From: Cellulophaga baltica
GTDB taxonomy: Bacteria; Bacteroidota; Bacteroidia; Flavobacteriales; Flavobacteriaceae
Assembly: GCF_018861125.1 (NCBI RefSeq)
Contig: NZ_JAHKQN010000013.1
Span: 97,160-161,159, forward strand
DNA: 64,000 bases
Direction of reading: 5' to 3'
Below the pieces are notes generated by a model that had not been told where the DNA came from, made no database searches, and worked only from the letters and a program-made list of their open reading frames with translations. A program made the translations under genes and the position numbers. Of the stretch, positions 1 through 64,000 are shown one piece after another; positions within the stretch are counted from its first letter, which is position 1; each line of letters begins with the position of its first letter.

Positions 1-303
1 TTCATTACATTAATCTATTATACTCTTCAGATACCTAAAAGCGTAAATAGTTGCTTTTTATTATAAAAAAAGAATTAAACTTTTCTTAAAAATTCTAACA
101 CCAAAGTTCTCAACATAATACAACAACAATAGATGAACTACAGTTTACATCGGTAACATGAAAATAATACCTGTGTCATTTACCCTAGTTTTTTACACCT
201 AATCTGATATTTTTCACTACATCGAAAAATAAGGTCGTTGAGCGAATCACAACCTATTAAAACAATATTCACAGCGTTATACTAGTGTAACAAAACGCAA
301 TTT
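1..303. other. intergenic region without a recognised gene
   Basis: This AT-rich stretch holds no convincing coding frame and no TAnnTTTG-type promoter box that I could find on either strand. The only structure seen is an imperfect 16-nt palindrome at 276-291 (GTTATACTAGTGTAAC, 14 of 16 positions symmetric), 12 nt before the start of the first gene. It could be an operator or chance. Confidence 0.5.
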
Positions 304-528
304 ATGAAAACTGTACTTTTAACTATCGCTTTAATTTTTATCGGAGTAACTGCTCAAGCTCAAGAAGCAGCTAAAGAAAAAGAAATAAAAGTAGAAACAA
401 CAGCAATGACTATTGTTACAAAAACTTCATACGAAACTTCCACTGCACGTTTATACAAGAATAGAAATTCAAGAATTATAAACGAATTATCATTCATTAC
501 TAAAGAGGATATCGCTAAATTATCTTAA
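304..528 (+). CDS. small secreted protein of unknown function
   Basis: A 74-residue protein. The first 20 residues form a typical Sec signal peptide: Lys at position 2, a hydrophobic core, then Ala-Gln-Ala-Gln at the likely cleavage site. The mature part is about 54 residues, Lys/Glu-rich at its start and Thr-rich in the middle, with no Cys and no motif I recognise. It would be released to the periplasm or beyond. It stands alone, with an imperfect palindrome just upstream and a promoter-bearing gap before the next gene. The signal peptide is the main reason to believe the gene is real; function is unknown. Confidence 0.6.
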   Translation: MKTVLLTIALIFIGVTAQAQEAAKEKEIKVETTAMTIVTKTSYETSTARLYKNRNSRIINELSFITKEDIAKLS

Positions 529-597
529 TTTTTACTGAATTACTGGTTTGAGTCAATCAAATATGTATCCACAATAATAAATCATTCACATAGCTTT

Positions 598-605
598 TAC
601 CTTTG
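598..605 (+). promoter_or_regulatory. Bacteroidota -7 promoter box for the SDR gene
   Basis: TACCTTTG matches the TAnnTTTG -7 consensus of Bacteroidota housekeeping promoters and lies 25 nt before the ATG of the downstream gene. A clear -33 TTTG is not visible, so this is a one-box assignment. Confidence 0.5.
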
Positions 606-630
606 TTACGAATCAAAAAAAGCTAAAAAA

Positions 631-1260
631 ATGGAAAATATATTAGTAGCTGGTGCCAATGGTACCACAGGAAAAAAAATAGTTCATCTTTTAAACGAAT
701 CACAATATTTTAATCCAATAGCAATGGTTCGTAAAGAAGAACAAGTAAAACAATTTTCAGATAAAAATATCACCACGATACTCGCCGATTTAGAAGGTGA
801 CTTAACTGATACTACAAAAAATATAGACAAAGTTATTTTTGCAGCAGGTTCTGGCGGTAAAAAAGTCGTAGAAGTTGACCAAGAAGGCGCTAAAAAATTA
901 ATTAAAGTATCAGAAAAACACAAGGTTAAAAAGTTTGTAATGTTAAGCTCAATGGGAGCTGACGAACCAGAAAATGCACCAAAACTAAAAGAGTATTTAA
1001 AAGCTAAACATAATGCAGATGAATACCTTACTGAAAGTGACTTAAACTATACGATAGTACGCCCTGGAACATTATCAAATAATAAAGGTGTTGGCAAAAT
1101 AAAATTATCTAAAAAATTAAATCAAAGTGGACAAATTTCAAGAGACGATGTTGCTCAAACTTTAGTTAGAAGTTTACATGATGATGTTGCTAATAAAGAG
1201 GCTTTTGAAATACTTGAAGGTAAAACTTTAATAGGAAGAGCGTTAGATAATACAAATTAA
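631..1260 (+). CDS. NAD(P)-binding atypical SDR family oxidoreductase
   Basis: A 209-residue cytoplasmic protein of the atypical short-chain dehydrogenase (SDR_a5/NmrA-like) group. The N-terminal Rossmann signature GANGTTG (residues 8-14) follows the first beta strand. A Leu-Ser-Ser-Met motif in the middle and the Tyr-Thr-Ile-Val-Arg-Pro-Gly strand near residue 140 are typical of the NAD(P)H-binding group that includes YwnB-like proteins. Length fits the family. The substrate is unknown; relatives act as NAD(P)H sensors or small-molecule reductases. It is transcribed alone from the box just upstream and ends 4 nt from the convergent efflux operon with no terminator visible between them. Confidence 0.85.
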   Translation: MENILVAGANGTTGKKIVHLLNESQYFNPIAMVRKEEQVKQFSDKNITTILADLEGDLTDTTKNIDKVIFAAGSGGKKVVEVDQEGAKKLIKVSEKHKVKKFVMLSSMGADEPENAPKLKEYLKAKHNADEYLTESDLNYTIVRPGTLSNNKGVGKIKLSKKLNQSGQISRDDVAQTLVRSLHDDVANKEAFEILEGKTLIGRALDNTN

Positions 1261-1264
1261 GATA

Positions 1265-1447
1265 CTATTGCTCAATATCATTAGCAGAAAATCCAACGAG
1301 TTCACTATCTGAAAATTCAAGAGTGAGCTCGATTGGGTTACAGCATACCTCACAATCTTCAATATAAGTTTGCCTAGTTACCGAAACATCTAACAACATA
1401 GATATTTCTTCCCAGCAATACGGACATTGAAAAAAGTGCTCGTACAT
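1265..1447 (-). CDS. CPXCG-motif cysteine-rich small protein
   Basis: A 60-residue protein with two Cys pairs, CPYC at residues 8-11 and CEVC at 32-35 (a further Cys at 36), spaced like a zinc ribbon. This fits the CPXCG cysteine-rich family of short bacterial proteins, whose function is not known to me. It has no signal peptide, so it is probably cytoplasmic and binds zinc. It starts one base after the stop codon of the TolC-type gene and so is almost certainly the last gene of the efflux operon. Translation of both could be coupled. Confidence 0.8.
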   Translation of the reverse strand: MYEHFFQCPYCWEEISMLLDVSVTRQTYIEDCEVCCNPIELTLEFSDSELVGFSANDIEQ

Positions 1448-1448
1448 A

Positions 1449-2810
1449 TTATAATTTTACATTCAACAACTGCCCAGTTAATTGCAATAATTCTACCTCT
1501 GCTAATTTAGCATCATATTTTGCTAAATTTTTATTGGTGCCTGCGTCTAACAAATTAATTTGCGCTTGCCTAAATTCTATCGACGTAATTCTACCTAACT
1601 GAAATTGCTCTTTTGAACGCTCAAAGTTATTCTGATTCGTTAATACATTTTGCTCTTGAATCTGATATATCTTAATTAAATTATCATAAATAGTTTTTGC
1701 ATTCTGGATATCACGTTCAATCTCAAGTGCCAATTGTTTTTTAACTATCTCTTGATTATCATAAGCAATTTTAGCATTTCTAACAGCTACTGACGTAGTA
1801 CCGCCATCAAATAAATTCCATGTTAAACTCGCAGTTAAATCTAAATCATAAGTATTTCTATTACTCCCAGGTATTACTTGTCCTGGTAAAAATGAACTTG
1901 ATGCACTCTGACTTAAATTCCAGCCATATTCACCTGTTAGATCAACTGTAGGTAAGTAACCAGATTTACTAACTTTAATATCGTATTCATTAATTTTCAA
2001 GTTTTTCTCTGCTTGTAATAAGGATACATTATTTTCATTAGACTTTAAAATGTGACTATCAAGCTCTAAACTAGGTGTAAACATTACAATAGTATCAACT
2101 TGATAAACTTTATTTAAGTCTTGATTAAGTACTACATTTAAATCTCGTCTTGCATTCACTAAGTCTTGTTTTGCATTTAATAATAAAATACTATCGTTTG
2201 TAAAATCAACTTGTGCATTTAAAATATCAAGCTTTGTATTTTGTCCATACTCAAAAGAATACTCTTCTCGAATAATACGATCTCTAGAAATCTCTAAAGC
2301 CTGCTCTAAAACATTATAGTTTTCTGTAAGTTGTGCTACTTGAAAATACACACTAAACATTTGAACAATTGTATTTTCAATTGTTTCTCTCGCTTGCAAT
2401 TCTGTTAACTGATACTGCTCCTTTAATTGCTTATAAGTATAAAACCTACCCAAACCGTCAAACAAGGTATAATCTAAACTAAGACCTGCACTATAATCTC
2501 TAGACTCTGCGTGATCAATTTCTAAATCAGCCCTTGGTGTAACGCCATCATCATCAAACTGACCAGGGTATTTTGTGTTACTATCTAAATCATTATAATT
2601 TGCACTTGCTGAACCTGACAGTGTTGGCAAATATCCTGAGTTTAAAATACTCTTATTGTTTGCTGCAATTTCTAAATCATTTGTAGCTACTTTAATTCCA
2701 AAATTATTTTCTAAAGCAATCGCAATCGCTTCTTCTTTAGTTAAAAAATTCTCCTGAGCGAAAATAGATCCACAAAAACAGAAAAGTAGTATTATATATA
2801 ATTTTCTCAT
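1449..2810 (-). CDS. TolC-family outer membrane efflux protein
   Basis: A 453-residue outer membrane channel subunit. It starts with a signal peptide ending in Ile-Phe-Ala-Gln. Two repeats of the outer membrane efflux protein fold follow, with long helical segments and the family's recurrent pattern of aromatic beta-strand segments, such as LSLDYTLFDG and LTWNLFDGG, that insert in the membrane. It would trimerise and join the adaptor and RND permease encoded just upstream to form a pump spanning both membranes. It lies 16 nt downstream of the permease and is cotranscribed with it. The substrate cannot be inferred. Confidence 0.93.
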   Translation of the reverse strand: MRKLYIILLFCFCGSIFAQENFLTKEEAIAIALENNFGIKVATNDLEIAANNKSILNSGYLPTLSGSASANYNDLDSNTKYPGQFDDDGVTPRADLEIDHAESRDYSAGLSLDYTLFDGLGRFYTYKQLKEQYQLTELQARETIENTIVQMFSVYFQVAQLTENYNVLEQALEISRDRIIREEYSFEYGQNTKLDILNAQVDFTNDSILLLNAKQDLVNARRDLNVVLNQDLNKVYQVDTIVMFTPSLELDSHILKSNENNVSLLQAEKNLKINEYDIKVSKSGYLPTVDLTGEYGWNLSQSASSSFLPGQVIPGSNRNTYDLDLTASLTWNLFDGGTTSVAVRNAKIAYDNQEIVKKQLALEIERDIQNAKTIYDNLIKIYQIQEQNVLTNQNNFERSKEQFQLGRITSIEFRQAQINLLDAGTNKNLAKYDAKLAEVELLQLTGQLLNVKL

Positions 2811-2826
2811 TGGTTACTGAGGTTTA

Positions 2827-5800
2827 TTAGTCGTTAAAATGTTCTTCTTCATCTCTTTCTTTGATAGCTCTTTCAACTTCTTCTTTCGTAATTTTATCGC
2901 CAGTAGCTAGCCACTTGACAATTACTTTAAGTTTATTATTGAATGCTAAAAATAATGGTAACATTACTAAAGTTAGTACTGTTGCAAATGCAATACCATA
3001 TGAGATTGAAATTGCCATTGGTTTTAAAAATTGTGCCTGTCTACTTTTTTCTAATAATAAAGGCGCTAAACCTGCAATAGTTGTTATTGAAGTTAAAAAT
3101 ATTGCTCTAAAACGTGATTTACCTGCTTCAAAAATAGCATCATCAAACTTCATACCTTCTTTCAAATTCGTATTAAACTTACCTATTAACACAAGTCCGT
3201 CATTCACCATAATACCAATTAAGGCGATAATACCTAATAATGAAAGTATGTTTACTGGGAAACCGTGAATCCAATGCCCCCATGATACCGCTGGTAAACA
3301 AAAAGGAATTAAAAGCAATAACATTAATGGTTGACTAAAGCTACGGAACGTAAATGCTATAGTTATATAGATTAATGCTAATACTGATAAACCAACTAAA
3401 CGTAATGAATCAGAGAATTTTTTTGCTTCACGATTTTGACCTTCGTAAGATGCTGATACTGATGAATATTTAGATTGAATATCAGGCATTATATTTTGTC
3501 TAATATCTAACATAATATCTGTACCACTGGTAACCTTACTATTTTTAAGGTCAGCTGTGACTTGTATTTCACGTTGCCCTTCTAAGTGATTAATAGCAAC
3601 ATCACCACGCTCAATAACATAACTTGCTATCTCTTTTAAAGGAACTTTTCCTCCATCTGGAGTATTAATTCTCATTTCATCTAAATCAGTTATAGATGAT
3701 CTGTTTTCTCTGTCATATCGAACCCAAACTTTAATTTCATCTTCGCCACGTTGAAAACGTTGTGCCTGCACCCCAAAGAAACCAGACCTTACTTGAGTCA
3801 TTACCGTTTGTAAATCTAAGCCTAATAAATAAGCATTTTCTTTAAGCTCTAATTTAATCTCTTTAATTCCGGCAGGGTCATTATCTGCAACGTCTTTTAA
3901 AAGAGCGTTGTTTTGTAATGCTGTTTTTAACTCTTTTTTAGCCTGCTTTAATTCTACAATATTATTACTCAATAATGAAACAGCAACAGGGTCACCACCA
4001 AAATTACCACCCGAACCATATATCAAGCTTTCAACACCGATAACTGGACCTACAAGATCTTGAATACTATTTGAAACTAATTCAGATGTAATATTATCTG
4101 GCCTTTCTTCACCGACCAAAAGGTTAATTGATAACGAAGCTGTAGAAGAACCTGGACCTACATTTTTAATTACATTATCAAACAAAACTTTATCAGTACC
4201 TTTTAGATACTTTTCGGTAAATTCTTGATTTATAATTTGTGCTTTACTTTCTATAAGCGTGATTATAGAATCAGTTATAACTTCATTTGTACCGTTTGGC
4301 ATTTCTAAACTAATAGAAACACGATCACTCGCTACGTTAGGGAAAAATGCGGTTCTAATAATTCCTGAACCAACAGAACCCATAGTTAATGCTAAAGCAA
4401 CTGCAAAAAATGAAAAAGTCAGTATCTTATATTTTAAAGCAAATCTTAAAATTGGTGAGTAAAAATCATCACGCATCCAATTCATAAAACGATCACCTAA
4501 TTGATTAATTACACGCAATTTTGCAAAAGCTTGTCCTATTTTAGAGGTAGGTTCTTTTTCTATAGTTTTTAAAGCTTTAGAATGTGCTAAATGGGCTGGT
4601 AATATTATTAACGCTTCTACTAAAGACACAATTAATGTTAAGAGCACAATTACCGAAACTTCACCAAAATTATCTCCTATTCTACCATCTAAAAACAAGA
4701 ACATAGAAAATGCTAGTAATGTAGTTATAATCGCAGATACAATTGGCGGAATAACCTCTAGAGTACCATCAATAGCTGCATTAATTGGCGACTTCCCTTT
4801 TTCGTAATGTTGGTATATATTTTCCGCAATAACAATTCCATCATCTACCAGAATACCAATAACGATAATCATCCCAAAAAGAGAAAGCACATTAATTGTA
4901 ACATCAAAATATCCTGCAAAAATAAACATTCCTAAGAATGATATAGGCAAACCAAAAGCTACCCAAAATGCTAAACGTGTATTTAAGAATAATGATAAAA
5001 ATATGAGCACCAACAACATTCCTTGCCATGCATTGGTAATTAAAAGTTGCGTACGTTGGCCTAATGTTATTGATTGATCTCTAACAACATCAAGATGAAT
5101 ATTGTTATATTTCGCATTAAAATCTTCAATATATTCTTTAACTCTATCAGCTGATACAATTAAATCTTCAGAATTCGTATTTGTAATTTCAACTGATACT
5201 GATAAGTTTCCGTTGTAATATGATGCATTTGGTGTTTCTTCAAAACGATCACGAACGATGGCAACATCTTTCAATCTAATTGTTTGACCTGTGGGTGTAG
5301 ATTTAATTACTAAATAAGAAAGTTCTTCACCATAATAAGCTCTATTATTCGCTCTAATTAAAAACTCTTCAGCATCGGTTTTAATATTACCCCCTGTAAC
5401 TAAAATATTGGCATTTGAAACTGCCGCAGAAACATCACTAAATGAAATATTATAGGCTAATAAGCTATTTTCATTAACTGCAATTTCAATTTCTTCATCA
5501 GGAAAACCAGATATTTCTATTTGAGAGATGCCTTCTATACCACGAATATCATTTTCAACCTGCCTTCCAACTTGCTTTAAAGTAACTAAAGGAATATTAT
5601 CTCCACTAATTGCAAAACTAATAGTTTCTCTAATATTCTCAGTTTTAGCAACTACTAATGGCTCCATACCTGTTGGAAAAGATGGAACTCTATCTACCGC
5701 ATTTTTTACTTCTAAAAGCATAAAATCGATATTCTCCCCTTTCTCTATTTCTACAGTAATTGATCCACTATCTTCTGTTGAAGTGGATGTTACTCTATCA

Positions 5801-6033
5801 ACTCCTTCGAGTCCTTTTAAGTTATCTTCTATTTTTAAAACAATTCCTTCTTCAATTTCTTGAGGTGACGCACCAGGATAAGCTATTGTGACCGTTATAA
5901 TTTTAGAATCAACTAAAGGAAAATAGGAAGACTTTAATGATAATGCCCCAACCATACCAAAAACTACAACTGCTAAAAGAAAAACAGAAACAGCTACGTG
6001 GTATTTAATAAAATACGATATTATTTTTCTCAT
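2827..6033 (-). CDS. RND efflux pump inner-membrane permease
   Basis: A 1068-residue AcrB/MexF-type permease that uses proton motive force to export small molecules. It has the RND layout: one N-terminal helix, a large periplasmic loop, six helices, a second loop and six helices. The helix-4 motif GILVDDGIV carries the Asp pair used for proton relay in hydrophobe/amphiphile exporters, which argues against a heavy-metal pump. A matching helix-10 segment reads GIMVNDGLVL. Length is normal for the family. Its ATG shares one base with the adaptor's stop codon (TAATG), so translation is probably coupled. Long frames on the opposite strand inside it are shadows. Confidence 0.95.
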   Translation of the reverse strand: MRKIISYFIKYHVAVSVFLLAVVVFGMVGALSLKSSYFPLVDSKIITVTIAYPGASPQEIEEGIVLKIEDNLKGLEGVDRVTSTSTEDSGSITVEIEKGENIDFMLLEVKNAVDRVPSFPTGMEPLVVAKTENIRETISFAISGDNIPLVTLKQVGRQVENDIRGIEGISQIEISGFPDEEIEIAVNENSLLAYNISFSDVSAAVSNANILVTGGNIKTDAEEFLIRANNRAYYGEELSYLVIKSTPTGQTIRLKDVAIVRDRFEETPNASYYNGNLSVSVEITNTNSEDLIVSADRVKEYIEDFNAKYNNIHLDVVRDQSITLGQRTQLLITNAWQGMLLVLIFLSLFLNTRLAFWVAFGLPISFLGMFIFAGYFDVTINVLSLFGMIIVIGILVDDGIVIAENIYQHYEKGKSPINAAIDGTLEVIPPIVSAIITTLLAFSMFLFLDGRIGDNFGEVSVIVLLTLIVSLVEALIILPAHLAHSKALKTIEKEPTSKIGQAFAKLRVINQLGDRFMNWMRDDFYSPILRFALKYKILTFSFFAVALALTMGSVGSGIIRTAFFPNVASDRVSISLEMPNGTNEVITDSIITLIESKAQIINQEFTEKYLKGTDKVLFDNVIKNVGPGSSTASLSINLLVGEERPDNITSELVSNSIQDLVGPVIGVESLIYGSGGNFGGDPVAVSLLSNNIVELKQAKKELKTALQNNALLKDVADNDPAGIKEIKLELKENAYLLGLDLQTVMTQVRSGFFGVQAQRFQRGEDEIKVWVRYDRENRSSITDLDEMRINTPDGGKVPLKEIASYVIERGDVAINHLEGQREIQVTADLKNSKVTSGTDIMLDIRQNIMPDIQSKYSSVSASYEGQNREAKKFSDSLRLVGLSVLALIYITIAFTFRSFSQPLMLLLLIPFCLPAVSWGHWIHGFPVNILSLLGIIALIGIMVNDGLVLIGKFNTNLKEGMKFDDAIFEAGKSRFRAIFLTSITTIAGLAPLLLEKSRQAQFLKPMAISISYGIAFATVLTLVMLPLFLAFNNKLKVIVKWLATGDKITKEEVERAIKERDEEEHFND

Positions 6034-7163
6034 TAGTCAACTGTATTTTCTTGGTTAACATCAATTTTTTTAACCAGCATACCTGCATAAGCACCTACTA
6101 TTGGTTTAGCTACAATAGTTTCACCTTCTGGCACACCTTTTAAAATTACAGTTTTATCTGAAAAATATATTGGAGTAACATCAACAACATCTAAAATACT
6201 ATCGCGTATTACAAAAATTTGATTAGCCTCTGAAAGCAAACCACGATCAACTTCTATAGCATTTTCTTCTTTCTTGGCATTTAGTTTTGCTTCTAAATAC
6301 ATTCCTTCTTTTAAACCTTCATTCTTAATTTCAATAAAAGCTTTGATTGTCTGAGATTCTTGGTCTACATTACCGTTAATACGTGTAACAATGCCTGTGT
6401 ACTCATCTGTCTTATCTAAATTAATTAAAGTAACACTCTCACCTATCTTTAATAAATCACTATAGGTTTTTGGCACTGATACCTCAAGCTCATAAACATC
6501 TGTATTGATAAATTCCCCTAGTTTTTGACCAGTTCTAACTAAAGTTCCTTCGTTCACTAATGCTTCAGTTAGTACACCTTTAAAAGGGGCTGTTATTCTA
6601 TATTTTGCCAAACGTTGCTCTAAAGTTTTAACATCGTAATAGCTAGTAAGGATCTCTCTACCTGTAATAAAGTATTTTTCTTTATCAGTTGTCATTTCTG
6701 GCAACTCAGGCGTTACAGCATTCATATCAAAAGAACTTAAATATGCTTGCCATTTATCATATATTTCAGGATAATCTAACCTTAAATCGGGCATTATTGA
6801 AGTTAGCAGATTATACAAATTACTTTTAGCAGATTGAACTGTTGCTGTATATTCCGAAGCGTCAATTCTAATAATAGTTTCTCCTCTATTATAACTTTCA
6901 CCAGTTTTAAAAAGTTTGCTCCCTTTATTAAAAACACCTTGTACTTCTGCATAAAGTTCAACACGCCTTTTTGCTACAACATTACCATGTGCCGAAATTA
7001 CAATAGGAACTGTACCGTTTTTGACTTTAGAAGAAAAAACTGTTTTAACAACTTTATCTGGTTTGGGCTTATTAGTTTTTTTATTATTAACTAATGCAAT
7101 TGCTGCATAAATAGAAAGCGCTATTAGGACAATGCCTAAAATAGATAGTACTATTTTTCTCAT
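6033..7163 (-). CDS. RND efflux periplasmic adaptor (membrane fusion protein)
   Basis: A 376-residue HlyD/AcrA-type adaptor, first gene of the efflux operon. A single N-terminal membrane anchor (about residues 5-25) is followed by a lipoyl/barrel-sandwich half motif, a helical hairpin, the returning lipoyl half (YRITAPFKGVLTEALVNEGT, about residues 190-210) and a beta-barrel domain. The region between lipoyl halves is rather long and lacks extended coiled coil. It bridges the permease and the TolC-type channel. Expression probably starts at the -7 box about 40 nt upstream. No regulator gene is next to it. Confidence 0.92.
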   Translation of the reverse strand: MRKIVLSILGIVLIALSIYAAIALVNNKKTNKPKPDKVVKTVFSSKVKNGTVPIVISAHGNVVAKRRVELYAEVQGVFNKGSKLFKTGESYNRGETIIRIDASEYTATVQSAKSNLYNLLTSIMPDLRLDYPEIYDKWQAYLSSFDMNAVTPELPEMTTDKEKYFITGREILTSYYDVKTLEQRLAKYRITAPFKGVLTEALVNEGTLVRTGQKLGEFINTDVYELEVSVPKTYSDLLKIGESVTLINLDKTDEYTGIVTRINGNVDQESQTIKAFIEIKNEGLKEGMYLEAKLNAKKEENAIEVDRGLLSEANQIFVIRDSILDVVDVTPIYFSDKTVILKGVPEGETIVAKPIVGAYAGMLVKKIDVNQENTVD

Positions 7164-7200
7164 AATTTAGTTTGTGATAGCTTAGTTCGGTATATGATGA

Positions 7201-7208
7201 CAAAACTA
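7201..7208 (-). promoter_or_regulatory. -7 promoter box for the efflux operon
   Basis: On the minus strand the sequence reads TAGTTTTG, a match to TAnnTTTG, 37 nt before the adaptor ATG. No good -33 TTTG is at the expected distance, so the promoter may be weak or activator-dependent. Confidence 0.45.
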
Positions 7209-7337
7209 TCTAATAGTTTAATCTAATTTAGTTAAACATATCTTAAAACCAACTATTTAGCATGAGTAAAAACAGAGAGTGAGCACTAATAACACTAACT
7301 CTTTCAAGGCTTTAACATTTATCTTTTACGAAAGAAA

Positions 7338-8180
7338 CTAATCGATAATATATTCCGAAGAATCATCCTTAAAATTTACATTATCGCTATCTAATGTTTG
7401 TAAATTTTCAATATTTAATTTTTCTAAATTTTCATATGATGAAAATCTATTTCCTTGTAGTTGCAAATATTTTAATTCTTTTAGTTTTTCAATTCCATTT
7501 GGCACTTCTCCTTCAAAATTGTTGTACGCTAAACTCAGCTCAGTTAAATTCGGGAATTGTTCAAAATCAATAGTTATAATGCCACTAAGTTTATTGCCAA
7601 ATAAACCTAAAACTTCTATTTTTTTTAAAATTTCAATTTCCTTAGGTATACCTCCTTCAAAATAATTTCCTGAAATGTTTATTACTCTTAAATTTGAGGC
7701 ATCTTTTATACTTGAAGGAATAGGACCATCAAAAGAGTTGTTAAATAAAGTAAGTTCCTCCAAATTTTCACACATTGAATAATTTTTAGGTAAATTTCCT
7801 TTCAAATTATTCATTTCTAGATTAACAAGTTTAATATTTGGTATATAGAATAGTTCTTGCGGTAGTTTACCGCAAACTTTATTTAATGATAGATTTAAGG
7901 AAGTTAAATATTCTAGCTCTCCGATACTTTTAGGTATTTTTCCAGATAAGTTATTTCTACTTAAATCTATAGCAATTACATGACCATCTTTGATAGTTAA
8001 ACCATGCCACGTTGATATTGGTTGTTTTAAATTCCATTTAGCTGTCCATTGATTACCATTCAATTCTTTGTAAAAATCTAGTAAAACAGATTTTTCTGTA
8101 TCAGATATAACCTGAGCTTGTATGGAGCAACAAAAAATTAACACAAAAATGGTAATAACATTCTGGTTAAGCAGTTTCAT
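7338..8180 (-). CDS. secreted leucine-rich-repeat protein (copy 1)
   Basis: A 280-residue secreted protein. A signal peptide (about residues 1-22, ending Ile-Gln-Ala-Gln) precedes a capping segment with the W..W....STWHGL pattern, then about seven LRRs of 23-24 residues. The repeats carry the plant-type consensus with N.L.G.IP (for example LSRNNLSGKIP), ending in a short acidic tail. The repeats form a solenoid for protein or glycan binding; no enzymatic domain, no membrane anchor and no type IX sorting domain are visible. It is the last of three related tandem genes, separated from the next by a hairpin terminator, so it may have its own promoter. Ligand unknown. Confidence 0.85.
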   Translation of the reverse strand: MKLLNQNVITIFVLIFCCSIQAQVISDTEKSVLLDFYKELNGNQWTAKWNLKQPISTWHGLTIKDGHVIAIDLSRNNLSGKIPKSIGELEYLTSLNLSLNKVCGKLPQELFYIPNIKLVNLEMNNLKGNLPKNYSMCENLEELTLFNNSFDGPIPSSIKDASNLRVINISGNYFEGGIPKEIEILKKIEVLGLFGNKLSGIITIDFEQFPNLTELSLAYNNFEGEVPNGIEKLKELKYLQLQGNRFSSYENLEKLNIENLQTLDSDNVNFKDDSSEYIID

Positions 8181-8255
8181 TTTAATGGTAGTATTTAGAT
8201 TTGGTATTATTAGAACGCCAAACTTTAACTTTTCTTATTAAAAAGTCTAAAATAC

Positions 8256-8285
8256 AAAAAAGAGAAGTGATATCACCTCTCTTTT
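8256..8285 (-). terminator. hairpin terminator after LRR copy 2
   Basis: An inverted repeat centred on GTGATATCAC, extended by AGAGA/TCTCT arms with one mismatch. On the minus strand it is followed by a T-run. It sits 25 nt past the stop of the middle LRR gene and before the last one. Confidence 0.6.
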
Positions 8286-8310
8286 AACTTCAAACTAAAC
8301 TATACATTTA

Positions 8311-9225
8311 TTACTCTTCGTCTTCAAAAACAGTATTTGCTACTCTTGTTTTATATACATTAATATCTTTATATTCTGGCTCTGTTTCTATTTTATCTTT
8401 ATCAAAATCAAACACTAATAAGCTATTCGTTTTAATGGTGTGAACATCTTCAAAAGAATCAAAACCATTGTTCTGAACTTGAAAAATTCTTAAACTTACA
8501 AGCTCACCAACTTCTTTAGGAATAGCTCCGTCAAGACTATTATTTGCTAAAACTAATTCTTGTAAATTTTTAAGTTTACCAAGCTCAGCTGGCATATGCC
8601 CTTGCAAGCTATTTTCAAATAGTCCTAAAGATTCTAAATTTTCTAAACTTCCGATAGATGTTGGTATTTCTCCTTTAAAGTTATTACTTGAAAGATTCAA
8701 TATTTTAAGTTTTGATAAATCTCCTATATTATTTGGCAGTCCTCCAGACAAAAAATTATTAAAAGCAGTAAGCTCTTGTAATTGTTTCATATTCGTTAAA
8801 TCATCAGGTAATGAACCTTTTAATTTATTCATTTCAATTTTTAAAATCACAAGATTTTCTAAATAACTAATCTGTTCTGGTAAAACACCTGTTAATTGAT
8901 TAAAAGCTAAATTTAAAACTTTTAAATTTTTCAAATCACCAATACTTGAAGGCAGAACACCTTGTAGATTGTTGTGAAATAAATTGATTTTTACTACAGC
9001 ATCATTTTTAACGGTAATACCGTGCCATGTTGCTACTGGAGTATTAATATCCCAAGTAGTTCCCCACTCTTTACCATTTGTATTTTCGTATAAATCAATT
9101 AGGGCTTTTTTTTCTTCTTTAGAAACCTCAGCTAATACTGAAAAACTAAACATTAAAATTACACCCAGTAATAAAAAGCTTTTCTTACCACTAAAAAATG
9201 TCATTTTATTCATCATCATCTTCAA
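8311..9225 (-). CDS. secreted leucine-rich-repeat protein (copy 2)
   Basis: A 304-residue secreted LRR protein, paralogous to both neighbours. The order is the same: signal peptide, cap segment (TNGKEWGTTWDINTPVATWHG), about seven plant-type LRRs with N.L.G..P, and an acidic C-terminus (FEDEE). The start is ambiguous. Three consecutive ATG codons overlap the end of the upstream LRR gene, and a fourth ATG at 9204 lies just after that gene's stop; the latter gives a cleaner signal peptide. The overlap implies translational coupling with copy 3. The function is presumably extracellular binding. Confidence 0.85.
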   Translation of the reverse strand: MKMMMNKMTFFSGKKSFLLLGVILMFSFSVLAEVSKEEKKALIDLYENTNGKEWGTTWDINTPVATWHGITVKNDAVVKINLFHNNLQGVLPSSIGDLKNLKVLNLAFNQLTGVLPEQISYLENLVILKIEMNKLKGSLPDDLTNMKQLQELTAFNNFLSGGLPNNIGDLSKLKILNLSSNNFKGEIPTSIGSLENLESLGLFENSLQGHMPAELGKLKNLQELVLANNSLDGAIPKEVGELVSLRIFQVQNNGFDSFEDVHTIKTNSLLVFDFDKDKIETEPEYKDINVYKTRVANTVFEDEE

Positions 9226-10090
9226 ATTTTATATCAGCAGTTCTAAATTCACCGCTATTATGAATTTCTATTATGTCTTTTTTTATAATTTCAGTTTTAT
9301 CTTGATCGTATTCAAAAAATGCTAAACTTGTTTCTGACAAAACTATTTCATTAAGATATTTTTTGTCGAAATCATTTTTTTGTATTTGAACAAATTTAAG
9401 ATTCGGTAATCTTAAAATCTCTTTTGGAAATTTATTAGAAAAAGAATTTTCAGCAATAACTAGTGATTTTAAAGTCTTAATTTCTGATAATGTAGTTGGA
9501 ATTTCTCCCATTAGCTCATTATTTGAAATTTCTAAACGTTCTAAGCTTTCTAAATTTCCAATATTTGTAGGAATTTGACCATTTAAATGGTTACTACCAA
9601 TTGATAAAATTTTAAGCTTTTTTAATTCACAAATAGTTTCTGGTATAGCACCCGAAATATCATTTGAGAACAAATCTATAAAAACCAATTCTTGTAAGTT
9701 TCCAATAGTACTAGATAACTTCCCTTTAAGATTATTTTTACCTAATCTTATTACTTGTAAGTTTTTTAAAGTATAAATTTCTGAAGGAATTTCACCTTCT
9801 AATCTATTGAATGCAAGATTTATTTTTCTTAAACCCTTTAACTGCCCAATAGTTGATGGTATTTGACCAATTAGGTTATTGTTAAAAAGGTTTAAAGCAA
9901 CTACATGATCATTTTCAATAATAACACCATCCCATTTTTTAACTGAAGATTTTATGTTCCATGAATTTGTCCACTGATCACCATTGGTACTTTTGTACAA
10001 ATCAATTAATGCACTTTTTTCCGCCTTAGGAATTGCAAAAGCAACGTAGTTAAATAATAATAAATTTAATATAAGTAATTTTTTTATCAT
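9206..10090 (-). CDS. secreted leucine-rich-repeat protein (copy 3)
   Basis: A 294-residue LRR protein, first gene of the tandem. A short signal peptide (about residues 1-19) is followed by the cap with W(T)NSWN and KKWDGV, then regularly spaced repeats such as NNLIGQIPSTIGQL, and an acidic tail (FEDDDE). The plant-type repeat class (xLxGxIPxxLGxLxxL) is rare outside plants, brown algae and some Bacteroidota. Its stop codon lies within the cluster of ATG codons of copy 2. A candidate promoter lies about 70 nt upstream. Confidence 0.85.
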   Translation of the reverse strand: MIKKLLILNLLLFNYVAFAIPKAEKSALIDLYKSTNGDQWTNSWNIKSSVKKWDGVIIENDHVVALNLFNNNLIGQIPSTIGQLKGLRKINLAFNRLEGEIPSEIYTLKNLQVIRLGKNNLKGKLSSTIGNLQELVFIDLFSNDISGAIPETICELKKLKILSIGSNHLNGQIPTNIGNLESLERLEISNNELMGEIPTTLSEIKTLKSLVIAENSFSNKFPKEILRLPNLKFVQIQKNDFDKKYLNEIVLSETSLAFFEYDQDKTEIIKKDIIEIHNSGEFRTADIKFEDDDE

Positions 10091-10156
10091 GAAATTTAGG
10101 ATTAAATGAAACCTAATTATTTACTGAAAATAACATTCAATATAAGAATACTCCTA

Positions 10157-10164
10157 CAAATTTA
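10157..10164 (-). promoter_or_regulatory. -7 promoter box for the LRR genes
   Basis: The minus strand reads TAAATTTG (TAnnTTTG), with a TTG about 22 nt further upstream as a possible -33 element. It would give a leader of roughly 60 nt before copy 3. Confidence 0.4.
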
Positions 10165-10267
10165 ATAATAATACTGTAATACTCAGCAACTTAATCGTTG
10201 AACAACACTCATATTCTTAATTTTTGTTGTGAAAGTTAAAAAAGCAGTTGTGAAAGTAAGAATTTAT

Positions 10268-12181
10268 CTATTGTAGGCTTTCTAACTTTAAAGTTAGATC
10301 TTCCCAATCTTGCATATACTTTTTAAGTGAGTGTTTTTTCTTCTCGTAAGATTCAAAAAAATTAGGTTTAGCTATTGTAGTATCATAATCAGAAACTAAA
10401 TCTGCATCAATTGTTTCAATCTCTTTTTCTAGTTGAGAGATATCACTTTCAATGGAACTTAACTTATTATTTAAAGATTTTAATTTTTTTTGATCCTCGT
10501 AGCTTATCTCTTTTTTAGGCTTTTTTGCTTTTTGAGTCTTTACAGGTTGCTTTTTCTCAATTTCTCTAAAATCTTCTACTTTGCGTTGCTCTAAATAAAA
10601 ATCGATATCACCTAAATATTCTTTAATCTTACCATCTTTAAATTCATATACATTACTGGTAAGTCCTTGAAGAAAATCCCTATCATGAGAAACCAATATT
10701 AAAGTGCCTTCAAAGTTTTGTAAGGCTTGCTTCAAAACATTTTTCGATTTTATATCAAGGTGGTTTGTAGGTTCATCCATCACCAAGACATTAAAAGGCT
10801 GTAATAACATTTTAGCTAAAGCCAAACGGTTTCTTTCACCACCTGATAACACTTTTACATATTTATCTACCTCATCACCTCTAAATAAAAAAGATCCAAG
10901 AATATCGCGAACTTTACTTCTATTCTTTTCATTAGCTGCATCAATCATCGTATCTAAAATGGTTTTATTACCATCTAAATACTCCGCTTGGTTTTGTGCA
11001 AAATACCCAATCTCTACATTATGCCCTAATTTCAGTTTTCCTTGGTGCTCCAACTCTCCAACCATTATTTTTGCTAAAGTAGATTTACCTTGCCCGTTTT
11101 GGCCAACAAACGCAGTTTTTATATCTCGTTCAATTAATAAATCAATATTATTAAGAACTTCCTTTTCACCGTAGTGTTTAGATAAGTCTTCAATTTCAAC
11201 CACAATCTTACCTGGAGTGACTGAAACTGGGAAACGTAATGTCATCACACTATTATCGTCTCCATCAACCTCTATTCTATCTAACTTATCTAATTTTTTA
11301 ATAAGCGACTGTGCCATTGAGGCTTTAGATGCTTTTGCTCTAAATTTCTCAATTAGCTTTTCCGTTTGTTGAATTTGTTTTTCCTGGTTCTTTTGAGCGT
11401 TTAATTGTTGCTCTTGAATTTCTTTTCTTAAAACTAAAAACTCAGAATATGGTTTATTGTAATCATAAATTCTACCTAATGATATTTCAATAGTTCTATT
11501 TGTTACATTATCTAAAAACATTTTATCATGCGAAACAATAGCTACAGCACTATTACTCCCTTTTAAAAAGTTCTCTAACCAAATTATAGATTCAATATCT
11601 AAGTGGTTGGTAGGCTCATCTAAAAGTAAAACATCATTGCTTTGTAAAAGTAATTTTGCTAATTCAATACGCATACGCCATCCACCAGAAAACGTATCGG
11701 TATGTTTATCAAAATCTTCACGTTTAAAACCTAAACCTAAAAGAATTTTTTCTGTTTCTCCTTGGTAATTATAACCACCTAAAATTTCATAACGGTGGGT
11801 AATATCACTCAAATCTTCAATTAATTTTGTATAGCCATCACTTTCATAATCGGTACGCTCTGCTAATTGATGATTAATGCCATCTAATTGTAGTTCTAAA
11901 GATTTTATTTCTTCAAAGGCTTGGTAAGCTTCTTCAAGTACTGTTCTGCCTTGCTCAAAATCTAAATCTTGTCGCAAAAAGCCTATTCGAACTTCTTTAT
12001 CTGAAGCTATAACACCAGTGTCTGGCTGCATATCTTTAGATAATAATTTTAATAGTGTAGATTTCCCTGCACCATTTTTTCCAATAAGTCCAACTCTATC
12101 TCCTGGGTTTAAACGAAATGAAATTTCTTCAAATAAATATTCTCCACCAAATGAGACAGAAAGGTTGTGTATATTAAGCAT
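10268..12181 (-). CDS. ABC-F family ATPase, translation factor type
   Basis: A 637-residue soluble protein with two ABC ATPase domains and no membrane helices, as in the ABC-F family (EttA/Uup/YheS) that acts on ribosomes. Walker A motifs are GKNGAGKST (34-42) and GQNGQGKST in the second domain; signatures are SGGWRMR and LSGGERNR; both Walker B motifs end in DEPTNHLD. A charged linker of the P-site tRNA interaction type joins the domains, and a Lys/Glu-rich coiled coil forms the last 80 residues. Which ABC-F subfamily it belongs to, and whether it protects against antibiotics, cannot be told from this. It is divergent from the DUF983 gene. Confidence 0.92.
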   Translation of the reverse strand: MLNIHNLSVSFGGEYLFEEISFRLNPGDRVGLIGKNGAGKSTLLKLLSKDMQPDTGVIASDKEVRIGFLRQDLDFEQGRTVLEEAYQAFEEIKSLELQLDGINHQLAERTDYESDGYTKLIEDLSDITHRYEILGGYNYQGETEKILLGLGFKREDFDKHTDTFSGGWRMRIELAKLLLQSNDVLLLDEPTNHLDIESIIWLENFLKGSNSAVAIVSHDKMFLDNVTNRTIEISLGRIYDYNKPYSEFLVLRKEIQEQQLNAQKNQEKQIQQTEKLIEKFRAKASKASMAQSLIKKLDKLDRIEVDGDDNSVMTLRFPVSVTPGKIVVEIEDLSKHYGEKEVLNNIDLLIERDIKTAFVGQNGQGKSTLAKIMVGELEHQGKLKLGHNVEIGYFAQNQAEYLDGNKTILDTMIDAANEKNRSKVRDILGSFLFRGDEVDKYVKVLSGGERNRLALAKMLLQPFNVLVMDEPTNHLDIKSKNVLKQALQNFEGTLILVSHDRDFLQGLTSNVYEFKDGKIKEYLGDIDFYLEQRKVEDFREIEKKQPVKTQKAKKPKKEISYEDQKKLKSLNNKLSSIESDISQLEKEIETIDADLVSDYDTTIAKPNFFESYEKKKHSLKKYMQDWEDLTLKLESLQ

Positions 12182-12222
12182 AAAATGTGACTATTGTTAC
12201 AGATGAAAATTACAGAAAAATG

Positions 12223-12230
12223 TATTTTTG
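12223..12230 (+). promoter_or_regulatory. -7 promoter box that decides the DUF983 start
   Basis: TATTTTTG matches TAnnTTTG and ends 16 nt before the ATG at 12247. The longer reading frame, opening with GTG at 12187, would begin upstream of this box, which favours the shorter protein. Confidence 0.5.
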
Positions 12231-12246
12231 TACAAACTTTCTGCAA

Positions 12247-12651
12247 ATGTTAAAAAAAGGAAACAAACTCTACAGTATTTTAACAGGAACTTGCCCTAAA
12301 TGTCATAATGAAAGTATGTATAAGGACAAAAATCCGTATCATTTAGGTCAAATTTTTGAAATGAACGAACGTTGTTCGCATTGTAATACTAAATATAAAA
12401 TAGAACCATCGTTTTTTTATGGTGCGATGTATGTAAGTTATGCAGTTGGTATTGCATTTGCCGTTGCTGCTTTTGTAATTTCATTTTTATTTATTGGAAC
12501 TGGATTACTAACGAGCTTTTTTGCTATTATAGGAACACTAATATTTTTTATGCCTGTAATTATTAGATTATCACGTAATATTTGGATTAACTTTTTTATT
12601 AGCTACGATAAAAATGCGGTTAAAAAATATAACACTGAAAAACTCAGCTAA
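12247..12651 (+). CDS. DUF983 family membrane protein
   Basis: A 134-residue protein when started at the ATG of MLKKGNKLYS. Two Cys pairs, CPKC and CSHC, resemble a zinc ribbon at the N-terminus, followed by two strong transmembrane helices (about residues 55-80 and 85-105). This is the DUF983 layout; function is unknown. The frame is open for 20 codons further upstream, but that would start with GTG, before the likely promoter, and with no family-like sequence. It converges on the FAD oxidoreductase gene with a 7-nt gap. Confidence 0.85.
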   Translation: MLKKGNKLYSILTGTCPKCHNESMYKDKNPYHLGQIFEMNERCSHCNTKYKIEPSFFYGAMYVSYAVGIAFAVAAFVISFLFIGTGLLTSFFAIIGTLIFFMPVIIRLSRNIWINFFISYDKNAVKKYNTEKLS

Positions 12652-12658
12652 ATAAAAT

Positions 12659-13714
12659 TTATTTATTAAAATATTTTTTCGTGAACCTAGCGATATCCAT
12701 TTCTGAGTCAACAGGTTCATCGTTTTCTATAGCATTAAACAGTGTTTCTGAAGCTGTTGGCGCTATCATTACACCACGTGAACCAAAACCATTTAAAACA
12801 TGCAAACGTGAATGTAGTGGGTGTGTACCAACCAATGGCCTTCTATCAGCAACTGTAGGTCGTATACCGGCTACATGTGAAACAATTTCGTAATCACAAT
12901 TTAAAAAAGATTTTAACTTATTTATTAGCTCCTCTTTTGATTCTTGTGTAGGCACATTAGTTTTATCTTTCCATTTGTAGGTAGCACCAATTCTGTATAA
13001 ATTATCGCTTAAAGGAATTATAAATACCGAAGATTTGATTACATTTTCTTCCTTTAAATTTGGAGCTTTTATTGTTAAAAGCTCTCCTTTTGTTCCATTT
13101 AATGGCAAGTACGAGAAATATGGGTTTTCTTTTAAACCGTAACCTGTAGCAAAAACAATATGCCTGGCTTTTAATTCTTTATACACCACACAATCATCTT
13201 CAACTTTCAAATCATCAAATGCAAAAGTTTCTTTTTTAAAAGCTTCTTTTGACAATAAGTAGTTTGTATATGTTACAATCAATTTTTCAGTGTCAATTCT
13301 TCCAGTGCCTAAAACCTCACCGTAACCAAAATCAGCATCAATAGCTTTATTTATATTCTTAATAATATTAGTAGACAAAAAACTATTTAACTTTGGTTTA
13401 TCAGAAGCCTCAAACCACATGTTCTGTTCTTCTATTGATGCAAAACGCCTTTGCACAGCTACTTTAGTATCAACTTTAATCTTCAACTTTTCTTCAAGAA
13501 GGTTGTAAAATGGCATTGCTTTTTCTAATTGATCTTTAGCATTCCAGGCCAGTGTAAATCTTTTTAATATCACGGGATTATACATACCACCTGCAACAAC
13601 AGAAGATGTTTGAGAATCATCAGATATTACACGAAATGTTTTACCATTTTTCTCTAATTGTTCACAGAATGAAATACCCGCTAAACCTAAACCGACAACA
13701 ATATAATCTACCAT
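12659..13714 (-). CDS. FAD-dependent oxidoreductase (DAO family)
   Basis: A 351-residue protein of the D-amino-acid-oxidase-like fold. The N-terminal dinucleotide-binding motif GLGLAG is at residues 8-13, an adjacent Gly-Gly-Met-Tyr-Asn-Pro stretch follows at about 42-47, and the C-terminal Asn-Gly-Phe-Gly-Ser-Arg-Gly segment contacts the flavin ring in relatives. It resembles the oxidase half of MnmC and glycine oxidase-type enzymes, but no MnmC methyltransferase part is present. The substrate is unknown. It is preceded by a strong terminator of the gld operon and by its own -7 box only 4 nt before the ATG. Confidence 0.82.
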   Translation of the reverse strand: MVDYIVVGLGLAGISFCEQLEKNGKTFRVISDDSQTSSVVAGGMYNPVILKRFTLAWNAKDQLEKAMPFYNLLEEKLKIKVDTKVAVQRRFASIEEQNMWFEASDKPKLNSFLSTNIIKNINKAIDADFGYGEVLGTGRIDTEKLIVTYTNYLLSKEAFKKETFAFDDLKVEDDCVVYKELKARHIVFATGYGLKENPYFSYLPLNGTKGELLTIKAPNLKEENVIKSSVFIIPLSDNLYRIGATYKWKDKTNVPTQESKEELINKLKSFLNCDYEIVSHVAGIRPTVADRRPLVGTHPLHSRLHVLNGFGSRGVMIAPTASETLFNAIENDEPVDSEMDIARFTKKYFNK

Positions 13715-13718
13715 GAAA

Positions 13719-13726
13719 CAAAGGTA
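13719..13726 (-). promoter_or_regulatory. -7 box almost abutting the FAD oxidoreductase start
   Basis: The minus strand reads TACCTTTG, a good TAnnTTTG match, with TCTG 18 nt upstream in place of TTTG. Only 4 nt separate it from the ATG, so transcription from it would begin at or very near the first codon. Confidence 0.5.
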
Positions 13727-13770
13727 AATAATTTAGTAGCTAAGCAGAATTAGAATATAATATAAAAAGA

Positions 13771-13802
13771 AAAAGTCTTAACCTTCAAAGGTTAAGACTT
13801 TT
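13771..13802 (-). terminator. strong terminator after gldN
   Basis: A perfect 14-bp stem with a 4-nt loop (arms AAAAGTCTTAACCT and AGGTTAAGACTTTT). The A/T-rich ends let it act in either direction. Its position 30 nt past the gldN stop marks the end of the gliding/secretion operon. Confidence 0.9.
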
Positions 13803-13831
13803 AAAATATTTTAGAATTGGAATTTTCTAGT

Positions 13832-14734
13832 TTAGTAACTCCACATATCTTGTTCTTTATCACGAATCGTCTCTTTGATACGATCAGATTCTAATAATTG
13901 GAACAATGAGTTATCTGAAATATAATCTTTAATTTCACGATCTCCATAAACGTTATCTTCTTTATAGATTGTTGCATTAAAACGTCTCGCGTTTAACAAC
14001 ATATCAAAAGATATTGGTTGTGCAGAGTTTCTTTGATTAAACACTTTAGCCTCATGAAGCACTTGACGTGCACCTGGATACCAAACCCAAAATAAAGCAA
14101 CTTTATTTTCTTCTTGGTCCATAGACTCATCATCAATAAAGTTAACATCTGGAGCTCTTGGAGCAATACCTAACAAACGATATTTTAATTCACCTTGACG
14201 CTTGTCAAAATACCAAATACCTTTAATTAAGTACTCTTCTAAATCTGCAGCAGTTAAATCTCTTTGATTGATATACTCCGGAGAAACTTGCTCACCAGCA
14301 TTATATTGCTCGTAACCGTAATCAGTAGTATCTGTTTTCTGTAAAGTTGCAGCTAAGTCTGAAAACTTTCTTTTTTCAGTAAAATAAGAATCTACATAGA
14401 TGTCTTTAATTTTACCGTTTTTAATGTTTTTGATTAAAACATCATATAAAGATCTTCTGTCAGAACCTATATCAACAGTATCAATTGGATAATAAAGCGG
14501 GAAATTTACACGCTCATCTAAATCAACAACTTCCCATACAGTTTTAGACCAAAGAATATCTCTGTCATCTACATAACCATATTCTAAAGGAGCATCGTTA
14601 TCCATTTCTATTTGCGCGTCAGTTTTCTTACCGATATCTGCTGGCGTTTTGGCATTTAAAATATTTGCCTGAGCCATCATAGATATAGGTAATAATGCTA
14701 CCGCTCCAATTAATAATACATTTTTCCAATTCAT
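13832..14734 (-). CDS. gliding motility / T9SS protein GldN
   Basis: A 300-residue periplasmic protein, GldN (PorN in Porphyromonas), with a cleavable signal peptide ending near Met-Met-Ala-Gln-Ala. It contains the conserved DR.I.WSK.VWE segment (about residues 57-67) and the central PEYI..RDL....EEYLIKG.WYFDK stretch typical of the family. GldN pairs with the lipoprotein GldK to form the large periplasmic ring of the type IX secretion system under the outer membrane. It is the last gene of gldKLMN, 101 nt after gldM with a hairpin in the gap. Confidence 0.96.
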   Translation of the reverse strand: MNWKNVLLIGAVALLPISMMAQANILNAKTPADIGKKTDAQIEMDNDAPLEYGYVDDRDILWSKTVWEVVDLDERVNFPLYYPIDTVDIGSDRRSLYDVLIKNIKNGKIKDIYVDSYFTEKRKFSDLAATLQKTDTTDYGYEQYNAGEQVSPEYINQRDLTAADLEEYLIKGIWYFDKRQGELKYRLLGIAPRAPDVNFIDDESMDQEENKVALFWVWYPGARQVLHEAKVFNQRNSAQPISFDMLLNARRFNATIYKEDNVYGDREIKDYISDNSLFQLLESDRIKETIRDKEQDMWSY

Positions 14735-14779
14735 TTCTAAAAAATTTATTTGTGTTACACCTTTATAAAATTTGCTACA

Positions 14780-14808
14780 AATCGTTCAGAAGCTTTTTCT
14801 GAACGATT
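14780..14808 (-). other. hairpin in the gldM-gldN gap
   Basis: A perfect 12-bp inverted repeat (AATCGTTCAGAA / TTCTGAACGATT) with a 5-nt loop. On the coding strand there is no T-run after it, so it looks less like a full terminator than like an RNA processing or stabilising element, or a partial attenuator, that sets the gldM to gldN ratio. Confidence 0.7.
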
Positions 14809-14835
14809 CATAACTCATTCAATAAATTTTTCTTA

Positions 14836-16395
14836 CTAGTTTGTAAGTTCAACCACTACTGGAGATACTTTCTTAAGCTTGTAAGATTTATTATTTGTTA
14901 TATAAGCAGCAATATCAAATATTTGTATTGCATCACCACGCTTAGCTCTTTTTAAAGCTGATTTAGCTGGCCCATTTAATTTATTACCTCTAACAACAAC
15001 TGTTGGCTGACCTGGTATTTTAATTTTAAACCCGCTTACTGCAAGATTTAAATCAAAATCGAAATCTTCTAATAAAGCACCAACTGTAGCAATTTCTAGG
15101 TTTTTTCTAGGCATTTTAGCTGTGTTAGTTTCACCTCTAATAGAACCGTTTGGTCTTGGAATATCCTTAATTCTGAATTCAGATCTAGATGATACTGTTT
15201 GACCATCAGGTAATTTACCAGAAGCAGTAATAGTAACCGTTCTTCCTTTTCCTGGCATCATGTTGTATTTACTACCTGATTTTCTAGATAAACCAGCTGC
15301 TGAAGCAGAAACTTTATTATCAGGGATACCTGGGATAGATATAGACATTGGGTTAGCAACACCACGGTAAACAACATTCATTTTGTCAGCTGCAATTAAA
15401 GCTGCATTTGGTTTAGATATAGTTGCAAAAGTATTTTTTACATCCACAGGAACTTCTTTACCATCTTGCATGAAGGTTAAAGTACCAGCAACCTCATGGT
15501 CACCAGGAGCACCTGCTCCAATAAGTAATTTAACTCCACCTGCTTCAAGAACATAATCTTTACCTTCTGTTAAAGCTCTACCATCTAACTTAATATCTGC
15601 CTTTACAGGAGTAGAAGAGTTATCTGTTTTGCTAATGATGATTTTACCATCATACTTCTCACCACTGTAGTAAGCAGACTTTGATCCGAAAAGAGATGTC
15701 TTAAACGTTTTTAAAGAAACTTGACTAGTTAAGTTACCTTCTAACATTGCTTTTAACGCATCTTCTTCAGTTGACTTAATATCAGACTGTAAAGCTGTAA
15801 TTTTAGTTAAAGAAGCGATTAAAGGAAAACCTTCATAGTGATAGTTGATCCAATCTTGCTTAGTCTTATCTCTTTTTTCAACTTTACCGTTAGCATCACC
15901 AGTTTCAAATCTAGCAACTACTGAACCTTTTAATCTTTCTGGTACTAAACCAGATACTTTTGAGCGGTATTCAGATATTCTTTTCATGAATTCTTTACCT
16001 CCAGCCGCTAAGCCTTCGCCTTCAAAGAATTTTTGATCTAAATAATCTGACTTATCCATCACTGTGTAATCAGATGGATCTTCAACACCAGCAGTCATTT
16101 CTTTCTTTAAACCTTCAAGGTAATCATAATACTCTTGAGATAAAGTTTGAACTTGCTGTGCTTTTTTATAATCTTCAGCATACTTTTCTGCGTTTTCAGA
16201 TGCTTTGGTTTCAAGCCCTTCTAAAAATGCTAAGTTATTATCTGACGTCTTCTGGTTAGAAACTTCTAGCTTTTCGTTCATAAGACCGAAAGCAGCTAAA
16301 ACTTCTTTACTCATATTTAATGCCAGCATACAAATGAAAACTAAATACATTAAGTTTACCATTCTTTGCCTTGGTGACTGTTTTCCTCCTGCCAT
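14836..16395 (-). CDS. gliding motility / T9SS motor protein GldM
   Basis: A 519-residue GldM (PorM). A short cytoplasmic N-terminus (GGKQSPRQRMVN) containing the Arg residues that contact GldL is followed by one transmembrane helix (about residues 13-32) and a long periplasmic part of four domains D1-D4, helical first and then beta-rich. It dimerises and, with GldL, forms the proton-driven rotary motor that energises type IX secretion and gliding, reaching up to the GldK-GldN ring. Length matches the family. It is 52 nt downstream of gldL. Confidence 0.96.
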   Translation of the reverse strand: MAGGKQSPRQRMVNLMYLVFICMLALNMSKEVLAAFGLMNEKLEVSNQKTSDNNLAFLEGLETKASENAEKYAEDYKKAQQVQTLSQEYYDYLEGLKKEMTAGVEDPSDYTVMDKSDYLDQKFFEGEGLAAGGKEFMKRISEYRSKVSGLVPERLKGSVVARFETGDANGKVEKRDKTKQDWINYHYEGFPLIASLTKITALQSDIKSTEEDALKAMLEGNLTSQVSLKTFKTSLFGSKSAYYSGEKYDGKIIISKTDNSSTPVKADIKLDGRALTEGKDYVLEAGGVKLLIGAGAPGDHEVAGTLTFMQDGKEVPVDVKNTFATISKPNAALIAADKMNVVYRGVANPMSISIPGIPDNKVSASAAGLSRKSGSKYNMMPGKGRTVTITASGKLPDGQTVSSRSEFRIKDIPRPNGSIRGETNTAKMPRKNLEIATVGALLEDFDFDLNLAVSGFKIKIPGQPTVVVRGNKLNGPAKSALKRAKRGDAIQIFDIAAYITNNKSYKLKKVSPVVVELTN

Positions 16396-16447
16396 GTTTT
16401 TTCGAATTAGATGTTAATAATTTGATTTGGTTTTATCTAATCGATAA

Positions 16448-17104
16448 TTAGTTTTTATTCATTGCAGACAACATACCACCGTAAACTCCATTAAGAGAAG
16501 ATAAGTTTGTTGATAATGACGCCATTTGATCTTTCAATACTGTAGAGTTTTGAACAACCTCTTCGTTAATTGAAGCTTGCTTGCTTGCACTCTCTAATTG
16601 TACTTTGTATAAGCTATTTAAAGATTCCATTTGAGCAGCAGCTTGTACCATTTCATCAGAATACTTACGTGTAGATTCCATTGCATCAACTGTTGGAGCG
16701 ATACCTTTAGCAGCACCTTCAAAGTTTTTAATACTAGAACCTAAGCTTTCCATAAGACTTGCATCAACACCAGCTTCTTTTAATAAGTTATCTAATTTTT
16801 TAGATAAAGATGCTTCGCTTTCTGCAACTTCTTGTTGTACGTTAGCTTGCTTTTTAGCTGTAGCTTCACCACCTGCTAATTCAGGGTATACTAAAGACCA
16901 ATCTAATTCGTCTTCAACTGGTTCAAATGCACTAATTGCAAAAATAAGTGCCTCTGTAATAAGACCAATTGCAAGAAGTACTCCACCATTTAATGGTCCT
17001 AACTCCCAGTGTAATATTTTAAATAATGCACCGATAATTACGATAGATGCTCCAAGGCCATAGGCCATGTTAAAAATTTTCTTTGTTGCTTTTGACTGTG
17101 CCAT
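16448..17104 (-). CDS. gliding motility / T9SS motor protein GldL
   Basis: A 218-residue inner-membrane protein, GldL (PorL). Two N-terminal transmembrane helices lie at about residues 14-30 and 40-60. The charged residues known to matter for proton flow are all present, shifted by two from the commonly cited numbering: Lys29, His32 (in FKILHWE), Glu51 and Glu61. The remainder is a cytoplasmic helical region. It forms a pentamer around the GldM helices. The gene lies between gldK and gldM in the standard order. Confidence 0.97.
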   Translation of the reverse strand: MAQSKATKKIFNMAYGLGASIVIIGALFKILHWELGPLNGGVLLAIGLITEALIFAISAFEPVEDELDWSLVYPELAGGEATAKKQANVQQEVAESEASLSKKLDNLLKEAGVDASLMESLGSSIKNFEGAAKGIAPTVDAMESTRKYSDEMVQAAAQMESLNSLYKVQLESASKQASINEEVVQNSTVLKDQMASLSTNLSSLNGVYGGMLSAMNKN

Positions 17105-17173
17105 AATTTTTAATTTAATTTCAGGTTAATTTAATAAAAGGATTGGGTTAAAAAATAATTGATTTATTTAATT

Positions 17174-18538
17174 TTAATTCAAAGGTCTAGATTCTTCCTC
17201 ACCCATGTAATCTTGTACAGTTCTAAAACCGATATAACTACGTGCTGAGTCTTGATATTCATAATCCCTTGTACTTACTTGTAAAAAGTATGCAACATCT
17301 TTCCAAGAACCACCGCGGATAACTTTTCTGGCATTTTGGCCAGAACCACCATTCGGGTTCATTGTTGATACATACTCGTAAGAGTTCGGATCGTAGCTAG
17401 AATCTGTCCATTCAGAAACATTACCAGCCATATTGTATAAATTGTAATCGTTTGGTTCAAATGATTTAGCTTCTACTGTATATAATGCTGTATCGGCTGC
17501 ATAATCACCTCTTTGAGGTTTAAAGTTTGCCATAAAACAACCAGTGTCACTAATTACATATGGTCCACCCCAAGGGTAAGTACCACCTTCAATACCACCT
17601 CTAGCTGCATACTCCCATTCTGCTTCAGTTGGCAATCTAAATTGGTTAACAAATTGTTTACCTGCTGACTTTTGATCGTCATTCTTCAATTTAGTTCTCC
17701 AGTTACAGAATGCTTTAGCTTGTTTCCAGCTAACACCAACTACAGGATAATCGCTGTAAGCATCATGCCAGAAATAATCGTTGTGCATTGGTTCATTATA
17801 AGAATATTCGAAATCTCTAATCCATACTGTTGTATCAGGGTAAATTTCTAATTCTTCTTGTTTGATGAAATCTCTTCTAGTGCCTTTACCGTTTGAACGG
17901 GCAGCCGCTTCAATATCCATCCAAGAGTACTTGTATTTTAATTGAGTTACATCAATAGTACGTTGACCATTATAAGATTCTTCTTCAGGAAGATATAATT
18001 GATCCATTACCTCAACATAATACTCATCTGGGTAATCAGAAGTTTCCCATACTAGATCTTGATCTAAGTCTAATCCTCGACCTTCATAACCAGTTTCACC
18101 TAATCCTGAATAGTTGTCTAACATATATTTATCATATGCAGATAATCTTGTTGTGTCGGCATCTTTAAAAGCGTAATCGCCAATACCTCCATCTTCTGGA
18201 CCAAGACCTAATTCATCAGCCAAAATAGCTAACTTAGTTCTTACTATTGAGTCTCGTACCCATTCTACAAATTGACGATACTCACTGTTTGTAATTTCTG
18301 TATCGTCCATATAGAAAGAGCGTACAGTAACAGTTTTTGTTGGCGCGTTTAGAACTTGAGCTTGATCTTCTTCACTCTTACCCATGATATAAGATCCCTG
18401 CGGGATTAACTCCATACCATAAGGTTTTTCTGGATACCATTTTTTTCCTTGGGCTCCGGTTAGCTCTCCTTTTGTTTTAGATCCGCAACTGCTTAGTAAA
18501 ACAACACACGCTATAGATGATAACAATAGCTTCTTCAT
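17174..18538 (-). CDS. gliding motility / T9SS lipoprotein GldK
   Basis: A 454-residue outer-membrane lipoprotein, GldK (PorK). The signal peptide ends in a lipobox with Cys18 (Leu-Ser-Ser-Cys). The body has the formylglycine-generating-enzyme/SUMF1 fold: the Met-Glu-Leu-Ile-Pro-Gln-Gly-Ser start near residue 42, the FRLPTEAEWEYAARGG block near 315-330, and the NVSEWTDSS and VIRGGSWKD blocks towards the end. In this family the fold is structural, not catalytic. It forms the periplasmic ring with GldN. It is the first gld gene, 112 nt after the arginase-like gene. Confidence 0.97.
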   Translation of the reverse strand: MKKLLLSSIACVVLLSSCGSKTKGELTGAQGKKWYPEKPYGMELIPQGSYIMGKSEEDQAQVLNAPTKTVTVRSFYMDDTEITNSEYRQFVEWVRDSIVRTKLAILADELGLGPEDGGIGDYAFKDADTTRLSAYDKYMLDNYSGLGETGYEGRGLDLDQDLVWETSDYPDEYYVEVMDQLYLPEEESYNGQRTIDVTQLKYKYSWMDIEAAARSNGKGTRRDFIKQEELEIYPDTTVWIRDFEYSYNEPMHNDYFWHDAYSDYPVVGVSWKQAKAFCNWRTKLKNDDQKSAGKQFVNQFRLPTEAEWEYAARGGIEGGTYPWGGPYVISDTGCFMANFKPQRGDYAADTALYTVEAKSFEPNDYNLYNMAGNVSEWTDSSYDPNSYEYVSTMNPNGGSGQNARKVIRGGSWKDVAYFLQVSTRDYEYQDSARSYIGFRTVQDYMGEEESRPLN

Positions 18539-18650
18539 ACTTAGGTTAAATTTCGATTATGTAGTAACTTAAAAAACACATTTATTCACTCTCTAAAACT
18601 TAGTTTTAAACAATTTATTGTGTTAATTGCATTATCCTTTTAATTTTTTA

Positions 18651-19808
18651 TTAATTAAAGCCTTTTTTATAAGCTTTAAACCACCGTTCAGGAATTATTT
18701 GATTACAAGCATCTAAATAATCTTGTTCCGTGCAAGGTAATAACGCTGCTAAATTTGATTTATTATGTGAAGATAAAATACTTGGCACTTCTACCCACCA
18801 TCTATTGGTAAGATTACTTTTATGATAGATTAAATCATCTGCATCAGTCGGAACAATATACTTTGTAAAGTCTTCAGTTTTCACATACGGAGACTCTTTT
18901 ACTCTATAATTATGCCCTTCTATAAAATACCATATAATTTGTGCAATAATTTGGTATGACTGAGGCGTATTATCTGCCTCGTATACACCAAAAATATTTA
19001 CTTTATCACTAATACCTGCATATCTAGCTATCGCGCAAATTTCTTTTCCTGTAAAACCGTTTGGTGAAAAGTTAGCCGACATTGATATTTCACTTGCTTT
19101 TATTGACCTTAAATCGATACTCACAATATTAGCATCTCTTAGAACAGGTTCTGCTAGAGCTATATTTGATGAAATTTCCCCCAACCTATAACTATCAAAA
19201 AACAGACGCTCCATTAAATCTAATTCTTCTTGGGCACAAAAATAACTTTGATAACCAATATTTGAAAAATTAAACAGATTATTAGGTTGATCTGTAATAA
19301 TTCTGCTCATATAAGAATGAGAAGAAATAAGTTCATCGTTATCACCAAAATCGAATCTACTATCAACAGAAACTAAATTAACCATATTCCTAAGGTCATC
19401 AAAAGCTCTGTATGTTGGGTAAGTTATATCTTGAGTTGCACCTATTACAATTGCAATAACATCATCTTCTAACAACTCTGCAACAACTTTTCTTACCACA
19501 AAATAAGTGTCCGTAACAGCTTCACCTTCTTCAATATCACCTAAATCAATAATAGAACTATTCCAATTGCCTGTCATTAGCTTATACAACTGAAGACGAA
19601 TATCAAAAAGGTTAAGTTTTTCTGTTTTTTTCTCAAAGGCATTTCTTGATTCATTTACACCAATAATTGCAAATGATGCTTTGGCCATTTCTGGTAAACC
19701 ATCTTTTGAAGTATGCTTGTGTATTTTATTCCCTAATGCCTGAGCTGGTAGAAGCTCGCAATGTGCTAATAATTTATCATTAACTGGAACTAAAAAATCG
19801 AATGCCAT
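18651..19808 (-). CDS. arginase-fold protein (formimidoylglutamase-like), probably not a standard metallo-ureohydrolase
   Basis: A 385-residue protein with the arginase/agmatinase/formimidoylglutamase fold, usually annotated as formimidoylglutamase in flavobacteria. The three metal-binding motifs can be located but are altered. The GGxH motif reads GATQ (His replaced by Gln126), the DAHxD motif reads DSRFD (149-153, His replaced by Arg151), and the SxDxD motif reads SIDLR (230-234, second Asp replaced by Arg234). Three of six Mn ligands are therefore missing. The following NGFTGKE segment is still family-like. No hut genes are nearby; it lies between topA and gldK, suggesting a different, perhaps non-enzymatic, role. 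Confidence 0.8.
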   Translation of the reverse strand: MAFDFLVPVNDKLLAHCELLPAQALGNKIHKHTSKDGLPEMAKASFAIIGVNESRNAFEKKTEKLNLFDIRLQLYKLMTGNWNSSIIDLGDIEEGEAVTDTYFVVRKVVAELLEDDVIAIVIGATQDITYPTYRAFDDLRNMVNLVSVDSRFDFGDNDELISSHSYMSRIITDQPNNLFNFSNIGYQSYFCAQEELDLMERLFFDSYRLGEISSNIALAEPVLRDANIVSIDLRSIKASEISMSANFSPNGFTGKEICAIARYAGISDKVNIFGVYEADNTPQSYQIIAQIIWYFIEGHNYRVKESPYVKTEDFTKYIVPTDADDLIYHKSNLTNRWWVEVPSILSSHNKSNLAALLPCTEQDYLDACNQIIPERWFKAYKKGFN

Positions 19809-19841
19809 TAAAAAATTACTGTATTAAATTATTATTTAAAA

Positions 19842-19872
19842 AAAGTACATGATTTTGATAACCATGTACTTT
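19842..19872 (-). terminator. terminator after topA
   Basis: A 10-bp stem (AAAGTACATG / CATGTACTTT) with an 11-nt loop. On the minus strand it is followed by a run of seven T. It lies between the topA stop and the arginase-like gene, so topA is transcribed separately from the gld side. Confidence 0.85.
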
Positions 19873-19877
19873 AGAAA

Positions 19878-22394
19878 TTATTTCTTTTTTGTTGCTGTTT
19901 TGGCTTTTGCCTTAGGCTTGGCTTTCGCCCTTGTTTTTTTCTTAGGTGTTTTTTTCTCAATCATATCTTGTGCCTGAGCCAAGGTGATTTTAGTAGCATC
20001 AACATCCTTTGATAATTCTACTTTTATTTTACCTTTTATAACATTGTGTCTTCCCCAACGGGCTTTTTCTACACGTATACCTTCTTCTTTCCAATCGTGA
20101 ATAACCTTATCAATCTCTTTTTGTTTTTTAACTTCAATAAGTTCAACAATATTATCATGAGTAAGATTATCAAAATCGTATTTTTTATTTACATTGATAA
20201 ACATTCCGTTCCATTTAATAAATGGTCCAAAACGCCCAACACCCTTAGTTACCTCAAGGTCTTCATATGTAGCAATTGGCGCATCTGCTTTTTGCTTTGC
20301 AACAATTAACTCAATAGCTCTATCTAACCCAACATCAAAAGCACTTTCACCTTTATCAAGTGAAATAAATTTATCCCCAAATTTTACGTACGGACCAAAA
20401 CGGCCAACATTAGCTAACACTTCTTCACCTTCATACGTTCCCAAATTTCTTGGTAAAGTAAAAAGCTCCATTGCTTCTTCAAACGTAATTGTATTTAAAG
20501 ATTGTGTTGGCAATAAACTTGCAAAAGTTGGTTTTTCTTCTTCTTCAGATGATCCAATTTGCACCATTGGTCCGAATCTACCTAAACGCACTAATACTTG
20601 TCTGCCCGATTTTGGATCTTTACCCAAAATACGTTCTCCACTAGCACGATCAGCATTCTCTTCTACATCTTTTACTTTCGGATGGAAATCTTTATAGAAA
20701 GATTTCATTATTTTTTGCCAATCCTCTTTACCATCAGCAATATCATCAAAATCTTCTTCAACTTTCGCTGTAAAGTTATATTCCATGATACCTGAAAAAT
20801 GACTAACTAAAAAGTCTGTCACAATCATACCGATATCAGTTGGCACTAATTTACCTTTTTCTGAATTTACAGTTTCTGTTAAATCTTTCTCTTTAACAGC
20901 ATCATTTTCAAGAACCAATTGAACATATTTACGCTCAACACCCTCAACGGTACCTTTTTCAACATAACCTCTGTTTTGAACTGTAGAAATTGTTGGCGCA
21001 TAAGTAGATGGTCTACCAATACCAAGTTCTTCTAATTTCTTCACCAAAGATGCTTCAGTAAACCTATACGGAGGTCTAGTGAAACGTTCTGTTGCTGTAA
21101 TATAGTTACTATCTAATGCTTCTCCTTTTTTCATTGCAGGAAGCATTCCTTCTTGTTCTTCTGCTACATCTTCATCATCAAGTCCTTCCATATAAACCTT
21201 AAGGAAGCCATCAAATTTGATTACCTCTCCGTTTGCAGAGAATTCTTCGGTATGACCAGAACAACTGATTTTTACATTTGTACGTTCTAATTGTGCATCA
21301 CTCATTTGAGAAGCTAATGTACGCTTCCAAATAAGTTCGTATAATTTTGTTTGATCACGCTCCAATGAAACAGAATGGCGTTTCATATCTGTAGGCCTAA
21401 TTGCTTCGTGAGCCTCTTGTGCCCCCTTAGACTTACCTACATAATTACGAGAATTACTATATTCTTTCCCGTAGTGTTCTTCAATAGCCTCTTTTGCAGC
21501 ATCTAACGCTTCCTTTGATAAGTTTACACTATCGGTTCTCATGTAAGTAATCAAACCTGCTTCATACAAACGTTGTGCTACTTGCATGGTTCTACCTACT
21601 GAAAAGTATAATTTACGAGATGCTTCTTGTTGTAATGTTGAAGTTGTAAATGGCGCTGCTGGTGATTTTTTCGCTGGTTTTTTATCTAAACTAGCTACTT
21701 CGAAATTTGCTTTTAAATTCTTTTTCAAGAATTCATTTGCAAGTTCCTTAGTTTTAAATGTCTTATTTAATTTTGCTGCAAAAATACTTCCTTCTGCAGT
21801 CTTAAATTGCGCTGTAATTTTAAAAGATGCTTCTGGCGTAAAAGCTTCAATATCTCTTTCTCTTTCAACAATTAAACGCACTGCTACAGATTGTACTCTA
21901 CCAGCTGAAAGTCCTGGTTTAATTTTTTTCCAAAGTACTGGTGATAATTCGTAACCTACTAACCTATCTAAAACACGTCTTGCTTGTTGTGCATTTACAA
22001 GGTCATAATTTATTTCCCTTGGATTTTCAATAGCTTTTTGTATTGCAGACTTAGTAATACTATTGAAAACAATACGTTTAGTTTTCGATTTATCTAAACC
22101 AAGTTCTTGTTCTAAATGCCAAGAAATAGCTTCTCCCTCACGATCCTCATCACTAGCTAGCCATATTGTTTCTGCTTTTTTAGATAAATCTCTTAATTTT
22201 TTTACTAATGCTGCTTTATCTTTACTAACAATATATTTTGCTTCAAAATCATTCTCAACATCTACCCCCAATTCTTTAGAAGGTAAATCTGCGATATGAC
22301 CAAAACTTGATTCCACCTTAAAATCTTTTCCTAGAAATTTTTCAATGGTTTTTGCTTTTGCTGGTGACTCTACGATTACTAAATTCTTTGCCAT
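19878..22394 (-). CDS. DNA topoisomerase I
   Basis: An 838-residue type IA topoisomerase that relaxes negative supercoils. The TOPRIM domain opens with VIVESPAKA (residues 6-14), with the acidic DEDREG motif at about 111-116. The catalytic Tyr is in ITYMRTDS, at about residue 284. The C-terminal third holds three or more topoisomerase C-terminal repeats marked by GRFGP (GRFGPMVQ, GRFGPYVK, GRFGPFIK) instead of zinc fingers, then a Lys/Ala-rich basic tail. Length and layout are usual for Bacteroidota. A TACTTTTG promoter box lies 20 nt upstream and a terminator follows. Confidence 0.97.
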   Translation of the reverse strand: MAKNLVIVESPAKAKTIEKFLGKDFKVESSFGHIADLPSKELGVDVENDFEAKYIVSKDKAALVKKLRDLSKKAETIWLASDEDREGEAISWHLEQELGLDKSKTKRIVFNSITKSAIQKAIENPREINYDLVNAQQARRVLDRLVGYELSPVLWKKIKPGLSAGRVQSVAVRLIVERERDIEAFTPEASFKITAQFKTAEGSIFAAKLNKTFKTKELANEFLKKNLKANFEVASLDKKPAKKSPAAPFTTSTLQQEASRKLYFSVGRTMQVAQRLYEAGLITYMRTDSVNLSKEALDAAKEAIEEHYGKEYSNSRNYVGKSKGAQEAHEAIRPTDMKRHSVSLERDQTKLYELIWKRTLASQMSDAQLERTNVKISCSGHTEEFSANGEVIKFDGFLKVYMEGLDDEDVAEEQEGMLPAMKKGEALDSNYITATERFTRPPYRFTEASLVKKLEELGIGRPSTYAPTISTVQNRGYVEKGTVEGVERKYVQLVLENDAVKEKDLTETVNSEKGKLVPTDIGMIVTDFLVSHFSGIMEYNFTAKVEEDFDDIADGKEDWQKIMKSFYKDFHPKVKDVEENADRASGERILGKDPKSGRQVLVRLGRFGPMVQIGSSEEEEKPTFASLLPTQSLNTITFEEAMELFTLPRNLGTYEGEEVLANVGRFGPYVKFGDKFISLDKGESAFDVGLDRAIELIVAKQKADAPIATYEDLEVTKGVGRFGPFIKWNGMFINVNKKYDFDNLTHDNIVELIEVKKQKEIDKVIHDWKEEGIRVEKARWGRHNVIKGKIKVELSKDVDATKITLAQAQDMIEKKTPKKKTRAKAKPKAKAKTATKKK

Positions 22395-22413
22395 TAACTA
22401 GTTTTTGGTATTA

Positions 22414-22421
22414 CAAAAGTA
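22414..22421 (-). promoter_or_regulatory. -7 promoter box for topA
   Basis: The minus strand reads TACTTTTG (TAnnTTTG), 19 nt before the topA ATG. No clear -33 element is seen. Confidence 0.45.
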
Positions 22422-22595
22422 TACCAATTTTTTAATTTTACACCTTAACATTAATATATAGCTTATAAAAATAAAAAAAAGCACCTAAAAAAAGACACCT
22501 TATTTAAATATGATTTTACAAAACTATTACTTAACTACATTTAATTTAATTGTAAAAAATACAATTTGGACTATATAGTCATTTTTTAAACTTTA

Positions 22596-23246
22596 TTAAA
22601 ACATTACATATAACGTCGTAACTATCAAGCTTTTATCATCATGTTCAATTTCTAAAACTCTCGCTTCAGAAACGGTTTTTAAATTGAAAGGTTCTTCTGT
22701 TAGCAATACGCCACTTTTCTTTTTTAACCGAATACCTTGGCCTGTAACTATATCTATATTTGGCTTAAACTCGGCATTAGGAATATGCTCTGTTACAATC
22801 AAATATTTATATTTCTTAAATTGTTTAACCAATTCTAAAATTTCATTATTAGACAGGTGTTGCATTACCTGACGAACTATCGCACAATCAGCAATAGGCA
22901 ATTCATTCATACAAATATCAAGGCATTTAAAAGCCAAGTTATCCCACTTAAATTTTTCTTTATTTCTTTCAATTAGGCTATCAACCACGTCAACCGCTAT
23001 ATAGCTACTGGTGTGTGCGACTAACTTTTCTCCCACATTAAAATCACCACACCCCAAATCACAAACTGATATAGGTTTTCTAAAAGATTGAAAAAACTGT
23101 ATCATCACATTTATATAAGGTTCTACAATTTTATTATCATGCGAACCATCACCCGAATAAAAATCATTCTCTTTTCCGCCCCACATATTATTCTCATAAA
23201 TCTGATGCATCACGGCTTTTGTTGACCAGCGTTTTTTTTTAGACAT
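22596..23246 (-). CDS. class I SAM-dependent methyltransferase
   Basis: A 216-residue cytoplasmic protein with a Rossmann-like methyltransferase core. The SAM-binding motif I VCDLGCGDFNVG lies at about residues 61-72, followed by the acidic strand end AVDVVDS. The very basic start (SKKKRWSTKAV) and a W.GKENDFYSGDGSHD segment precede the core. The substrate is not recognisable. It lies downstream of the TonB/DUF4374 genes but is separated from them by a terminator, so it is probably its own transcript. Confidence 0.8.
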   Translation of the reverse strand: MSKKKRWSTKAVMHQIYENNMWGGKENDFYSGDGSHDNKIVEPYINVMIQFFQSFRKPISVCDLGCGDFNVGEKLVAHTSSYIAVDVVDSLIERNKEKFKWDNLAFKCLDICMNELPIADCAIVRQVMQHLSNNEILELVKQFKKYKYLIVTEHIPNAEFKPNIDIVTGQGIRLKKKSGVLLTEEPFNLKTVSEARVLEIEHDDKSLIVTTLYVMF

Positions 23247-23291
23247 AACGCAACTTTGTTTCTTATAAATGCTAAAATACTTTATAAAAAC

Positions 23292-23326
23292 AAGGAAGCC
23301 TATACATATCAGTACAGGCTTTCTTT
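23292..23326 (-). terminator. terminator after the DUF4374 gene
   Basis: An inverted repeat with AGCCT/AGGCT cores extended through TATAC/GTAC (one mismatch), A-rich on one side and T-rich on the other. It lies just past the stop of the lipoprotein gene. Confidence 0.65.
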
Positions 23327-23344
23327 ATAAGTTGAAAATAATTA

Positions 23345-24589
23345 TTATAGACCTAAAATAGCCTTTGCATAATTACCATCTATATCAGCACCTTCAACTA
23401 CTGTTGCGTTTTCTACATCTATAACATATACCCCTGAATAATCAGAATTACTCACCCCTACGTAAGCCGTATTATCTTCAACAAAGACAACACCATTCCA
23501 GCCACCGCCACTAAGTTCCATTTCTCCCGACAACTCAGTAAATGAACCTTCATAAATATCTAAAATTCCAAAAGATAACACAGGACTCTCTGAGTTAGGA
23601 GAATATGTTGACCATGCTTCACTATCATCAGATAAAATTCTAACTACCGCTTTACCATCACCAACATAGTATAAATCATTTAATTTATAACCACTGCTGA
23701 TAGTTTCAAAATCTACATAATAACTATCATCAAAATCAGCCTCTCCACTATTAATTCTTAAAAGACCAGAATTTACTGTAGGAACAGGATACCAACCACA
23801 AGCTAAAGAAGAACTAGACATTACATAAACATCGCCATTTTCATCTTCAACAATTCCATATTCAGAATAATAACGTCCAATATCTGCAATTCTATCATCA
23901 GTAATTGTATTTTGCAACTCTAAACCAGGGTAAGAGTACACAGCTACTTTAGCTTTATTTTCCTCAATAACATTCCCATCTAAATCAACCAAATAGTAGG
24001 AAATGAAAAGATAATCTCCAGCCACTTTTGCACCAGAAGGCATTGAATAAATTTCTTCACCAGTCTCAGAATCTGTATAATTACCTAATTCTGTTTCAAC
24101 AGTTGAAGTAATAGACATTACATCAGTATCTATAACATAAATATCCCTACTACCTGCTGAATACCAAGGCGATCCAATTGCTACTAACGTACTTTCATCA
24201 ACAACATCATAAGCATAAACACCTAAACTTGTAGTAACAGATGATCCTTCTGACAAATTACCATTTTCGTCTTCTGCATAACTTGTTAATGCAGAAGAAA
24301 CAATACTAAATAATTGATCTTCACCTTGAATATAACTTGCCCACGCTAGTTGTTCAAAACCGTTGTTAACAGGTGAAACTACACCTTCAGACAAGCTTTC
24401 AGCTACACTTAAATAATCTGCACCATCTGAACCATATTCAATACCTACGTAATAACTTGAACCTTCTGTTGTAGCTTCTTCATCCTCTACACTTACAGAA
24501 TCAGAATCATCCTCACTACACTGAATAAATAACAGTGATGACAATAATATAACACTCATTTTTAAACTAAAATTAATTTTCCCTTTCAT
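23345..24589 (-). CDS. DUF4374 lipoprotein, probable partner of the TonB receptor
   Basis: A 414-residue lipoprotein with a lipobox at Cys24 (Leu-Phe-Ile-Gln-Cys) followed by an acidic Ser/Asp/Glu linker of the kind that favours surface exposure in Bacteroidota. The rest is a beta-rich, propeller-like region with repeated YVID and YSGVYVIDVENATV-like strands, matching the DUF4374 family. Members of this family are encoded with TonB receptors for siderophores or similar compounds; from memory the siderophore-binding XusB of Bacteroides is of this kind. It follows the receptor gene by 11 nt. The ligand is not known. Confidence 0.8.
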   Translation of the reverse strand: MKGKINFSLKMSVILLSSLLFIQCSEDDSDSVSVEDEEATTEGSSYYVGIEYGSDGADYLSVAESLSEGVVSPVNNGFEQLAWASYIQGEDQLFSIVSSALTSYAEDENGNLSEGSSVTTSLGVYAYDVVDESTLVAIGSPWYSAGSRDIYVIDTDVMSITSTVETELGNYTDSETGEEIYSMPSGAKVAGDYLFISYYLVDLDGNVIEENKAKVAVYSYPGLELQNTITDDRIADIGRYYSEYGIVEDENGDVYVMSSSSLACGWYPVPTVNSGLLRINSGEADFDDSYYVDFETISSGYKLNDLYYVGDGKAVVRILSDDSEAWSTYSPNSESPVLSFGILDIYEGSFTELSGEMELSGGGWNGVVFVEDNTAYVGVSNSDYSGVYVIDVENATVVEGADIDGNYAKAILGL

Positions 24590-24600
24590 TTTTGATTTAT

Positions 24601-26967
24601 TTAATTTATAAAATATCTAAACTTAAAATTCATTGATCTTCTAGGATTTTGCTGAAATAAGTTATCATAAGTTACCCTATTGAAAACATTTAAAACTCCA
24701 AAAGAAAAATTATACTTTTGGTTCTTCAAACTATAAACAAAATCTAAATCTGTTGTTGTTTGTGATGGTATTACATACTTTGTGTCAGAAAAGCCTAAAT
24801 TGCTCCATCTATAATCAAAATCATGGACATAATTTTGATTAGCAGTAACAGAGAAATTATCTTCTTTATTTAACAAATTGCCTTTATTATAAGACAAGGT
24901 TATATTACCATATAAATAAGGCTCATTTGGCACTCTTTCTTTATATAGAGAATTTTCACCTCCAGCAATAAACTCTTGATTGTTAACCTGATTAACATAG
25001 GTTCCAGCAATATTTAAATTGATTTTATTATCGTAATTGTAATTCGCAGAAAAATCTAAACCAGTTGTATAAACATCTTCTAAATTTTCATAAACTATAG
25101 TTGTTCCTTGTCTTTGTGCAAAAATGAAGTTCTCTGAATCTCTAATAAAGCCATTTACAGAAAGTATAATATTATTTTTATCTACTGCAGTCTTAAATAT
25201 ACCGCCCAAATTAAAATTATTACTTTCTTCTGGTTCTAGATATGGGTTTGCATCATACCCAACACCATCTCCATATAACTCAATTACATCAGGAAACCTT
25301 ACCGCATGCTCAAAAGAACCTTTAAATTGAAAATTATTTAAAAAATAGGAAAGCGCAAAACCATAACCAAAGTGACCATAATCTGTAGAGGTATCTATAA
25401 ATTCATCCCCTGAATAATTCGTATCTGTACTGTTCTGAGTATATTTGTAATACTTCCCAAAAAATGTGCTTTTTAACTCATCATCAAAAAAAGCACTTGT
25501 ATAACTACTTGCTAAAACTTGTTTATTAAAAGAGATAGGGTCACTAAATCTAGTACTATTTTCTGTGTTAAATGGATCACTACCCTCTAAATCTAAAAAA
25601 TTCAAATTATAATTAAATGCCAAATTACTAGTCTCTGAAAAAGCATAACCAATATTAAAATTTCCTAATAAATTTCTAGAATCTAACGTTAAATCAGTTT
25701 GCCTAGCATCACCTTCTCCCGTTCCATCTTCTTCTAATGTACTATTACCAAACCAATCATAAACATCCTCACTAATATTAGTATATCTATATTCTGAATC
25801 AACATAAACTATGTAAGAATCGAGACTTAAAGCCTCAATAAAAAAATGATTTTTAGAATAATTAAATGTAGAGATAAGGTTATTTTCTTTTTCTAAAACT
25901 TCCCCATAAGGTTGCTCACTATCTCCTATAGCAGTTTCAGGCTGTTGCACCTCGTCATAATTTTCAGAATACATAAAACCTACCATTAGCTCATCTGCAA
26001 AACTAGTATTTGTAAATCCTAGATCCAACCATCCCATTTTAGACTCATAAGCATCATAAAAATGCTCTACTTCAGTAGTAAAATCATCGTAATTTCCTGT
26101 GGTTGTATTCAATAAATTAACATCTATTTTATAATTATTATCTGAATAATTATAAAATGATTTTACACGAGCTGTAAATCCGGTTTTATCATCTCTAAAT
26201 TGAGCGTTCAATGAACCTATATGCGTATTAAATGACCCGTAACTATAAGAAGCATCTAAAAAAGATTTTTGACTTTTATTAGTCGTTAAGTTTACGGCTC
26301 CCCCTAAAGCATCAGACGAGAGGTGAATTGGAACAACACCTTTATAAACCTCTATTTGTTCTATTAAATTTGAAGGAAAGTTGTTTAGACTTAATGAAGA
26401 ACCAAAAAACTCCATTGGGATACCGTCTATAAACACTCTAACTTGACTACCAGACAAACCATTTAAAGACATTACCGCATCTTCTCCTAGTCCACCAGAT
26501 TGCCTAATATTAACACCTGGGACTTTATTTAAAATAGCATTTGCATTTACTGATAGGTTTTGATATATTTTACTTTCAATAACTTCAACCGCATAAGCCT
26601 CCTCACGTATTAATTCTGCCTCTGTTTTTCCAATTAAAACAACACCTTCTAATTGATTAATTTGTTCTTGTAATATTAGATGAATTGGAACACCATCATT
26701 CAACACTATATTTTTTTGCAAATCAACATAACCACCCGCTCTTACTTTAAGTGTAAACTCTTTTAAAGAAGAGCCGAAAGAAAACTCACCATTGTAATCA
26801 GACAAAACAACATCAGCATTATTCAAATAAACATATGCCCCCATCACTGGTTCTTCATTTGTATCTAAAACAACACCCTCAATTTGTTGTGAAAACGAGT
26901 TTAAACAAAAAAAAAGAAACATTAAAAATACTAAATGACCAAAATACAATTTCCTAACTAACTTCAT
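24601..26967 (-). CDS. TonB-dependent outer membrane receptor
   Basis: A receptor of about 788 residues from the ATG of MKLVRKLYF; a GTG two codons upstream is also possible. The order is signal peptide, carboxypeptidase-like regulatory beta-sandwich domain (GVVLDTNEEPVMGAYV, about residues 30-110), plug domain with NKVPGVNIRQSGGLGEDA and GSQVRVFIDGIPM, then a 22-strand barrel ending in an aromatic terminus. It imports a bulky ligand using TonB energy. The DUF4374 lipoprotein that follows suggests a siderophore or other iron-type ligand, but the sequence does not prove this. Its promoter is well formed. Confidence 0.92.
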   Translation of the reverse strand: MKLVRKLYFGHLVFLMFLFFCLNSFSQQIEGVVLDTNEEPVMGAYVYLNNADVVLSDYNGEFSFGSSLKEFTLKVRAGGYVDLQKNIVLNDGVPIHLILQEQINQLEGVVLIGKTEAELIREEAYAVEVIESKIYQNLSVNANAILNKVPGVNIRQSGGLGEDAVMSLNGLSGSQVRVFIDGIPMEFFGSSLSLNNFPSNLIEQIEVYKGVVPIHLSSDALGGAVNLTTNKSQKSFLDASYSYGSFNTHIGSLNAQFRDDKTGFTARVKSFYNYSDNNYKIDVNLLNTTTGNYDDFTTEVEHFYDAYESKMGWLDLGFTNTSFADELMVGFMYSENYDEVQQPETAIGDSEQPYGEVLEKENNLISTFNYSKNHFFIEALSLDSYIVYVDSEYRYTNISEDVYDWFGNSTLEEDGTGEGDARQTDLTLDSRNLLGNFNIGYAFSETSNLAFNYNLNFLDLEGSDPFNTENSTRFSDPISFNKQVLASSYTSAFFDDELKSTFFGKYYKYTQNSTDTNYSGDEFIDTSTDYGHFGYGFALSYFLNNFQFKGSFEHAVRFPDVIELYGDGVGYDANPYLEPEESNNFNLGGIFKTAVDKNNIILSVNGFIRDSENFIFAQRQGTTIVYENLEDVYTTGLDFSANYNYDNKINLNIAGTYVNQVNNQEFIAGGENSLYKERVPNEPYLYGNITLSYNKGNLLNKEDNFSVTANQNYVHDFDYRWSNLGFSDTKYVIPSQTTTDLDFVYSLKNQKYNFSFGVLNVFNRVTYDNLFQQNPRRSMNFKFRYFIN

Positions 26968-27002
26968 GATCACTATTTATATTAAGTCTAAATAAATTTT
27001 GT

Positions 27003-27032
27003 CAAATATAGACAGTAATCAATAAATTCAAA
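27003..27032 (-). promoter_or_regulatory. full promoter for the TonB receptor gene
   Basis: On the minus strand TTTG (27029-27032), an 18-nt spacer, and TATATTTG (27003-27010) match both boxes of the Bacteroidota housekeeping promoter. It lies about 35 nt before the likely ATG. No Fur-like palindrome was seen. Confidence 0.7.
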
Positions 27033-27188
27033 CATTTTTTTTAAAAAAATAATACACAAAACTATTTCTAAACAGAAAAAGTAGAAGTTGAGCTCATTTT
27101 CAATTCTCACAGATTATATTAAATAAATATTCTTGCTACAGATTCAAGATTACTAACACAGTAAAATTTCAAATATTTTAACTGCCAA

Positions 27189-27221
27189 TTTGACAGAACC
27201 TATCTAAAAATAGTATCTTTG
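27189..27221 (+). promoter_or_regulatory. full promoter for miaB and following genes
   Basis: TTTG (27189-27192), a 21-nt spacer and TATCTTTG (27214-27221) match the Bacteroidota consensus. The expected transcript start is past 27225, which rules out the TTG start at 27219 and supports the ATG at 27255. Confidence 0.75.
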
Positions 27222-27254
27222 CAAACAAATTGCCAATTCAGTTTCGAATTATAT

Positions 27255-28703
27255 ATGGAAGAGAAGATTATAAATGAAGATATACAAGGACAAAGTCTTG
27301 CTATTGAAAAAACAATAGGTAATGACCGTAAACTTTATATAGAAAGTTATGGTTGCGCTATGAATTTTTCTGATAGTGAAATTGTAGCTTCCATTCTTTC
27401 AAAAGAAGGGTTTAATACCACTCAAAAATTAGAAGAAGCCGATTTAGTTTTAGTAAATACCTGCTCTATTCGTGAAAAAGCAGAATTAACAGTTCGTAAA
27501 CGATTAGAAAAATACAACGCTGTAAAAAAAGATCGCCCACATATGAAGGTTGGTGTTTTGGGTTGTATGGCCGAACGTTTAAAAAGTAAATTTTTAGAAG
27601 AAGAGAAAATTGTAGATATGGTTGTAGGCCCCGATGCTTACAAGGATCTACCTAATCTTATTCAAGAAATAGATGAAGGTCGTGATGCCGTAAATGTTAT
27701 TTTATCAAAGGAAGAAACTTACGGCGACATCTCACCTGTTCGTTTAAACACTAACGGAGTTAGTGCTTTAGTTTCTATCACAAGAGGTTGCGATAATATG
27801 TGTACGTTCTGCGTTGTACCTTTCACAAGGGGTAGAGAGCGTAGTAGAGAACCTAAATCTATTTTACAAGAAATTGAAGATTTATCGAATAAAGGATTTA
27901 AAGAAATTACATTACTTGGTCAGAATGTAGATAGTTATTTATGGTACGGTGGCGGACTTAAAAAAGAGTTTGTAAATGCTACTGAAATGCAAAAAGCAAC
28001 AGCGACTAATTTTTCTAGCCTATTAGAAATGGTCGCAAAAGCATTTCCAAAAATGCGTATTCGTTTTTCTACATCAAACCCTCAAGATATGACACTTGAT
28101 GTTATTGAAACAGTCGCAAAATACCAGAATATCTGTAAACACATACATTTACCTGTACAGAGTGGAAGTAACCGCATTCTAAAAGAAATGAATAGGCTAC
28201 ATACTATTGAAGAGTATTTTGAATTAATAGATAATATTAGACGCATTTTACCTGATTGTGCTATTTCTCAAGATATGATTTCAGGTTTCCCTACAGAAAC
28301 TGAAGAGGACCATCAAGCTACACTTTATGCTCTAGAAAAAATACAATATGATTTTGGTTATATGTATTCGTATTCTGAACGACCAGGAACAATGGCCGCG
28401 AGAAAACTAGAAGACGATGTACCTGAAACAACTAAAAAGAGAAGGCTTGCCGAAATTATTGCTGTACAACGCGAAGCTGGTCATTACAGAACCAAACAAC
28501 ATGTTGGTAAAATAGAAGAGGTTTTAATTGAAGGTACATCTAAAAAATCAGAGAATGACTGGATGGGAAGAAACCCTTACAATGCGGTTGTTATTTTCCC
28601 TAAAGAAAATTACAAAGTAGGTGATTTTGTAAACGTAAAAATTACTGACTGTACTTCAGCAACCCTATTAGGTAAAGCAGTGGAACTTTCAGAAAACAAC
28701 TAA
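27255..28703 (+). CDS. tRNA-2-methylthio-N6-dimethylallyladenosine synthase
   Basis: A 482-residue radical-SAM methylthiotransferase that adds a methylthio group to i6A at tRNA position 37. Three Cys of the N-terminal UPF0004 domain bind the auxiliary cluster (Cys34, Cys70, Cys104). The radical-SAM CxxxCxxC is Cys179, Cys183 and Cys186 in [16 protein letters not shown] domain forms the last 65 residues. The ATG at MEEKIINED was chosen because an in-frame TTG 12 codons earlier lies inside the promoter. It leads the unit with the sigma-54 activator, lptE and secG. Confidence 0.95.
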
Positions 28704-28705
28704 AA

Positions 28706-29983
28706 ATGGAATCAGTACAAGCCATAAAACAACGATTTGAAATTATTGGTAACGATTTAAAACTAAATCGTGCTATTGAAAAATCTATACAAGTTGCTCC
28801 AACAGATATTTCTGTATTAATTACAGGTGAAAGTGGTGTTGGTAAAGAGGCGATGCCTAAAATAATACATTCGCTTTCACACAGAAAACATGCTAAATAT
28901 ATTGCTGTGAACTGTGGAGCTATACCTGAAGGAACAATTGATAGTGAGCTTTTTGGTCATGAAAAAGGCGCTTTTACAGGTGCAACTTCAACCCGAAGTG
29001 GTTATTTTGAAGTTGCCGATGGAGGAACTATATTTTTAGATGAGGTTGGTGAGTTACCATTAACAACACAAGTGCGTTTATTACGTGTACTTGAAAATGG
29101 AGAATTTTTAAAAGTAGGTTCATCGCAAGTACAAAAAACTGATGTTCGCATAGTTGCCGCTACAAACGTAAATATGTTTGAAGCCATTAAAAAAGAAAAA
29201 TTTAGAGAAGATTTGTACTACAGACTGAGTACTGTTGAAATCAATCTTCCACCCTTAAGAGATCGTAAAGACGATATTCATTTATTATTTAGAAAGTTTG
29301 CTTCTGATTTTGGTCAGAAATATAAAATGCCTACCATTCGCTTAGATGATGAAGCGGTTAATTTACTTTTAAAATATAGATGGCCCGGTAACATTCGTCA
29401 GCTAAGAAATATTGCGGAACAAGTCTCTGTTTTAGAAGAAAAAAGAAGTATTTCATCAAGTACTTTACTTAGCTATTTACCAAATGCCAGCGACTCTAAT
29501 TTACCCGCAGTAGTTGATAAGCATAAAAAAGAAAGTGACTTTAGCAACGAAAGAGAAATACTATACAAGGTTCTTTTTGATATGAAAGGTGATTTAAATG
29601 ACCTTAAAAAACTAACTATGGAGTTGCTTAAAAACAATGACACAGGTAAGGTTCAAGAAGAAAATGAAACATTGATTAGAAAAATATACGGTAAAAATGA
29701 TAATGACGATGTAGACTATTCTCATAGAGAAGAAGAAATTAATGAAATATTACATTTACCTGAACCAAAAAACGAAACCAATTTCAGTAAGCCAATTGTA
29801 GAAGACAAATACCATTTTGCTGAAGAAATAGAAGTTGAAGAAACCTTATCTTTACAAGAAAAAGAGATTGAATTAATCACAAAGTCTTTAGAACGCAACA
29901 AAGGAAAAAGAAAAGCAGCAGCTGCAGAACTAGGTATTTCTGAACGTACTTTATACCGTAAGATAAAACAATACGATTTATAA
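28706..29983 (+). CDS. sigma-54-dependent transcriptional activator without receiver domain
   Basis: A 425-residue bacterial enhancer-binding protein. An AAA+ domain occupies residues 10-245, with Walker A GESGVGKE (41-48), the sigma-54 contact loop GAFTGA (88-93), Walker B FLDEVGEL and the arginine-finger region. A charged, poorly conserved linker (about 255-375) follows, then a Fis-type helix-turn-helix at the C-terminus (KAAAAELGISERTLYRKI). There is no N-terminal receiver, GAF or PAS domain, so activity must be controlled in another way. It starts 2 nt after the miaB stop codon. Targets are unknown. Confidence 0.9.
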   Translation: MESVQAIKQRFEIIGNDLKLNRAIEKSIQVAPTDISVLITGESGVGKEAMPKIIHSLSHRKHAKYIAVNCGAIPEGTIDSELFGHEKGAFTGATSTRSGYFEVADGGTIFLDEVGELPLTTQVRLLRVLENGEFLKVGSSQVQKTDVRIVAATNVNMFEAIKKEKFREDLYYRLSTVEINLPPLRDRKDDIHLLFRKFASDFGQKYKMPTIRLDDEAVNLLLKYRWPGNIRQLRNIAEQVSVLEEKRSISSSTLLSYLPNASDSNLPAVVDKHKKESDFSNEREILYKVLFDMKGDLNDLKKLTMELLKNNDTGKVQEENETLIRKIYGKNDNDDVDYSHREEEINEILHLPEPKNETNFSKPIVEDKYHFAEEIEVEETLSLQEKEIELITKSLERNKGKRKAAAAELGISERTLYRKIKQYDL

Positions 29984-30000
29984 AATTTAAATATAAAACA

Positions 30001-30519
30001 TTGAAAAAAATAATCACTTATTCATTCATCCTGCTTATCACGTTAAACTTAAGTAGTTGTGGTATTTATAATTTTACAGGTGGTGATGTTGGTACAGCAA
30101 AAACATTTCAAGTAAATCTTTTTCAAAATTATGCAACCCAAACTCCTGGTTCAACTTTTGAACCTGGCTTAGAACGAGATTTTACTACTGGCTTACAAGA
30201 TTATATTCAAAATCAAACCATTTTAGACTTAACTTCTAATGGTGGTGATTTGCTTTATGAAGGAGAAATAACTGAGTACAGAATTACACCGATGACAGCA
30301 ACTTCCGATCAAACAGCAGCACAAAACAGATTAACAATGAGTGTTAACGTTCGTTTTTTTAATAAAACAAAAGAAGAAGTTGATTTTGATCAAAAATTTT
30401 CATTCTATTATGATTATGGTGCCACAGTGAGCTACGCCTCAATTAAAGATGAAGCATTAGAAGAAATTTTTGATAGAATACACCAAGATATTTTTAACGC
30501 ATCATTAGCAGACTGGTAA
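30001..30519 (+). CDS. LPS assembly lipoprotein LptE
   Basis: A 172-residue outer-membrane lipoprotein, LptE-type. It appears to start with TTG; the signal peptide that follows is well formed and ends in a lipobox with Cys20 (Leu-Ser-Ser-Cys-Gly-Ile-Tyr). Bacteroidota LptE proteins share the CGIYNFTGG start, the FQNYA..TPG segment and a central EGEITEYRITP strand, all seen here. It plugs the LptD barrel and helps deliver lipopolysaccharide to the cell surface. It lies 17 nt after the sigma-54 activator and 9 nt before the next gene. Confidence 0.9.
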   Translation: MKKIITYSFILLITLNLSSCGIYNFTGGDVGTAKTFQVNLFQNYATQTPGSTFEPGLERDFTTGLQDYIQNQTILDLTSNGGDLLYEGEITEYRITPMTATSDQTAAQNRLTMSVNVRFFNKTKEEVDFDQKFSFYYDYGATVSYASIKDEALEEIFDRIHQDIFNASLADW

Positions 30520-30528
30520 ATTAAAACT

Positions 30529-31473
30529 ATGAATGTATCTGATTTTACATTTTTATTACAACATCCTGAAAAGGTTATTTCACCTGTTCAAACAAATCAG
30601 CTAGATGATATTCTGGATGAGTTTCCTTATTTTCAAGTTGCCAGAGCCCTACAATTAAAAGGCTTAAGAAACCTCAACAGCTTTAAATACAACAGCGCTC
30701 TAAAAACTACAGCGGCTTATACAGCTGACAGAGACATTTTGTTTGATTTTATTACATCAAAAGAGTTCTTGCAAAATAGTATTGCTGATAGTATTTCCGG
30801 AAAAATCTTACCTCTTAAAGAAAAAGACATTGAATTTGAAACTGTAATCGCTGATAAAGAAATTACACCTCTAATTGAGGAAAAAGAGTTAGAAACAGAT
30901 AAGGCATTACCACAAAATATAAAAGATGCTGAACAAATATTAGACCCTTCTTTATTTTCATCAAAAGACCCAAAAATTGATGAAGAAATTGCGCTTAAAA
31001 AAAAAGTGGAAAAAATAGATAAAGACGAAAATACTATTGGAAGCCCACTACCGTTCACTAAAAAGGAAAAATATTCGTTTAAAGAATGGATGGAATTGGC
31101 TACAAAGAAGCCAATTGAGCGTAAAAATGAAGTAAAAGTTCTTGAAGAAAAGTCTAAATCAGCAACTTTAACACCAAAAAAAGAGGCACATTCAAAAAAG
31201 AAAAAATTTGATTTAATAGATCAATTTATAGAAAAAAATCCAAAAATTGTTCCTAAAGAAAAAACAGCACCTATCACAGGTATTGAAAAATCTAGAAAAA
31301 TGGATAAAAATGAGTTAATGACGGTTACATTAGCTAAAGTTTATCTAGAGCAAAAAAAGTACAAAAAAGCAATTCAAGCATATAAAATTTTAAGTTTGAA
31401 ATATCCAGAAAAAAGTAGTTTCTTTGCAAGCCAAATTAAATTAGTACAGAAAATACAAAAAGAAAATAAATAA
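30529..31473 (+). CDS. uncharacterised protein with C-terminal TPR-like helices
   Basis: A 314-residue protein, conserved in position between lptE and secG in flavobacteria as far as I recall, but of unknown function. Residues 1-80 are a folded helical segment (FLLQHPEKVISP through LDEFPYFQVARALQLKGL). Residues 85-245 are low-complexity, rich in Lys and Glu. The final 55 residues form a TPR-like helical pair (LAKVYLEQKKYKKAIQAYKIL). No signal peptide or membrane helix is visible, so it is probably cytoplasmic. It ends immediately before the secG ATG. Confidence 0.75.
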   Translation: MNVSDFTFLLQHPEKVISPVQTNQLDDILDEFPYFQVARALQLKGLRNLNSFKYNSALKTTAAYTADRDILFDFITSKEFLQNSIADSISGKILPLKEKDIEFETVIADKEITPLIEEKELETDKALPQNIKDAEQILDPSLFSSKDPKIDEEIALKKKVEKIDKDENTIGSPLPFTKKEKYSFKEWMELATKKPIERKNEVKVLEEKSKSATLTPKKEAHSKKKKFDLIDQFIEKNPKIVPKEKTAPITGIEKSRKMDKNELMTVTLAKVYLEQKKYKKAIQAYKILSLKYPEKSSFFASQIKLVQKIQKENK

Positions 31474-31830
31474 ATGAACACGTTTACAATATTTTTAGTT
31501 CTAATAATCATCGTAAGTATCTTATTAATGTTGGTTATTATGGTGCAGAACCCAAAAGGAGGAGGATTATCATCTTCTTTCGGTGGCGGTGGAACCCAAG
31601 TAGCTGGTGGGGTTAAAAAGACAGGTGACTTTTTAGATAAAAGTACTTGGACTTTAGCAACATTGCTAATCGTATTAATCTTATTATCGAATATTTCTTT
31701 AAAAGATAACTACGCACAATCAGAATCTAAATTATTAGAAGGTAACAGTATTGAGAATACAATTCCTGATACATTACCTGAGCCTATTGCTACTCCTGAT
31801 GCAGAAACTCCTGCTACAGATTCAGAGTAA
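31474..31830 (+). CDS. preprotein translocase subunit SecG
   Basis: A 118-residue inner-membrane protein. The SecG layout is clear: a first helix (residues 3-23), the MVQNPKGGGLSSSFGGGG cytoplasmic loop, the FLDKSTWTLA segment, and a second helix (about 58-75). A 40-residue Glu/Pro/Thr-rich tail is typical for Bacteroidota. It assists the SecYE channel with SecA. It directly follows the TPR-like gene with no spacer and closes the transcription unit, with a strong terminator downstream. Confidence 0.93.
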   Translation: MNTFTIFLVLIIIVSILLMLVIMVQNPKGGGLSSSFGGGGTQVAGGVKKTGDFLDKSTWTLATLLIVLILLSNISLKDNYAQSESKLLEGNSIENTIPDTLPEPIATPDAETPATDSE

Positions 31831-31852
31831 ACAATACACTACATACAGTTAC

Positions 31853-31888
31853 AAAATGCCAGCTTATGACAAGCTGGCATTTTTTGTT
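31853..31888 (+). terminator. terminator after secG
   Basis: A 13-bp stem (AAAATGCCAGCTT / AAGCTGGCATTTT) with a 5-nt loop followed by a T-run. It separates the miaB-secG unit from groES-groEL. Confidence 0.92.
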
Positions 31889-31975
31889 TTACAAAGTGTC
31901 AGTAAATTAGCAATGGCATAATTTCTGTCTTATATATCCAAGAAATTAATAAATCATTTAAATAAAATTAATAAT

Positions 31976-32254
31976 ATGGCTAAAGTTAACATTAAACCAT
32001 TGGCAGACAGAGTACTTATAGAGCCAATGGCAGCTGAAACACAAACTGCTTCCGGATTATATATCCCTGACACAGCTAAAGAGAAACCTTCAAAAGGAAA
32101 AGTAGTTGCAGTTGGTCCTGGAACAAAAGACGAAAGTGTTACCGTACAAGTTGGCGATACTGTTCTTTATGGTAAATACGCAGGTACAGAGCTTAAGTTA
32201 GAAGGTACCGATTATTTGATGATGCGCGAGAGTGATATTTTAGCAATTGTATAA
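31976..32254 (+). CDS. co-chaperonin GroES
   Basis: A 92-residue GroES, the lid of the GroEL chamber. It has the family's [12 protein letters not shown] start, the mobile-loop region [12 protein letters not shown] (about residues 20-31), the VVAVGPG strand and the [12 protein letters not shown].. segment. It precedes groEL by 84 nt. The 145-nt leader has no CIRCE inverted repeat, so HrcA-type control is not indicated. Confidence 0.97.
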
Positions 32255-32326
32255 TTGCCGTTGCTACCTAATAGATATTTCAAAAAAAAATTAAATAACT
32301 TCTCACTAGTTGAGAACAAATTATAA

Positions 32327-33970
<1,644 letters not shown>

Positions 33971-33988
33971 TACTAAAATTACATATAG

Positions 33989-34027
33989 AAAACCCGTTAA
34001 TTGATTAAATTTAATTAACGGGTTTTT
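33989..34027 (+). terminator. terminator after groEL
   Basis: A 14-bp perfect stem (AAAACCCGTTAATT / AATTAACGGGTTTT) with a 10-nt loop and a T-run of seven. It lies 19 nt past the groEL stop codon. Confidence 0.92.
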
Positions 34028-34127
34028 TTATTAAAAAAGACATATTTTTAAAAGATATAACCATATGATAACAATAAAGCCCTTAGAAAAGAGTTTTTTT
34101 GCAAACCTAAACTAAACGTAATTGTAA

Positions 34128-35087
34128 ATGGATTTCTCTCTTGTCGTGATTTATCTGGGTTTTACCCTAGCCGCTTACTCTGTAGTCGGAAATGACACCA
34201 TTCAAACTTTAGGAACTTTTTTAAGTTCAAATGAAAGAAAAAAATGGTGGGTACTCTGGTTATTTGCTGGTAGCATATTGGCTTTCACACTTATTTACGG
34301 TTATGTTGCTTATGATGGTGATGTATCTTATGGCCGTTTGACTAAATACCCAATGCCCGATCCTTTTGCTTGGTATTATATATTACCTCCAATAATATTA
34401 ATGCTTTTAACAAGAACAGGTATACCTGTTAGTACTTCTTTTATGGTACTAACATTTTTTAACCAGAAAAATTTGAATGACATGGTTATCAAATCTATCT
34501 CTGGTTATTTAGTGGCTTTTGCCGCCGCAATAATTTTATACGCAATTGTATCAAAAGTATTAGAAAAGAAATTTATTGAAAACCCAATTACACCTAAACA
34601 ACGTAAAATCTGGACAGCTTTACAATGGTTCTCTACTGGGTTTTTATGGTCACAATGGCTTATTCAAGATTTCGCCAACATATATGTCTACTTACCAAGA
34701 AAATTGGAGTTATGGCAATTGCTATTTTCATTAGTTATTATATTAGGAATGTTAGCTTTTATTATCGCTAAAAAAGGTGGTAAAATACAAAAAATTGTAA
34801 AGTCGAAAACCAACACGGTAGATATTCGTTCTGCGACGCTTATTGATTTATCTTATGGAATAATACTGTTTTATTTTAAAGAATTAAATAATGTACCTAT
34901 GAGTACGACATGGGTGTTCATTGGTATTCTTGCTGGTAGGGAAATTGCATTAAACTTTATGCTAAGAAAAAAGGAAGGTCGAAGAGATATGTTCAAAAAC
35001 TTAGGAATGGATTTGGTAAAAGTTTTTATTGGATTAATTGTAAGTATAGTTCTAGTATATGTTGTTAAATATTTAGCTACTTTATAA
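34128..35087 (+). CDS. polytopic membrane protein, distantly PiT (phosphate transporter)-like
   Basis: A 319-residue inner-membrane protein with about eight to nine hydrophobic segments. No confident family comes to mind. Two internal motifs recall the inverted-repeat signatures of the inorganic phosphate transporter (PiT) family. Near residue 20 is a GNDTIQTLG segment like GANDVANA. Then GIPVSTSF (about 98-105) and, in the second half, VPMSTTWVFIG (about 256-266) both resemble the PVSTTH motif. An anion or cation:anion transporter is an inference only. It is followed closely by a universal stress protein gene. Confidence 0.6.
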   Translation: MDFSLVVIYLGFTLAAYSVVGNDTIQTLGTFLSSNERKKWWVLWLFAGSILAFTLIYGYVAYDGDVSYGRLTKYPMPDPFAWYYILPPIILMLLTRTGIPVSTSFMVLTFFNQKNLNDMVIKSISGYLVAFAAAIILYAIVSKVLEKKFIENPITPKQRKIWTALQWFSTGFLWSQWLIQDFANIYVYLPRKLELWQLLFSLVIILGMLAFIIAKKGGKIQKIVKSKTNTVDIRSATLIDLSYGIILFYFKELNNVPMSTTWVFIGILAGREIALNFMLRKKEGRRDMFKNLGMDLVKVFIGLIVSIVLVYVVKYLATL

Positions 35088-35137
35088 ATAGTATATATTT
35101 TTAATAATAATTGAAGTGTAATAATAAAAGAAAAGAG

Positions 35138-35980
35138 ATGAAAAGTATATTATTCCCTACCGATTTCACAGAGCTGTCATTGAATGCTTTTACATACGCA
35201 ATGGAATACGCTCAAAAGTCTAATTCTAAACTTATTGTTTATCACACATATTCTGAGAACAGTGAAATATCTGAAGAAACTCAAAAAGTTTACAATAAAG
35301 TAGATATTCAAAATTTCAGAAGTAAAAAAGATAAATTCCCTCCTTTTCATAAACTTATAAAAGAAAGTAAAGCAGGAGATTTAAAAGTAAAGTATGTTGT
35401 TGATGAAGGAAACTTTATCGATTCATTAAAACAATATATAATACGCAAAGAGGATAAAATAGAATTAATTATCATGGGGACTCAAAATAAGCAAAACAGC
35501 TTGTTTGATATTTTCATGGAAACAAATACTATTAAAATTCTCCAAGATATAAATAAACCTGTAATTGCTATTCCTGAAAAAGCTAAGTTTGATGGCTATT
35601 TAAACAATATTGCATTTTTAGTAGATTATCGTGAAGATGAAAAAGAGCCTTTGGAACAAGTTATTCTACAGACTCAAGAATTTGATTCTAAGTTACACGT
35701 AATTCATTTTGATTTAGCACACAGTGAAACAATATCTCCATTAATGAGCGCTTTTAAAGATTCACTGCAGTTAAAAAACCTCAATAATGTAGAATTTAAA
35801 ACTATAGATACTATTAACCTTAAAAAATCATTATCACAATATTGTATAGACAATTCTATTGATATGATTTGTGTGATTAATCATAAACGTAATTTTTACC
35901 AACGTTTATTTTCTTTTAGTTTAGCAGAAGATATTTTAAATCATTTAGATATTCCTGTAATGGCTATCTATAGTGAGTAA
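35138..35980 (+). CDS. tandem universal stress protein
   Basis: A 280-residue cytoplasmic protein with two UspA domains. The first (residues 1-145) begins ILFPTDFTELSLNAFTYA and ends with NKPVIAIPEKA; the second (about 150-280) ends DIPVMAIYSE. In the first domain the ATP-binding G-x2-G-x9-G-(S/T) motif is degenerate (MGTQNKQNS), so nucleotide binding is doubtful. The ATG at MKSILFP is preferred over a TTG nine codons upstream because the family begins here. It is probably cotranscribed with the PiT-like membrane protein gene and may regulate it. Confidence 0.85.
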   Translation: MKSILFPTDFTELSLNAFTYAMEYAQKSNSKLIVYHTYSENSEISEETQKVYNKVDIQNFRSKKDKFPPFHKLIKESKAGDLKVKYVVDEGNFIDSLKQYIIRKEDKIELIIMGTQNKQNSLFDIFMETNTIKILQDINKPVIAIPEKAKFDGYLNNIAFLVDYREDEKEPLEQVILQTQEFDSKLHVIHFDLAHSETISPLMSAFKDSLQLKNLNNVEFKTIDTINLKKSLSQYCIDNSIDMICVINHKRNFYQRLFSFSLAEDILNHLDIPVMAIYSE

Positions 35981-35982
35981 AT

Positions 35983-36016
35983 AAAAAACCGCCTCAATAA
36001 ATTTGAAGCGGTTTTT
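35983..36016. terminator. bidirectional terminator between usp and copper locus
   Basis: An inverted repeat with AAAAACCGC / GCGGTTTTT arms, extended after one mismatch by TCA/TGA. T-runs are present on both strands. It separates the convergent stress-protein gene and the secreted HMA gene. Confidence 0.88.
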
Positions 36017-36035
36017 ACATTTAAAGGCACTCTTA

Positions 36036-36392
36036 TTAATGTGTAGCCCCATCATCAGAATTATCGTCTCTATATAAACAACAAGGGTGAACACTATGGT
36101 AAGCTTCATCTGTTGCTTTTAATTCTTTTGTATCATGACCAACAGCTACAATGGCTGTTTTTATCTTCATTGGGTTTGTTTTACGCTCATCAAGTATTAC
36201 AGATAATTGATGCGTAGGAATATCCCAAGAAGCATATTTCACACCTTTTACATTTAGTGCAGCTTTTTCAATACGCTCTTTACACATGGCACATTTACCA
36301 TTTACATCAAATTTCATTTTTTTGTTCTTTTCTTGAGCAAAAGAAACTGTTGTAATCAACAATGCAAAAACTGCAATTAGTTCTTTTTTCAT
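36036..36392 (-). CDS. secreted heavy-metal-associated (HMA) domain protein
   Basis: A 118-residue periplasmic protein. The signal peptide (about 19 residues, ending Val-Ser-Phe-Ala) precedes an HMA fold with GKCAMCKERIEKA (metal ligands Cys34 and Cys37), the usual beta-alpha-beta pattern through GVKYASWD and AVGHDT, and a C-terminal HSVHPCCLYR segment with a second Cys pair and His that could add ligands. It probably carries copper in the periplasm. It is the last gene of the metal locus, 21 nt after the TonB receptor. Confidence 0.88.
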   Translation of the reverse strand: MKKELIAVFALLITTVSFAQEKNKKMKFDVNGKCAMCKERIEKAALNVKGVKYASWDIPTHQLSVILDERKTNPMKIKTAIVAVGHDTKELKATDEAYHSVHPCCLYRDDNSDDGATH

Positions 36393-36413
36393 ATTTATTT
36401 TATTTAATTGTTT

Positions 36414-38687
36414 TTAATTTATTTTAAATCTAAATCCTGCATAAAACATCCTACCCATAATAGGCGCATACACAATTGTAGTATCAAAATTTGAACCAAA
36501 AGGGTCATCAGCTCCTAAAACAGGGTTTTCTTGTGTTACATTTGATAAATTTTCTCCACCTGCATATATTTCAAATACATTAGAGAATACTTTGGTTATT
36601 TGTGCGTTCATATGATTATACGGTGAAGAATATTCTTCTAACTGATATTCTTCTGGATTAGTACTTGTGTCAGGCAATCTTTTTTCCCCCAACCTATGTA
36701 ATGTATAATCAAAACGCCATTGTGCACCATTTTCTTTAGGCTTTGTCTCATATCCAATATTTGCAAAAAATCTATTTTGAGCAAGTAATGGTTTTTGCAA
36801 TGTTCCACTTTCATAGTCTGCCGAAACATCATAATATTTATAAGCTGTTCTCACATTTAATTGCGGTAGAATTTCATAATTTAATTCTACTTGAAAACTA
36901 TTTGCATAACTTTTACCTTCCAAATTATAAAAAGAAACTTCTTGTGGGTTTTCCCAATCAACAACTATTTGATTTTTAAAATCTGTTCTATAAAAATCAA
37001 AAGTTATATCTCCTTTTCTATTAAAAAAATTAAAACCTTGCAAAAAGCTCACACCGTAATTCCAAGCATCTTCAGGGTCTAAACCATAAATTTTACCGCC
37101 TGAATTTTTTATCACAATTTCTCTAGATGACGCAAACAATTGTTGATTCTCTGCAAAAATATTAGCCGCACGTTTTCCCCTACCAAAAGAACCTCTTAAA
37201 CTTGCATGTTCCCATGGCGTGTAACGTATATGAAATCTTGGAGTAACAAAAGCCCCTAAACTATTGTGATCATCTACACGTAGACCTGCTGTTAAGCTAA
37301 CCTTTTCAAGGTTCTCATAACTATATTCAAAAAAAGCACCAACAGACCTATCAACTCTAGAATAATCTATCGTATTTACAAATTCATCATACCCATCATA
37401 AGCAAAGGTTAAACCTGTTTTAAATTTATTTCTGGTATCTCCTAAAATGGAATTGAAGATTAGGTTTGAATATATGCTCTCATGATTAATATCGTAAGTT
37501 CTTACTCCAAAATACGAGTCTTGCATATGCTTACTATAAGATGCTTGAAAACCAAAACTTTGATAAGGCAACTCAGGAACAACGTAACCTAATTTTAAAG
37601 AAGTATCAAACCTACGTGTATCAATCTCACTTCCCCAAACTTCATCTCCGCTAAGCGTAAAACCCTCATTTCTACTTAATAAATCCACCCTATCTGTATC
37701 AGGATTAAAGTTTGTTTCACCAACCTGCTTTTCATCATTTAAAAAACGAATATTAAAAAAACTTACCCATCCTTTTTCTGCATCTTGATACTGCCAACGG
37801 TTCATTACATTTATTTGGTTAGATAATGGTGCATCTAAAAAACCATCTTCATTGTCATCCTCTTTCTGTGTTCGCTGATTAGCATGAACATACAAACCAG
37901 AGCTCCACTTATTGGTTAGTTTTTTATTAAAATGCGCATTTATTTCTTGTCTTCCGTTTTCATTTAAATAACCATTTACAAAAACAGCATTATCAGTTAA
38001 AGGCTTGACTAACTCAGCATTTATTTGCCCAGATATACTTTCATAACCATTTACCACACTACCTGTACCTTTTGTGATTTGAATACTTTCAACCCAAGTA
38101 CCCGGAGTAAATGTTAATCCGAATGCCTGTGAAGCACCACGTACCATTGGAATATTCTCTTGTGTAATTAAAAGGTACGGACTTGTTAACCCTAACATTT
38201 GTATTTGCTTTGTTCCTGTAAGTGCATCAGAAAAATTTACATCAATAGACGGGTTTGTCTCAAAGCTTTCAGAAAGATTGCAACATGCAGCCTTTAATAG
38301 TTCTGCACTATTTACAGTTACTACATTTTGAGAACTAAAATAGGACTTTTGTACGGCATCACGTTTTTGTTGCACAACTACCTCATTTAATGTATTTGAT
38401 GCTTTTAAGGCATGTTTAATTATTTTTGGCTCATTAATTGTCAAGGTATCAGATTCAAAACCTACATAACTAATTATTAATTTATTAAATTCATTTTTAT
38501 ACGGAATAGAAAACTTTCCGTCAATGTCTGTTACTACTCCTATTTGAGAATTCATCCAGTACACATTGGCTCCAGGAAGTCCTAAATTAGGATTAGCATT
38601 TTCAACAACTACCCCTTCAACATTTTCTTGCGAAAAAATTAACCAAGGCATAAATACTGTTGCCAATACTATTATATATTTATTCAT
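36414..38687 (-). CDS. TonB-dependent receptor of the copper locus
   Basis: A 757-residue outer-membrane receptor. A signal peptide and a carboxypeptidase-like domain (about residues 22-100) lead to a plug with LLKAACCNLSESFETNPSIDV, where the Cys-Cys pair is unusual in plugs, and GTKQIQMLGL. The beta barrel ends in an aromatic strand (FYAGFRFKIN). Its place between the CopA ATPase (19 nt upstream) and the secreted HMA gene (21 nt downstream) points to a metal or metallophore as ligand. Direction of transport and the exact ligand are inferred. Confidence 0.9.
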   Translation of the reverse strand: MNKYIIVLATVFMPWLIFSQENVEGVVVENANPNLGLPGANVYWMNSQIGVVTDIDGKFSIPYKNEFNKLIISYVGFESDTLTINEPKIIKHALKASNTLNEVVVQQKRDAVQKSYFSSQNVVTVNSAELLKAACCNLSESFETNPSIDVNFSDALTGTKQIQMLGLTSPYLLITQENIPMVRGASQAFGLTFTPGTWVESIQITKGTGSVVNGYESISGQINAELVKPLTDNAVFVNGYLNENGRQEINAHFNKKLTNKWSSGLYVHANQRTQKEDDNEDGFLDAPLSNQINVMNRWQYQDAEKGWVSFFNIRFLNDEKQVGETNFNPDTDRVDLLSRNEGFTLSGDEVWGSEIDTRRFDTSLKLGYVVPELPYQSFGFQASYSKHMQDSYFGVRTYDINHESIYSNLIFNSILGDTRNKFKTGLTFAYDGYDEFVNTIDYSRVDRSVGAFFEYSYENLEKVSLTAGLRVDDHNSLGAFVTPRFHIRYTPWEHASLRGSFGRGKRAANIFAENQQLFASSREIVIKNSGGKIYGLDPEDAWNYGVSFLQGFNFFNRKGDITFDFYRTDFKNQIVVDWENPQEVSFYNLEGKSYANSFQVELNYEILPQLNVRTAYKYYDVSADYESGTLQKPLLAQNRFFANIGYETKPKENGAQWRFDYTLHRLGEKRLPDTSTNPEEYQLEEYSSPYNHMNAQITKVFSNVFEIYAGGENLSNVTQENPVLGADDPFGSNFDTTIVYAPIMGRMFYAGFRFKIN

Positions 38688-38706
38688 TTAAACTTTTTAT
38701 TTTACT

Positions 38707-41202
38707 TTAATTAATCTTAACTGTTCGTAATCTCAAAGCGTTTACAATTACTGAAACAGAACTAAAACTCATGGCCAAGGCTGCTATCATTGGAGAAAGC
38801 AACACACCAAAAAATGGAAATAAAACACCCGCTGCAACAGGAATACCTATTGTATTATATAGCAATGCAAAAAATAAATTCTGCTTGATGTTTTTCATCA
38901 CTGCTACACTTAATTTGTATGCTTTTACAATTCCATGCAAATCACCTTTTACTAATGTTATTGCTGCGCTTTCAATTGCAACATCAGTACCCGTACCCAT
39001 TGCAATACCTACATCACTTTTTGCTAATGCAGGTGCGTCATTTATACCATCACCAGCTACAGCTACTTTTTTTCCATCGCTTTGTAATCGCTCTACTTCA
39101 GCAAGCTTGTCTTGCGGTAACATTCCGGATTTATAAGCCGTTAAATTTAGTTCTTGAGCAACTGCTTTCGCAGTATCTTCATTATCACCCGTAAGCATAA
39201 CAACCTCAATTCCTATTTTTTGCAATTCATGAATCGCTTTTTTACTCGTCTCTTTTATTTTATCACCTATTACAACAAAACCAACAGCCTTTTTATCAAC
39301 AGCTAGATAAGAAACAGTTTTTGCTTGTTTTTGATAACTAGTTACTTCCCCTTTTAAAGAATCAGAAATGGTAATATCATTATCTAACATCATTTTTTCA
39401 TTTCCCAGAGCAATAGTCTCACCGTCTATAACACCTTTAACTCCTTTACCTGTAACAGCATCAAAATCAGAGACTTTTAAAAATGTTGCATTTTTTGATT
39501 TTCCGTAGTCAACTGTAGCTTCCGCTAATGGATGTTCACTTTGTTGATTTAACGAAACAATGTATTGAAGTACTTTTTCTGAATCAAAATCGGTTTTATT
39601 TCCAACTTTTTCAACAGTAGGTTTTCCTTCTGTAATTGTTCCGGTTTTATCAATAATAAGTGTATCAATCTTATCCATTCGCTCTAAAGCCTCTGCATTT
39701 TTTATTAAAACACCTGATTGTGCACCTTTACCAACACCGACCATAACTGACATTGGCGTTGCCAAACCTAAAGCACAAGGGCAAGCAATAATTAATACTG
39801 CAATTGCATTTACTAATGCATATACATAAGCAGGGTCAGGACCAAAAACAACCCAAACAACAAAAGTAACTACAGACACAAACACAACTGTTGGCACGAA
39901 GTAACTTGCAATTTTATCTGCTAATTTTTGAATAGGTGCTTGACTTCTGCTTGCCTTATTCACCATGTCAATAATTTGAGAAAGCAATGTATCTGAACCT
40001 ATTTTTTCGGCTTTCATTACAAATGAACGTTTACCGTTTATAGTTCCAGAACTAACACTATCATCTTTATTTTTCTGAACAGGAACAGGCTCACCCGTTA
40101 TCATAGATTCATCAACAGTACTATCTCCTTCTATAATAATACCATCAACAGGAATTTTTTCACCAGGTTTCACTCTTAATAAATCACCAACTGCAATTTT
40201 ATCCATTGCAATAGTTTCTTCATTACCATCAACTATTCTAACAGCTTTATTAGGTGCTAATTTTAAAAGCTCTTTTACTGATGAATTTGTTTTTCTATGT
40301 GCACGAGCTTCTAAAATTTGACCAAAAAGCACTAATGTTAAAATAACAGCCGTTGCTTCAAAATAAACATGAACAGTACCTTTGTCAGTTTTAAACTGAT
40401 CAGGAAAAAAATCAGGAACTAAAATTGCAAATACGCTAAAACACCAAGCTACACCTGCACCAATACCAATTAAAGTAAACATGTTCAAATTCCATGTTTT
40501 TACAGAACGATAAGCACGCTCAAAAAACATCCAAGTTGCATAAAAAACCACAGGTATTGATAAAGTAAATTGCACCCAATTCCAATATTTTAAAGGTAAA
40601 ATATTATTCAACGGATTATTAGGTATCATTTCTGACATCGCAATTATAAAAATTGGCAAGCTAAAAACTACAGCTATTTTAAACTTTCTTAAAAGTTTAT
40701 TATAACTTTTATCTTCCGCTGAAGCACTCGGTTCCTTTGGCACTAAATCCATACCACAAATTGAGCAATCACCAGGCTCACCCTTAACCACTTCAGGATG
40801 CATAGGACAAGTATACTCTTGCACATTCGCCATTGATGAATTCACTTCCTCAACCAAATCCATGCCACAGACAGGACAATCACCAGGTTCATCATAAGTT
40901 TTATCACCTTCACAATTCATTGGACAATAAAACACACCATTCCCATTTTCTTGTGTCTCAGTTTTTTTTACTTCATTATGCTTATGATCACCTAACTTAT
41001 GAATTGAATAATGTCCACCATCAGCCTCCATTGCTTTTTGCAATGTTTTTAAACTGATTTTTTTATTCGTCTCAAGCGTAGCTTCAGCTTTTTTTAAATC
41101 AACTGATGCATTAGTAACTCCTTTGACTTTAGCCAAAGTTTGCTCAACATGAGTTCTACACCCATTGCAAGTCATCCCGTGAATATGATATATATTTTTC
41201 AT
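38707..41202 (-). CDS. copper-translocating P1B-type ATPase CopA
   Basis: An 831-residue inner-membrane ATPase exporting Cu(I) from the cytoplasm. The order is one HMA domain with GMTCNGC (ligands Cys12 and Cys15), two zinc-ribbon-like heavy-metal-binding segments ([15 protein letters not shown] and [15 protein letters not shown]), then eight transmembrane helices. The channel motif is CPC in [13 protein letters not shown] (near residue 475), with the phosphorylated Asp in DKTGT (near 516), the nucleotide site SEHPLAEA and the hinge [10 protein letters not shown]. All catalytic motifs are intact. It follows the AraC-type regulator gene by 75 nt. Confidence 0.95.
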
Positions 41203-41277
41203 TATCTTAAACTTTAAAAATACACTACAAAGTTACTGGAGCAATGCTGTTTTCTTTTGACTAGTTATGGTTAATAC

Positions 41278-41844
41278 TTATACAATTTGGTCTAATGACT
41301 TACGATCCCAATCTTGGAAGTTTTTGTATTCTGACATTGACAAACCTGTTTGATTTTTAAATTGTCGCGCTAAGTGACTGCTACTTTTATAACCAAGCGT
41401 ATAGGCAATTTCCGAAAAGCTCAAACTATTCATTTGAATAAGTTCTTTCGTTTTTTCAATTTTTAAATTGATAACATATTTTTCTATTGACAAACCCTCT
41501 GTTTTACTAAAGAGCTTACTTAAAAGAGCATAATCACGATTCATTGTTTTTGATACATAAGAAGATATATTTTCATCTTCATTAATTATATCAGGGTTAA
41601 CAAAATCAATAAGTATTGATTTTATTTTTTCAAGTAGAATTTCATTCTTACCAGCAATTAATTCAAATCCATTTTTCTCTAAAGCATTTTTAACTTTTTC
41701 GAGATTTAGACTATTATCTGAAGCCACAATTACTTGACCAAGTTCTACACTTAGTAATGTAGCACCTAGTTCTTGTAATGATTGTGAAACAATCATTTTA
41801 CAGCGGTCACAGACCATATTTTTTACATAAAAAACTGTTTGCAT
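41278..41844 (-). CDS. AraC-family regulator with N-terminal HMA-like metal domain
   Basis: A 188-residue regulator. Residues 1-70 resemble a heavy-metal-associated domain with MVCDRCK (Cys12, Cys15) and the beta-alpha-beta pattern. Residues 90-180 form an AraC-type double helix-turn-helix (FSEIAYTLGYKSSSHLARQFKNQTG is the second helix-turn-helix and is diagnostic). The likely job is to sense copper, or a related thiophilic metal, directly and control the genes around it. It lies between the HYC_CC_PP gene and copA, all on the same strand. The metal and binding site are inferred. Confidence 0.87.
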   Translation of the reverse strand: MQTVFYVKNMVCDRCKMIVSQSLQELGATLLSVELGQVIVASDNSLNLEKVKNALEKNGFELIAGKNEILLEKIKSILIDFVNPDIINEDENISSYVSKTMNRDYALLSKLFSKTEGLSIEKYVINLKIEKTKELIQMNSLSFSEIAYTLGYKSSSHLARQFKNQTGLSMSEYKNFQDWDRKSLDQIV

Positions 41845-41945
41845 TGTAGCTTTATCTAATTGAATTATATAACAATTACTTAAGTACTATTTTATAAAAC
41901 AGCACTTTACACTTATAATAAGTGATAAGAATAAAACTATGAAAA

Positions 41946-42359
41946 TCAAATTATGAAAACATCGTCTAGCAACTGAATATCTTTTACTAAACGTGGAGGA
42001 GAATAATCTTTATGAGGTATGTTTTCAGATTTTACATCTTGAAACAAACCTAAATATGAATACGAAAATGAAAAGAGAAATAATTGTTGTTGCAAATCAA
42101 AATCATCACCAGAAGGTTTTACATTATCAAGCCCTTGAACAGCAATTACCTCATCATCACAACAAGACTGCTTTCCCAAATCAGTAGGGGTTGCACCATC
42201 TGAAGTAAGATTCATTCCGCAATTTTCAGCTGGTGTGAAAAAAGCAACATCAATTAAAACATCCATACAATAATGCTTTTCTACCTTCCAAGAAGTGGTA
42301 GAAACCAATAGCAATAAAGCCATTGATACTGCAAATATGTTATGAATTAGTTTTTTCAT
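41946..42359 (-). CDS. HYC_CC_PP family secreted protein
   Basis: A 137-residue exported protein when started at the ATG of MKKLIHNIF; a GTG two codons upstream is less likely because it overlaps the promoter box. After a signal peptide (about 23 residues) the three marks of this Bacteroidota family are present: HYC (in KVEKHYCMDV), a CC pair (QSCCDDE) and PP near the end (SPPRLVKD). The family has no known function to me but its members occur with metal transport genes; Cys and His suggest metal binding. It is the first gene of the copper locus. Confidence 0.85.
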   Translation of the reverse strand: MKKLIHNIFAVSMALLLLVSTTSWKVEKHYCMDVLIDVAFFTPAENCGMNLTSDGATPTDLGKQSCCDDEVIAVQGLDNVKPSGDDFDLQQQLFLFSFSYSYLGLFQDVKSENIPHKDYSPPRLVKDIQLLDDVFII

Positions 42360-42364
42360 TAGCA

Positions 42365-42372
42365 CAAAATTA
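42365..42372 (-). promoter_or_regulatory. -7 box at the start of the copper locus
   Basis: The minus strand reads TAATTTTG, a TAnnTTTG match that ends 5 nt before the chosen ATG. It overlaps the alternative GTG. No convincing -33 box is visible. Transcription would start at or close to the first codon. Confidence 0.45.
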
Positions 42373-42495
42373 CTAAATAAATCAATGAAGTGATTAACAT
42401 ACTGTTGGCATTAACTATAATTTATGTAAAAAAGATGTATAATTTTTAAATATTATATTCGACTTTTGCATAAATAATTTAGGCACACACTACTT

Positions 42496-42945
42496 ATGTT
42501 TGAAAATTTAAGAAACGAAGTTTTAGAAATAACAAAAGCTTCAGCAGATTCAGATTTAAAATTGCAACAAATATGTGATTTACTTAAAGCGAATGTAACA
42601 CATTACGACTGGGTTGGTTTTTATTTTAAAAACGGAGATAAAAATGAATTGAAGCTAGGCCCTTATGCAGGAGCTGAAACAGACCATACCATTATACCTT
42701 TTGGAAAAGGTATTTGCGGACAGGTTGCCGTAAGTAATGAAAATTTTGTTGTACCAGATGTACAAGCTCAAGATAATTACATTGCATGTAGCATTACAGT
42801 TAAAGCTGAAATTGTTGTACCATTATTTATAAATGGTGAAAATGTAGGACAAATAGACATAGATTCTAACACTCCTGACCCATTTACAACCGAAGATGAG
42901 CGCTTTTTAGAGTTCATAAATGCAGAAGTTGCTAAAATTCTTTAA
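42496..42945 (+). CDS. GAF domain protein, free methionine-(R)-sulfoxide reductase-like
   Basis: A 149-residue single GAF domain protein of the fRMsr type, which reduces free methionine-(R)-sulfoxide. It matches the family along its whole length: YDWVGFYF, LGPYAG, IPFGKGICG, the DNYIAC segment and EIVVPL. Of the three Cys used by the Escherichia coli enzyme, the equivalents of C94 (Cys74) and the catalytic C118 (Cys98) are present. The C84 position is replaced: Asp63 is found where Cys is expected. It may still be active using the remaining pair. It stands alone, divergent from the copper locus. Confidence 0.82.
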   Translation: MFENLRNEVLEITKASADSDLKLQQICDLLKANVTHYDWVGFYFKNGDKNELKLGPYAGAETDHTIIPFGKGICGQVAVSNENFVVPDVQAQDNYIACSITVKAEIVVPLFINGENVGQIDIDSNTPDPFTTEDERFLEFINAEVAKIL

Positions 42946-42996
42946 AACTTTGGCTTTTTGTTAATAAGATGAAGGGTTTTTTAATTTCAAAAAAAT

Positions 42997-43004
42997 TACT
43001 TTTG
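42997..43004 (+). promoter_or_regulatory. -7 promoter box for purH
   Basis: TACTTTTG matches TAnnTTTG and lies 34 nt before the purH ATG. No clear -33 element was found. Confidence 0.5.
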
Positions 43005-43038
43005 TATGCTTAATTAAATTAATATTAAGCACTCGAAA

Positions 43039-44571
43039 ATGAGCACCACAAAAAAAGCTACATCAGCATTAATTTCTGTTTTTCATAAAGACGGATTAGA
43101 ACCAATTGTAAAAAAGTTTCAAGAATTAGGGATTACCATATACTCTACTGGAGGAACTGAAAAATTTGTAAAAGATTTAGGCATAGATGTAGTTCCTGTT
43201 GAAGATGTAACAAGTTACCCTTCAATTTTAGGTGGTCGCGTAAAAACATTACACCCAAAAGTATTTGGTGGTATATTAAACCGTCAGGATAATGAAAATG
43301 ATCAAAAACAATTAGCAGAATTTGAAATTCCGCAAATTGATATTGTGATTGTTGATTTATACCCTTTTGAAAAAACTGTTGCTAGTGGTGCACCAGAACA
43401 AGATATTATTGAGAAAATAGATATTGGTGGTATTTCATTAATTAGAGCCGCCGCAAAAAACTTCAAAGATGTACTTTGTGTTTCTTCAATGGAAGATTAT
43501 GCTGAGGTTTTAGAGTTAATTTCCGCTAACGAGGGAACTACAACAATTGAAGATCGTAAGCGTTTTGCTGCAAAATCATTTAATGTATCATCACATTACG
43601 ATACTGCTATTTTTAATTATTTTAATAAAGATAAGCAAGAGACTGTTTTAAAAGTTAGCGAAACTAATGGTCAAGTTTTAAGGTACGGAGAAAACCCACA
43701 CCAAAAAGGATTTTTCTTTGGTGATTTTGAAGCGATGTTCAACAAACTTCATGGAAAAGAATTATCATACAACAACTTATTAGATGTTGATGCTGCTGTG
43801 AATTTAATGAATGAGTTTAAAAATGATGAACCGACATTTGCTATTTTAAAACATAACAATGCTTGTGGTTTAGCTTCAAGAACTACATTACACCAAGCTT
43901 ATGTTGATGCTTTAGCAGGTGATCCTGTTTCTGCTTTTGGTGGTGTTTTAATCAGTAATAAAGAAATTGATAAAGCTACTGCTGAAGAAATTCATAAATT
44001 ATTCTGCGAAGTAGTTATTGCACCGAGTTATGCCGCTGACGCTCTAGAAATTTTGAAAGGAAAGAAAAACAGAATCATTTTAATACAAAATGAAATTGAA
44101 TTACCAGAAACATCAGTACGTACTTGTTTAAACGGTGTTTTAGTTCAAGATAAAGATAATATTACAGATGCTGCAGCTGATTTAAAAACAGCAACAAAAA
44201 CAGCACCAACAAGTCAAGAAGTTGAAGATCTACTTTTTGCATCAAAACTATGTAAGCATACAAAATCGAATACAATCGTATTAGCAAAAAACAAGCAGTT
44301 ATGCGCAAGCGGAACTGGACAAACATCACGTGTTGATGCCTTAAACCAAGCTATTCATAAAGCAAAATCATTTGAGTTTGATTTAAATGGTGCGGTAATG
44401 GCTAGTGATGCATTTTTCCCTTTTCCTGATTGTGTTGAAATTGCTCATAATAGTGGAATATCAAGTGTAATACAGCCTGGTGGATCTATAAAAGATCAAT
44501 TAAGCATTGATTATTGCAATGAAAATGAAATTTCTATGGTAATGACAGGAACACGTCATTTTAAACATTAA
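43039..44571 (+). CDS. bifunctional AICAR formyltransferase / IMP cyclohydrolase
   Basis: A 510-residue enzyme for the last two steps of purine synthesis, AICAR to FAICAR to IMP. The N-terminal MGS-like cyclohydrolase domain (residues 1-190) includes YSTGGTEKF and GGRVKTLHPK. The formyltransferase part follows, with LRYGENPHQ, the LKHNNACGLA block (the Lys-His pair used in catalysis), DPVSAFGGV and the terminal DAFFPFPD and GTRHFKH. Length is normal. It lies upstream of mreB by 54 nt on the same strand. Confidence 0.98.
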   Translation: MSTTKKATSALISVFHKDGLEPIVKKFQELGITIYSTGGTEKFVKDLGIDVVPVEDVTSYPSILGGRVKTLHPKVFGGILNRQDNENDQKQLAEFEIPQIDIVIVDLYPFEKTVASGAPEQDIIEKIDIGGISLIRAAAKNFKDVLCVSSMEDYAEVLELISANEGTTTIEDRKRFAAKSFNVSSHYDTAIFNYFNKDKQETVLKVSETNGQVLRYGENPHQKGFFFGDFEAMFNKLHGKELSYNNLLDVDAAVNLMNEFKNDEPTFAILKHNNACGLASRTTLHQAYVDALAGDPVSAFGGVLISNKEIDKATAEEIHKLFCEVVIAPSYAADALEILKGKKNRIILIQNEIELPETSVRTCLNGVLVQDKDNITDAAADLKTATKTAPTSQEVEDLLFASKLCKHTKSNTIVLAKNKQLCASGTGQTSRVDALNQAIHKAKSFEFDLNGAVMASDAFFPFPDCVEIAHNSGISSVIQPGGSIKDQLSIDYCNENEISMVMTGTRHFKH

Positions 44572-44625
44572 TTTTGTTCTTTCATCGATTAAACTTACAT
44601 TTAGTCCACAACCAAATAATTTAGA

Positions 44626-45654
44626 ATGGGATTTTTTGATTTCTTAACAGAGGAAATAGCTATAGATTTAGGTACAGCTAATACTCTTATTATACACAAT
44701 GACAAAGTAGTTGTTGACAGTCCATCTATTGTTGCCAGAGATAGAGTTAGTGGTAAAATTATTGCCGTTGGTAAAGAAGCCAACATGATGCAGGGTAAAA
44801 CCCATGAGAATATAAAAACTATTCGTCCATTGAAAGACGGTGTAATTGCCGATTTTGATGCTTCTGAAAAGATGATAAACATGTTCATTAAGAACATACC
44901 AGCTTTAAAGAAAAAATGGTTTCCGCCTGCATTACGTATGGTAATTTGTATTCCATCTGGTATTACTGAGGTTGAAATGCGTGCAGTAAAAGAATCCGCT
45001 GAACGTGTAAATGGTAAAGAAGTCTACCTAATACATGAACCAATGGCCGCTGCAATTGGTATTGGTTTAGATATTATGCAACCAAAAGGAAATATGATTG
45101 TTGATATAGGTGGTGGTACTACCGAAATTGCAGTTATTGCTTTAGGTGGCATTGTTTGTGATAAATCTGTAAAAATTGCAGGTGATGTTTTTACAAATGA
45201 CATTATTTATTACATGCGTACACAACACAACTTGTACGTTGGAGAAAGTACTGCTGAAAACATAAAAATTTCTATAGGTTCTGCTACTGAAGATTTACAG
45301 ACACCACCAGATGATATGTCTGTTCAAGGTAGAGATTTATTAACAGGAAAACCTAAACAAGTTCAAATATCATATAGAGAGATAGCAAAAGCTCTTGATA
45401 AATCTATTTTACGTGTTGAAGATGCTGTAATGGAAACATTATCGCAAACACCACCAGAGTTAGCTGCTGATATTTACAATACTGGTATTTATTTAGCAGG
45501 TGGTGGATCTATGTTAAGAGGTTTAGATAGAAGATTATCACAAAAAACTGACTTACCTGTATACATCGCTGAAGATCCATTAAGAGCGGTTGTTAGAGGT
45601 ACTGGTATTTCTTTAAAGAATTTGGATCGATACAAAAGTATCTTGATAAAATAG
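44626..45654 (+). CDS. rod shape-determining protein MreB
   Basis: A 342-residue bacterial actin. It shows the phosphate-1 motif DLGTANTLI (residues 15-23), the phosphate-2 motif DIGGGTTEIAV (about 161-171) and the adenosine motif LAGGGSMLRGL (about 290-300). It polymerises under the membrane and positions the cell-wall elongation complex encoded by the following genes. An intrinsic hairpin lies between it and mreC, so its transcript level may exceed that of the rest. Confidence 0.98.
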   Translation: MGFFDFLTEEIAIDLGTANTLIIHNDKVVVDSPSIVARDRVSGKIIAVGKEANMMQGKTHENIKTIRPLKDGVIADFDASEKMINMFIKNIPALKKKWFPPALRMVICIPSGITEVEMRAVKESAERVNGKEVYLIHEPMAAAIGIGLDIMQPKGNMIVDIGGGTTEIAVIALGGIVCDKSVKIAGDVFTNDIIYYMRTQHNLYVGESTAENIKISIGSATEDLQTPPDDMSVQGRDLLTGKPKQVQISYREIAKALDKSILRVEDAVMETLSQTPPELAADIYNTGIYLAGGGSMLRGLDRRLSQKTDLPVYIAEDPLRAVVRGTGISLKNLDRYKSILIK

Positions 45655-45665
45655 CAAAAGTTATG

Positions 45666-45698
45666 ACTCCTAAAGTAACTCATTACTTTAGGGGTTTT
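45666..45698 (+). terminator. hairpin between mreB and mreC
   Basis: A 13-bp stem (ACTCCTAAAGTAA / TTACTTTAGGGGT, one G-U pair) with a 4-nt loop. Only four T follow, so termination is probably partial. It would reduce mreCD-mrdA-rodA relative to mreB. Confidence 0.7.
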
Positions 45699-45723
45699 AA
45701 ACTACCCAAAAGAGCTGAAGTGA

Positions 45724-46557
45724 ATGCAACGCATTATCAATTTTATAATTAGGAATAAAAATCTGTTACTCTATTTATTCCTGTTTGCTATTAGTTTGGC
45801 ATTTACGATACAATCACATTCTTATCATCAATCAAAGTATTTTAATTCTGCCAATAGCATAACTGGTGGTATCTACAATACTTCAAATAGTTTTTCTTCT
45901 TATATAAACCTAAAAAAAGAGAACGAAAAACTAGTGCAAGAAAATATGCAACTTCGTAATTATCTAATGAATAAAGAATATAATGTAGAAATTCCTATTG
46001 ATAGTACTGCATTTGACTCTATATTTTTAGACTACACTATTATAGGCAGTAGAATTATAAAAAACAGCTATTCTCACTTAGATAATTACATTACACTCAA
46101 TAAAGGTTCTGAAGACGGTATAAAACAAGATATGGGTGTTGTTACGCCAACTGGTATTTTAGGAATCGTAGAAAATACAAGTAAGCATTTTTCAAGAGTG
46201 CAAAGTGTTTTAAACCGAAAATCGAATCTAAACGCAAAAATTAAGCACACTAATAATTTTGGTTCTTTAATCTGGAATACAAAAGATTACAATACGGTAC
46301 AGCTTGTTGATATTCCTAGACGAGTAAAATTAAAAGTTGGTGATACTATTTTAACTGGAGCATCATCAAGTATTTTCCCTGAAAATATTCCTATAGGAAC
46401 AATAAAAGCATTTGATTTAAACACTTCCAAAAGCTCTTATAGTATTGATATTACATTGTTTAACGATATGTCTAATATTAAAAATGTATATATCATAAAT
46501 AATAAAAATAGACTAGAAATTGAACAATTAGAATCTGAAACCCAGAATGGCGACTAA
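45724..46557 (+). CDS. rod shape-determining protein MreC
   Basis: A 277-residue bitopic protein. A short cytoplasmic start and one transmembrane helix (about residues 12-30) are followed by a coiled coil (KKENEKLVQENMQLRNYL, about 62-80) and the beta-rich MreC domain with VVTPTGILGIVENTS and LKVGDTILTGASSSIFPENIPIG. It links the MreB filament and the PBP2-RodA synthase in the periplasm. Its end overlaps the mreD start by 11 nt. Confidence 0.95.
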   Translation: MQRIINFIIRNKNLLLYLFLFAISLAFTIQSHSYHQSKYFNSANSITGGIYNTSNSFSSYINLKKENEKLVQENMQLRNYLMNKEYNVEIPIDSTAFDSIFLDYTIIGSRIIKNSYSHLDNYITLNKGSEDGIKQDMGVVTPTGILGIVENTSKHFSRVQSVLNRKSNLNAKIKHTNNFGSLIWNTKDYNTVQLVDIPRRVKLKVGDTILTGASSSIFPENIPIGTIKAFDLNTSKSSYSIDITLFNDMSNIKNVYIINNKNRLEIEQLESETQNGD

Positions 46558-47056
46558 TTTATATTTTATAAATATTATCAGATTTATTGTGCTCGTAATA
46601 GCACAAGTTCTTGTGTGTAATAGAATTGGATATATGGGTTTTATAAACCCTATGATTTACATTCTGTTCATCTATTGGTACCCCATTAAACAAAACAAGT
46701 CTATATTTTTGATAGTTGCTTTTTTATTAGGTTTTACAATTGATGTTTTTTCAGACACTCTAGCTTTTCATACTGCCGCTACAATTACTATCGCTTTTTT
46801 AAGGCCATCAATTATGCGTTTTTGCTTTGGCGTTAACTATGATTTTCAAAACTTCAAACTTACCAGCGTACCAAGATTACAACAAATTGCATACCTAGCA
46901 TTCCTAGTCTTTATACATCATACTGTATTCTTTTTGCTAGAAGTTTTTAGTTTCGCTAATTATATTCTAATTTTAAAGAAGATATTCGTCGTAAGTAGCG
47001 TATCATTAGTTTTGTGTATTTTATTTAGTTCCCTTTTTAGTGTTAAAAAAGAATAA
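46547..47056 (+). CDS. rod shape-determining protein MreD
   Basis: A 169-residue inner-membrane protein with five to six hydrophobic segments and the family's GFTIDVFSDT-like motif (about residues 63-72). It is a part of the elongasome with MreC. Sequence conservation in this family is low, so the call rests on the position between mreC and mrdA, the size and this motif. The gene overlaps mreC, implying coupled translation. Confidence 0.9.
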   Translation: MATNLYFINIIRFIVLVIAQVLVCNRIGYMGFINPMIYILFIYWYPIKQNKSIFLIVAFLLGFTIDVFSDTLAFHTAATITIAFLRPSIMRFCFGVNYDFQNFKLTSVPRLQQIAYLAFLVFIHHTVFFLLEVFSFANYILILKKIFVVSSVSLVLCILFSSLFSVKKE

Positions 47057-47129
47057 AATATTACGTAGAACTATTTATTAGGTGCGATATTTATTTCCTT
47101 TGTAAACCCCTTTTCGAGTACTGCGTAAA

Positions 47130-49004
47130 ATGAAAAAAATACTTTTATCTTCAATAATTATAATAATCGGACTTTCATTTGTCGGGAGACTATCTTATTT
47201 GCAAATATTTAAATATTCCACTTCAACAGTAATAGAAGATCCTGCAATTAAAGCTATTTATGATTACCCTGAAAGAGGCCATATTTATGATCGTAATGGC
47301 AAATTATTGGTTGCAAACCAACCCGCTTACGATGTTATGGTTATCCCAAGAGAGGTTAAAAAATTAGACACTTTAGAGTTTATTAATTTACTAGGAATTG
47401 AAAAAGAACGCTTTTTAAAACAGCTTAACAAAGCTAAAAGATATTCCACAAGGTTACCATCGGTAATGGTTCCGCAACTTTCAAAAAAGGATTATGCCCG
47501 TCTACAAGAGAAAATGCGTAAGTATGAAGGTTTTTATATTCAAAAACGATCATTGCGATATTATGATACTGATAGTGGCGCAAATGTATTTGGATTTATA
47601 TCAGAAGTTAACGATTACGAGCTAAGTGAAAATCCATACTACAAACAAGGTGAACTTAAAGGCCGAACTGGAATTGAAAAAGAATACGAAGAGTTACTAC
47701 GTGGCCAAAAAGGTGTAAAATATATACAGAAAGATCGTTTTAATAGAGATATTGGACCATATAAAAATGGTGCTTTAGATACTTTACCTGAACAAGGAAA
47801 AGAAATTACGATTACTATTGATAAACTACTTCAAGAATATGGAGAAAAATTAATGAATGGTAAACGCGGTGGAATTGTTGCTATTGAGCCAGCATCTGGA
47901 GAAATACTTTCTATGATTTCTGGACCAACATACGACCCTTCACTATTAGTAGGTAGAGAACGTTCTAAAAATTATACAAAACTATATAATGATTCCATTG
48001 CACAACCAACTTACGACAGATCTGTGTTAGCGCAAACGTCACCTGGATCGCCTTTTAAAACCATTAATGCTTTAGTTGCATTACAAGAGCATGTGATAAC
48101 ACCAGAAACAAGAATACAATGTTATAATGGCTTTTATGTCGGGAAAAAGAAAAGAGGTTGCCACTGTGGAGGCGGACACAGAGATTTAATTACCGGTATT
48201 GCAAAATCTTGTAATGCCTATTTTGCTGGTACATTTAGAAAAATATATGATAAATATGAAACGTCTGATGAAGCAATGGATGTTTGGGATAAACATGTAA
48301 AAAGTTTTGGGTTAGGTAATTTCTTAGGCTCAGATATACCTACTGGTAGAAGTGGACTAATCCCCACTAAAAAAACTTATGACCGTATGTATGGTGATAA
48401 TAGATGGTCATCATCATACATTATATCAAATGCTATTGGTCAAGGTGAGGTTTTAGTAACACCAATTCAGTTAGCAAACATGACTGCTGCTATTGCAAAT
48501 CGCGGATACTATATTACACCACACGTTTTAAAAAAGGTTGAAGGTGAAAAAATAACTAATCCTAATTTTACCGAACCTAAACACACAACAATTGACAAAC
48601 AATATTTTGAACCTGTAGTACAAGGTATGGCTGATGTGTATGCAAAACCAGGAGGTACCGCTTACTACTTACAAGTAAAAGATATTGAGATTGCTGGAAA
48701 AACAGGAACTGTTGAGAATTTCACAAAAATTGATGGCGTTAGAAAACAACTTACTGATCACTCTGTTTTTGTAGCTTTTGCACCTGTTAACAACCCTAAG
48801 ATAGCAATTGCCGTATATATTGAAAACGGTTATTACGGTGGTAGATATGCAGGTCACATTGCAACTTTAATGATTGAAAAATACCTGAAAGGAGAAATTA
48901 CCAGAACAGATTTAGAAAAAAGAATGTTGGAAAAAACTTTAGAAAAAGAATATGCCAAACCACTTAGTGGAGAACCTTTTATAATTAATGAGCGTGTTTG
49001 GTAA
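47130..49004 (+). CDS. penicillin-binding protein 2 (elongation transpeptidase)
   Basis: A 624-residue class B PBP that cross-links peptidoglycan during elongation. One N-terminal helix anchors it, followed by the pedestal domain (YPERGHIYDRNG, LKGRTGIEKEYE) and the transpeptidase domain. The active-site motifs are Ser307-Pro-Phe-Lys310 (SPGSPFKT), SCN in GIAKSCNAYF and KTG in IAGKTGTVEN. All are intact. A Cys-rich insert (CYNGFYVGKKKRGCHCGG) near residue 330 resembles that of other Bacteroidota PBP2. Its end overlaps the rodA start by 17 nt. Confidence 0.96.
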   Translation: MKKILLSSIIIIIGLSFVGRLSYLQIFKYSTSTVIEDPAIKAIYDYPERGHIYDRNGKLLVANQPAYDVMVIPREVKKLDTLEFINLLGIEKERFLKQLNKAKRYSTRLPSVMVPQLSKKDYARLQEKMRKYEGFYIQKRSLRYYDTDSGANVFGFISEVNDYELSENPYYKQGELKGRTGIEKEYEELLRGQKGVKYIQKDRFNRDIGPYKNGALDTLPEQGKEITITIDKLLQEYGEKLMNGKRGGIVAIEPASGEILSMISGPTYDPSLLVGRERSKNYTKLYNDSIAQPTYDRSVLAQTSPGSPFKTINALVALQEHVITPETRIQCYNGFYVGKKKRGCHCGGGHRDLITGIAKSCNAYFAGTFRKIYDKYETSDEAMDVWDKHVKSFGLGNFLGSDIPTGRSGLIPTKKTYDRMYGDNRWSSSYIISNAIGQGEVLVTPIQLANMTAAIANRGYYITPHVLKKVEGEKITNPNFTEPKHTTIDKQYFEPVVQGMADVYAKPGGTAYYLQVKDIEIAGKTGTVENFTKIDGVRKQLTDHSVFVAFAPVNNPKIAIAVYIENGYYGGRYAGHIATLMIEKYLKGEITRTDLEKRMLEKTLEKEYAKPLSGEPFIINERVW

Positions 49005-50274
49005 AAGTGTTTTAAAAAGATTAGACTGGCTTTCTATTTTAATATTTATTCTACTTGTAACTATCGGGTGGGTAAACATTTATGCAAGTACCTATTCTGA
49101 AGACGAACTAGCTTTCAATTTTTCTTCAATTTACGGGAAGCAAATATTATTTATTGGAATCAATTTTATTTTAATTATTGTAATTCTTGCACTTGAAAGT
49201 AACTTCTTTGAACGGTTTGCAAGTGTTATTTACGTAATTGCATTAATTCTATTATTAGGTTTGTTTGTTTTTGGTACTACTATTGCCGGAGCAACATCTT
49301 GGTATAACTTAGGCTTTTTTAATTTACAGCCTTCTGAGCTAGCAAAAGTTGCCACTGCATTAGCTTTAGCACGATATTTAACCGATATTCAAACGGATAT
49401 AAAGAGGAAAAGACATCAATTTTACGGTTTTTTAGTGTTATTCATTCCTGCAATTTTAGTAATTCCGCAACCTGATCCTGGTAGTGCATTGGTATTTTTC
49501 TCGTTAGTATTTGTTCTTTTTAGAGAAGGAATTCCTGTATTTTATTTAGGTATTGGCTTATTTACTATTTTAATATTTATATGCACACTAATGTTTGGTA
49601 CCATATGGATTACCATTGTTTTAGGTATTCTAGTTTCATTATTCTTTCTGCTTAAAAAGAAATCATTTAAAATACCCGTAATACCAATATCAATTGCGCT
49701 ACTGGTTACCATCTTATTTTCATTATCAGTAAATTTTGTTTTTGAAAATGTTTTTGAACAACGACATAGAGACCGTTTTAGCTTATGGCTAAGTTTGGAG
49801 AAAGATCCTAAAAAACTAGAAGTTATTCGAAAAACAATAGGCTACAACACTTATCAATCTGAAAAAACAATAGAATCTGGCGGTTTTTTCGGAAAAGGAT
49901 TTTTAGAAGGCACACGTACTAAAGGCGATTTTGTACCAGAACAACATACTGATTATATTTTTACAACTGTTGGTGAAGAATGGGGTTTTATTGGCACATC
50001 AACCGTAATTATCTTATTTAGCATTTTACTACTACGCTTAGTTTATTTAGCAGAACGACAAAAAAATGCTTTTAATAGAATGTATGGTTATGGTGTAGTC
50101 TCAATTTTATTGGTCCACTATTTTATAAATATTGGGATGGTAATTGGATTGCTACCAACCATTGGTATTCCACTACCCTTTTTCAGTTATGGTGGCTCTG
50201 GTTTATTAGGTTTCACAGCATTATTATTTATCTTTTTGAAAATGGATTCAAACCGGTTGAAGGAAGGTTTCTAG
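48988..50274 (+). CDS. rod shape-determining glycosyltransferase RodA
   Basis: A 428-residue SEDS-family polytopic protein with about ten transmembrane helices that polymerises lipid II together with PBP2. Diagnostic segments include LQPSELAKVATALALA (about residues 112-127), the IPQPDPGSALVF block containing the Asp essential in this family, EQHTDYIFTTVGEEWGF and the terminal GIPLPFFSYGGSGL. It closes the mre operon and its stop shares the palindrome CTAG with the stop of the convergent endonuclease gene. Confidence 0.97.
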   Translation: MSVFGKSVLKRLDWLSILIFILLVTIGWVNIYASTYSEDELAFNFSSIYGKQILFIGINFILIIVILALESNFFERFASVIYVIALILLLGLFVFGTTIAGATSWYNLGFFNLQPSELAKVATALALARYLTDIQTDIKRKRHQFYGFLVLFIPAILVIPQPDPGSALVFFSLVFVLFREGIPVFYLGIGLFTILIFICTLMFGTIWITIVLGILVSLFFLLKKKSFKIPVIPISIALLVTILFSLSVNFVFENVFEQRHRDRFSLWLSLEKDPKKLEVIRKTIGYNTYQSEKTIESGGFFGKGFLEGTRTKGDFVPEQHTDYIFTTVGEEWGFIGTSTVIILFSILLLRLVYLAERQKNAFNRMYGYGVVSILLVHYFINIGMVIGLLPTIGIPLPFFSYGGSGLLGFTALLFIFLKMDSNRLKEGF

Positions 50275-51071
50275 AATTTCCAGCCGTCACTAACCACTTT
50301 ACTTTCTAGTTTGTTTTCTAGAGCATCTGGTAAATTTTCAAAAAAATCGATCCCTGTTTTACGTTCAATTTCATCAATAGAAACTAAATGAGATTTAATA
50401 GAGGTATTGCTTGCTTCATTTTTAAATAGAAACCCAATCATTTTAACAGCATCACCATCATCACGAGCAACAATCTTATAAAAATAATTAGGGACACTCA
50501 CATCTTCATCACCAATAGATGCTAGATTATTTTCTAAAACACCAGCTGTAATTACATAAACTGTTCCGTATTTTTTTGCCCAATACCGAACTTGCTTTTC
50601 AAGTTCATTCCATATTCCCGCATTAAAAGCATTGTTTTGCGGGCTTATATTACTGGTATAAAAAGTTTCATCATAAGCATACTTTGAAAATCGGCGATCA
50701 CCCGCTGGACATAAATGACCTCTATCATAACCAGAACCTTTATAATTGCGGTAATCAGCAGATTTAGTTTTAACTTTCGGATCTTCAATAAAGTAAGGCC
50801 TTTTTCTATCATCATAAGTCAATTGACTTTTATCTAGTTGATAAGCAACCCATTCAGCTTGTTCATGTTTCTCATTATAAGAAAGCATATAATTATTGTG
50901 CTTTACTACCGCACCCGTAGTTGAGCTAGGTATAAAGTTAGTAGCAATACTTGTTACAGCCTCCTTTTTTTCTGGGTCAGAATATGTATCTGGAGTATAA
51001 AAATTATCAAAAAGCCAAAAGCCAATAATACAAAGAGCCGTTAAAATACTATAGATAGTTTTTTTATTCAT
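50271..51071 (-). CDS. DNA/RNA non-specific endonuclease (beta-beta-alpha metal type)
   Basis: A 266-residue nuclease of the Serratia nuclease / NUC family. It has an N-terminal membrane-anchor-like helix (about residues 5-22), so it probably acts in the periplasm or is secreted. The active-site motif DRGHLCPAGDR holds His119 as the general base, and a downstream NISPQNNAFNAGIWNELE holds the Mg-coordinating Asn and Glu. It may serve in nucleic-acid scavenging. It is a lone gene, convergent with rodA and divergent from selO. Confidence 0.93.
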   Translation of the reverse strand: MNKKTIYSILTALCIIGFWLFDNFYTPDTYSDPEKKEAVTSIATNFIPSSTTGAVVKHNNYMLSYNEKHEQAEWVAYQLDKSQLTYDDRKRPYFIEDPKVKTKSADYRNYKGSGYDRGHLCPAGDRRFSKYAYDETFYTSNISPQNNAFNAGIWNELEKQVRYWAKKYGTVYVITAGVLENNLASIGDEDVSVPNYFYKIVARDDGDAVKMIGFLFKNEASNTSIKSHLVSIDEIERKTGIDFFENLPDALENKLESKVVSDGWKF

Positions 51072-51099
51072 AAGAGCACATCAAACGCACAAGTTACTT

Positions 51100-51107
51100 T
51101 AATTTTG
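51100..51107 (+). promoter_or_regulatory. -7 promoter box for selO
   Basis: TAATTTTG matches TAnnTTTG and lies 47 nt before the selO ATG, in the gap shared with the divergent endonuclease gene. Confidence 0.45.
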
Positions 51108-51154
51108 TAACTTATATTACGACTAATTCAGTCAAATTTAAATAATAGTATGCT

Positions 51155-52720
51155 ATGAAAATTGATTTACAAGATACATTTACATCAGAATTACCTGCCG
51201 ACCCTAATTTAGAAAACACTAGAAGGCAAGTAGCGGAAGCTTGTTTTTCATATGCTACTCCTAAAAAGACAACAAAACCTGAACTTATTCACATTTCTAA
51301 TGAAATGGCAGAACATTTGGGTTTTGATGCTACTACTATAAAAACACAAGAATTTTTAAATATTGTTACAGGTAATGCTATAATTGAAGACTCTAAACCC
51401 TATGCGATGTGTTACGGCGGACATCAATTTGGGAATTGGGCCGGTCAGTTAGGTGATGGCAGAGCCATTAACTTAGGTGAAATTGTACACAACAATAAAC
51501 GTTGGGCGCTGCAATTAAAAGGTGCCGGAGAAACACCATATTCTAGAACTGCTGATGGTTTGGCCGTATTAAGATCATCAATTAGAGAGTATTTATTAAG
51601 TGAAGCTATGCAACATTTAGGTATACCAACAACAAGAGCTTTATCACTTTCATTAAGTGGCGATAAAGTTCTACGCGATGTTTTATATAACGGAAATCCG
51701 GAATATGAAAAAGGAGCTATTGTTGCCAGAGTTGCCCCGTCTTTTCTTCGTTTTGGTAATTTTGAAATTTTCAGTTCTCGACAAGATTATAAAACGCTTG
51801 AAACCTTAGTTAACTATACAATCAAACATTTTTATCCACATTTAGAACAGAATAGTAAAGATGGGTACATTCAATTTTTTAAAGAAGTTAGTGAACGTAC
51901 TTTAAAAATGATTATTGAATGGCAACGCGTTGGTTTTGTTCATGGGGTTATGAATACAGATAACATGTCTATTTTAGGACTTACTATTGATTATGGCCCA
52001 TATGGTTGGCTTGAAGGTTACGAACCTAGTTGGACACCAAACACTACGGATAGGCAACATAAAAGATACCGTTTTGAAAACCAACCCAATATTGGTTTAT
52101 GGAATTTATACCAATTAGCTAATGCTTTATACCCATTAATTGAAGATGCAGAACCTTTTGAAGAAATTTTGGAGGACTATAAAATTAATTACGCTACTGG
52201 GTATTTAAAAATGATGAGAAATAAAATTGGGCTTATATCTCTAGATGATAATGACCCTGAATTACTGAGTTCACTAGAAGAAGCTTTGCAATTAACTGAA
52301 ACTGATATGACCATATTTTTTAGAAATTTAGGGTCAATACATAAAGAAGATAGCATTTCTACTGCTATAGAAAAAATACATGATGCTTTTTATACTCCAG
52401 AAGATTTAAAAGAAGACATCTTAGAAAAATGGCAAGCATGGTTTGCTACTTATTTACAACGCTTACAACAAGAAATTATATCCGATTTAGAGAGAAAAAC
52501 AAAAATGAACGCTGTAAATCCTAAATATGTTCTACGGAATTATATGGCACAGCTTGCAATTGATAAGGCTAATGAAAAAGATTATTCATTAATTGATACA
52601 TTTTACCAACTACTAAAAAGCCCATATGATGAGCAAACAAATTACGAAGAGTGGTTCGCTAAAAGACCTGACTGGGCACGCAATAAAGTTGGCTGTTCAA
52701 TGCTTTCATGTAGTTCTTAA
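51155..52720 (+). CDS. SelO / YdiU family protein AMPylase
   Basis: A 521-residue pseudokinase-fold enzyme that transfers AMP from ATP to protein Ser, Thr or Tyr residues. Recognised segments are YGGHQFGNWAGQLGDGRA (about residues 87-104), the ELKGAGxTPYSR-like KGAGETPYSRTADG (about 121-134) and GFVHGVMNTDNMSILGLTIDYGP (about 261-283), which hold the catalytic Asp and metal-binding Asn/Asp. The C-terminus reads CSMLSCSS: Cys sits at the third position from the end, where animal SelO has selenocysteine. It is followed by a terminator and is a single-gene unit. Confidence 0.95.
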   Translation: MKIDLQDTFTSELPADPNLENTRRQVAEACFSYATPKKTTKPELIHISNEMAEHLGFDATTIKTQEFLNIVTGNAIIEDSKPYAMCYGGHQFGNWAGQLGDGRAINLGEIVHNNKRWALQLKGAGETPYSRTADGLAVLRSSIREYLLSEAMQHLGIPTTRALSLSLSGDKVLRDVLYNGNPEYEKGAIVARVAPSFLRFGNFEIFSSRQDYKTLETLVNYTIKHFYPHLEQNSKDGYIQFFKEVSERTLKMIIEWQRVGFVHGVMNTDNMSILGLTIDYGPYGWLEGYEPSWTPNTTDRQHKRYRFENQPNIGLWNLYQLANALYPLIEDAEPFEEILEDYKINYATGYLKMMRNKIGLISLDDNDPELLSSLEEALQLTETDMTIFFRNLGSIHKEDSISTAIEKIHDAFYTPEDLKEDILEKWQAWFATYLQRLQQEIISDLERKTKMNAVNPKYVLRNYMAQLAIDKANEKDYSLIDTFYQLLKSPYDEQTNYEEWFAKRPDWARNKVGCSMLSCSS

Positions 52721-52723
52721 TAT

Positions 52724-52757
52724 AAAAAATCCCATTCAAAAATGAATGGGATTTTTT
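52724..52757. terminator. bidirectional terminator between selO and the protease gene
   Basis: A 15-bp perfect stem (AAAAAATCCCATTCA / TGAATGGGATTTTTT) with a 4-nt loop. T-runs on both strands serve both convergent genes. Confidence 0.93.
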
Positions 52758-52788
52758 ATACTGTGCATGTAAATATCACAAAAGTGTA

Positions 52789-54915
52789 TTAATTTTTAAT
52801 ACTCGCTAACTTTCCACTTTTTATAGAGTTACCTTTTAAATCTTCTAAAACATTTATTGCTTCTTCAACATAAACATCTTTAGCCAAACTTTGGTGCCAA
52901 CGGTTACGTTTTTCTCTTAAAATTGAATCTTGTGTAAACAAGCTTTCCTCATATTTTAAAGATTCGAAAGTCAATTTAGAATCGTAGTCATTTAACTTTT
53001 TAAAGTATTTAGATTTTGCTAAACTTTTTTCTTCATCATCTTTATAATCATTGTAGTTTAATGAAACTTTAGTTTCATTCTGCTGCTCTTTCAACCACTT
53101 AGCATTTTCTTCTATTAATTTGATTTGAGGATTGCTAGCCATACGTTTTGTACTGTTTGCAATAGTAGTTTCGTAATCGATAGCGCCATCCCAAACTTTA
53201 TAATCAGCAGGAGATATTTTATCCCAAGCTAAAGGGTTATGCTGGTCACGCTCCCCTAAATCAATATAGCTATACTTGTCCGGAACCACAACATCAGATT
53301 TTACACCTTCTAATTGCGTAGATCCACCATTAATTCTATAAAACTTTTGCGTAGTCAACTTAATAGCTCCTAGATCTCCTTGATCATTACTACGCACAAT
53401 TCTATCTAACGGAATTACATTTTGTACTGTTCCTTTACCAAAAGTTTGCTTACTCCCTATCACTACTGCTCTTTTGTAATCTTGCATTGCAGCCGCCATA
53501 ATTTCAGAAGCAGAAGCAGATAACTCGTTTACCAAAATAACTAAAGGTCCATCCCATTGTATACGATCATCAGTATCATCATGAACTTCTTTTTCATTAT
53601 TGCTAGAACGCACCTGAACAATTGGTCCTTCTTTAATAAATAAACCTGCCATTTCGACAACAGTTTTTAAAGAACCTCCGCCATTATCACGTAAATCTAA
53701 AATAAGACCCTCTACACCTTCTTCTTTTAAACGCTCAACCTCTTTTGCCACATCAGAAGCTGCATTTCTTTCGCCTTCATAATCATCAAAACTTACGTAA
53801 AACTGAGGTAAATTGATAATCCCAAATTTTTGATTGTCTTTTATAACATTAGCAGACTTAGCAAAAGTTTCTTCTAATTCAACAACATCACGTGTAATAG
53901 AAATAACCTGAATAGAACCATCAACTTTTCTCATAGTCAAATCAACAATAGTACCCTTAGCACCTTTTATTAATTTTATAGCATCGTCTAAACGCATCCC
54001 TACAATACTCACAGGTGGTTCACCATCATGCTGACCAACTTTTAATATCTCGTCACCAACTTCAATTTGTTGATCTCTCCAAACAGGACCACCAGAAATA
54101 ATTTCAACTATTTTAATACCTTCAGTACGTTTTTGTAATCTAGCACCAATACCTTCAAACTTACCAGACATTCTAGTGTCAAATTTTTCCTTTTCTTCTG
54201 GTGCAAAGTAAAATGTGTGCGGATCAAATTCTTCTACAATTGTATTGATATATTGTACGAACCAATCTTTACGATCTAAGTCATCTACAAAACTAAAAAA
54301 CTCATCTAGAGTTTTACCAGTATCTTTACGAGCTTCTTCTTCTGCTTCTTTAGGAGATAACGATTTTTTATCATCTTCTCCTTCTTCACTTTTTGTTATT
54401 TTTGAATCGTAATTCCCTAAGGTAGCATATTTTAACTGTTTTCTCCAACGCTCTTTTAGTTCTTTTTTAGAGCTTACAAAAGATTGATTATCATAATCTA
54501 TATCAATAATTTCTTCATCATTATAATCAAAAGGCTCAGAAAGTACATCTTTATATATTTCTTGAGCATCTTTCATACGAATTATTAATCTGCTATATAC
54601 AAGATTGAAAAATGAAATATCCGTATTCTTAATTTGATCATCAATCTGATACTTATACTGTTCAAACTCTTTAATATCTCCTTCTAAGAAATAACGTTTT
54701 GTAGGATCTAACCCATCAATAAAATCTTCAAAGAGATTTACTGAAAAATCATCATTTATATCTTTAGGATGGTAATGGCCTTTTTCTAATACATAAGTAA
54801 TCAGATCAAGCAAAAGCTTATCCTTATCATCATTTTCAAAAGACTTATTTGTAAAACTACATGACGCTACCGCAAAGAGCATCATTAAGAGAGCGTAGGC
54901 TAATTTATTTTTCAT
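52789..54915 (-). CDS. carboxy-terminal processing protease (tail-specific protease)
   Basis: A 708-residue S41A peptidase of the Prc/Tsp type. It is a lipoprotein with a lipobox at Cys19 (Ala-Val-Ala-Ser-Cys). A helical N-terminal domain precedes a PDZ domain (around 255-340; GIGARLQ, GDEILKVG), then the peptidase core with VEGLILDLRDNGGGSL. The catalytic Ser is in NELSASASEIM (near 465) and the Lys in QTFGKGT (near 490). A C-terminal DUF3340-type region follows. It degrades or processes periplasmic proteins by their C-termini. It is convergent with selO and divergent from surE. Confidence 0.94.
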   Translation of the reverse strand: MKNKLAYALLMMLFAVASCSFTNKSFENDDKDKLLLDLITYVLEKGHYHPKDINDDFSVNLFEDFIDGLDPTKRYFLEGDIKEFEQYKYQIDDQIKNTDISFFNLVYSRLIIRMKDAQEIYKDVLSEPFDYNDEEIIDIDYDNQSFVSSKKELKERWRKQLKYATLGNYDSKITKSEEGEDDKKSLSPKEAEEEARKDTGKTLDEFFSFVDDLDRKDWFVQYINTIVEEFDPHTFYFAPEEKEKFDTRMSGKFEGIGARLQKRTEGIKIVEIISGGPVWRDQQIEVGDEILKVGQHDGEPPVSIVGMRLDDAIKLIKGAKGTIVDLTMRKVDGSIQVISITRDVVELEETFAKSANVIKDNQKFGIINLPQFYVSFDDYEGERNAASDVAKEVERLKEEGVEGLILDLRDNGGGSLKTVVEMAGLFIKEGPIVQVRSSNNEKEVHDDTDDRIQWDGPLVILVNELSASASEIMAAAMQDYKRAVVIGSKQTFGKGTVQNVIPLDRIVRSNDQGDLGAIKLTTQKFYRINGGSTQLEGVKSDVVVPDKYSYIDLGERDQHNPLAWDKISPADYKVWDGAIDYETTIANSTKRMASNPQIKLIEENAKWLKEQQNETKVSLNYNDYKDDEEKSLAKSKYFKKLNDYDSKLTFESLKYEESLFTQDSILREKRNRWHQSLAKDVYVEEAINVLEDLKGNSIKSGKLASIKN

Positions 54916-55093
54916 GTACTTATTTTTATTTTAGGTCTAAACAATTTCAATAAAATGTGCTAATACCTATATAATTCTCTAAGATACTGAAAAAACCATG
55001 CCACTATAAAAAGAGGCATAACAAAATTTTGTTAAACAGTTTATTCAGCAATTCTTTATGAAAAACGTATTTTTACAATATAAATTATCCAGA

Positions 55094-55867
55094 ATGAAAA
55101 AACCTTTGATTTTAGTTACTAATGATGACGGTATTACCGCTCCAGGCTTACGTGCATTAGTCAGTTATATGAAAGAGATAGGTGAAGTAGTTGTTGTTGC
55201 ACCTGATAGTCCTCAATCTGGCATGGGACATGCGATAACCATTGACAATACGCTGTATTCCAAAAAAGTTATGATTGACTTAGACGATGACAAAACACTT
55301 GAATATAGTTGTAGTGGAACACCTGCGGATTGTGTAAAACTTGGACTACAAGAAATACTGAAAAAAAAACCAGATATTGTAGTAAGCGGCATAAATCACG
55401 GCTCAAATTCATCTATAAATGTAATTTATTCTGGAACTATGAGCGCTGCTATTGAAGCTGGAATTGAGGGAATACCTGCTATAGGTTTTTCATTGTGCGA
55501 TTTTAATTGGGAAGCTAATTTTGACCATGCAAAAGATGCAATTCAAACCATTGTAAAGGAAGCATTGACAAACGGAATTCCGCAAGGCGTAGTTTTAAAT
55601 GTAAATATTCCTAAATTAGAAAAAGAGGCTATAAAAGGTATTAAAGTTTGCCGACAGGCAAAAGCCAACTGGAAAGAAAAGTTTGATAAGCGCACAAGCC
55701 CAATGGGCAAAGAATATTATTGGTTAACTGGTGAGTTTGAACTTTTAGATAAAGGTGAGGATACTGATGAGTGGGCGTTAGCAAATGATTATATATCCGT
55801 TGTGCCAACCAAATTTGACCTTACTGCACACCACGCCATTCAAAAAATTAATAACTGGGATTTATAA
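55094..55867 (+). CDS. 5'/3'-nucleotidase SurE
   Basis: A 257-residue metal-dependent phosphatase that dephosphorylates nucleoside monophosphates. It opens with ILVTNDDGITAPGL, where Asp11 and Asp12 bind the metal. APDSPQSGMGHAIT (about residues 41-54), SGTPADCVKLG and VSGINHGSNSSINVIYSGTMSAA supply further metal and phosphate ligands. The frame is open upstream to an ATG 12 codons earlier, but the family begins at MKKPLIL, so that ATG is chosen. Its stop codon overlaps the start of the next gene by one base (TAATG). Confidence 0.96.
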   Translation: MKKPLILVTNDDGITAPGLRALVSYMKEIGEVVVVAPDSPQSGMGHAITIDNTLYSKKVMIDLDDDKTLEYSCSGTPADCVKLGLQEILKKKPDIVVSGINHGSNSSINVIYSGTMSAAIEAGIEGIPAIGFSLCDFNWEANFDHAKDAIQTIVKEALTNGIPQGVVLNVNIPKLEKEAIKGIKVCRQAKANWKEKFDKRTSPMGKEYYWLTGEFELLDKGEDTDEWALANDYISVVPTKFDLTAHHAIQKINNWDL

Positions 55868-56148
55868 TGAATAAAAAAGAAGTACTTATAGGTTTTATTA
55901 TTGGACTTATAGCCAATACTACAGGAACATTGCTTTACATTATCATATTTTCTAAATTAAGTATTATTGAAACTTACAAAGTAGCAGTATCTGAGGGTCA
56001 TGTTGGCAGTTTATTAGCCTTAGGAGCTATACTTAATTTAGCAGCATTTTTTGGGTTTTTAAAAATCAAACGTGATTTAAGAGCTAAAGGTGTATTAATT
56101 GCAACCTTAATGACAGCATTACTTATCATGTATTATAAAGTTTTTTAA
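55867..56148 (+). CDS. small membrane protein of unknown function
   Basis: A 93-residue protein with three predicted transmembrane helices: about residues 5-27 (VLIGFIIGLIANTTGTLLYII), 47-66 (LLALGAILNLAAFFGFLKI) and 76-92. It carries no motif I recognise. It overlaps surE by one base and lies 44 nt before lpxB, so it is likely expressed with both. A role at the envelope is only inferred from the neighbours and the membrane segments. Confidence 0.75.
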   Translation: MNKKEVLIGFIIGLIANTTGTLLYIIIFSKLSIIETYKVAVSEGHVGSLLALGAILNLAAFFGFLKIKRDLRAKGVLIATLMTALLIMYYKVF

Positions 56149-56192
56149 TCAAACCTGGCATACATCGTTCGTACTAATTGTGAATTAAAATA

Positions 56193-57308
56193 ATGAAATA
56201 TTACATAATTGCAGGTGAAGCTTCAGGTGATTTGCATGGCTCAAACCTAATTAAAGCGCTTAAAAAAAATGATCCACAAGCGGATATACGTTGTTGGGGT
56301 GGCGATTTAATGCGAAACGCTGGCGGCACACTAGCTAAGCACTACAAAGAGCTTGCTTTTATGGGCTTCTTAGAAGTGCTAACAAACATTAGTACTATTT
56401 TTAAAAACATTAGTTATTGCAAAGAAGACATTAAAGCTTATAATCCAGACTTATTAGTTTTTATAGATTATTCTGGTTTTAATTTACGTATAGCAAAATG
56501 GGCTAAAGCTGAAAACTTTAAAACAAGCTACTACATTGCTCCCCAAATATGGGCCTCAAGAGAAGGTAGAATCCAAAAAATAAAAAACACTATTGATGCA
56601 ATGTATGTGACATTGCCTTTTGAAAAAAACTTTTACAAAAACAAACATAATTTTCCTGTAAACTTTGTGGGTCACCCCTTAATTGATGCTATTGATAATT
56701 ACCCAAAAGTAGATATTGAAGGCTTTAAAAAGGAACATAACTTAAATCAAAACAAACCGATTATAGCTTTACTACCTGGCAGTAGGAAACAAGAAGTTGC
56801 AAAAATGCTTACTGTGATGTTATCAGTGGCTAAAAATTACACAGAATATCAATTTGTTATTGCCGGTGCTCCGAGTTTAGACTTAGAATTTTACACTCCA
56901 TTTTTAAAACAATCTGGCGTTACACTTATAGCTAATAAAACATATGACTTACTACAAGTTTCACATGCCGCTTTAGTTACTAGTGGCACAGCAACTTTAG
57001 AAACTGCCTTATTTAAAGTACCACAAGTGGTTTGCTACAAAGGAAATTGGATTTCGTATCAAATTGCGAAACGCATAATTACTTTAAAATACATTTCACT
57101 TGTAAACCTTATTATGGATAAAGAGGTAGTTAAAGAATTGATACAAGATGATTTAAACAAAAATAATTTATCTATAGAGCTTGACAAGATTCTAAACCCA
57201 GAAAAAAGAGCTCTATTACTTAGCGAATATAATAAACTAGAGCAAAAGCTTGGTGGTAAAGGTGCTAGTGAAAATACTGCGACTTTAATGATTGATAGTT
57301 TAAAATAG
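56193..57308 (+). CDS. lipid-A-disaccharide synthase LpxB
   Basis: A 371-residue GT19 glycosyltransferase that joins UDP-2,3-diacylglucosamine and lipid X in lipid A synthesis, on the inner face of the inner membrane. It opens with IIAGEASGDLHG (residues 4-15) and has the family blocks APQIWASREGRI (about 120-131), FVGHPLID, LLPGSRKQEV (about 194-203) and the C-terminal SGTATLETALFKVPQVV. Length is standard. With lptE in the same window it supports a normal lipid A/LPS outer membrane. Confidence 0.96.
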   Translation: MKYYIIAGEASGDLHGSNLIKALKKNDPQADIRCWGGDLMRNAGGTLAKHYKELAFMGFLEVLTNISTIFKNISYCKEDIKAYNPDLLVFIDYSGFNLRIAKWAKAENFKTSYYIAPQIWASREGRIQKIKNTIDAMYVTLPFEKNFYKNKHNFPVNFVGHPLIDAIDNYPKVDIEGFKKEHNLNQNKPIIALLPGSRKQEVAKMLTVMLSVAKNYTEYQFVIAGAPSLDLEFYTPFLKQSGVTLIANKTYDLLQVSHAALVTSGTATLETALFKVPQVVCYKGNWISYQIAKRIITLKYISLVNLIMDKEVVKELIQDDLNKNNLSIELDKILNPEKRALLLSEYNKLEQKLGGKGASENTATLMIDSLK

Positions 57309-57369
57309 TAACTTTCTTATTTTAACATATTTACCTTGCTCAAGAAAAATTCTGTAACAAATAATTTTT

Positions 57370-57377
57370 TAAATTTG
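57370..57377 (+). promoter_or_regulatory. -7 promoter box for the NlpC/P60 gene
   Basis: TAAATTTG matches TAnnTTTG, 26 nt before the ATG. No -33 box at the right distance was found, so the gene might also be read from upstream. Confidence 0.4.
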
Positions 57378-57403
57378 AATTTAGATTCCCCAAATTCTAT
57401 TTA

Positions 57404-57970
57404 ATGACTCGCAAGTATATTTACATTCTCTCTTCATTTTTAATAATCAGCTGTGGATCTTCCAAAAAAAGGAAAAATTATCGTAGCAAAAATTACGAAA
57501 AGACAATTACAGTCAGTGGTGATAGCAATAAAGAGATTGATACTAAGCTACCTGAAATTAAATTAGAAAAATCAAGAAAAACTGACAATAAAGCTTCTGA
57601 CATTATTAATGATGCTATTGCTTTTTCTGGAACAAAATATAAATACGGTGGTACTACAAAAAAAGGAATGGACTGTTCTGGTTTGCTCTATGTAGCATTT
57701 AATAATAACAATGTTTCATTACCTAGGGTCTCTTATGTTATGGCCGAAGAAGGCAAAAATATTAATCTTAAAAATGTTGCAGAAGGGGATTTACTTTTTT
57801 TTAAAACAAGTAGAAAATCTAGACGAATTAATCATGTAGGACTTGTTGTTTCCGTAAAAAAATCAGAAATTAAATTTATACATGCTACCACATCACGTGG
57901 TGTTATTGTATCTTCATTAAAAGAAGGGTACTGGAATAATGCTTTTGTAAAAGCTACTCGAGTGCTATAA
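57404..57970 (+). CDS. NlpC/P60 (C40) peptidoglycan hydrolase lipoprotein
   Basis: A 188-residue lipoprotein with a lipobox at Cys17 (Leu-Ile-Ile-Ser-Cys). A basic Lys/Arg-rich linker of 50 residues is followed by a C40 peptidase domain. The catalytic Cys91 is in GMDCSG, the His144 in INHVGLV, and a third polar residue in FIHATTSRGV. It would cut D-glutamyl-meso-diaminopimelate bonds in the cell wall. It lies between lpxB and comEC with short gaps. Confidence 0.93.
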   Translation: MTRKYIYILSSFLIISCGSSKKRKNYRSKNYEKTITVSGDSNKEIDTKLPEIKLEKSRKTDNKASDIINDAIAFSGTKYKYGGTTKKGMDCSGLLYVAFNNNNVSLPRVSYVMAEEGKNINLKNVAEGDLLFFKTSRKSRRINHVGLVVSVKKSEIKFIHATTSRGVIVSSLKEGYWNNAFVKATRVL

Positions 57971-57983
57971 ATACTAATAAACC

Positions 57984-60011
57984 ATGCAATTACTAAAATT
58001 TGTGCCTATAAAATTGACACTCTTTTTAGTTTTAGGTATTATTATTGGCTCGTATATTAATGTTAGTTTTATTCTTTCATCTTGTTTTGTTTTTACACTA
58101 CTAATTATTTTAGGGTTTTTATACGAATCTAAAAAACCGCAACACAAATATATTTTTGGCTATAGTTCCATATTACTTACAACTTGCATTGGAGTATTCA
58201 CAACTGCATTAAGCAAGCCTAAAAATCACATAAACCACTACTCAAACTACACCTCTGAAAATCCTCAAGAATTACATCTAAAAATTACCGAAGTACTTAA
58301 ACCAAACCGCTATTCAAACAGGTATATTACTGAATTAATTTACGTTGAAGAAAAAGCAAGCTCAGGTGAAGTTTTACTTTCTGTATCAAAAGATTCAATA
58401 AATAATTATTTACATATTGATGATGAGATTATTGTTTATGAAAAATTATCGAATATAGGTAAACCTTTAAATCCTCATGAGTTTAATTACAAAACGTATT
58501 TGAATGAGTTGGGAATTGAAAAACAGTTATACTTAAAACCTCACAGCTTTATACCCATTCAAAACGAAAGAAAAACCATTTACGGAATAGCAGCATCTTG
58601 GAGAAATCATATAATTGAAAACTTAAGGGGTGAAAATTTTGGATCAGATGAATTAGGCATCATTCAAGCCTTACTGTTGGGGGAACGAAATGATATAGCC
58701 AAAGAAACTTATAATAATTACAAAAATGCTGGTGCCATTCACATTCTAGCAGTTTCTGGTTTACATATTGGTGTGTTACTTTTAATCCTTCAGTTTTTAC
58801 TACAACCAATTACACGCCTTGCCTACGGAAGAAAAATAAAATTAATCTTAATTGTAATATTACTTTGGGCTTTTGCATTTTTAGCGGGTTTATCAGCATC
58901 TATAGTTAGAGCCGTAACAATGTTTTCGTTTTTGGCTTATGCAGACTACTTAAATAGACCAGCAAACAAGTTCAATATTTTAGCATTATCCATGTTTTTT
59001 ATTCTACTGGTAAAACCTACATACTTATTTCAAGTCGGTTTTCAAATGAGCTATTTGGCAGTTTTTGCAATTTTATGGGTATATCCAATATTACAAAAGT
59101 TATGGTTCCCTAAAAATTATATTTTAAATAAACTTTGGCAATTGTTAAGTGTAAGTATTGCTGCACAATTAGGAGTGTTACCTATTAGTGTATTTTACTT
59201 CCATCAATTTCCTGGTTTATTTTTTATATCTAATTTATTAATTGTACCCTGCTTAGGATTTATCTTAGCTGGCGGTATTATCGTTATTCTACTTTCATTA
59301 TTAAATATACTTCCAAATTTTATAGCCTATGGCTATAATGAGCTTATCAAATTCATGAACACAATTATTGAATGGATAGCCCAGCAAGAAGCTTTTATTT
59401 TTAAAAACATCTCTTTTGATAGTATTCAATTAATTTTAGCTTATATCATTATAGTTTCACTCATCTTAATTTTTATCAAAGCTACTTTTAAACGAATTGT
59501 AGTATTATTATCTACTATAATACTTTTTCAAATTTGGATAATTTACAATACTTACCAAGTAAAAAATAACGAATCTGTAACCATATTACACCAATCTAAA
59601 AACACTGCATTACTATATCAAAATGGAACTACAGCTACAATTTTCAGTAATAATCCGGATCGTTTACAAAACATAATTACTAATTACGATATTGGAGAGC
59701 GTATTGTTTCTATCAATACGGATTCGTTACAAAACAGTTATAAACTACATCATCGAAATTTATTTATAGTGGACAGTCTCGCTATATTAAATCCAAATAC
59801 TAAAAACACAGAATATTTATTGCTAACACAATCACCTAATATTAATTTAGAAAGATGGATCGATTCTTTACAGCCTAATTTTGTAATAGCCGATGGGAGT
59901 AATTATAAATCTGATATTCAATTGTGGAGAAAAACATGCATAAAAAAGAAACTCCCTTTTCACTACACAGGTGAAAAGGGAGCTTTATATCTTAATAGTT
60001 TAAAAGATTAG
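57984..60011 (+). CDS. ComEC/Rec2-family DNA channel protein with degenerate C-terminal domain
   Basis: A 675-residue polytopic protein. Residues 1-200 form the N-terminal DUF4131-type region (two to three helices, then an OB-like beta domain). The competence domain spans about 225-500 and carries the family signatures LLLGERND (230-237) and AVSGLHIG (256-263). The last 140 residues align in pattern with the metallo-beta-lactamase-like domain of other ComEC proteins, but the HxHxDH-type metal ligands are missing. ComEC moves single-stranded DNA into the cell in transformation. The 3' end contains the terminator of the convergent peptide transporter gene. Confidence 0.9.
   Translation: MQLLKFVPIKLTLFLVLGIIIGSYINVSFILSSCFVFTLLIILGFLYESKKPQHKYIFGYSSILLTTCIGVFTTALSKPKNHINHYSNYTSENPQELHLKITEVLKPNRYSNRYITELIYVEEKASSGEVLLSVSKDSINNYLHIDDEIIVYEKLSNIGKPLNPHEFNYKTYLNELGIEKQLYLKPHSFIPIQNERKTIYGIAASWRNHIIENLRGENFGSDELGIIQALLLGERNDIAKETYNNYKNAGAIHILAVSGLHIGVLLLILQFLLQPITRLAYGRKIKLILIVILLWAFAFLAGLSASIVRAVTMFSFLAYADYLNRPANKFNILALSMFFILLVKPTYLFQVGFQMSYLAVFAILWVYPILQKLWFPKNYILNKLWQLLSVSIAAQLGVLPISVFYFHQFPGLFFISNLLIVPCLGFILAGGIIVILLSLLNILPNFIAYGYNELIKFMNTIIEWIAQQEAFIFKNISFDSIQLILAYIIIVSLILIFIKATFKRIVVLLSTIILFQIWIIYNTYQVKNNESVTILHQSKNTALLYQNGTTATIFSNNPDRLQNIITNYDIGERIVSINTDSLQNSYKLHHRNLFIVDSLAILNPNTKNTEYLLLTQSPNINLERWIDSLQPNFVIADGSNYKSDIQLWRKTCIKKKLPFHYTGEKGALYLNSLKD
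59952..59982 (-). terminator. terminator of the POT gene inside comEC coding sequence
   Basis: A perfect 12-bp stem (CTCCCTTTTCAC / GTGAAAAGGGAG) with a 7-nt loop. Read on the minus strand it is followed by TTTCTTTTTTA, a good U-tract; on the plus strand the tract is poor. It begins 26 nt past the POT stop codon and lies in the last 20 codons of comEC. Confidence 0.8.
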
Positions 60012-61366
60012 CTAACTATTTTAACTTCACCATCTTCTGCACCATGAGTTAATCTTTTTAATGGTTTCAATAACGCGATTACCAAAATACCAATAATTGT
60101 CCACACAACAGCAATACCCGTAAACACTTCAAACTCTCCTAAATTTTGAGAAGCTTCACCTATAATACCTGCAATTTTATTTCCAAAACCAGTAGCCGCC
60201 CAATAAAGACCCATAATAATTGAGGCATATTTTAAAGGAGCTAGCTTTGTAATAAATGATAACGAAACAGGCGATGCACATAATTCACCAATAGTATGTA
60301 ATAAATAAGCCAATATAATCCAATACATGGCAGATGAACCATTATTAGCATATTCAATTGATGCAGCACTCATAAAGCCAAAACCAAGTGCCATGATAAT
60401 CATACCAACAGCAATCTTAAATAAAGAAGAAGATTCTTTACCTTTCTTCCTCCATTTTAACCAAAAACCACCAACTGCAGTAGCCAATGTGATAATGAAG
60501 AATGAATTTACCGATTGAAATACAGATGCTGGAATTTCGAACATACCAAAAAAGTTTCTATCTGTTTTTTGTTCTGCGTATAAATTCATCAATCCTCCTG
60601 CTTGTTCAAAAGCAGCCCAAAATAAAATGATTAATAAAAATGATATTAAAAGAACCTTAATTCTATCTTTTTCAATTGAAGTTAAAGGCTTATCTAAAAT
60701 AGCTTTATCAACTTCATTTTTTCTAGAGATAAGATTACCAACATGAGTTAAATATTTTTGTCCCCATATATATACTGCTTGACCTAAAAACATTCCAATT
60801 GCCGCTAAACCAAAACCGTAGTGCCAGTTAATATTTTCACCTATATACCCACACAATATTGGTGCTAAAAAACCCCCGATATTAATACCCATATAAAATA
60901 TGTAAAAACCTAAATCTCTTCTTTCATCTTTTGGCTTATACAAACCACCAACCATTGAACTAATGTTTGGTTTTAAGCAGCCAACACCTAAAATAATAAA
61001 CAGACAACCTACGTAAAACGAAGCTACTGAATTAAATGCTAAAACTGCATGACCTATACACAGTAAAGCTCCACCAAGCATTACTGTTTTTTTCTGACCT
61101 AGTAATTTATCTGCAATCCAACCACCTGGTATTGATGATACATACACTAACATTGTATATGTTCCGTACATAGCCAAAGCCTCTTTATTTGTCCAACCAA
61201 AGCCGGGGTTTTTTGATGTAGTCTCAGACACTAAAAAAAGCACAAAAAGTGCGCGCATTCCATAATAAGAGAATCGTTCCCACATTTCTGTAAAAAACAA
61301 AACATATAACCCTACTGGATGACCAAATAATTCTTTCTCGTGGTCAAGCTTAACCGTATTATTCAT
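60008..61366 (-). CDS. POT-family proton-dependent peptide transporter
   Basis: A 452-residue major-facilitator protein of the PTR/POT (DtpT-like) family that imports di- and tripeptides with protons. It has 12 to 14 helices and the canonical E-x-x-E-R-F-S-Y-Y-G motif (FFTEMWERFSYYG, residues 25-37) on helix 1, which couples proton and peptide binding. The family block GGFLAPILCGYIGE and the later FEQAGGLMNLYA segment are present. It follows a dipeptidyl peptidase gene by 38 nt, which fits uptake of its products. Its stop codon overlaps that of comEC. Confidence 0.95.
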   Translation of the reverse strand: MNNTVKLDHEKELFGHPVGLYVLFFTEMWERFSYYGMRALFVLFLVSETTSKNPGFGWTNKEALAMYGTYTMLVYVSSIPGGWIADKLLGQKKTVMLGGALLCIGHAVLAFNSVASFYVGCLFIILGVGCLKPNISSMVGGLYKPKDERRDLGFYIFYMGINIGGFLAPILCGYIGENINWHYGFGLAAIGMFLGQAVYIWGQKYLTHVGNLISRKNEVDKAILDKPLTSIEKDRIKVLLISFLLIILFWAAFEQAGGLMNLYAEQKTDRNFFGMFEIPASVFQSVNSFFIITLATAVGGFWLKWRKKGKESSSLFKIAVGMIIMALGFGFMSAASIEYANNGSSAMYWIILAYLLHTIGELCASPVSLSFITKLAPLKYASIIMGLYWAATGFGNKIAGIIGEASQNLGEFEVFTGIAVVWTIIGILVIALLKPLKRLTHGAEDGEVKIVS

Positions 61367-61404
61367 ATAATATTTATTAGTTGTATTCTTTTTAAATAGT
61401 TAAC

Positions 61405-63573
61405 CTATAGGTTTTCTTTGATAAAATTGGTCATTTTAGTATATAAGTGAAGTCTTGTATTTCCACCATAAATACCATGATTTTTATCAGGATAAAGCGC
61501 CCAATCAAACGGTTTGTTTGCTTGCACTAAAGCTTCAACCATTCGCATGGTATTTTGCACATGTACATTATCATCACCTGTACCGTGAACTAATAAATAC
61601 CTCCCTTTTAATAATTCTGGATAATTAAAAGGAGAATTTTCATCATAACCACTAGCATTCTCTTGTGGTGTTTGCATGTAACGTTCTGTATAAATTGTAT
61701 CATAAAAACGCCATGAAGTTACTGGCGCAACAGCAATTGCCATTTCAAAAGTATCATTCCCTTTTAAAATACAGTTTGTGGACATAAAACCTCCGAAGCT
61801 CCAACCCCAAATACCAGTTCTATCTTCGTCAATGAACGGTAATTTGCTTAGTTCTTCTGCTACTGCAATTTGATCTTCAACTTCGTATTTCCCTAATTCT
61901 TTTTGAGTCACTTTTTTAAAGTCACGACCTTTAAAACCAGTTCCTCTACCATCAACACAAACCACAATATACCCTTCTGATGCCAACATTTGATACCAAT
62001 AATCATTTGAAGCCATCCATTTATTCGCTACTTGTTGTGAACCTGGGCCACTATATTGAAACATGAATAATGGATATTTTTTTGAAGCATCAAAGTCTGA
62101 TGGCTTAATCATCCACATATTTAAGTCGTTACCATTTATTGCTATTGTAGAAAACTCTTTAGGACTAATGTCATAGCTTTCTAATTTCTTAGTCAAAACA
62201 CTATTATTTAAAATAGTTTTTACTTTTTCACCCGTTAAGGCTTTGTGTAAAGTATATTCTGGCGGTGTAGTTGCACTAGAAAATGTGTTTATAAAATACG
62301 TAAAGTTTGTACTGAAATCCGCACTATTCTGTCCTTCTTTTTTTGTTAGTAGTAGCTTATCATCGCCACCACTACTTATACTGTATATTGCTCTGTTAAT
62401 TGAGCCATTTTCGGTAGATTGATAATATATTTTATCTTCATTTTGATCGTAACCATAATAGCTTGTTACTTCCCAATCACCTTTTGTAATCTGGTTCATT
62501 AAATCACCATCTTCATTATATAAATAAATATGATTGTAACCGTCTTTCTCGCTCGTCCAGATAAAACTATCATTTTCTAAAAAAGTCAAGTTATCTGTAA
62601 CATCAACATAAGCCTTATCTTTTTCTTCTAATAATAGAGAGACCTTATTATTTTTAGCATTGACAGCATACAGTTTTAAATTATCTTGATGCCTATTTAT
62701 AGTTTGAACACTTAACATGTTTTTATTATTCATCCACTTGATGCGTGGAATATAATAAGGACTGTTTATATCGATTTTTGATATTACTTTAGATTTTACA
62801 TCTAGCATATGCAAAGTAACTATGGCATTATTCTCACCAGCTTTTGGATATTTAAAAACCTCTTGTGTTTGGTATAATCCTGTACCGTACATATCCATCG
62901 AAAATTCAGGAACCTCAGTTTCATCAAAACGTAAAAAAGCAATTTTACTTCCGTCAGAATTCCAGTCAAATGCACGAACAAAAGTAAACTCTTCTTCGTA
63001 AACCCAATCCGTAACCCCATTAATAATTTTGTTTTTAACACCATCTGTAGTAATCTGAGTTGTGGTGTTTTTTTCTAAATCTAATATGTAAATATTATTT
63101 TCAAAAACATAAGCAACCTTTTTGTTATCAGGTGATAAGGTTGGCTCTTGAATTTTATTTTCAGATATTTTTACAACTGATTTTGATTTCACATCATAGA
63201 CATAATAAATACCTACTGATGATCTTCTAAAAATTGCTTCACTTTCTGTTGCTAATAGAACTTTACTTTCATCAGCACTAAACTCGTATGAAGTAAAAAA
63301 TTGAATACCACTTAAATCTTTTGAGTTAACAACTGTACCAACTTTATTTAAAGTCTCATAATCATATGTATCAACACTTGTAGTTCTTGAGTTTCTGTCA
63401 AAATTTAATACTGTGTATTGTGTTCCGTTATTTAAGGACCGTAATACATCTAACCTTTCAGTATTAAATGCTCCTTCTTTCCATATTTCTTCTAAAGTGA
63501 CTTGTTTTTTCTGTGCATTTATTACAATATTTGTACTGCAAATAAATAAAAATAGAAGTACTATTTTTTTCAT
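61405..63573 (-). CDS. dipeptidyl peptidase IV-type S9 serine peptidase
   Basis: A 722-residue exported peptidase (S9B) that removes N-terminal dipeptides, usually X-Pro or X-Ala. The ATG at MKKIVLLFLF begins a clear signal peptide ending Asn-Ala-Gln; the frame open for 27 more codons starts with TTG and is not signal-like. A beta-propeller occupies about residues 40-490, including the double-Glu segment (VYEEEF) that binds the peptide N-terminus. The alpha/beta-hydrolase domain has Ser592 in GWSFGG, Asp in GTGDDNVH and His in DKNHGIYGG. It is transcribed with the POT transporter gene. Confidence 0.95.
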   Translation of the reverse strand: MKKIVLLFLFICSTNIVINAQKKQVTLEEIWKEGAFNTERLDVLRSLNNGTQYTVLNFDRNSRTTSVDTYDYETLNKVGTVVNSKDLSGIQFFTSYEFSADESKVLLATESEAIFRRSSVGIYYVYDVKSKSVVKISENKIQEPTLSPDNKKVAYVFENNIYILDLEKNTTTQITTDGVKNKIINGVTDWVYEEEFTFVRAFDWNSDGSKIAFLRFDETEVPEFSMDMYGTGLYQTQEVFKYPKAGENNAIVTLHMLDVKSKVISKIDINSPYYIPRIKWMNNKNMLSVQTINRHQDNLKLYAVNAKNNKVSLLLEEKDKAYVDVTDNLTFLENDSFIWTSEKDGYNHIYLYNEDGDLMNQITKGDWEVTSYYGYDQNEDKIYYQSTENGSINRAIYSISSGGDDKLLLTKKEGQNSADFSTNFTYFINTFSSATTPPEYTLHKALTGEKVKTILNNSVLTKKLESYDISPKEFSTIAINGNDLNMWMIKPSDFDASKKYPLFMFQYSGPGSQQVANKWMASNDYWYQMLASEGYIVVCVDGRGTGFKGRDFKKVTQKELGKYEVEDQIAVAEELSKLPFIDEDRTGIWGWSFGGFMSTNCILKGNDTFEMAIAVAPVTSWRFYDTIYTERYMQTPQENASGYDENSPFNYPELLKGRYLLVHGTGDDNVHVQNTMRMVEALVQANKPFDWALYPDKNHGIYGGNTRLHLYTKMTNFIKENL

Positions 63574-63710
63574 GAAATGTTTCCGTTTTGTTTGGTAGCC
63601 CAAGTTTAATAATAATTTCACATAAAAATAAACATTTAACAATAAATATAACAAACACGAGGCTTTACTTATGACTAAAGTTTCTCATCAAATAAATATT
63701 TGGTAATTAC

Positions 63711-63718
63711 TATCTTTG
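63711..63718 (+). promoter_or_regulatory. -7 promoter box for the HMG-CoA reductase gene
   Basis: TATCTTTG matches TAnnTTTG and lies 21 nt before the ATG. No good -33 element is visible. Confidence 0.5.
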
Positions 63719-63739
63719 AACTCAGAAACCAGACAATTT

Positions 63740-64000
63740 ATGATTACTCCTATAGAAGGATTTTCCAAACTTACTAAAAATCAAAAAATAGCTTGGATAG
63801 CGGAAAACTACACTCAAAATAGTGATGAAGCCATTAAAATTTTAAAGCGCTATTGGAATGCCGACTCTGATTTACAAAAATTACATGATGAGTTTATTGA
63901 AAACACTGTAAGTAACTACTATTTACCTCTAGGTATTGCTCCTAATTTTTTAATAAATGACAAGCTTTACGCCATTCCTATGGCTATTGAAGAAAGTTCC
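63740..64000 (+). CDS. class II (degradative-type) hydroxymethylglutaryl-CoA reductase, 5' part
   Basis: The first 87 codons of a gene cut by the window edge. The reading IEGFSKLTKNQKIAWIAE, then ENTVSNYYLPLGIAPNFLIN and YAIPMAIEESS at the end, matches the start of class II HMG-CoA reductases; the Glu in the PMAxEE motif is a catalytic residue in this family. The enzyme interconverts HMG-CoA and mevalonate. Its presence suggests isoprenoid synthesis through mevalonate in this organism, as in many flavobacteria. The rest of the enzyme is outside the window. Confidence 0.9.
   Translation, partial: MITPIEGFSKLTKNQKIAWIAENYTQNSDEAIKILKRYWNADSDLQKLHDEFIENTVSNYYLPLGIAPNFLINDKLYAIPMAIEESS

Follow-up and report, generated by a model that had tools for sequence, protein, structure and literature searches.

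The arginase-fold protein encoded between topA and gldK in Cellulophaga baltica, which we call ARGL, belongs to a real and widespread pseudo-ureohydrolase family. Judged from the residues at the ligand positions, the second metal site of the arginase fold is missing throughout our sample and the first is kept in most lineages. We give about an even chance to the reading that ARGL is a binding or regulatory protein and not a ureohydrolase, holds at most one metal, is not part of the T9SS and is in most cases made together with topoisomerase I. The features of the window, that is, the whole stretch of 64,000 nucleotides that was analyzed, are given in Table 1.

Table 1. Positions in the window of ARGL, its motifs and its neighbors
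Feature	Position	Strand	Remark
topA, DNA topoisomerase I	19878..22394	-	Upstream neighbor, nearly abutting ARGL in most relatives
Terminator-like hairpin (13 pairs) and T run	19838..19872	-	In the topA-ARGL gap of this genome
ARGL, arginase-fold protein, 385 aa	18651..19808	-	Core approximately residues 14-305
GATQ, residues 123-126	19431..19442	-	GGxH with His changed to Gln126, a first-metal ligand position
DSRFD, residues 149-153	19350..19364	-	Asp149 and Asp153 retained; His changed to Arg151, a second-metal ligand position
SIDLR, residues 230-234	19107..19121	-	Asp232 retained; second Asp changed to Arg234, a second-metal ligand position
C-terminal module, approximately residues 306-385 (RWW, PC, DY, PERW)	18654..18893	-	Family specific, missing from 13 canonical rows
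ARGL-gldK gap, 112 bases	18539..18650	-	Promoter-like motif in this gap in many relatives
gldK, T9SS ring lipoprotein	17174..18538	-	First gene of gldKLMN
gldL, gldM, gldN	13832..17104	-

Altered ligands of a conserved protein

ARGL scored 34.3 bits with PF00491 (arginase/ureohydrolase superfamily; curated cut-off, 22), and an arginase alpha/beta fold was predicted for it; the six-ligand two-metal feature of PF00491 enzymes is absent. Its ligand pattern is Q-D-R-D-D-R, with three of the six Mn ligands altered. The sequence-only reading had placed the three changed ligands in the three motifs of Table 1, and both placement and numbering were correct: profile alignments, with 13 canonical rows as controls, upheld the motifs and ruled out misplacement.

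In arginase sites the first metal is named MnA and the second MnB. We take the last Asp of DxHxD to be a first-metal ligand and its first Asp to bridge both metals. According to section 19 of PMC6988801, the His of the first motif binds the first metal and the first Asp of SxDxD contacts both metals, while the second metal is held by the other Asp of SxDxD together with the His and the first Asp of DxHxD. By this ligand scheme, the first-metal set of the window's ARGL consists of Q126, D149, D153, and D232, with one ligand altered to Gln, while both residues that serve the second metal only are gone and replaced by Arg. With Arg at both 151 and 234, the residues make a metal in the window's ARGL itself doubtful.

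Where it could be measured, ARGL is under strong selection as a whole protein, with a median dN/dS of 0.037, calculated over the 25 closest of the 110 candidate pairs that the named loci offered; the value was 0.030 for topA and for gldK and 0.094 for gldL. Decay into a pseudogene was ruled out by dN/dS and also by the lack of internal stops in the window-sequence matches with E below 1e-17. One TGA was found inside a longer ARGL profile match in G007.

Metal-ligand columns and family-specific residues

A search with the window sequence gave matches in 136 of 395 phylum genomes, and every match with E below 1e-17 lay in the window's class. Six loci were read from the 46 matching genomes outside the class (L091, L092, and L109-L112), all of which had the canonical pattern HDHDDD, NDHDDD, or HDHNDD and no C-terminal module. 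A 24-row ARGL profile matched 366 of the 395 class genomes sampled, a total in which weak matches may include canonical enzymes, and 29 genomes were unmatched. ARGL is a family of the class in which the window falls, which is Bacteroidia of GTDB to judge from the named relatives. The wide comparison comprised 103 ARGL members from 68 family codes and 13 canonical rows, with L263 and L264 reassigned from the family to this control set. A second set, the 80 named loci, is the best 80 of at least 589 candidates and consists of close kin, 3 of them titled Bacteroidetes bacterium and the remainder mostly from Flavobacteriaceae genera.

The second-metal pair H151 and D234 occurred together in none of the 103 members (H151 alone in 4 and D234 alone in 5), and the two-metal centre is gone, as the sequence-only reading had held. 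Position 151 carried 17 different letters (R in 28 members, K in 23, S in 9, T in 6, and H in 4, besides others), and position 234 carried 11 (S in 53, G in 12, N in 11, T in 8, A in 6, D in 5, and R in 2, besides others). At position 126, Q (63 members), H (15), and N (10) together accounted for 88 of 103, and Asp was present at 149, 153, and 232 in 89, 85, and 89 members, respectively. The first-metal set (Q, H, or N at 126 with D149, D153, and D232) was complete in 78 of 103 members, and its parts were lost jointly (six Fisher tests, p 5e-8 to 5e-5, not corrected for kinship). The earlier argument that the introduced Arg residues speak against a metal centre is thus partly supported: family-wide loss is limited to the ligands of the second metal, and the first-metal set is mostly intact and covaries.

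Conservation of Gln/Arg/Arg beside gldK, which the same reading had proposed as a check, was not found: QDRDDR occurred in just 29 of the 80 named loci (best 80 of at least 589), and the six such loci viewed singly were all among relatives at least 69% identical to the window. In the other 51 named loci of this best-80 set, R or K was present at 151 in 50 and N, S, or T at 234 in 41. A positive residue stood at 151 or 234 in 52 of the 103 members; only the window and f1_L093 among these rows had one at both positions, and K/K or K/R was seen in four further named loci (again best 80 of at least 589). The idea that Gln/Arg/Arg forms a new active site shared by the family is therefore rejected, and the alignments mark it as a local state of the window's relatives.

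A tree was built from residues 40-305 of 98 family and 13 canonical rows, with the six ligand columns excluded and five poorly aligned rows (four f5 and one f99) left out. On this tree, a quick search with support under 80 for 47 of 108 inner branches and of only 69 for the split between family and canonical rows, the minimum number of changes was 53 at 151, 37 at 234, and 28 at 126, compared with 9 at 149, 12 at 153, 8 at 232, and 0 at R224, W337, and C359; MnA status switched about 12 times. The MnB site, and with it two-metal hydrolysis, was probably lost before the ARGL family radiated. The MnA ligands are kept in most lineages, where a single cation or a small ligand is probably still bound in the pocket, although the retained aspartates could serve folding instead. 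For the clade of the window, we think it probable that the empty MnB place is taken up by Arg151 and Arg234, paired with the aspartates that remain. Three loci of family code f2 with the window's gene order (L079, L081, and L084) have lost all three MnA aspartates (pattern NSxSND) and have an altered RWW motif in a full-length ORF, and so make a natural last stage of such decay.

The most constant parts of ARGL are E220-P-x-x-R224, W293, and the C-terminal RWW, PC-DY, and PERW module. Where the MnA set was broken (25 rows), W337, W293, and Q187 were kept in all 25, E220 in 24, and C359 and R224 in 23. Since the most constant parts are family specific and mostly kept where the pocket decayed, a binding or regulatory role is favored. 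The broken-pocket rows were relaxed elsewhere, with D127 kept in 11, R55 in 12, C258 in 17, P373 in 20, and W338 in 21 of 25, compared with 72, 71, 74, 77, and 78 of the 78 MnA-intact rows, which shows that pocket loss was not purely local. The module is present as a single copy, with no other copy found in the window's own genome; a stretch of 88 residues modeled for it by AlphaFold2 reached a pLDDT of 68, and Foldseek gave no match in the PDB with E below 1.

E277, which we take to be a substrate residue in arginases, tracked the pocket (59 of 78 MnA-intact rows versus 5 of 25 broken rows, p 1.7e-6), which favors a site where a ligand or substrate is still bound in earnest. ARGL might thus be a one-metal enzyme in which an MnA ion, E277, and the family-specific residues carry out a different hydrolysis or a lyase reaction. 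The intact and covarying MnA set agrees with this, and the ligand of the first motif can evidently vary: 3 of the 13 canonical rows have Asn in place of its His, and PMC6988801 describes a characterized arginase with measured kinetics that has Cys there. However, some 12 switches of the pocket against none at R224, W337, and C359 would be odd for an enzyme site, and the positive residues in half of the members, with both Arg in the window, would disfavor a metal. We regard a one-metal enzyme as a serious minority possibility. The sequence-only reading had offered a pseudoenzyme or a family with another chemistry, and its interpretation was partly supported.

By fold and score, HutG (TIGR01227; 3m1r, 4mxr/4myf) is the nearest known relative. 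Formiminoglutamases were the best structural matches of ARGL, and no NCBIfam model scored higher than hutG for any of the 8 ARGL proteins that were scanned, as might be expected of a true formimidoylglutamase or another two-metal ureohydrolase. However, ARGL scored 39.3 bits against an equivalog cut-off of 229.15, and the seven relatives scanned, with 36 to 98 bits, were all below it as well. Unlike HutG, ARGL is without the MnB ligands and has its C-terminal module beyond the end of the 307-position hutG model. No match to urocanase (hutU, TIGR01228) was found in the window's genome (G000, 99.48% complete); most genomes of the class do have HutU (106 of 119), so this argument is limited to this genome and a few like it. 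The one other PF00491 protein of the genome is the agmatinase SpeB, encoded on another contig, which scored 222 bits with TIGR01230 (cut-off, 174) and, in contrast to ARGL of the same superfamily, has all six ligands. By known chemistry, ARGL is not a formimidoylglutamase, and we hold that reading, in its wider form too, to be extremely improbable; the warning that this label would mislead was well founded.

Gene order, spacing, and the T9SS

The order topA, ARGL, gldKLMN described in the sequence-only reading was confirmed and is widespread in relatives; topA, gldKLMN, and porP were identified by profile scans, and miaB, ntrC, and lptE were named by eye. Each of the 80 named loci (best 80 of at least 589) had gldK after ARGL, and topA flanked ARGL opposite gldK in 78 of them. 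Across family codes, topA was directly upstream of ARGL in 36 of 65 testable ones and gldK lay at most 2.8 kb downstream in 36 of 64; among the 67 with usable context, 33 had both neighbors and 28 had neither. The order often continued past topA into the genes that we named miaB, ntrC, and lptE, which makes topA-ARGL-gldK part of an old gene block. In the window, a 216-amino-acid protein without an NCBIfam match at E 1e-10 is encoded just upstream of topA (22596-23246, minus strand), beyond which, by eye, a TonB-dependent receptor-like gene and then a lipoprotein-like gene occupy 23345-26973 (minus strand).

Spacing sets ARGL closer to topA than to gldK. In the named loci (best 80 of at least 589; 7 of 80 topA and 2 of 80 gldK gaps unmeasured, ARGL assumed to start at the first ATG in its ORF), the topA-ARGL gap had a median of 5 bases and was 30 or less in 56 of 73, while the ARGL-gldK gap had a median of 152.5 bases and was 80 or more in 78 of 78; in relatives it broadly spanned 110 to 270 bases. 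The trend was weaker in other families, with a median topA gap of 27 bases (30 or less in 23 of 45) and a median downstream gap of 134 bases (80 or more in 57 of 71). A motif derived from the Bacteroidota-type promoter consensus was found, in a form loosened after viewing the gaps, in 52 of 78 ARGL-gldK gaps (6.9 when shuffled) and in 4 of 73 topA-ARGL gaps of the same best-80 set, whereas the stricter first form was found in 6 of 80 (1.45 when shuffled). Four loci (L147, L148, L150, and L174) share a similar-looking stretch in the ARGL-gldK gap that resembles a gldKLMN promoter. These spacings suggest that ARGL is made together with topoisomerase I in most relatives. In the window, the 13-pair terminator-like hairpin after topA means that ARGL may have its own transcript here; by our own criterion, terminator-like sites were found in 2 of 78 relatives, a set in which most of these gaps span very few bases.

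ARGL could instead be an accessory factor of the T9SS or of gliding that is adjacent to gldK for that reason, a tie that the sequence-only reading had raised. The adjacency on which it was based is real and widespread, all 4 loci scanned outside the Flavobacteriaceae, out of 11 inspected, had a PorP/SprF gene separating ARGL from gldK, and the genes co-occur, the ARGL profile being matched in nearly as many class genomes as GldM (378 of 395). However, GldM is near-universal in the class, so that this co-occurrence says little. The topA side is equally conserved, genes beyond it are often conserved too, and although ARGL adjoins gldKLMN on the same strand, the spacing in relatives points to the unit of topA, with a long region, often containing a promoter-like motif, ahead of gldK. 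In several family codes, two consecutive gldN-like ORFs were seen (L193, L199, L200, L201, L205, and L225).

Further markers were looked for in three GldM-negative carriers of ARGL (G359, G446, and G548), with six further ones left out. No GldM, GldL, or SprA was found in the drafts G359 (99% complete) and G446 (95%), in which ARGL is present at G359:C32:92745-93923 (in L054) and G446:C84:471-1625. G548 had no GldM match, yet SprA was present, so its GldM gap probably reflects incompleteness. Conversely, G347, G394, and G190 had GldM, GldL, and SprA but no ARGL match. Some lineages may use ARGL in the T9SS, but this is not what defines its function, and we consider it unlikely that ARGL is such an accessory factor; adjacency to gldK alone is unsafe ground for assigning one.

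The open-licence literature yielded no paper that joins gldK with formimidoylglutamase or with an upstream topA in Flavobacterium johnsoniae, none on the locus tag Fjoh_1852, and none on a pseudoenzyme arginase in Bacteroidetes or a formimidoylglutamase in Flavobacterium. Among the matches listed for the T9SS and arginase, neither arginase nor formiminoglutamase appeared. One open-licence paper, on a duck pathogen, matched both gldK and arginase. The terms arginase, topA, and Fjoh_18 are absent from PMC12635249, as are formimino, topoisomerase, and arginase from PMC5879114.

Other arginase-fold proteins and the role of ARGL

Lost ligands in an arginase fold have precedents. The T. brucei arginase-like protein TbARG (4RHI) reportedly evolved without the binuclear Mn cluster, as the title of Hai et al. 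2015 has it; both proteins are arginase-like, but TbARG is eukaryotic, and we liken the two by that title only. TbARG was not among the 50 VIA matches listed, which is uninformative. A closer parallel is MetCb (MfmB), the noncatalytic subunit of metformin hydrolase, which shares with ARGL the arginase fold and lost metal ligands and is a structural match, metformin hydrolase chains being among the best Foldseek matches. PMC11271267 describes MetCb as altered at five of the six ligands and as having an extended C-terminal loop; MetCa shows activity only if coexpressed with MetCb. By analogy, ARGL might hold no metal and serve as partner subunit to a catalytic ureohydrolase, for which the canonical agmatinase of its own genome would be a candidate. 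However, MetCb partners an adjacent catalytic subunit, whereas ARGL has none, keeps the first-metal set in most members, and has the sole other PF00491 gene of its genome on another contig. G099 has a single PF00491 match, with an E value of 2.9e-24 against 4.1e-24 for its ARGL alone, so that no canonical partner was found there. We therefore think a partner subunit very improbable.

The reading of ARGL as a binding or regulatory protein thus combines a second metal site lost family-wide with a first site kept in most lineages, near-invariant family-specific parts, and a weaker inference on the T9SS, which are its additions to the sequence-only reading. A tentative variant, to which we give limited weight, is that ARGL is a half-site metalloprotein, with MnA kept and MnB given up, that acts as a one-metal catalyst or a metal-gated binder made with topoisomerase I. 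If true, such a protein would be found across most of the class, half of its members having an Arg or Lys side chain instead of the second metal, and ARGL would be the mirror image of the histone deacetylases, in which this fold retains the opposite metal position. The best hutG score invites a misleading histidine-degradation label for a widespread and strongly constrained protein. Overall, the drifting second-metal site, the covarying first-metal site, and the near-invariant family parts of ARGL form a natural series for the repurposing of an enzyme fold.
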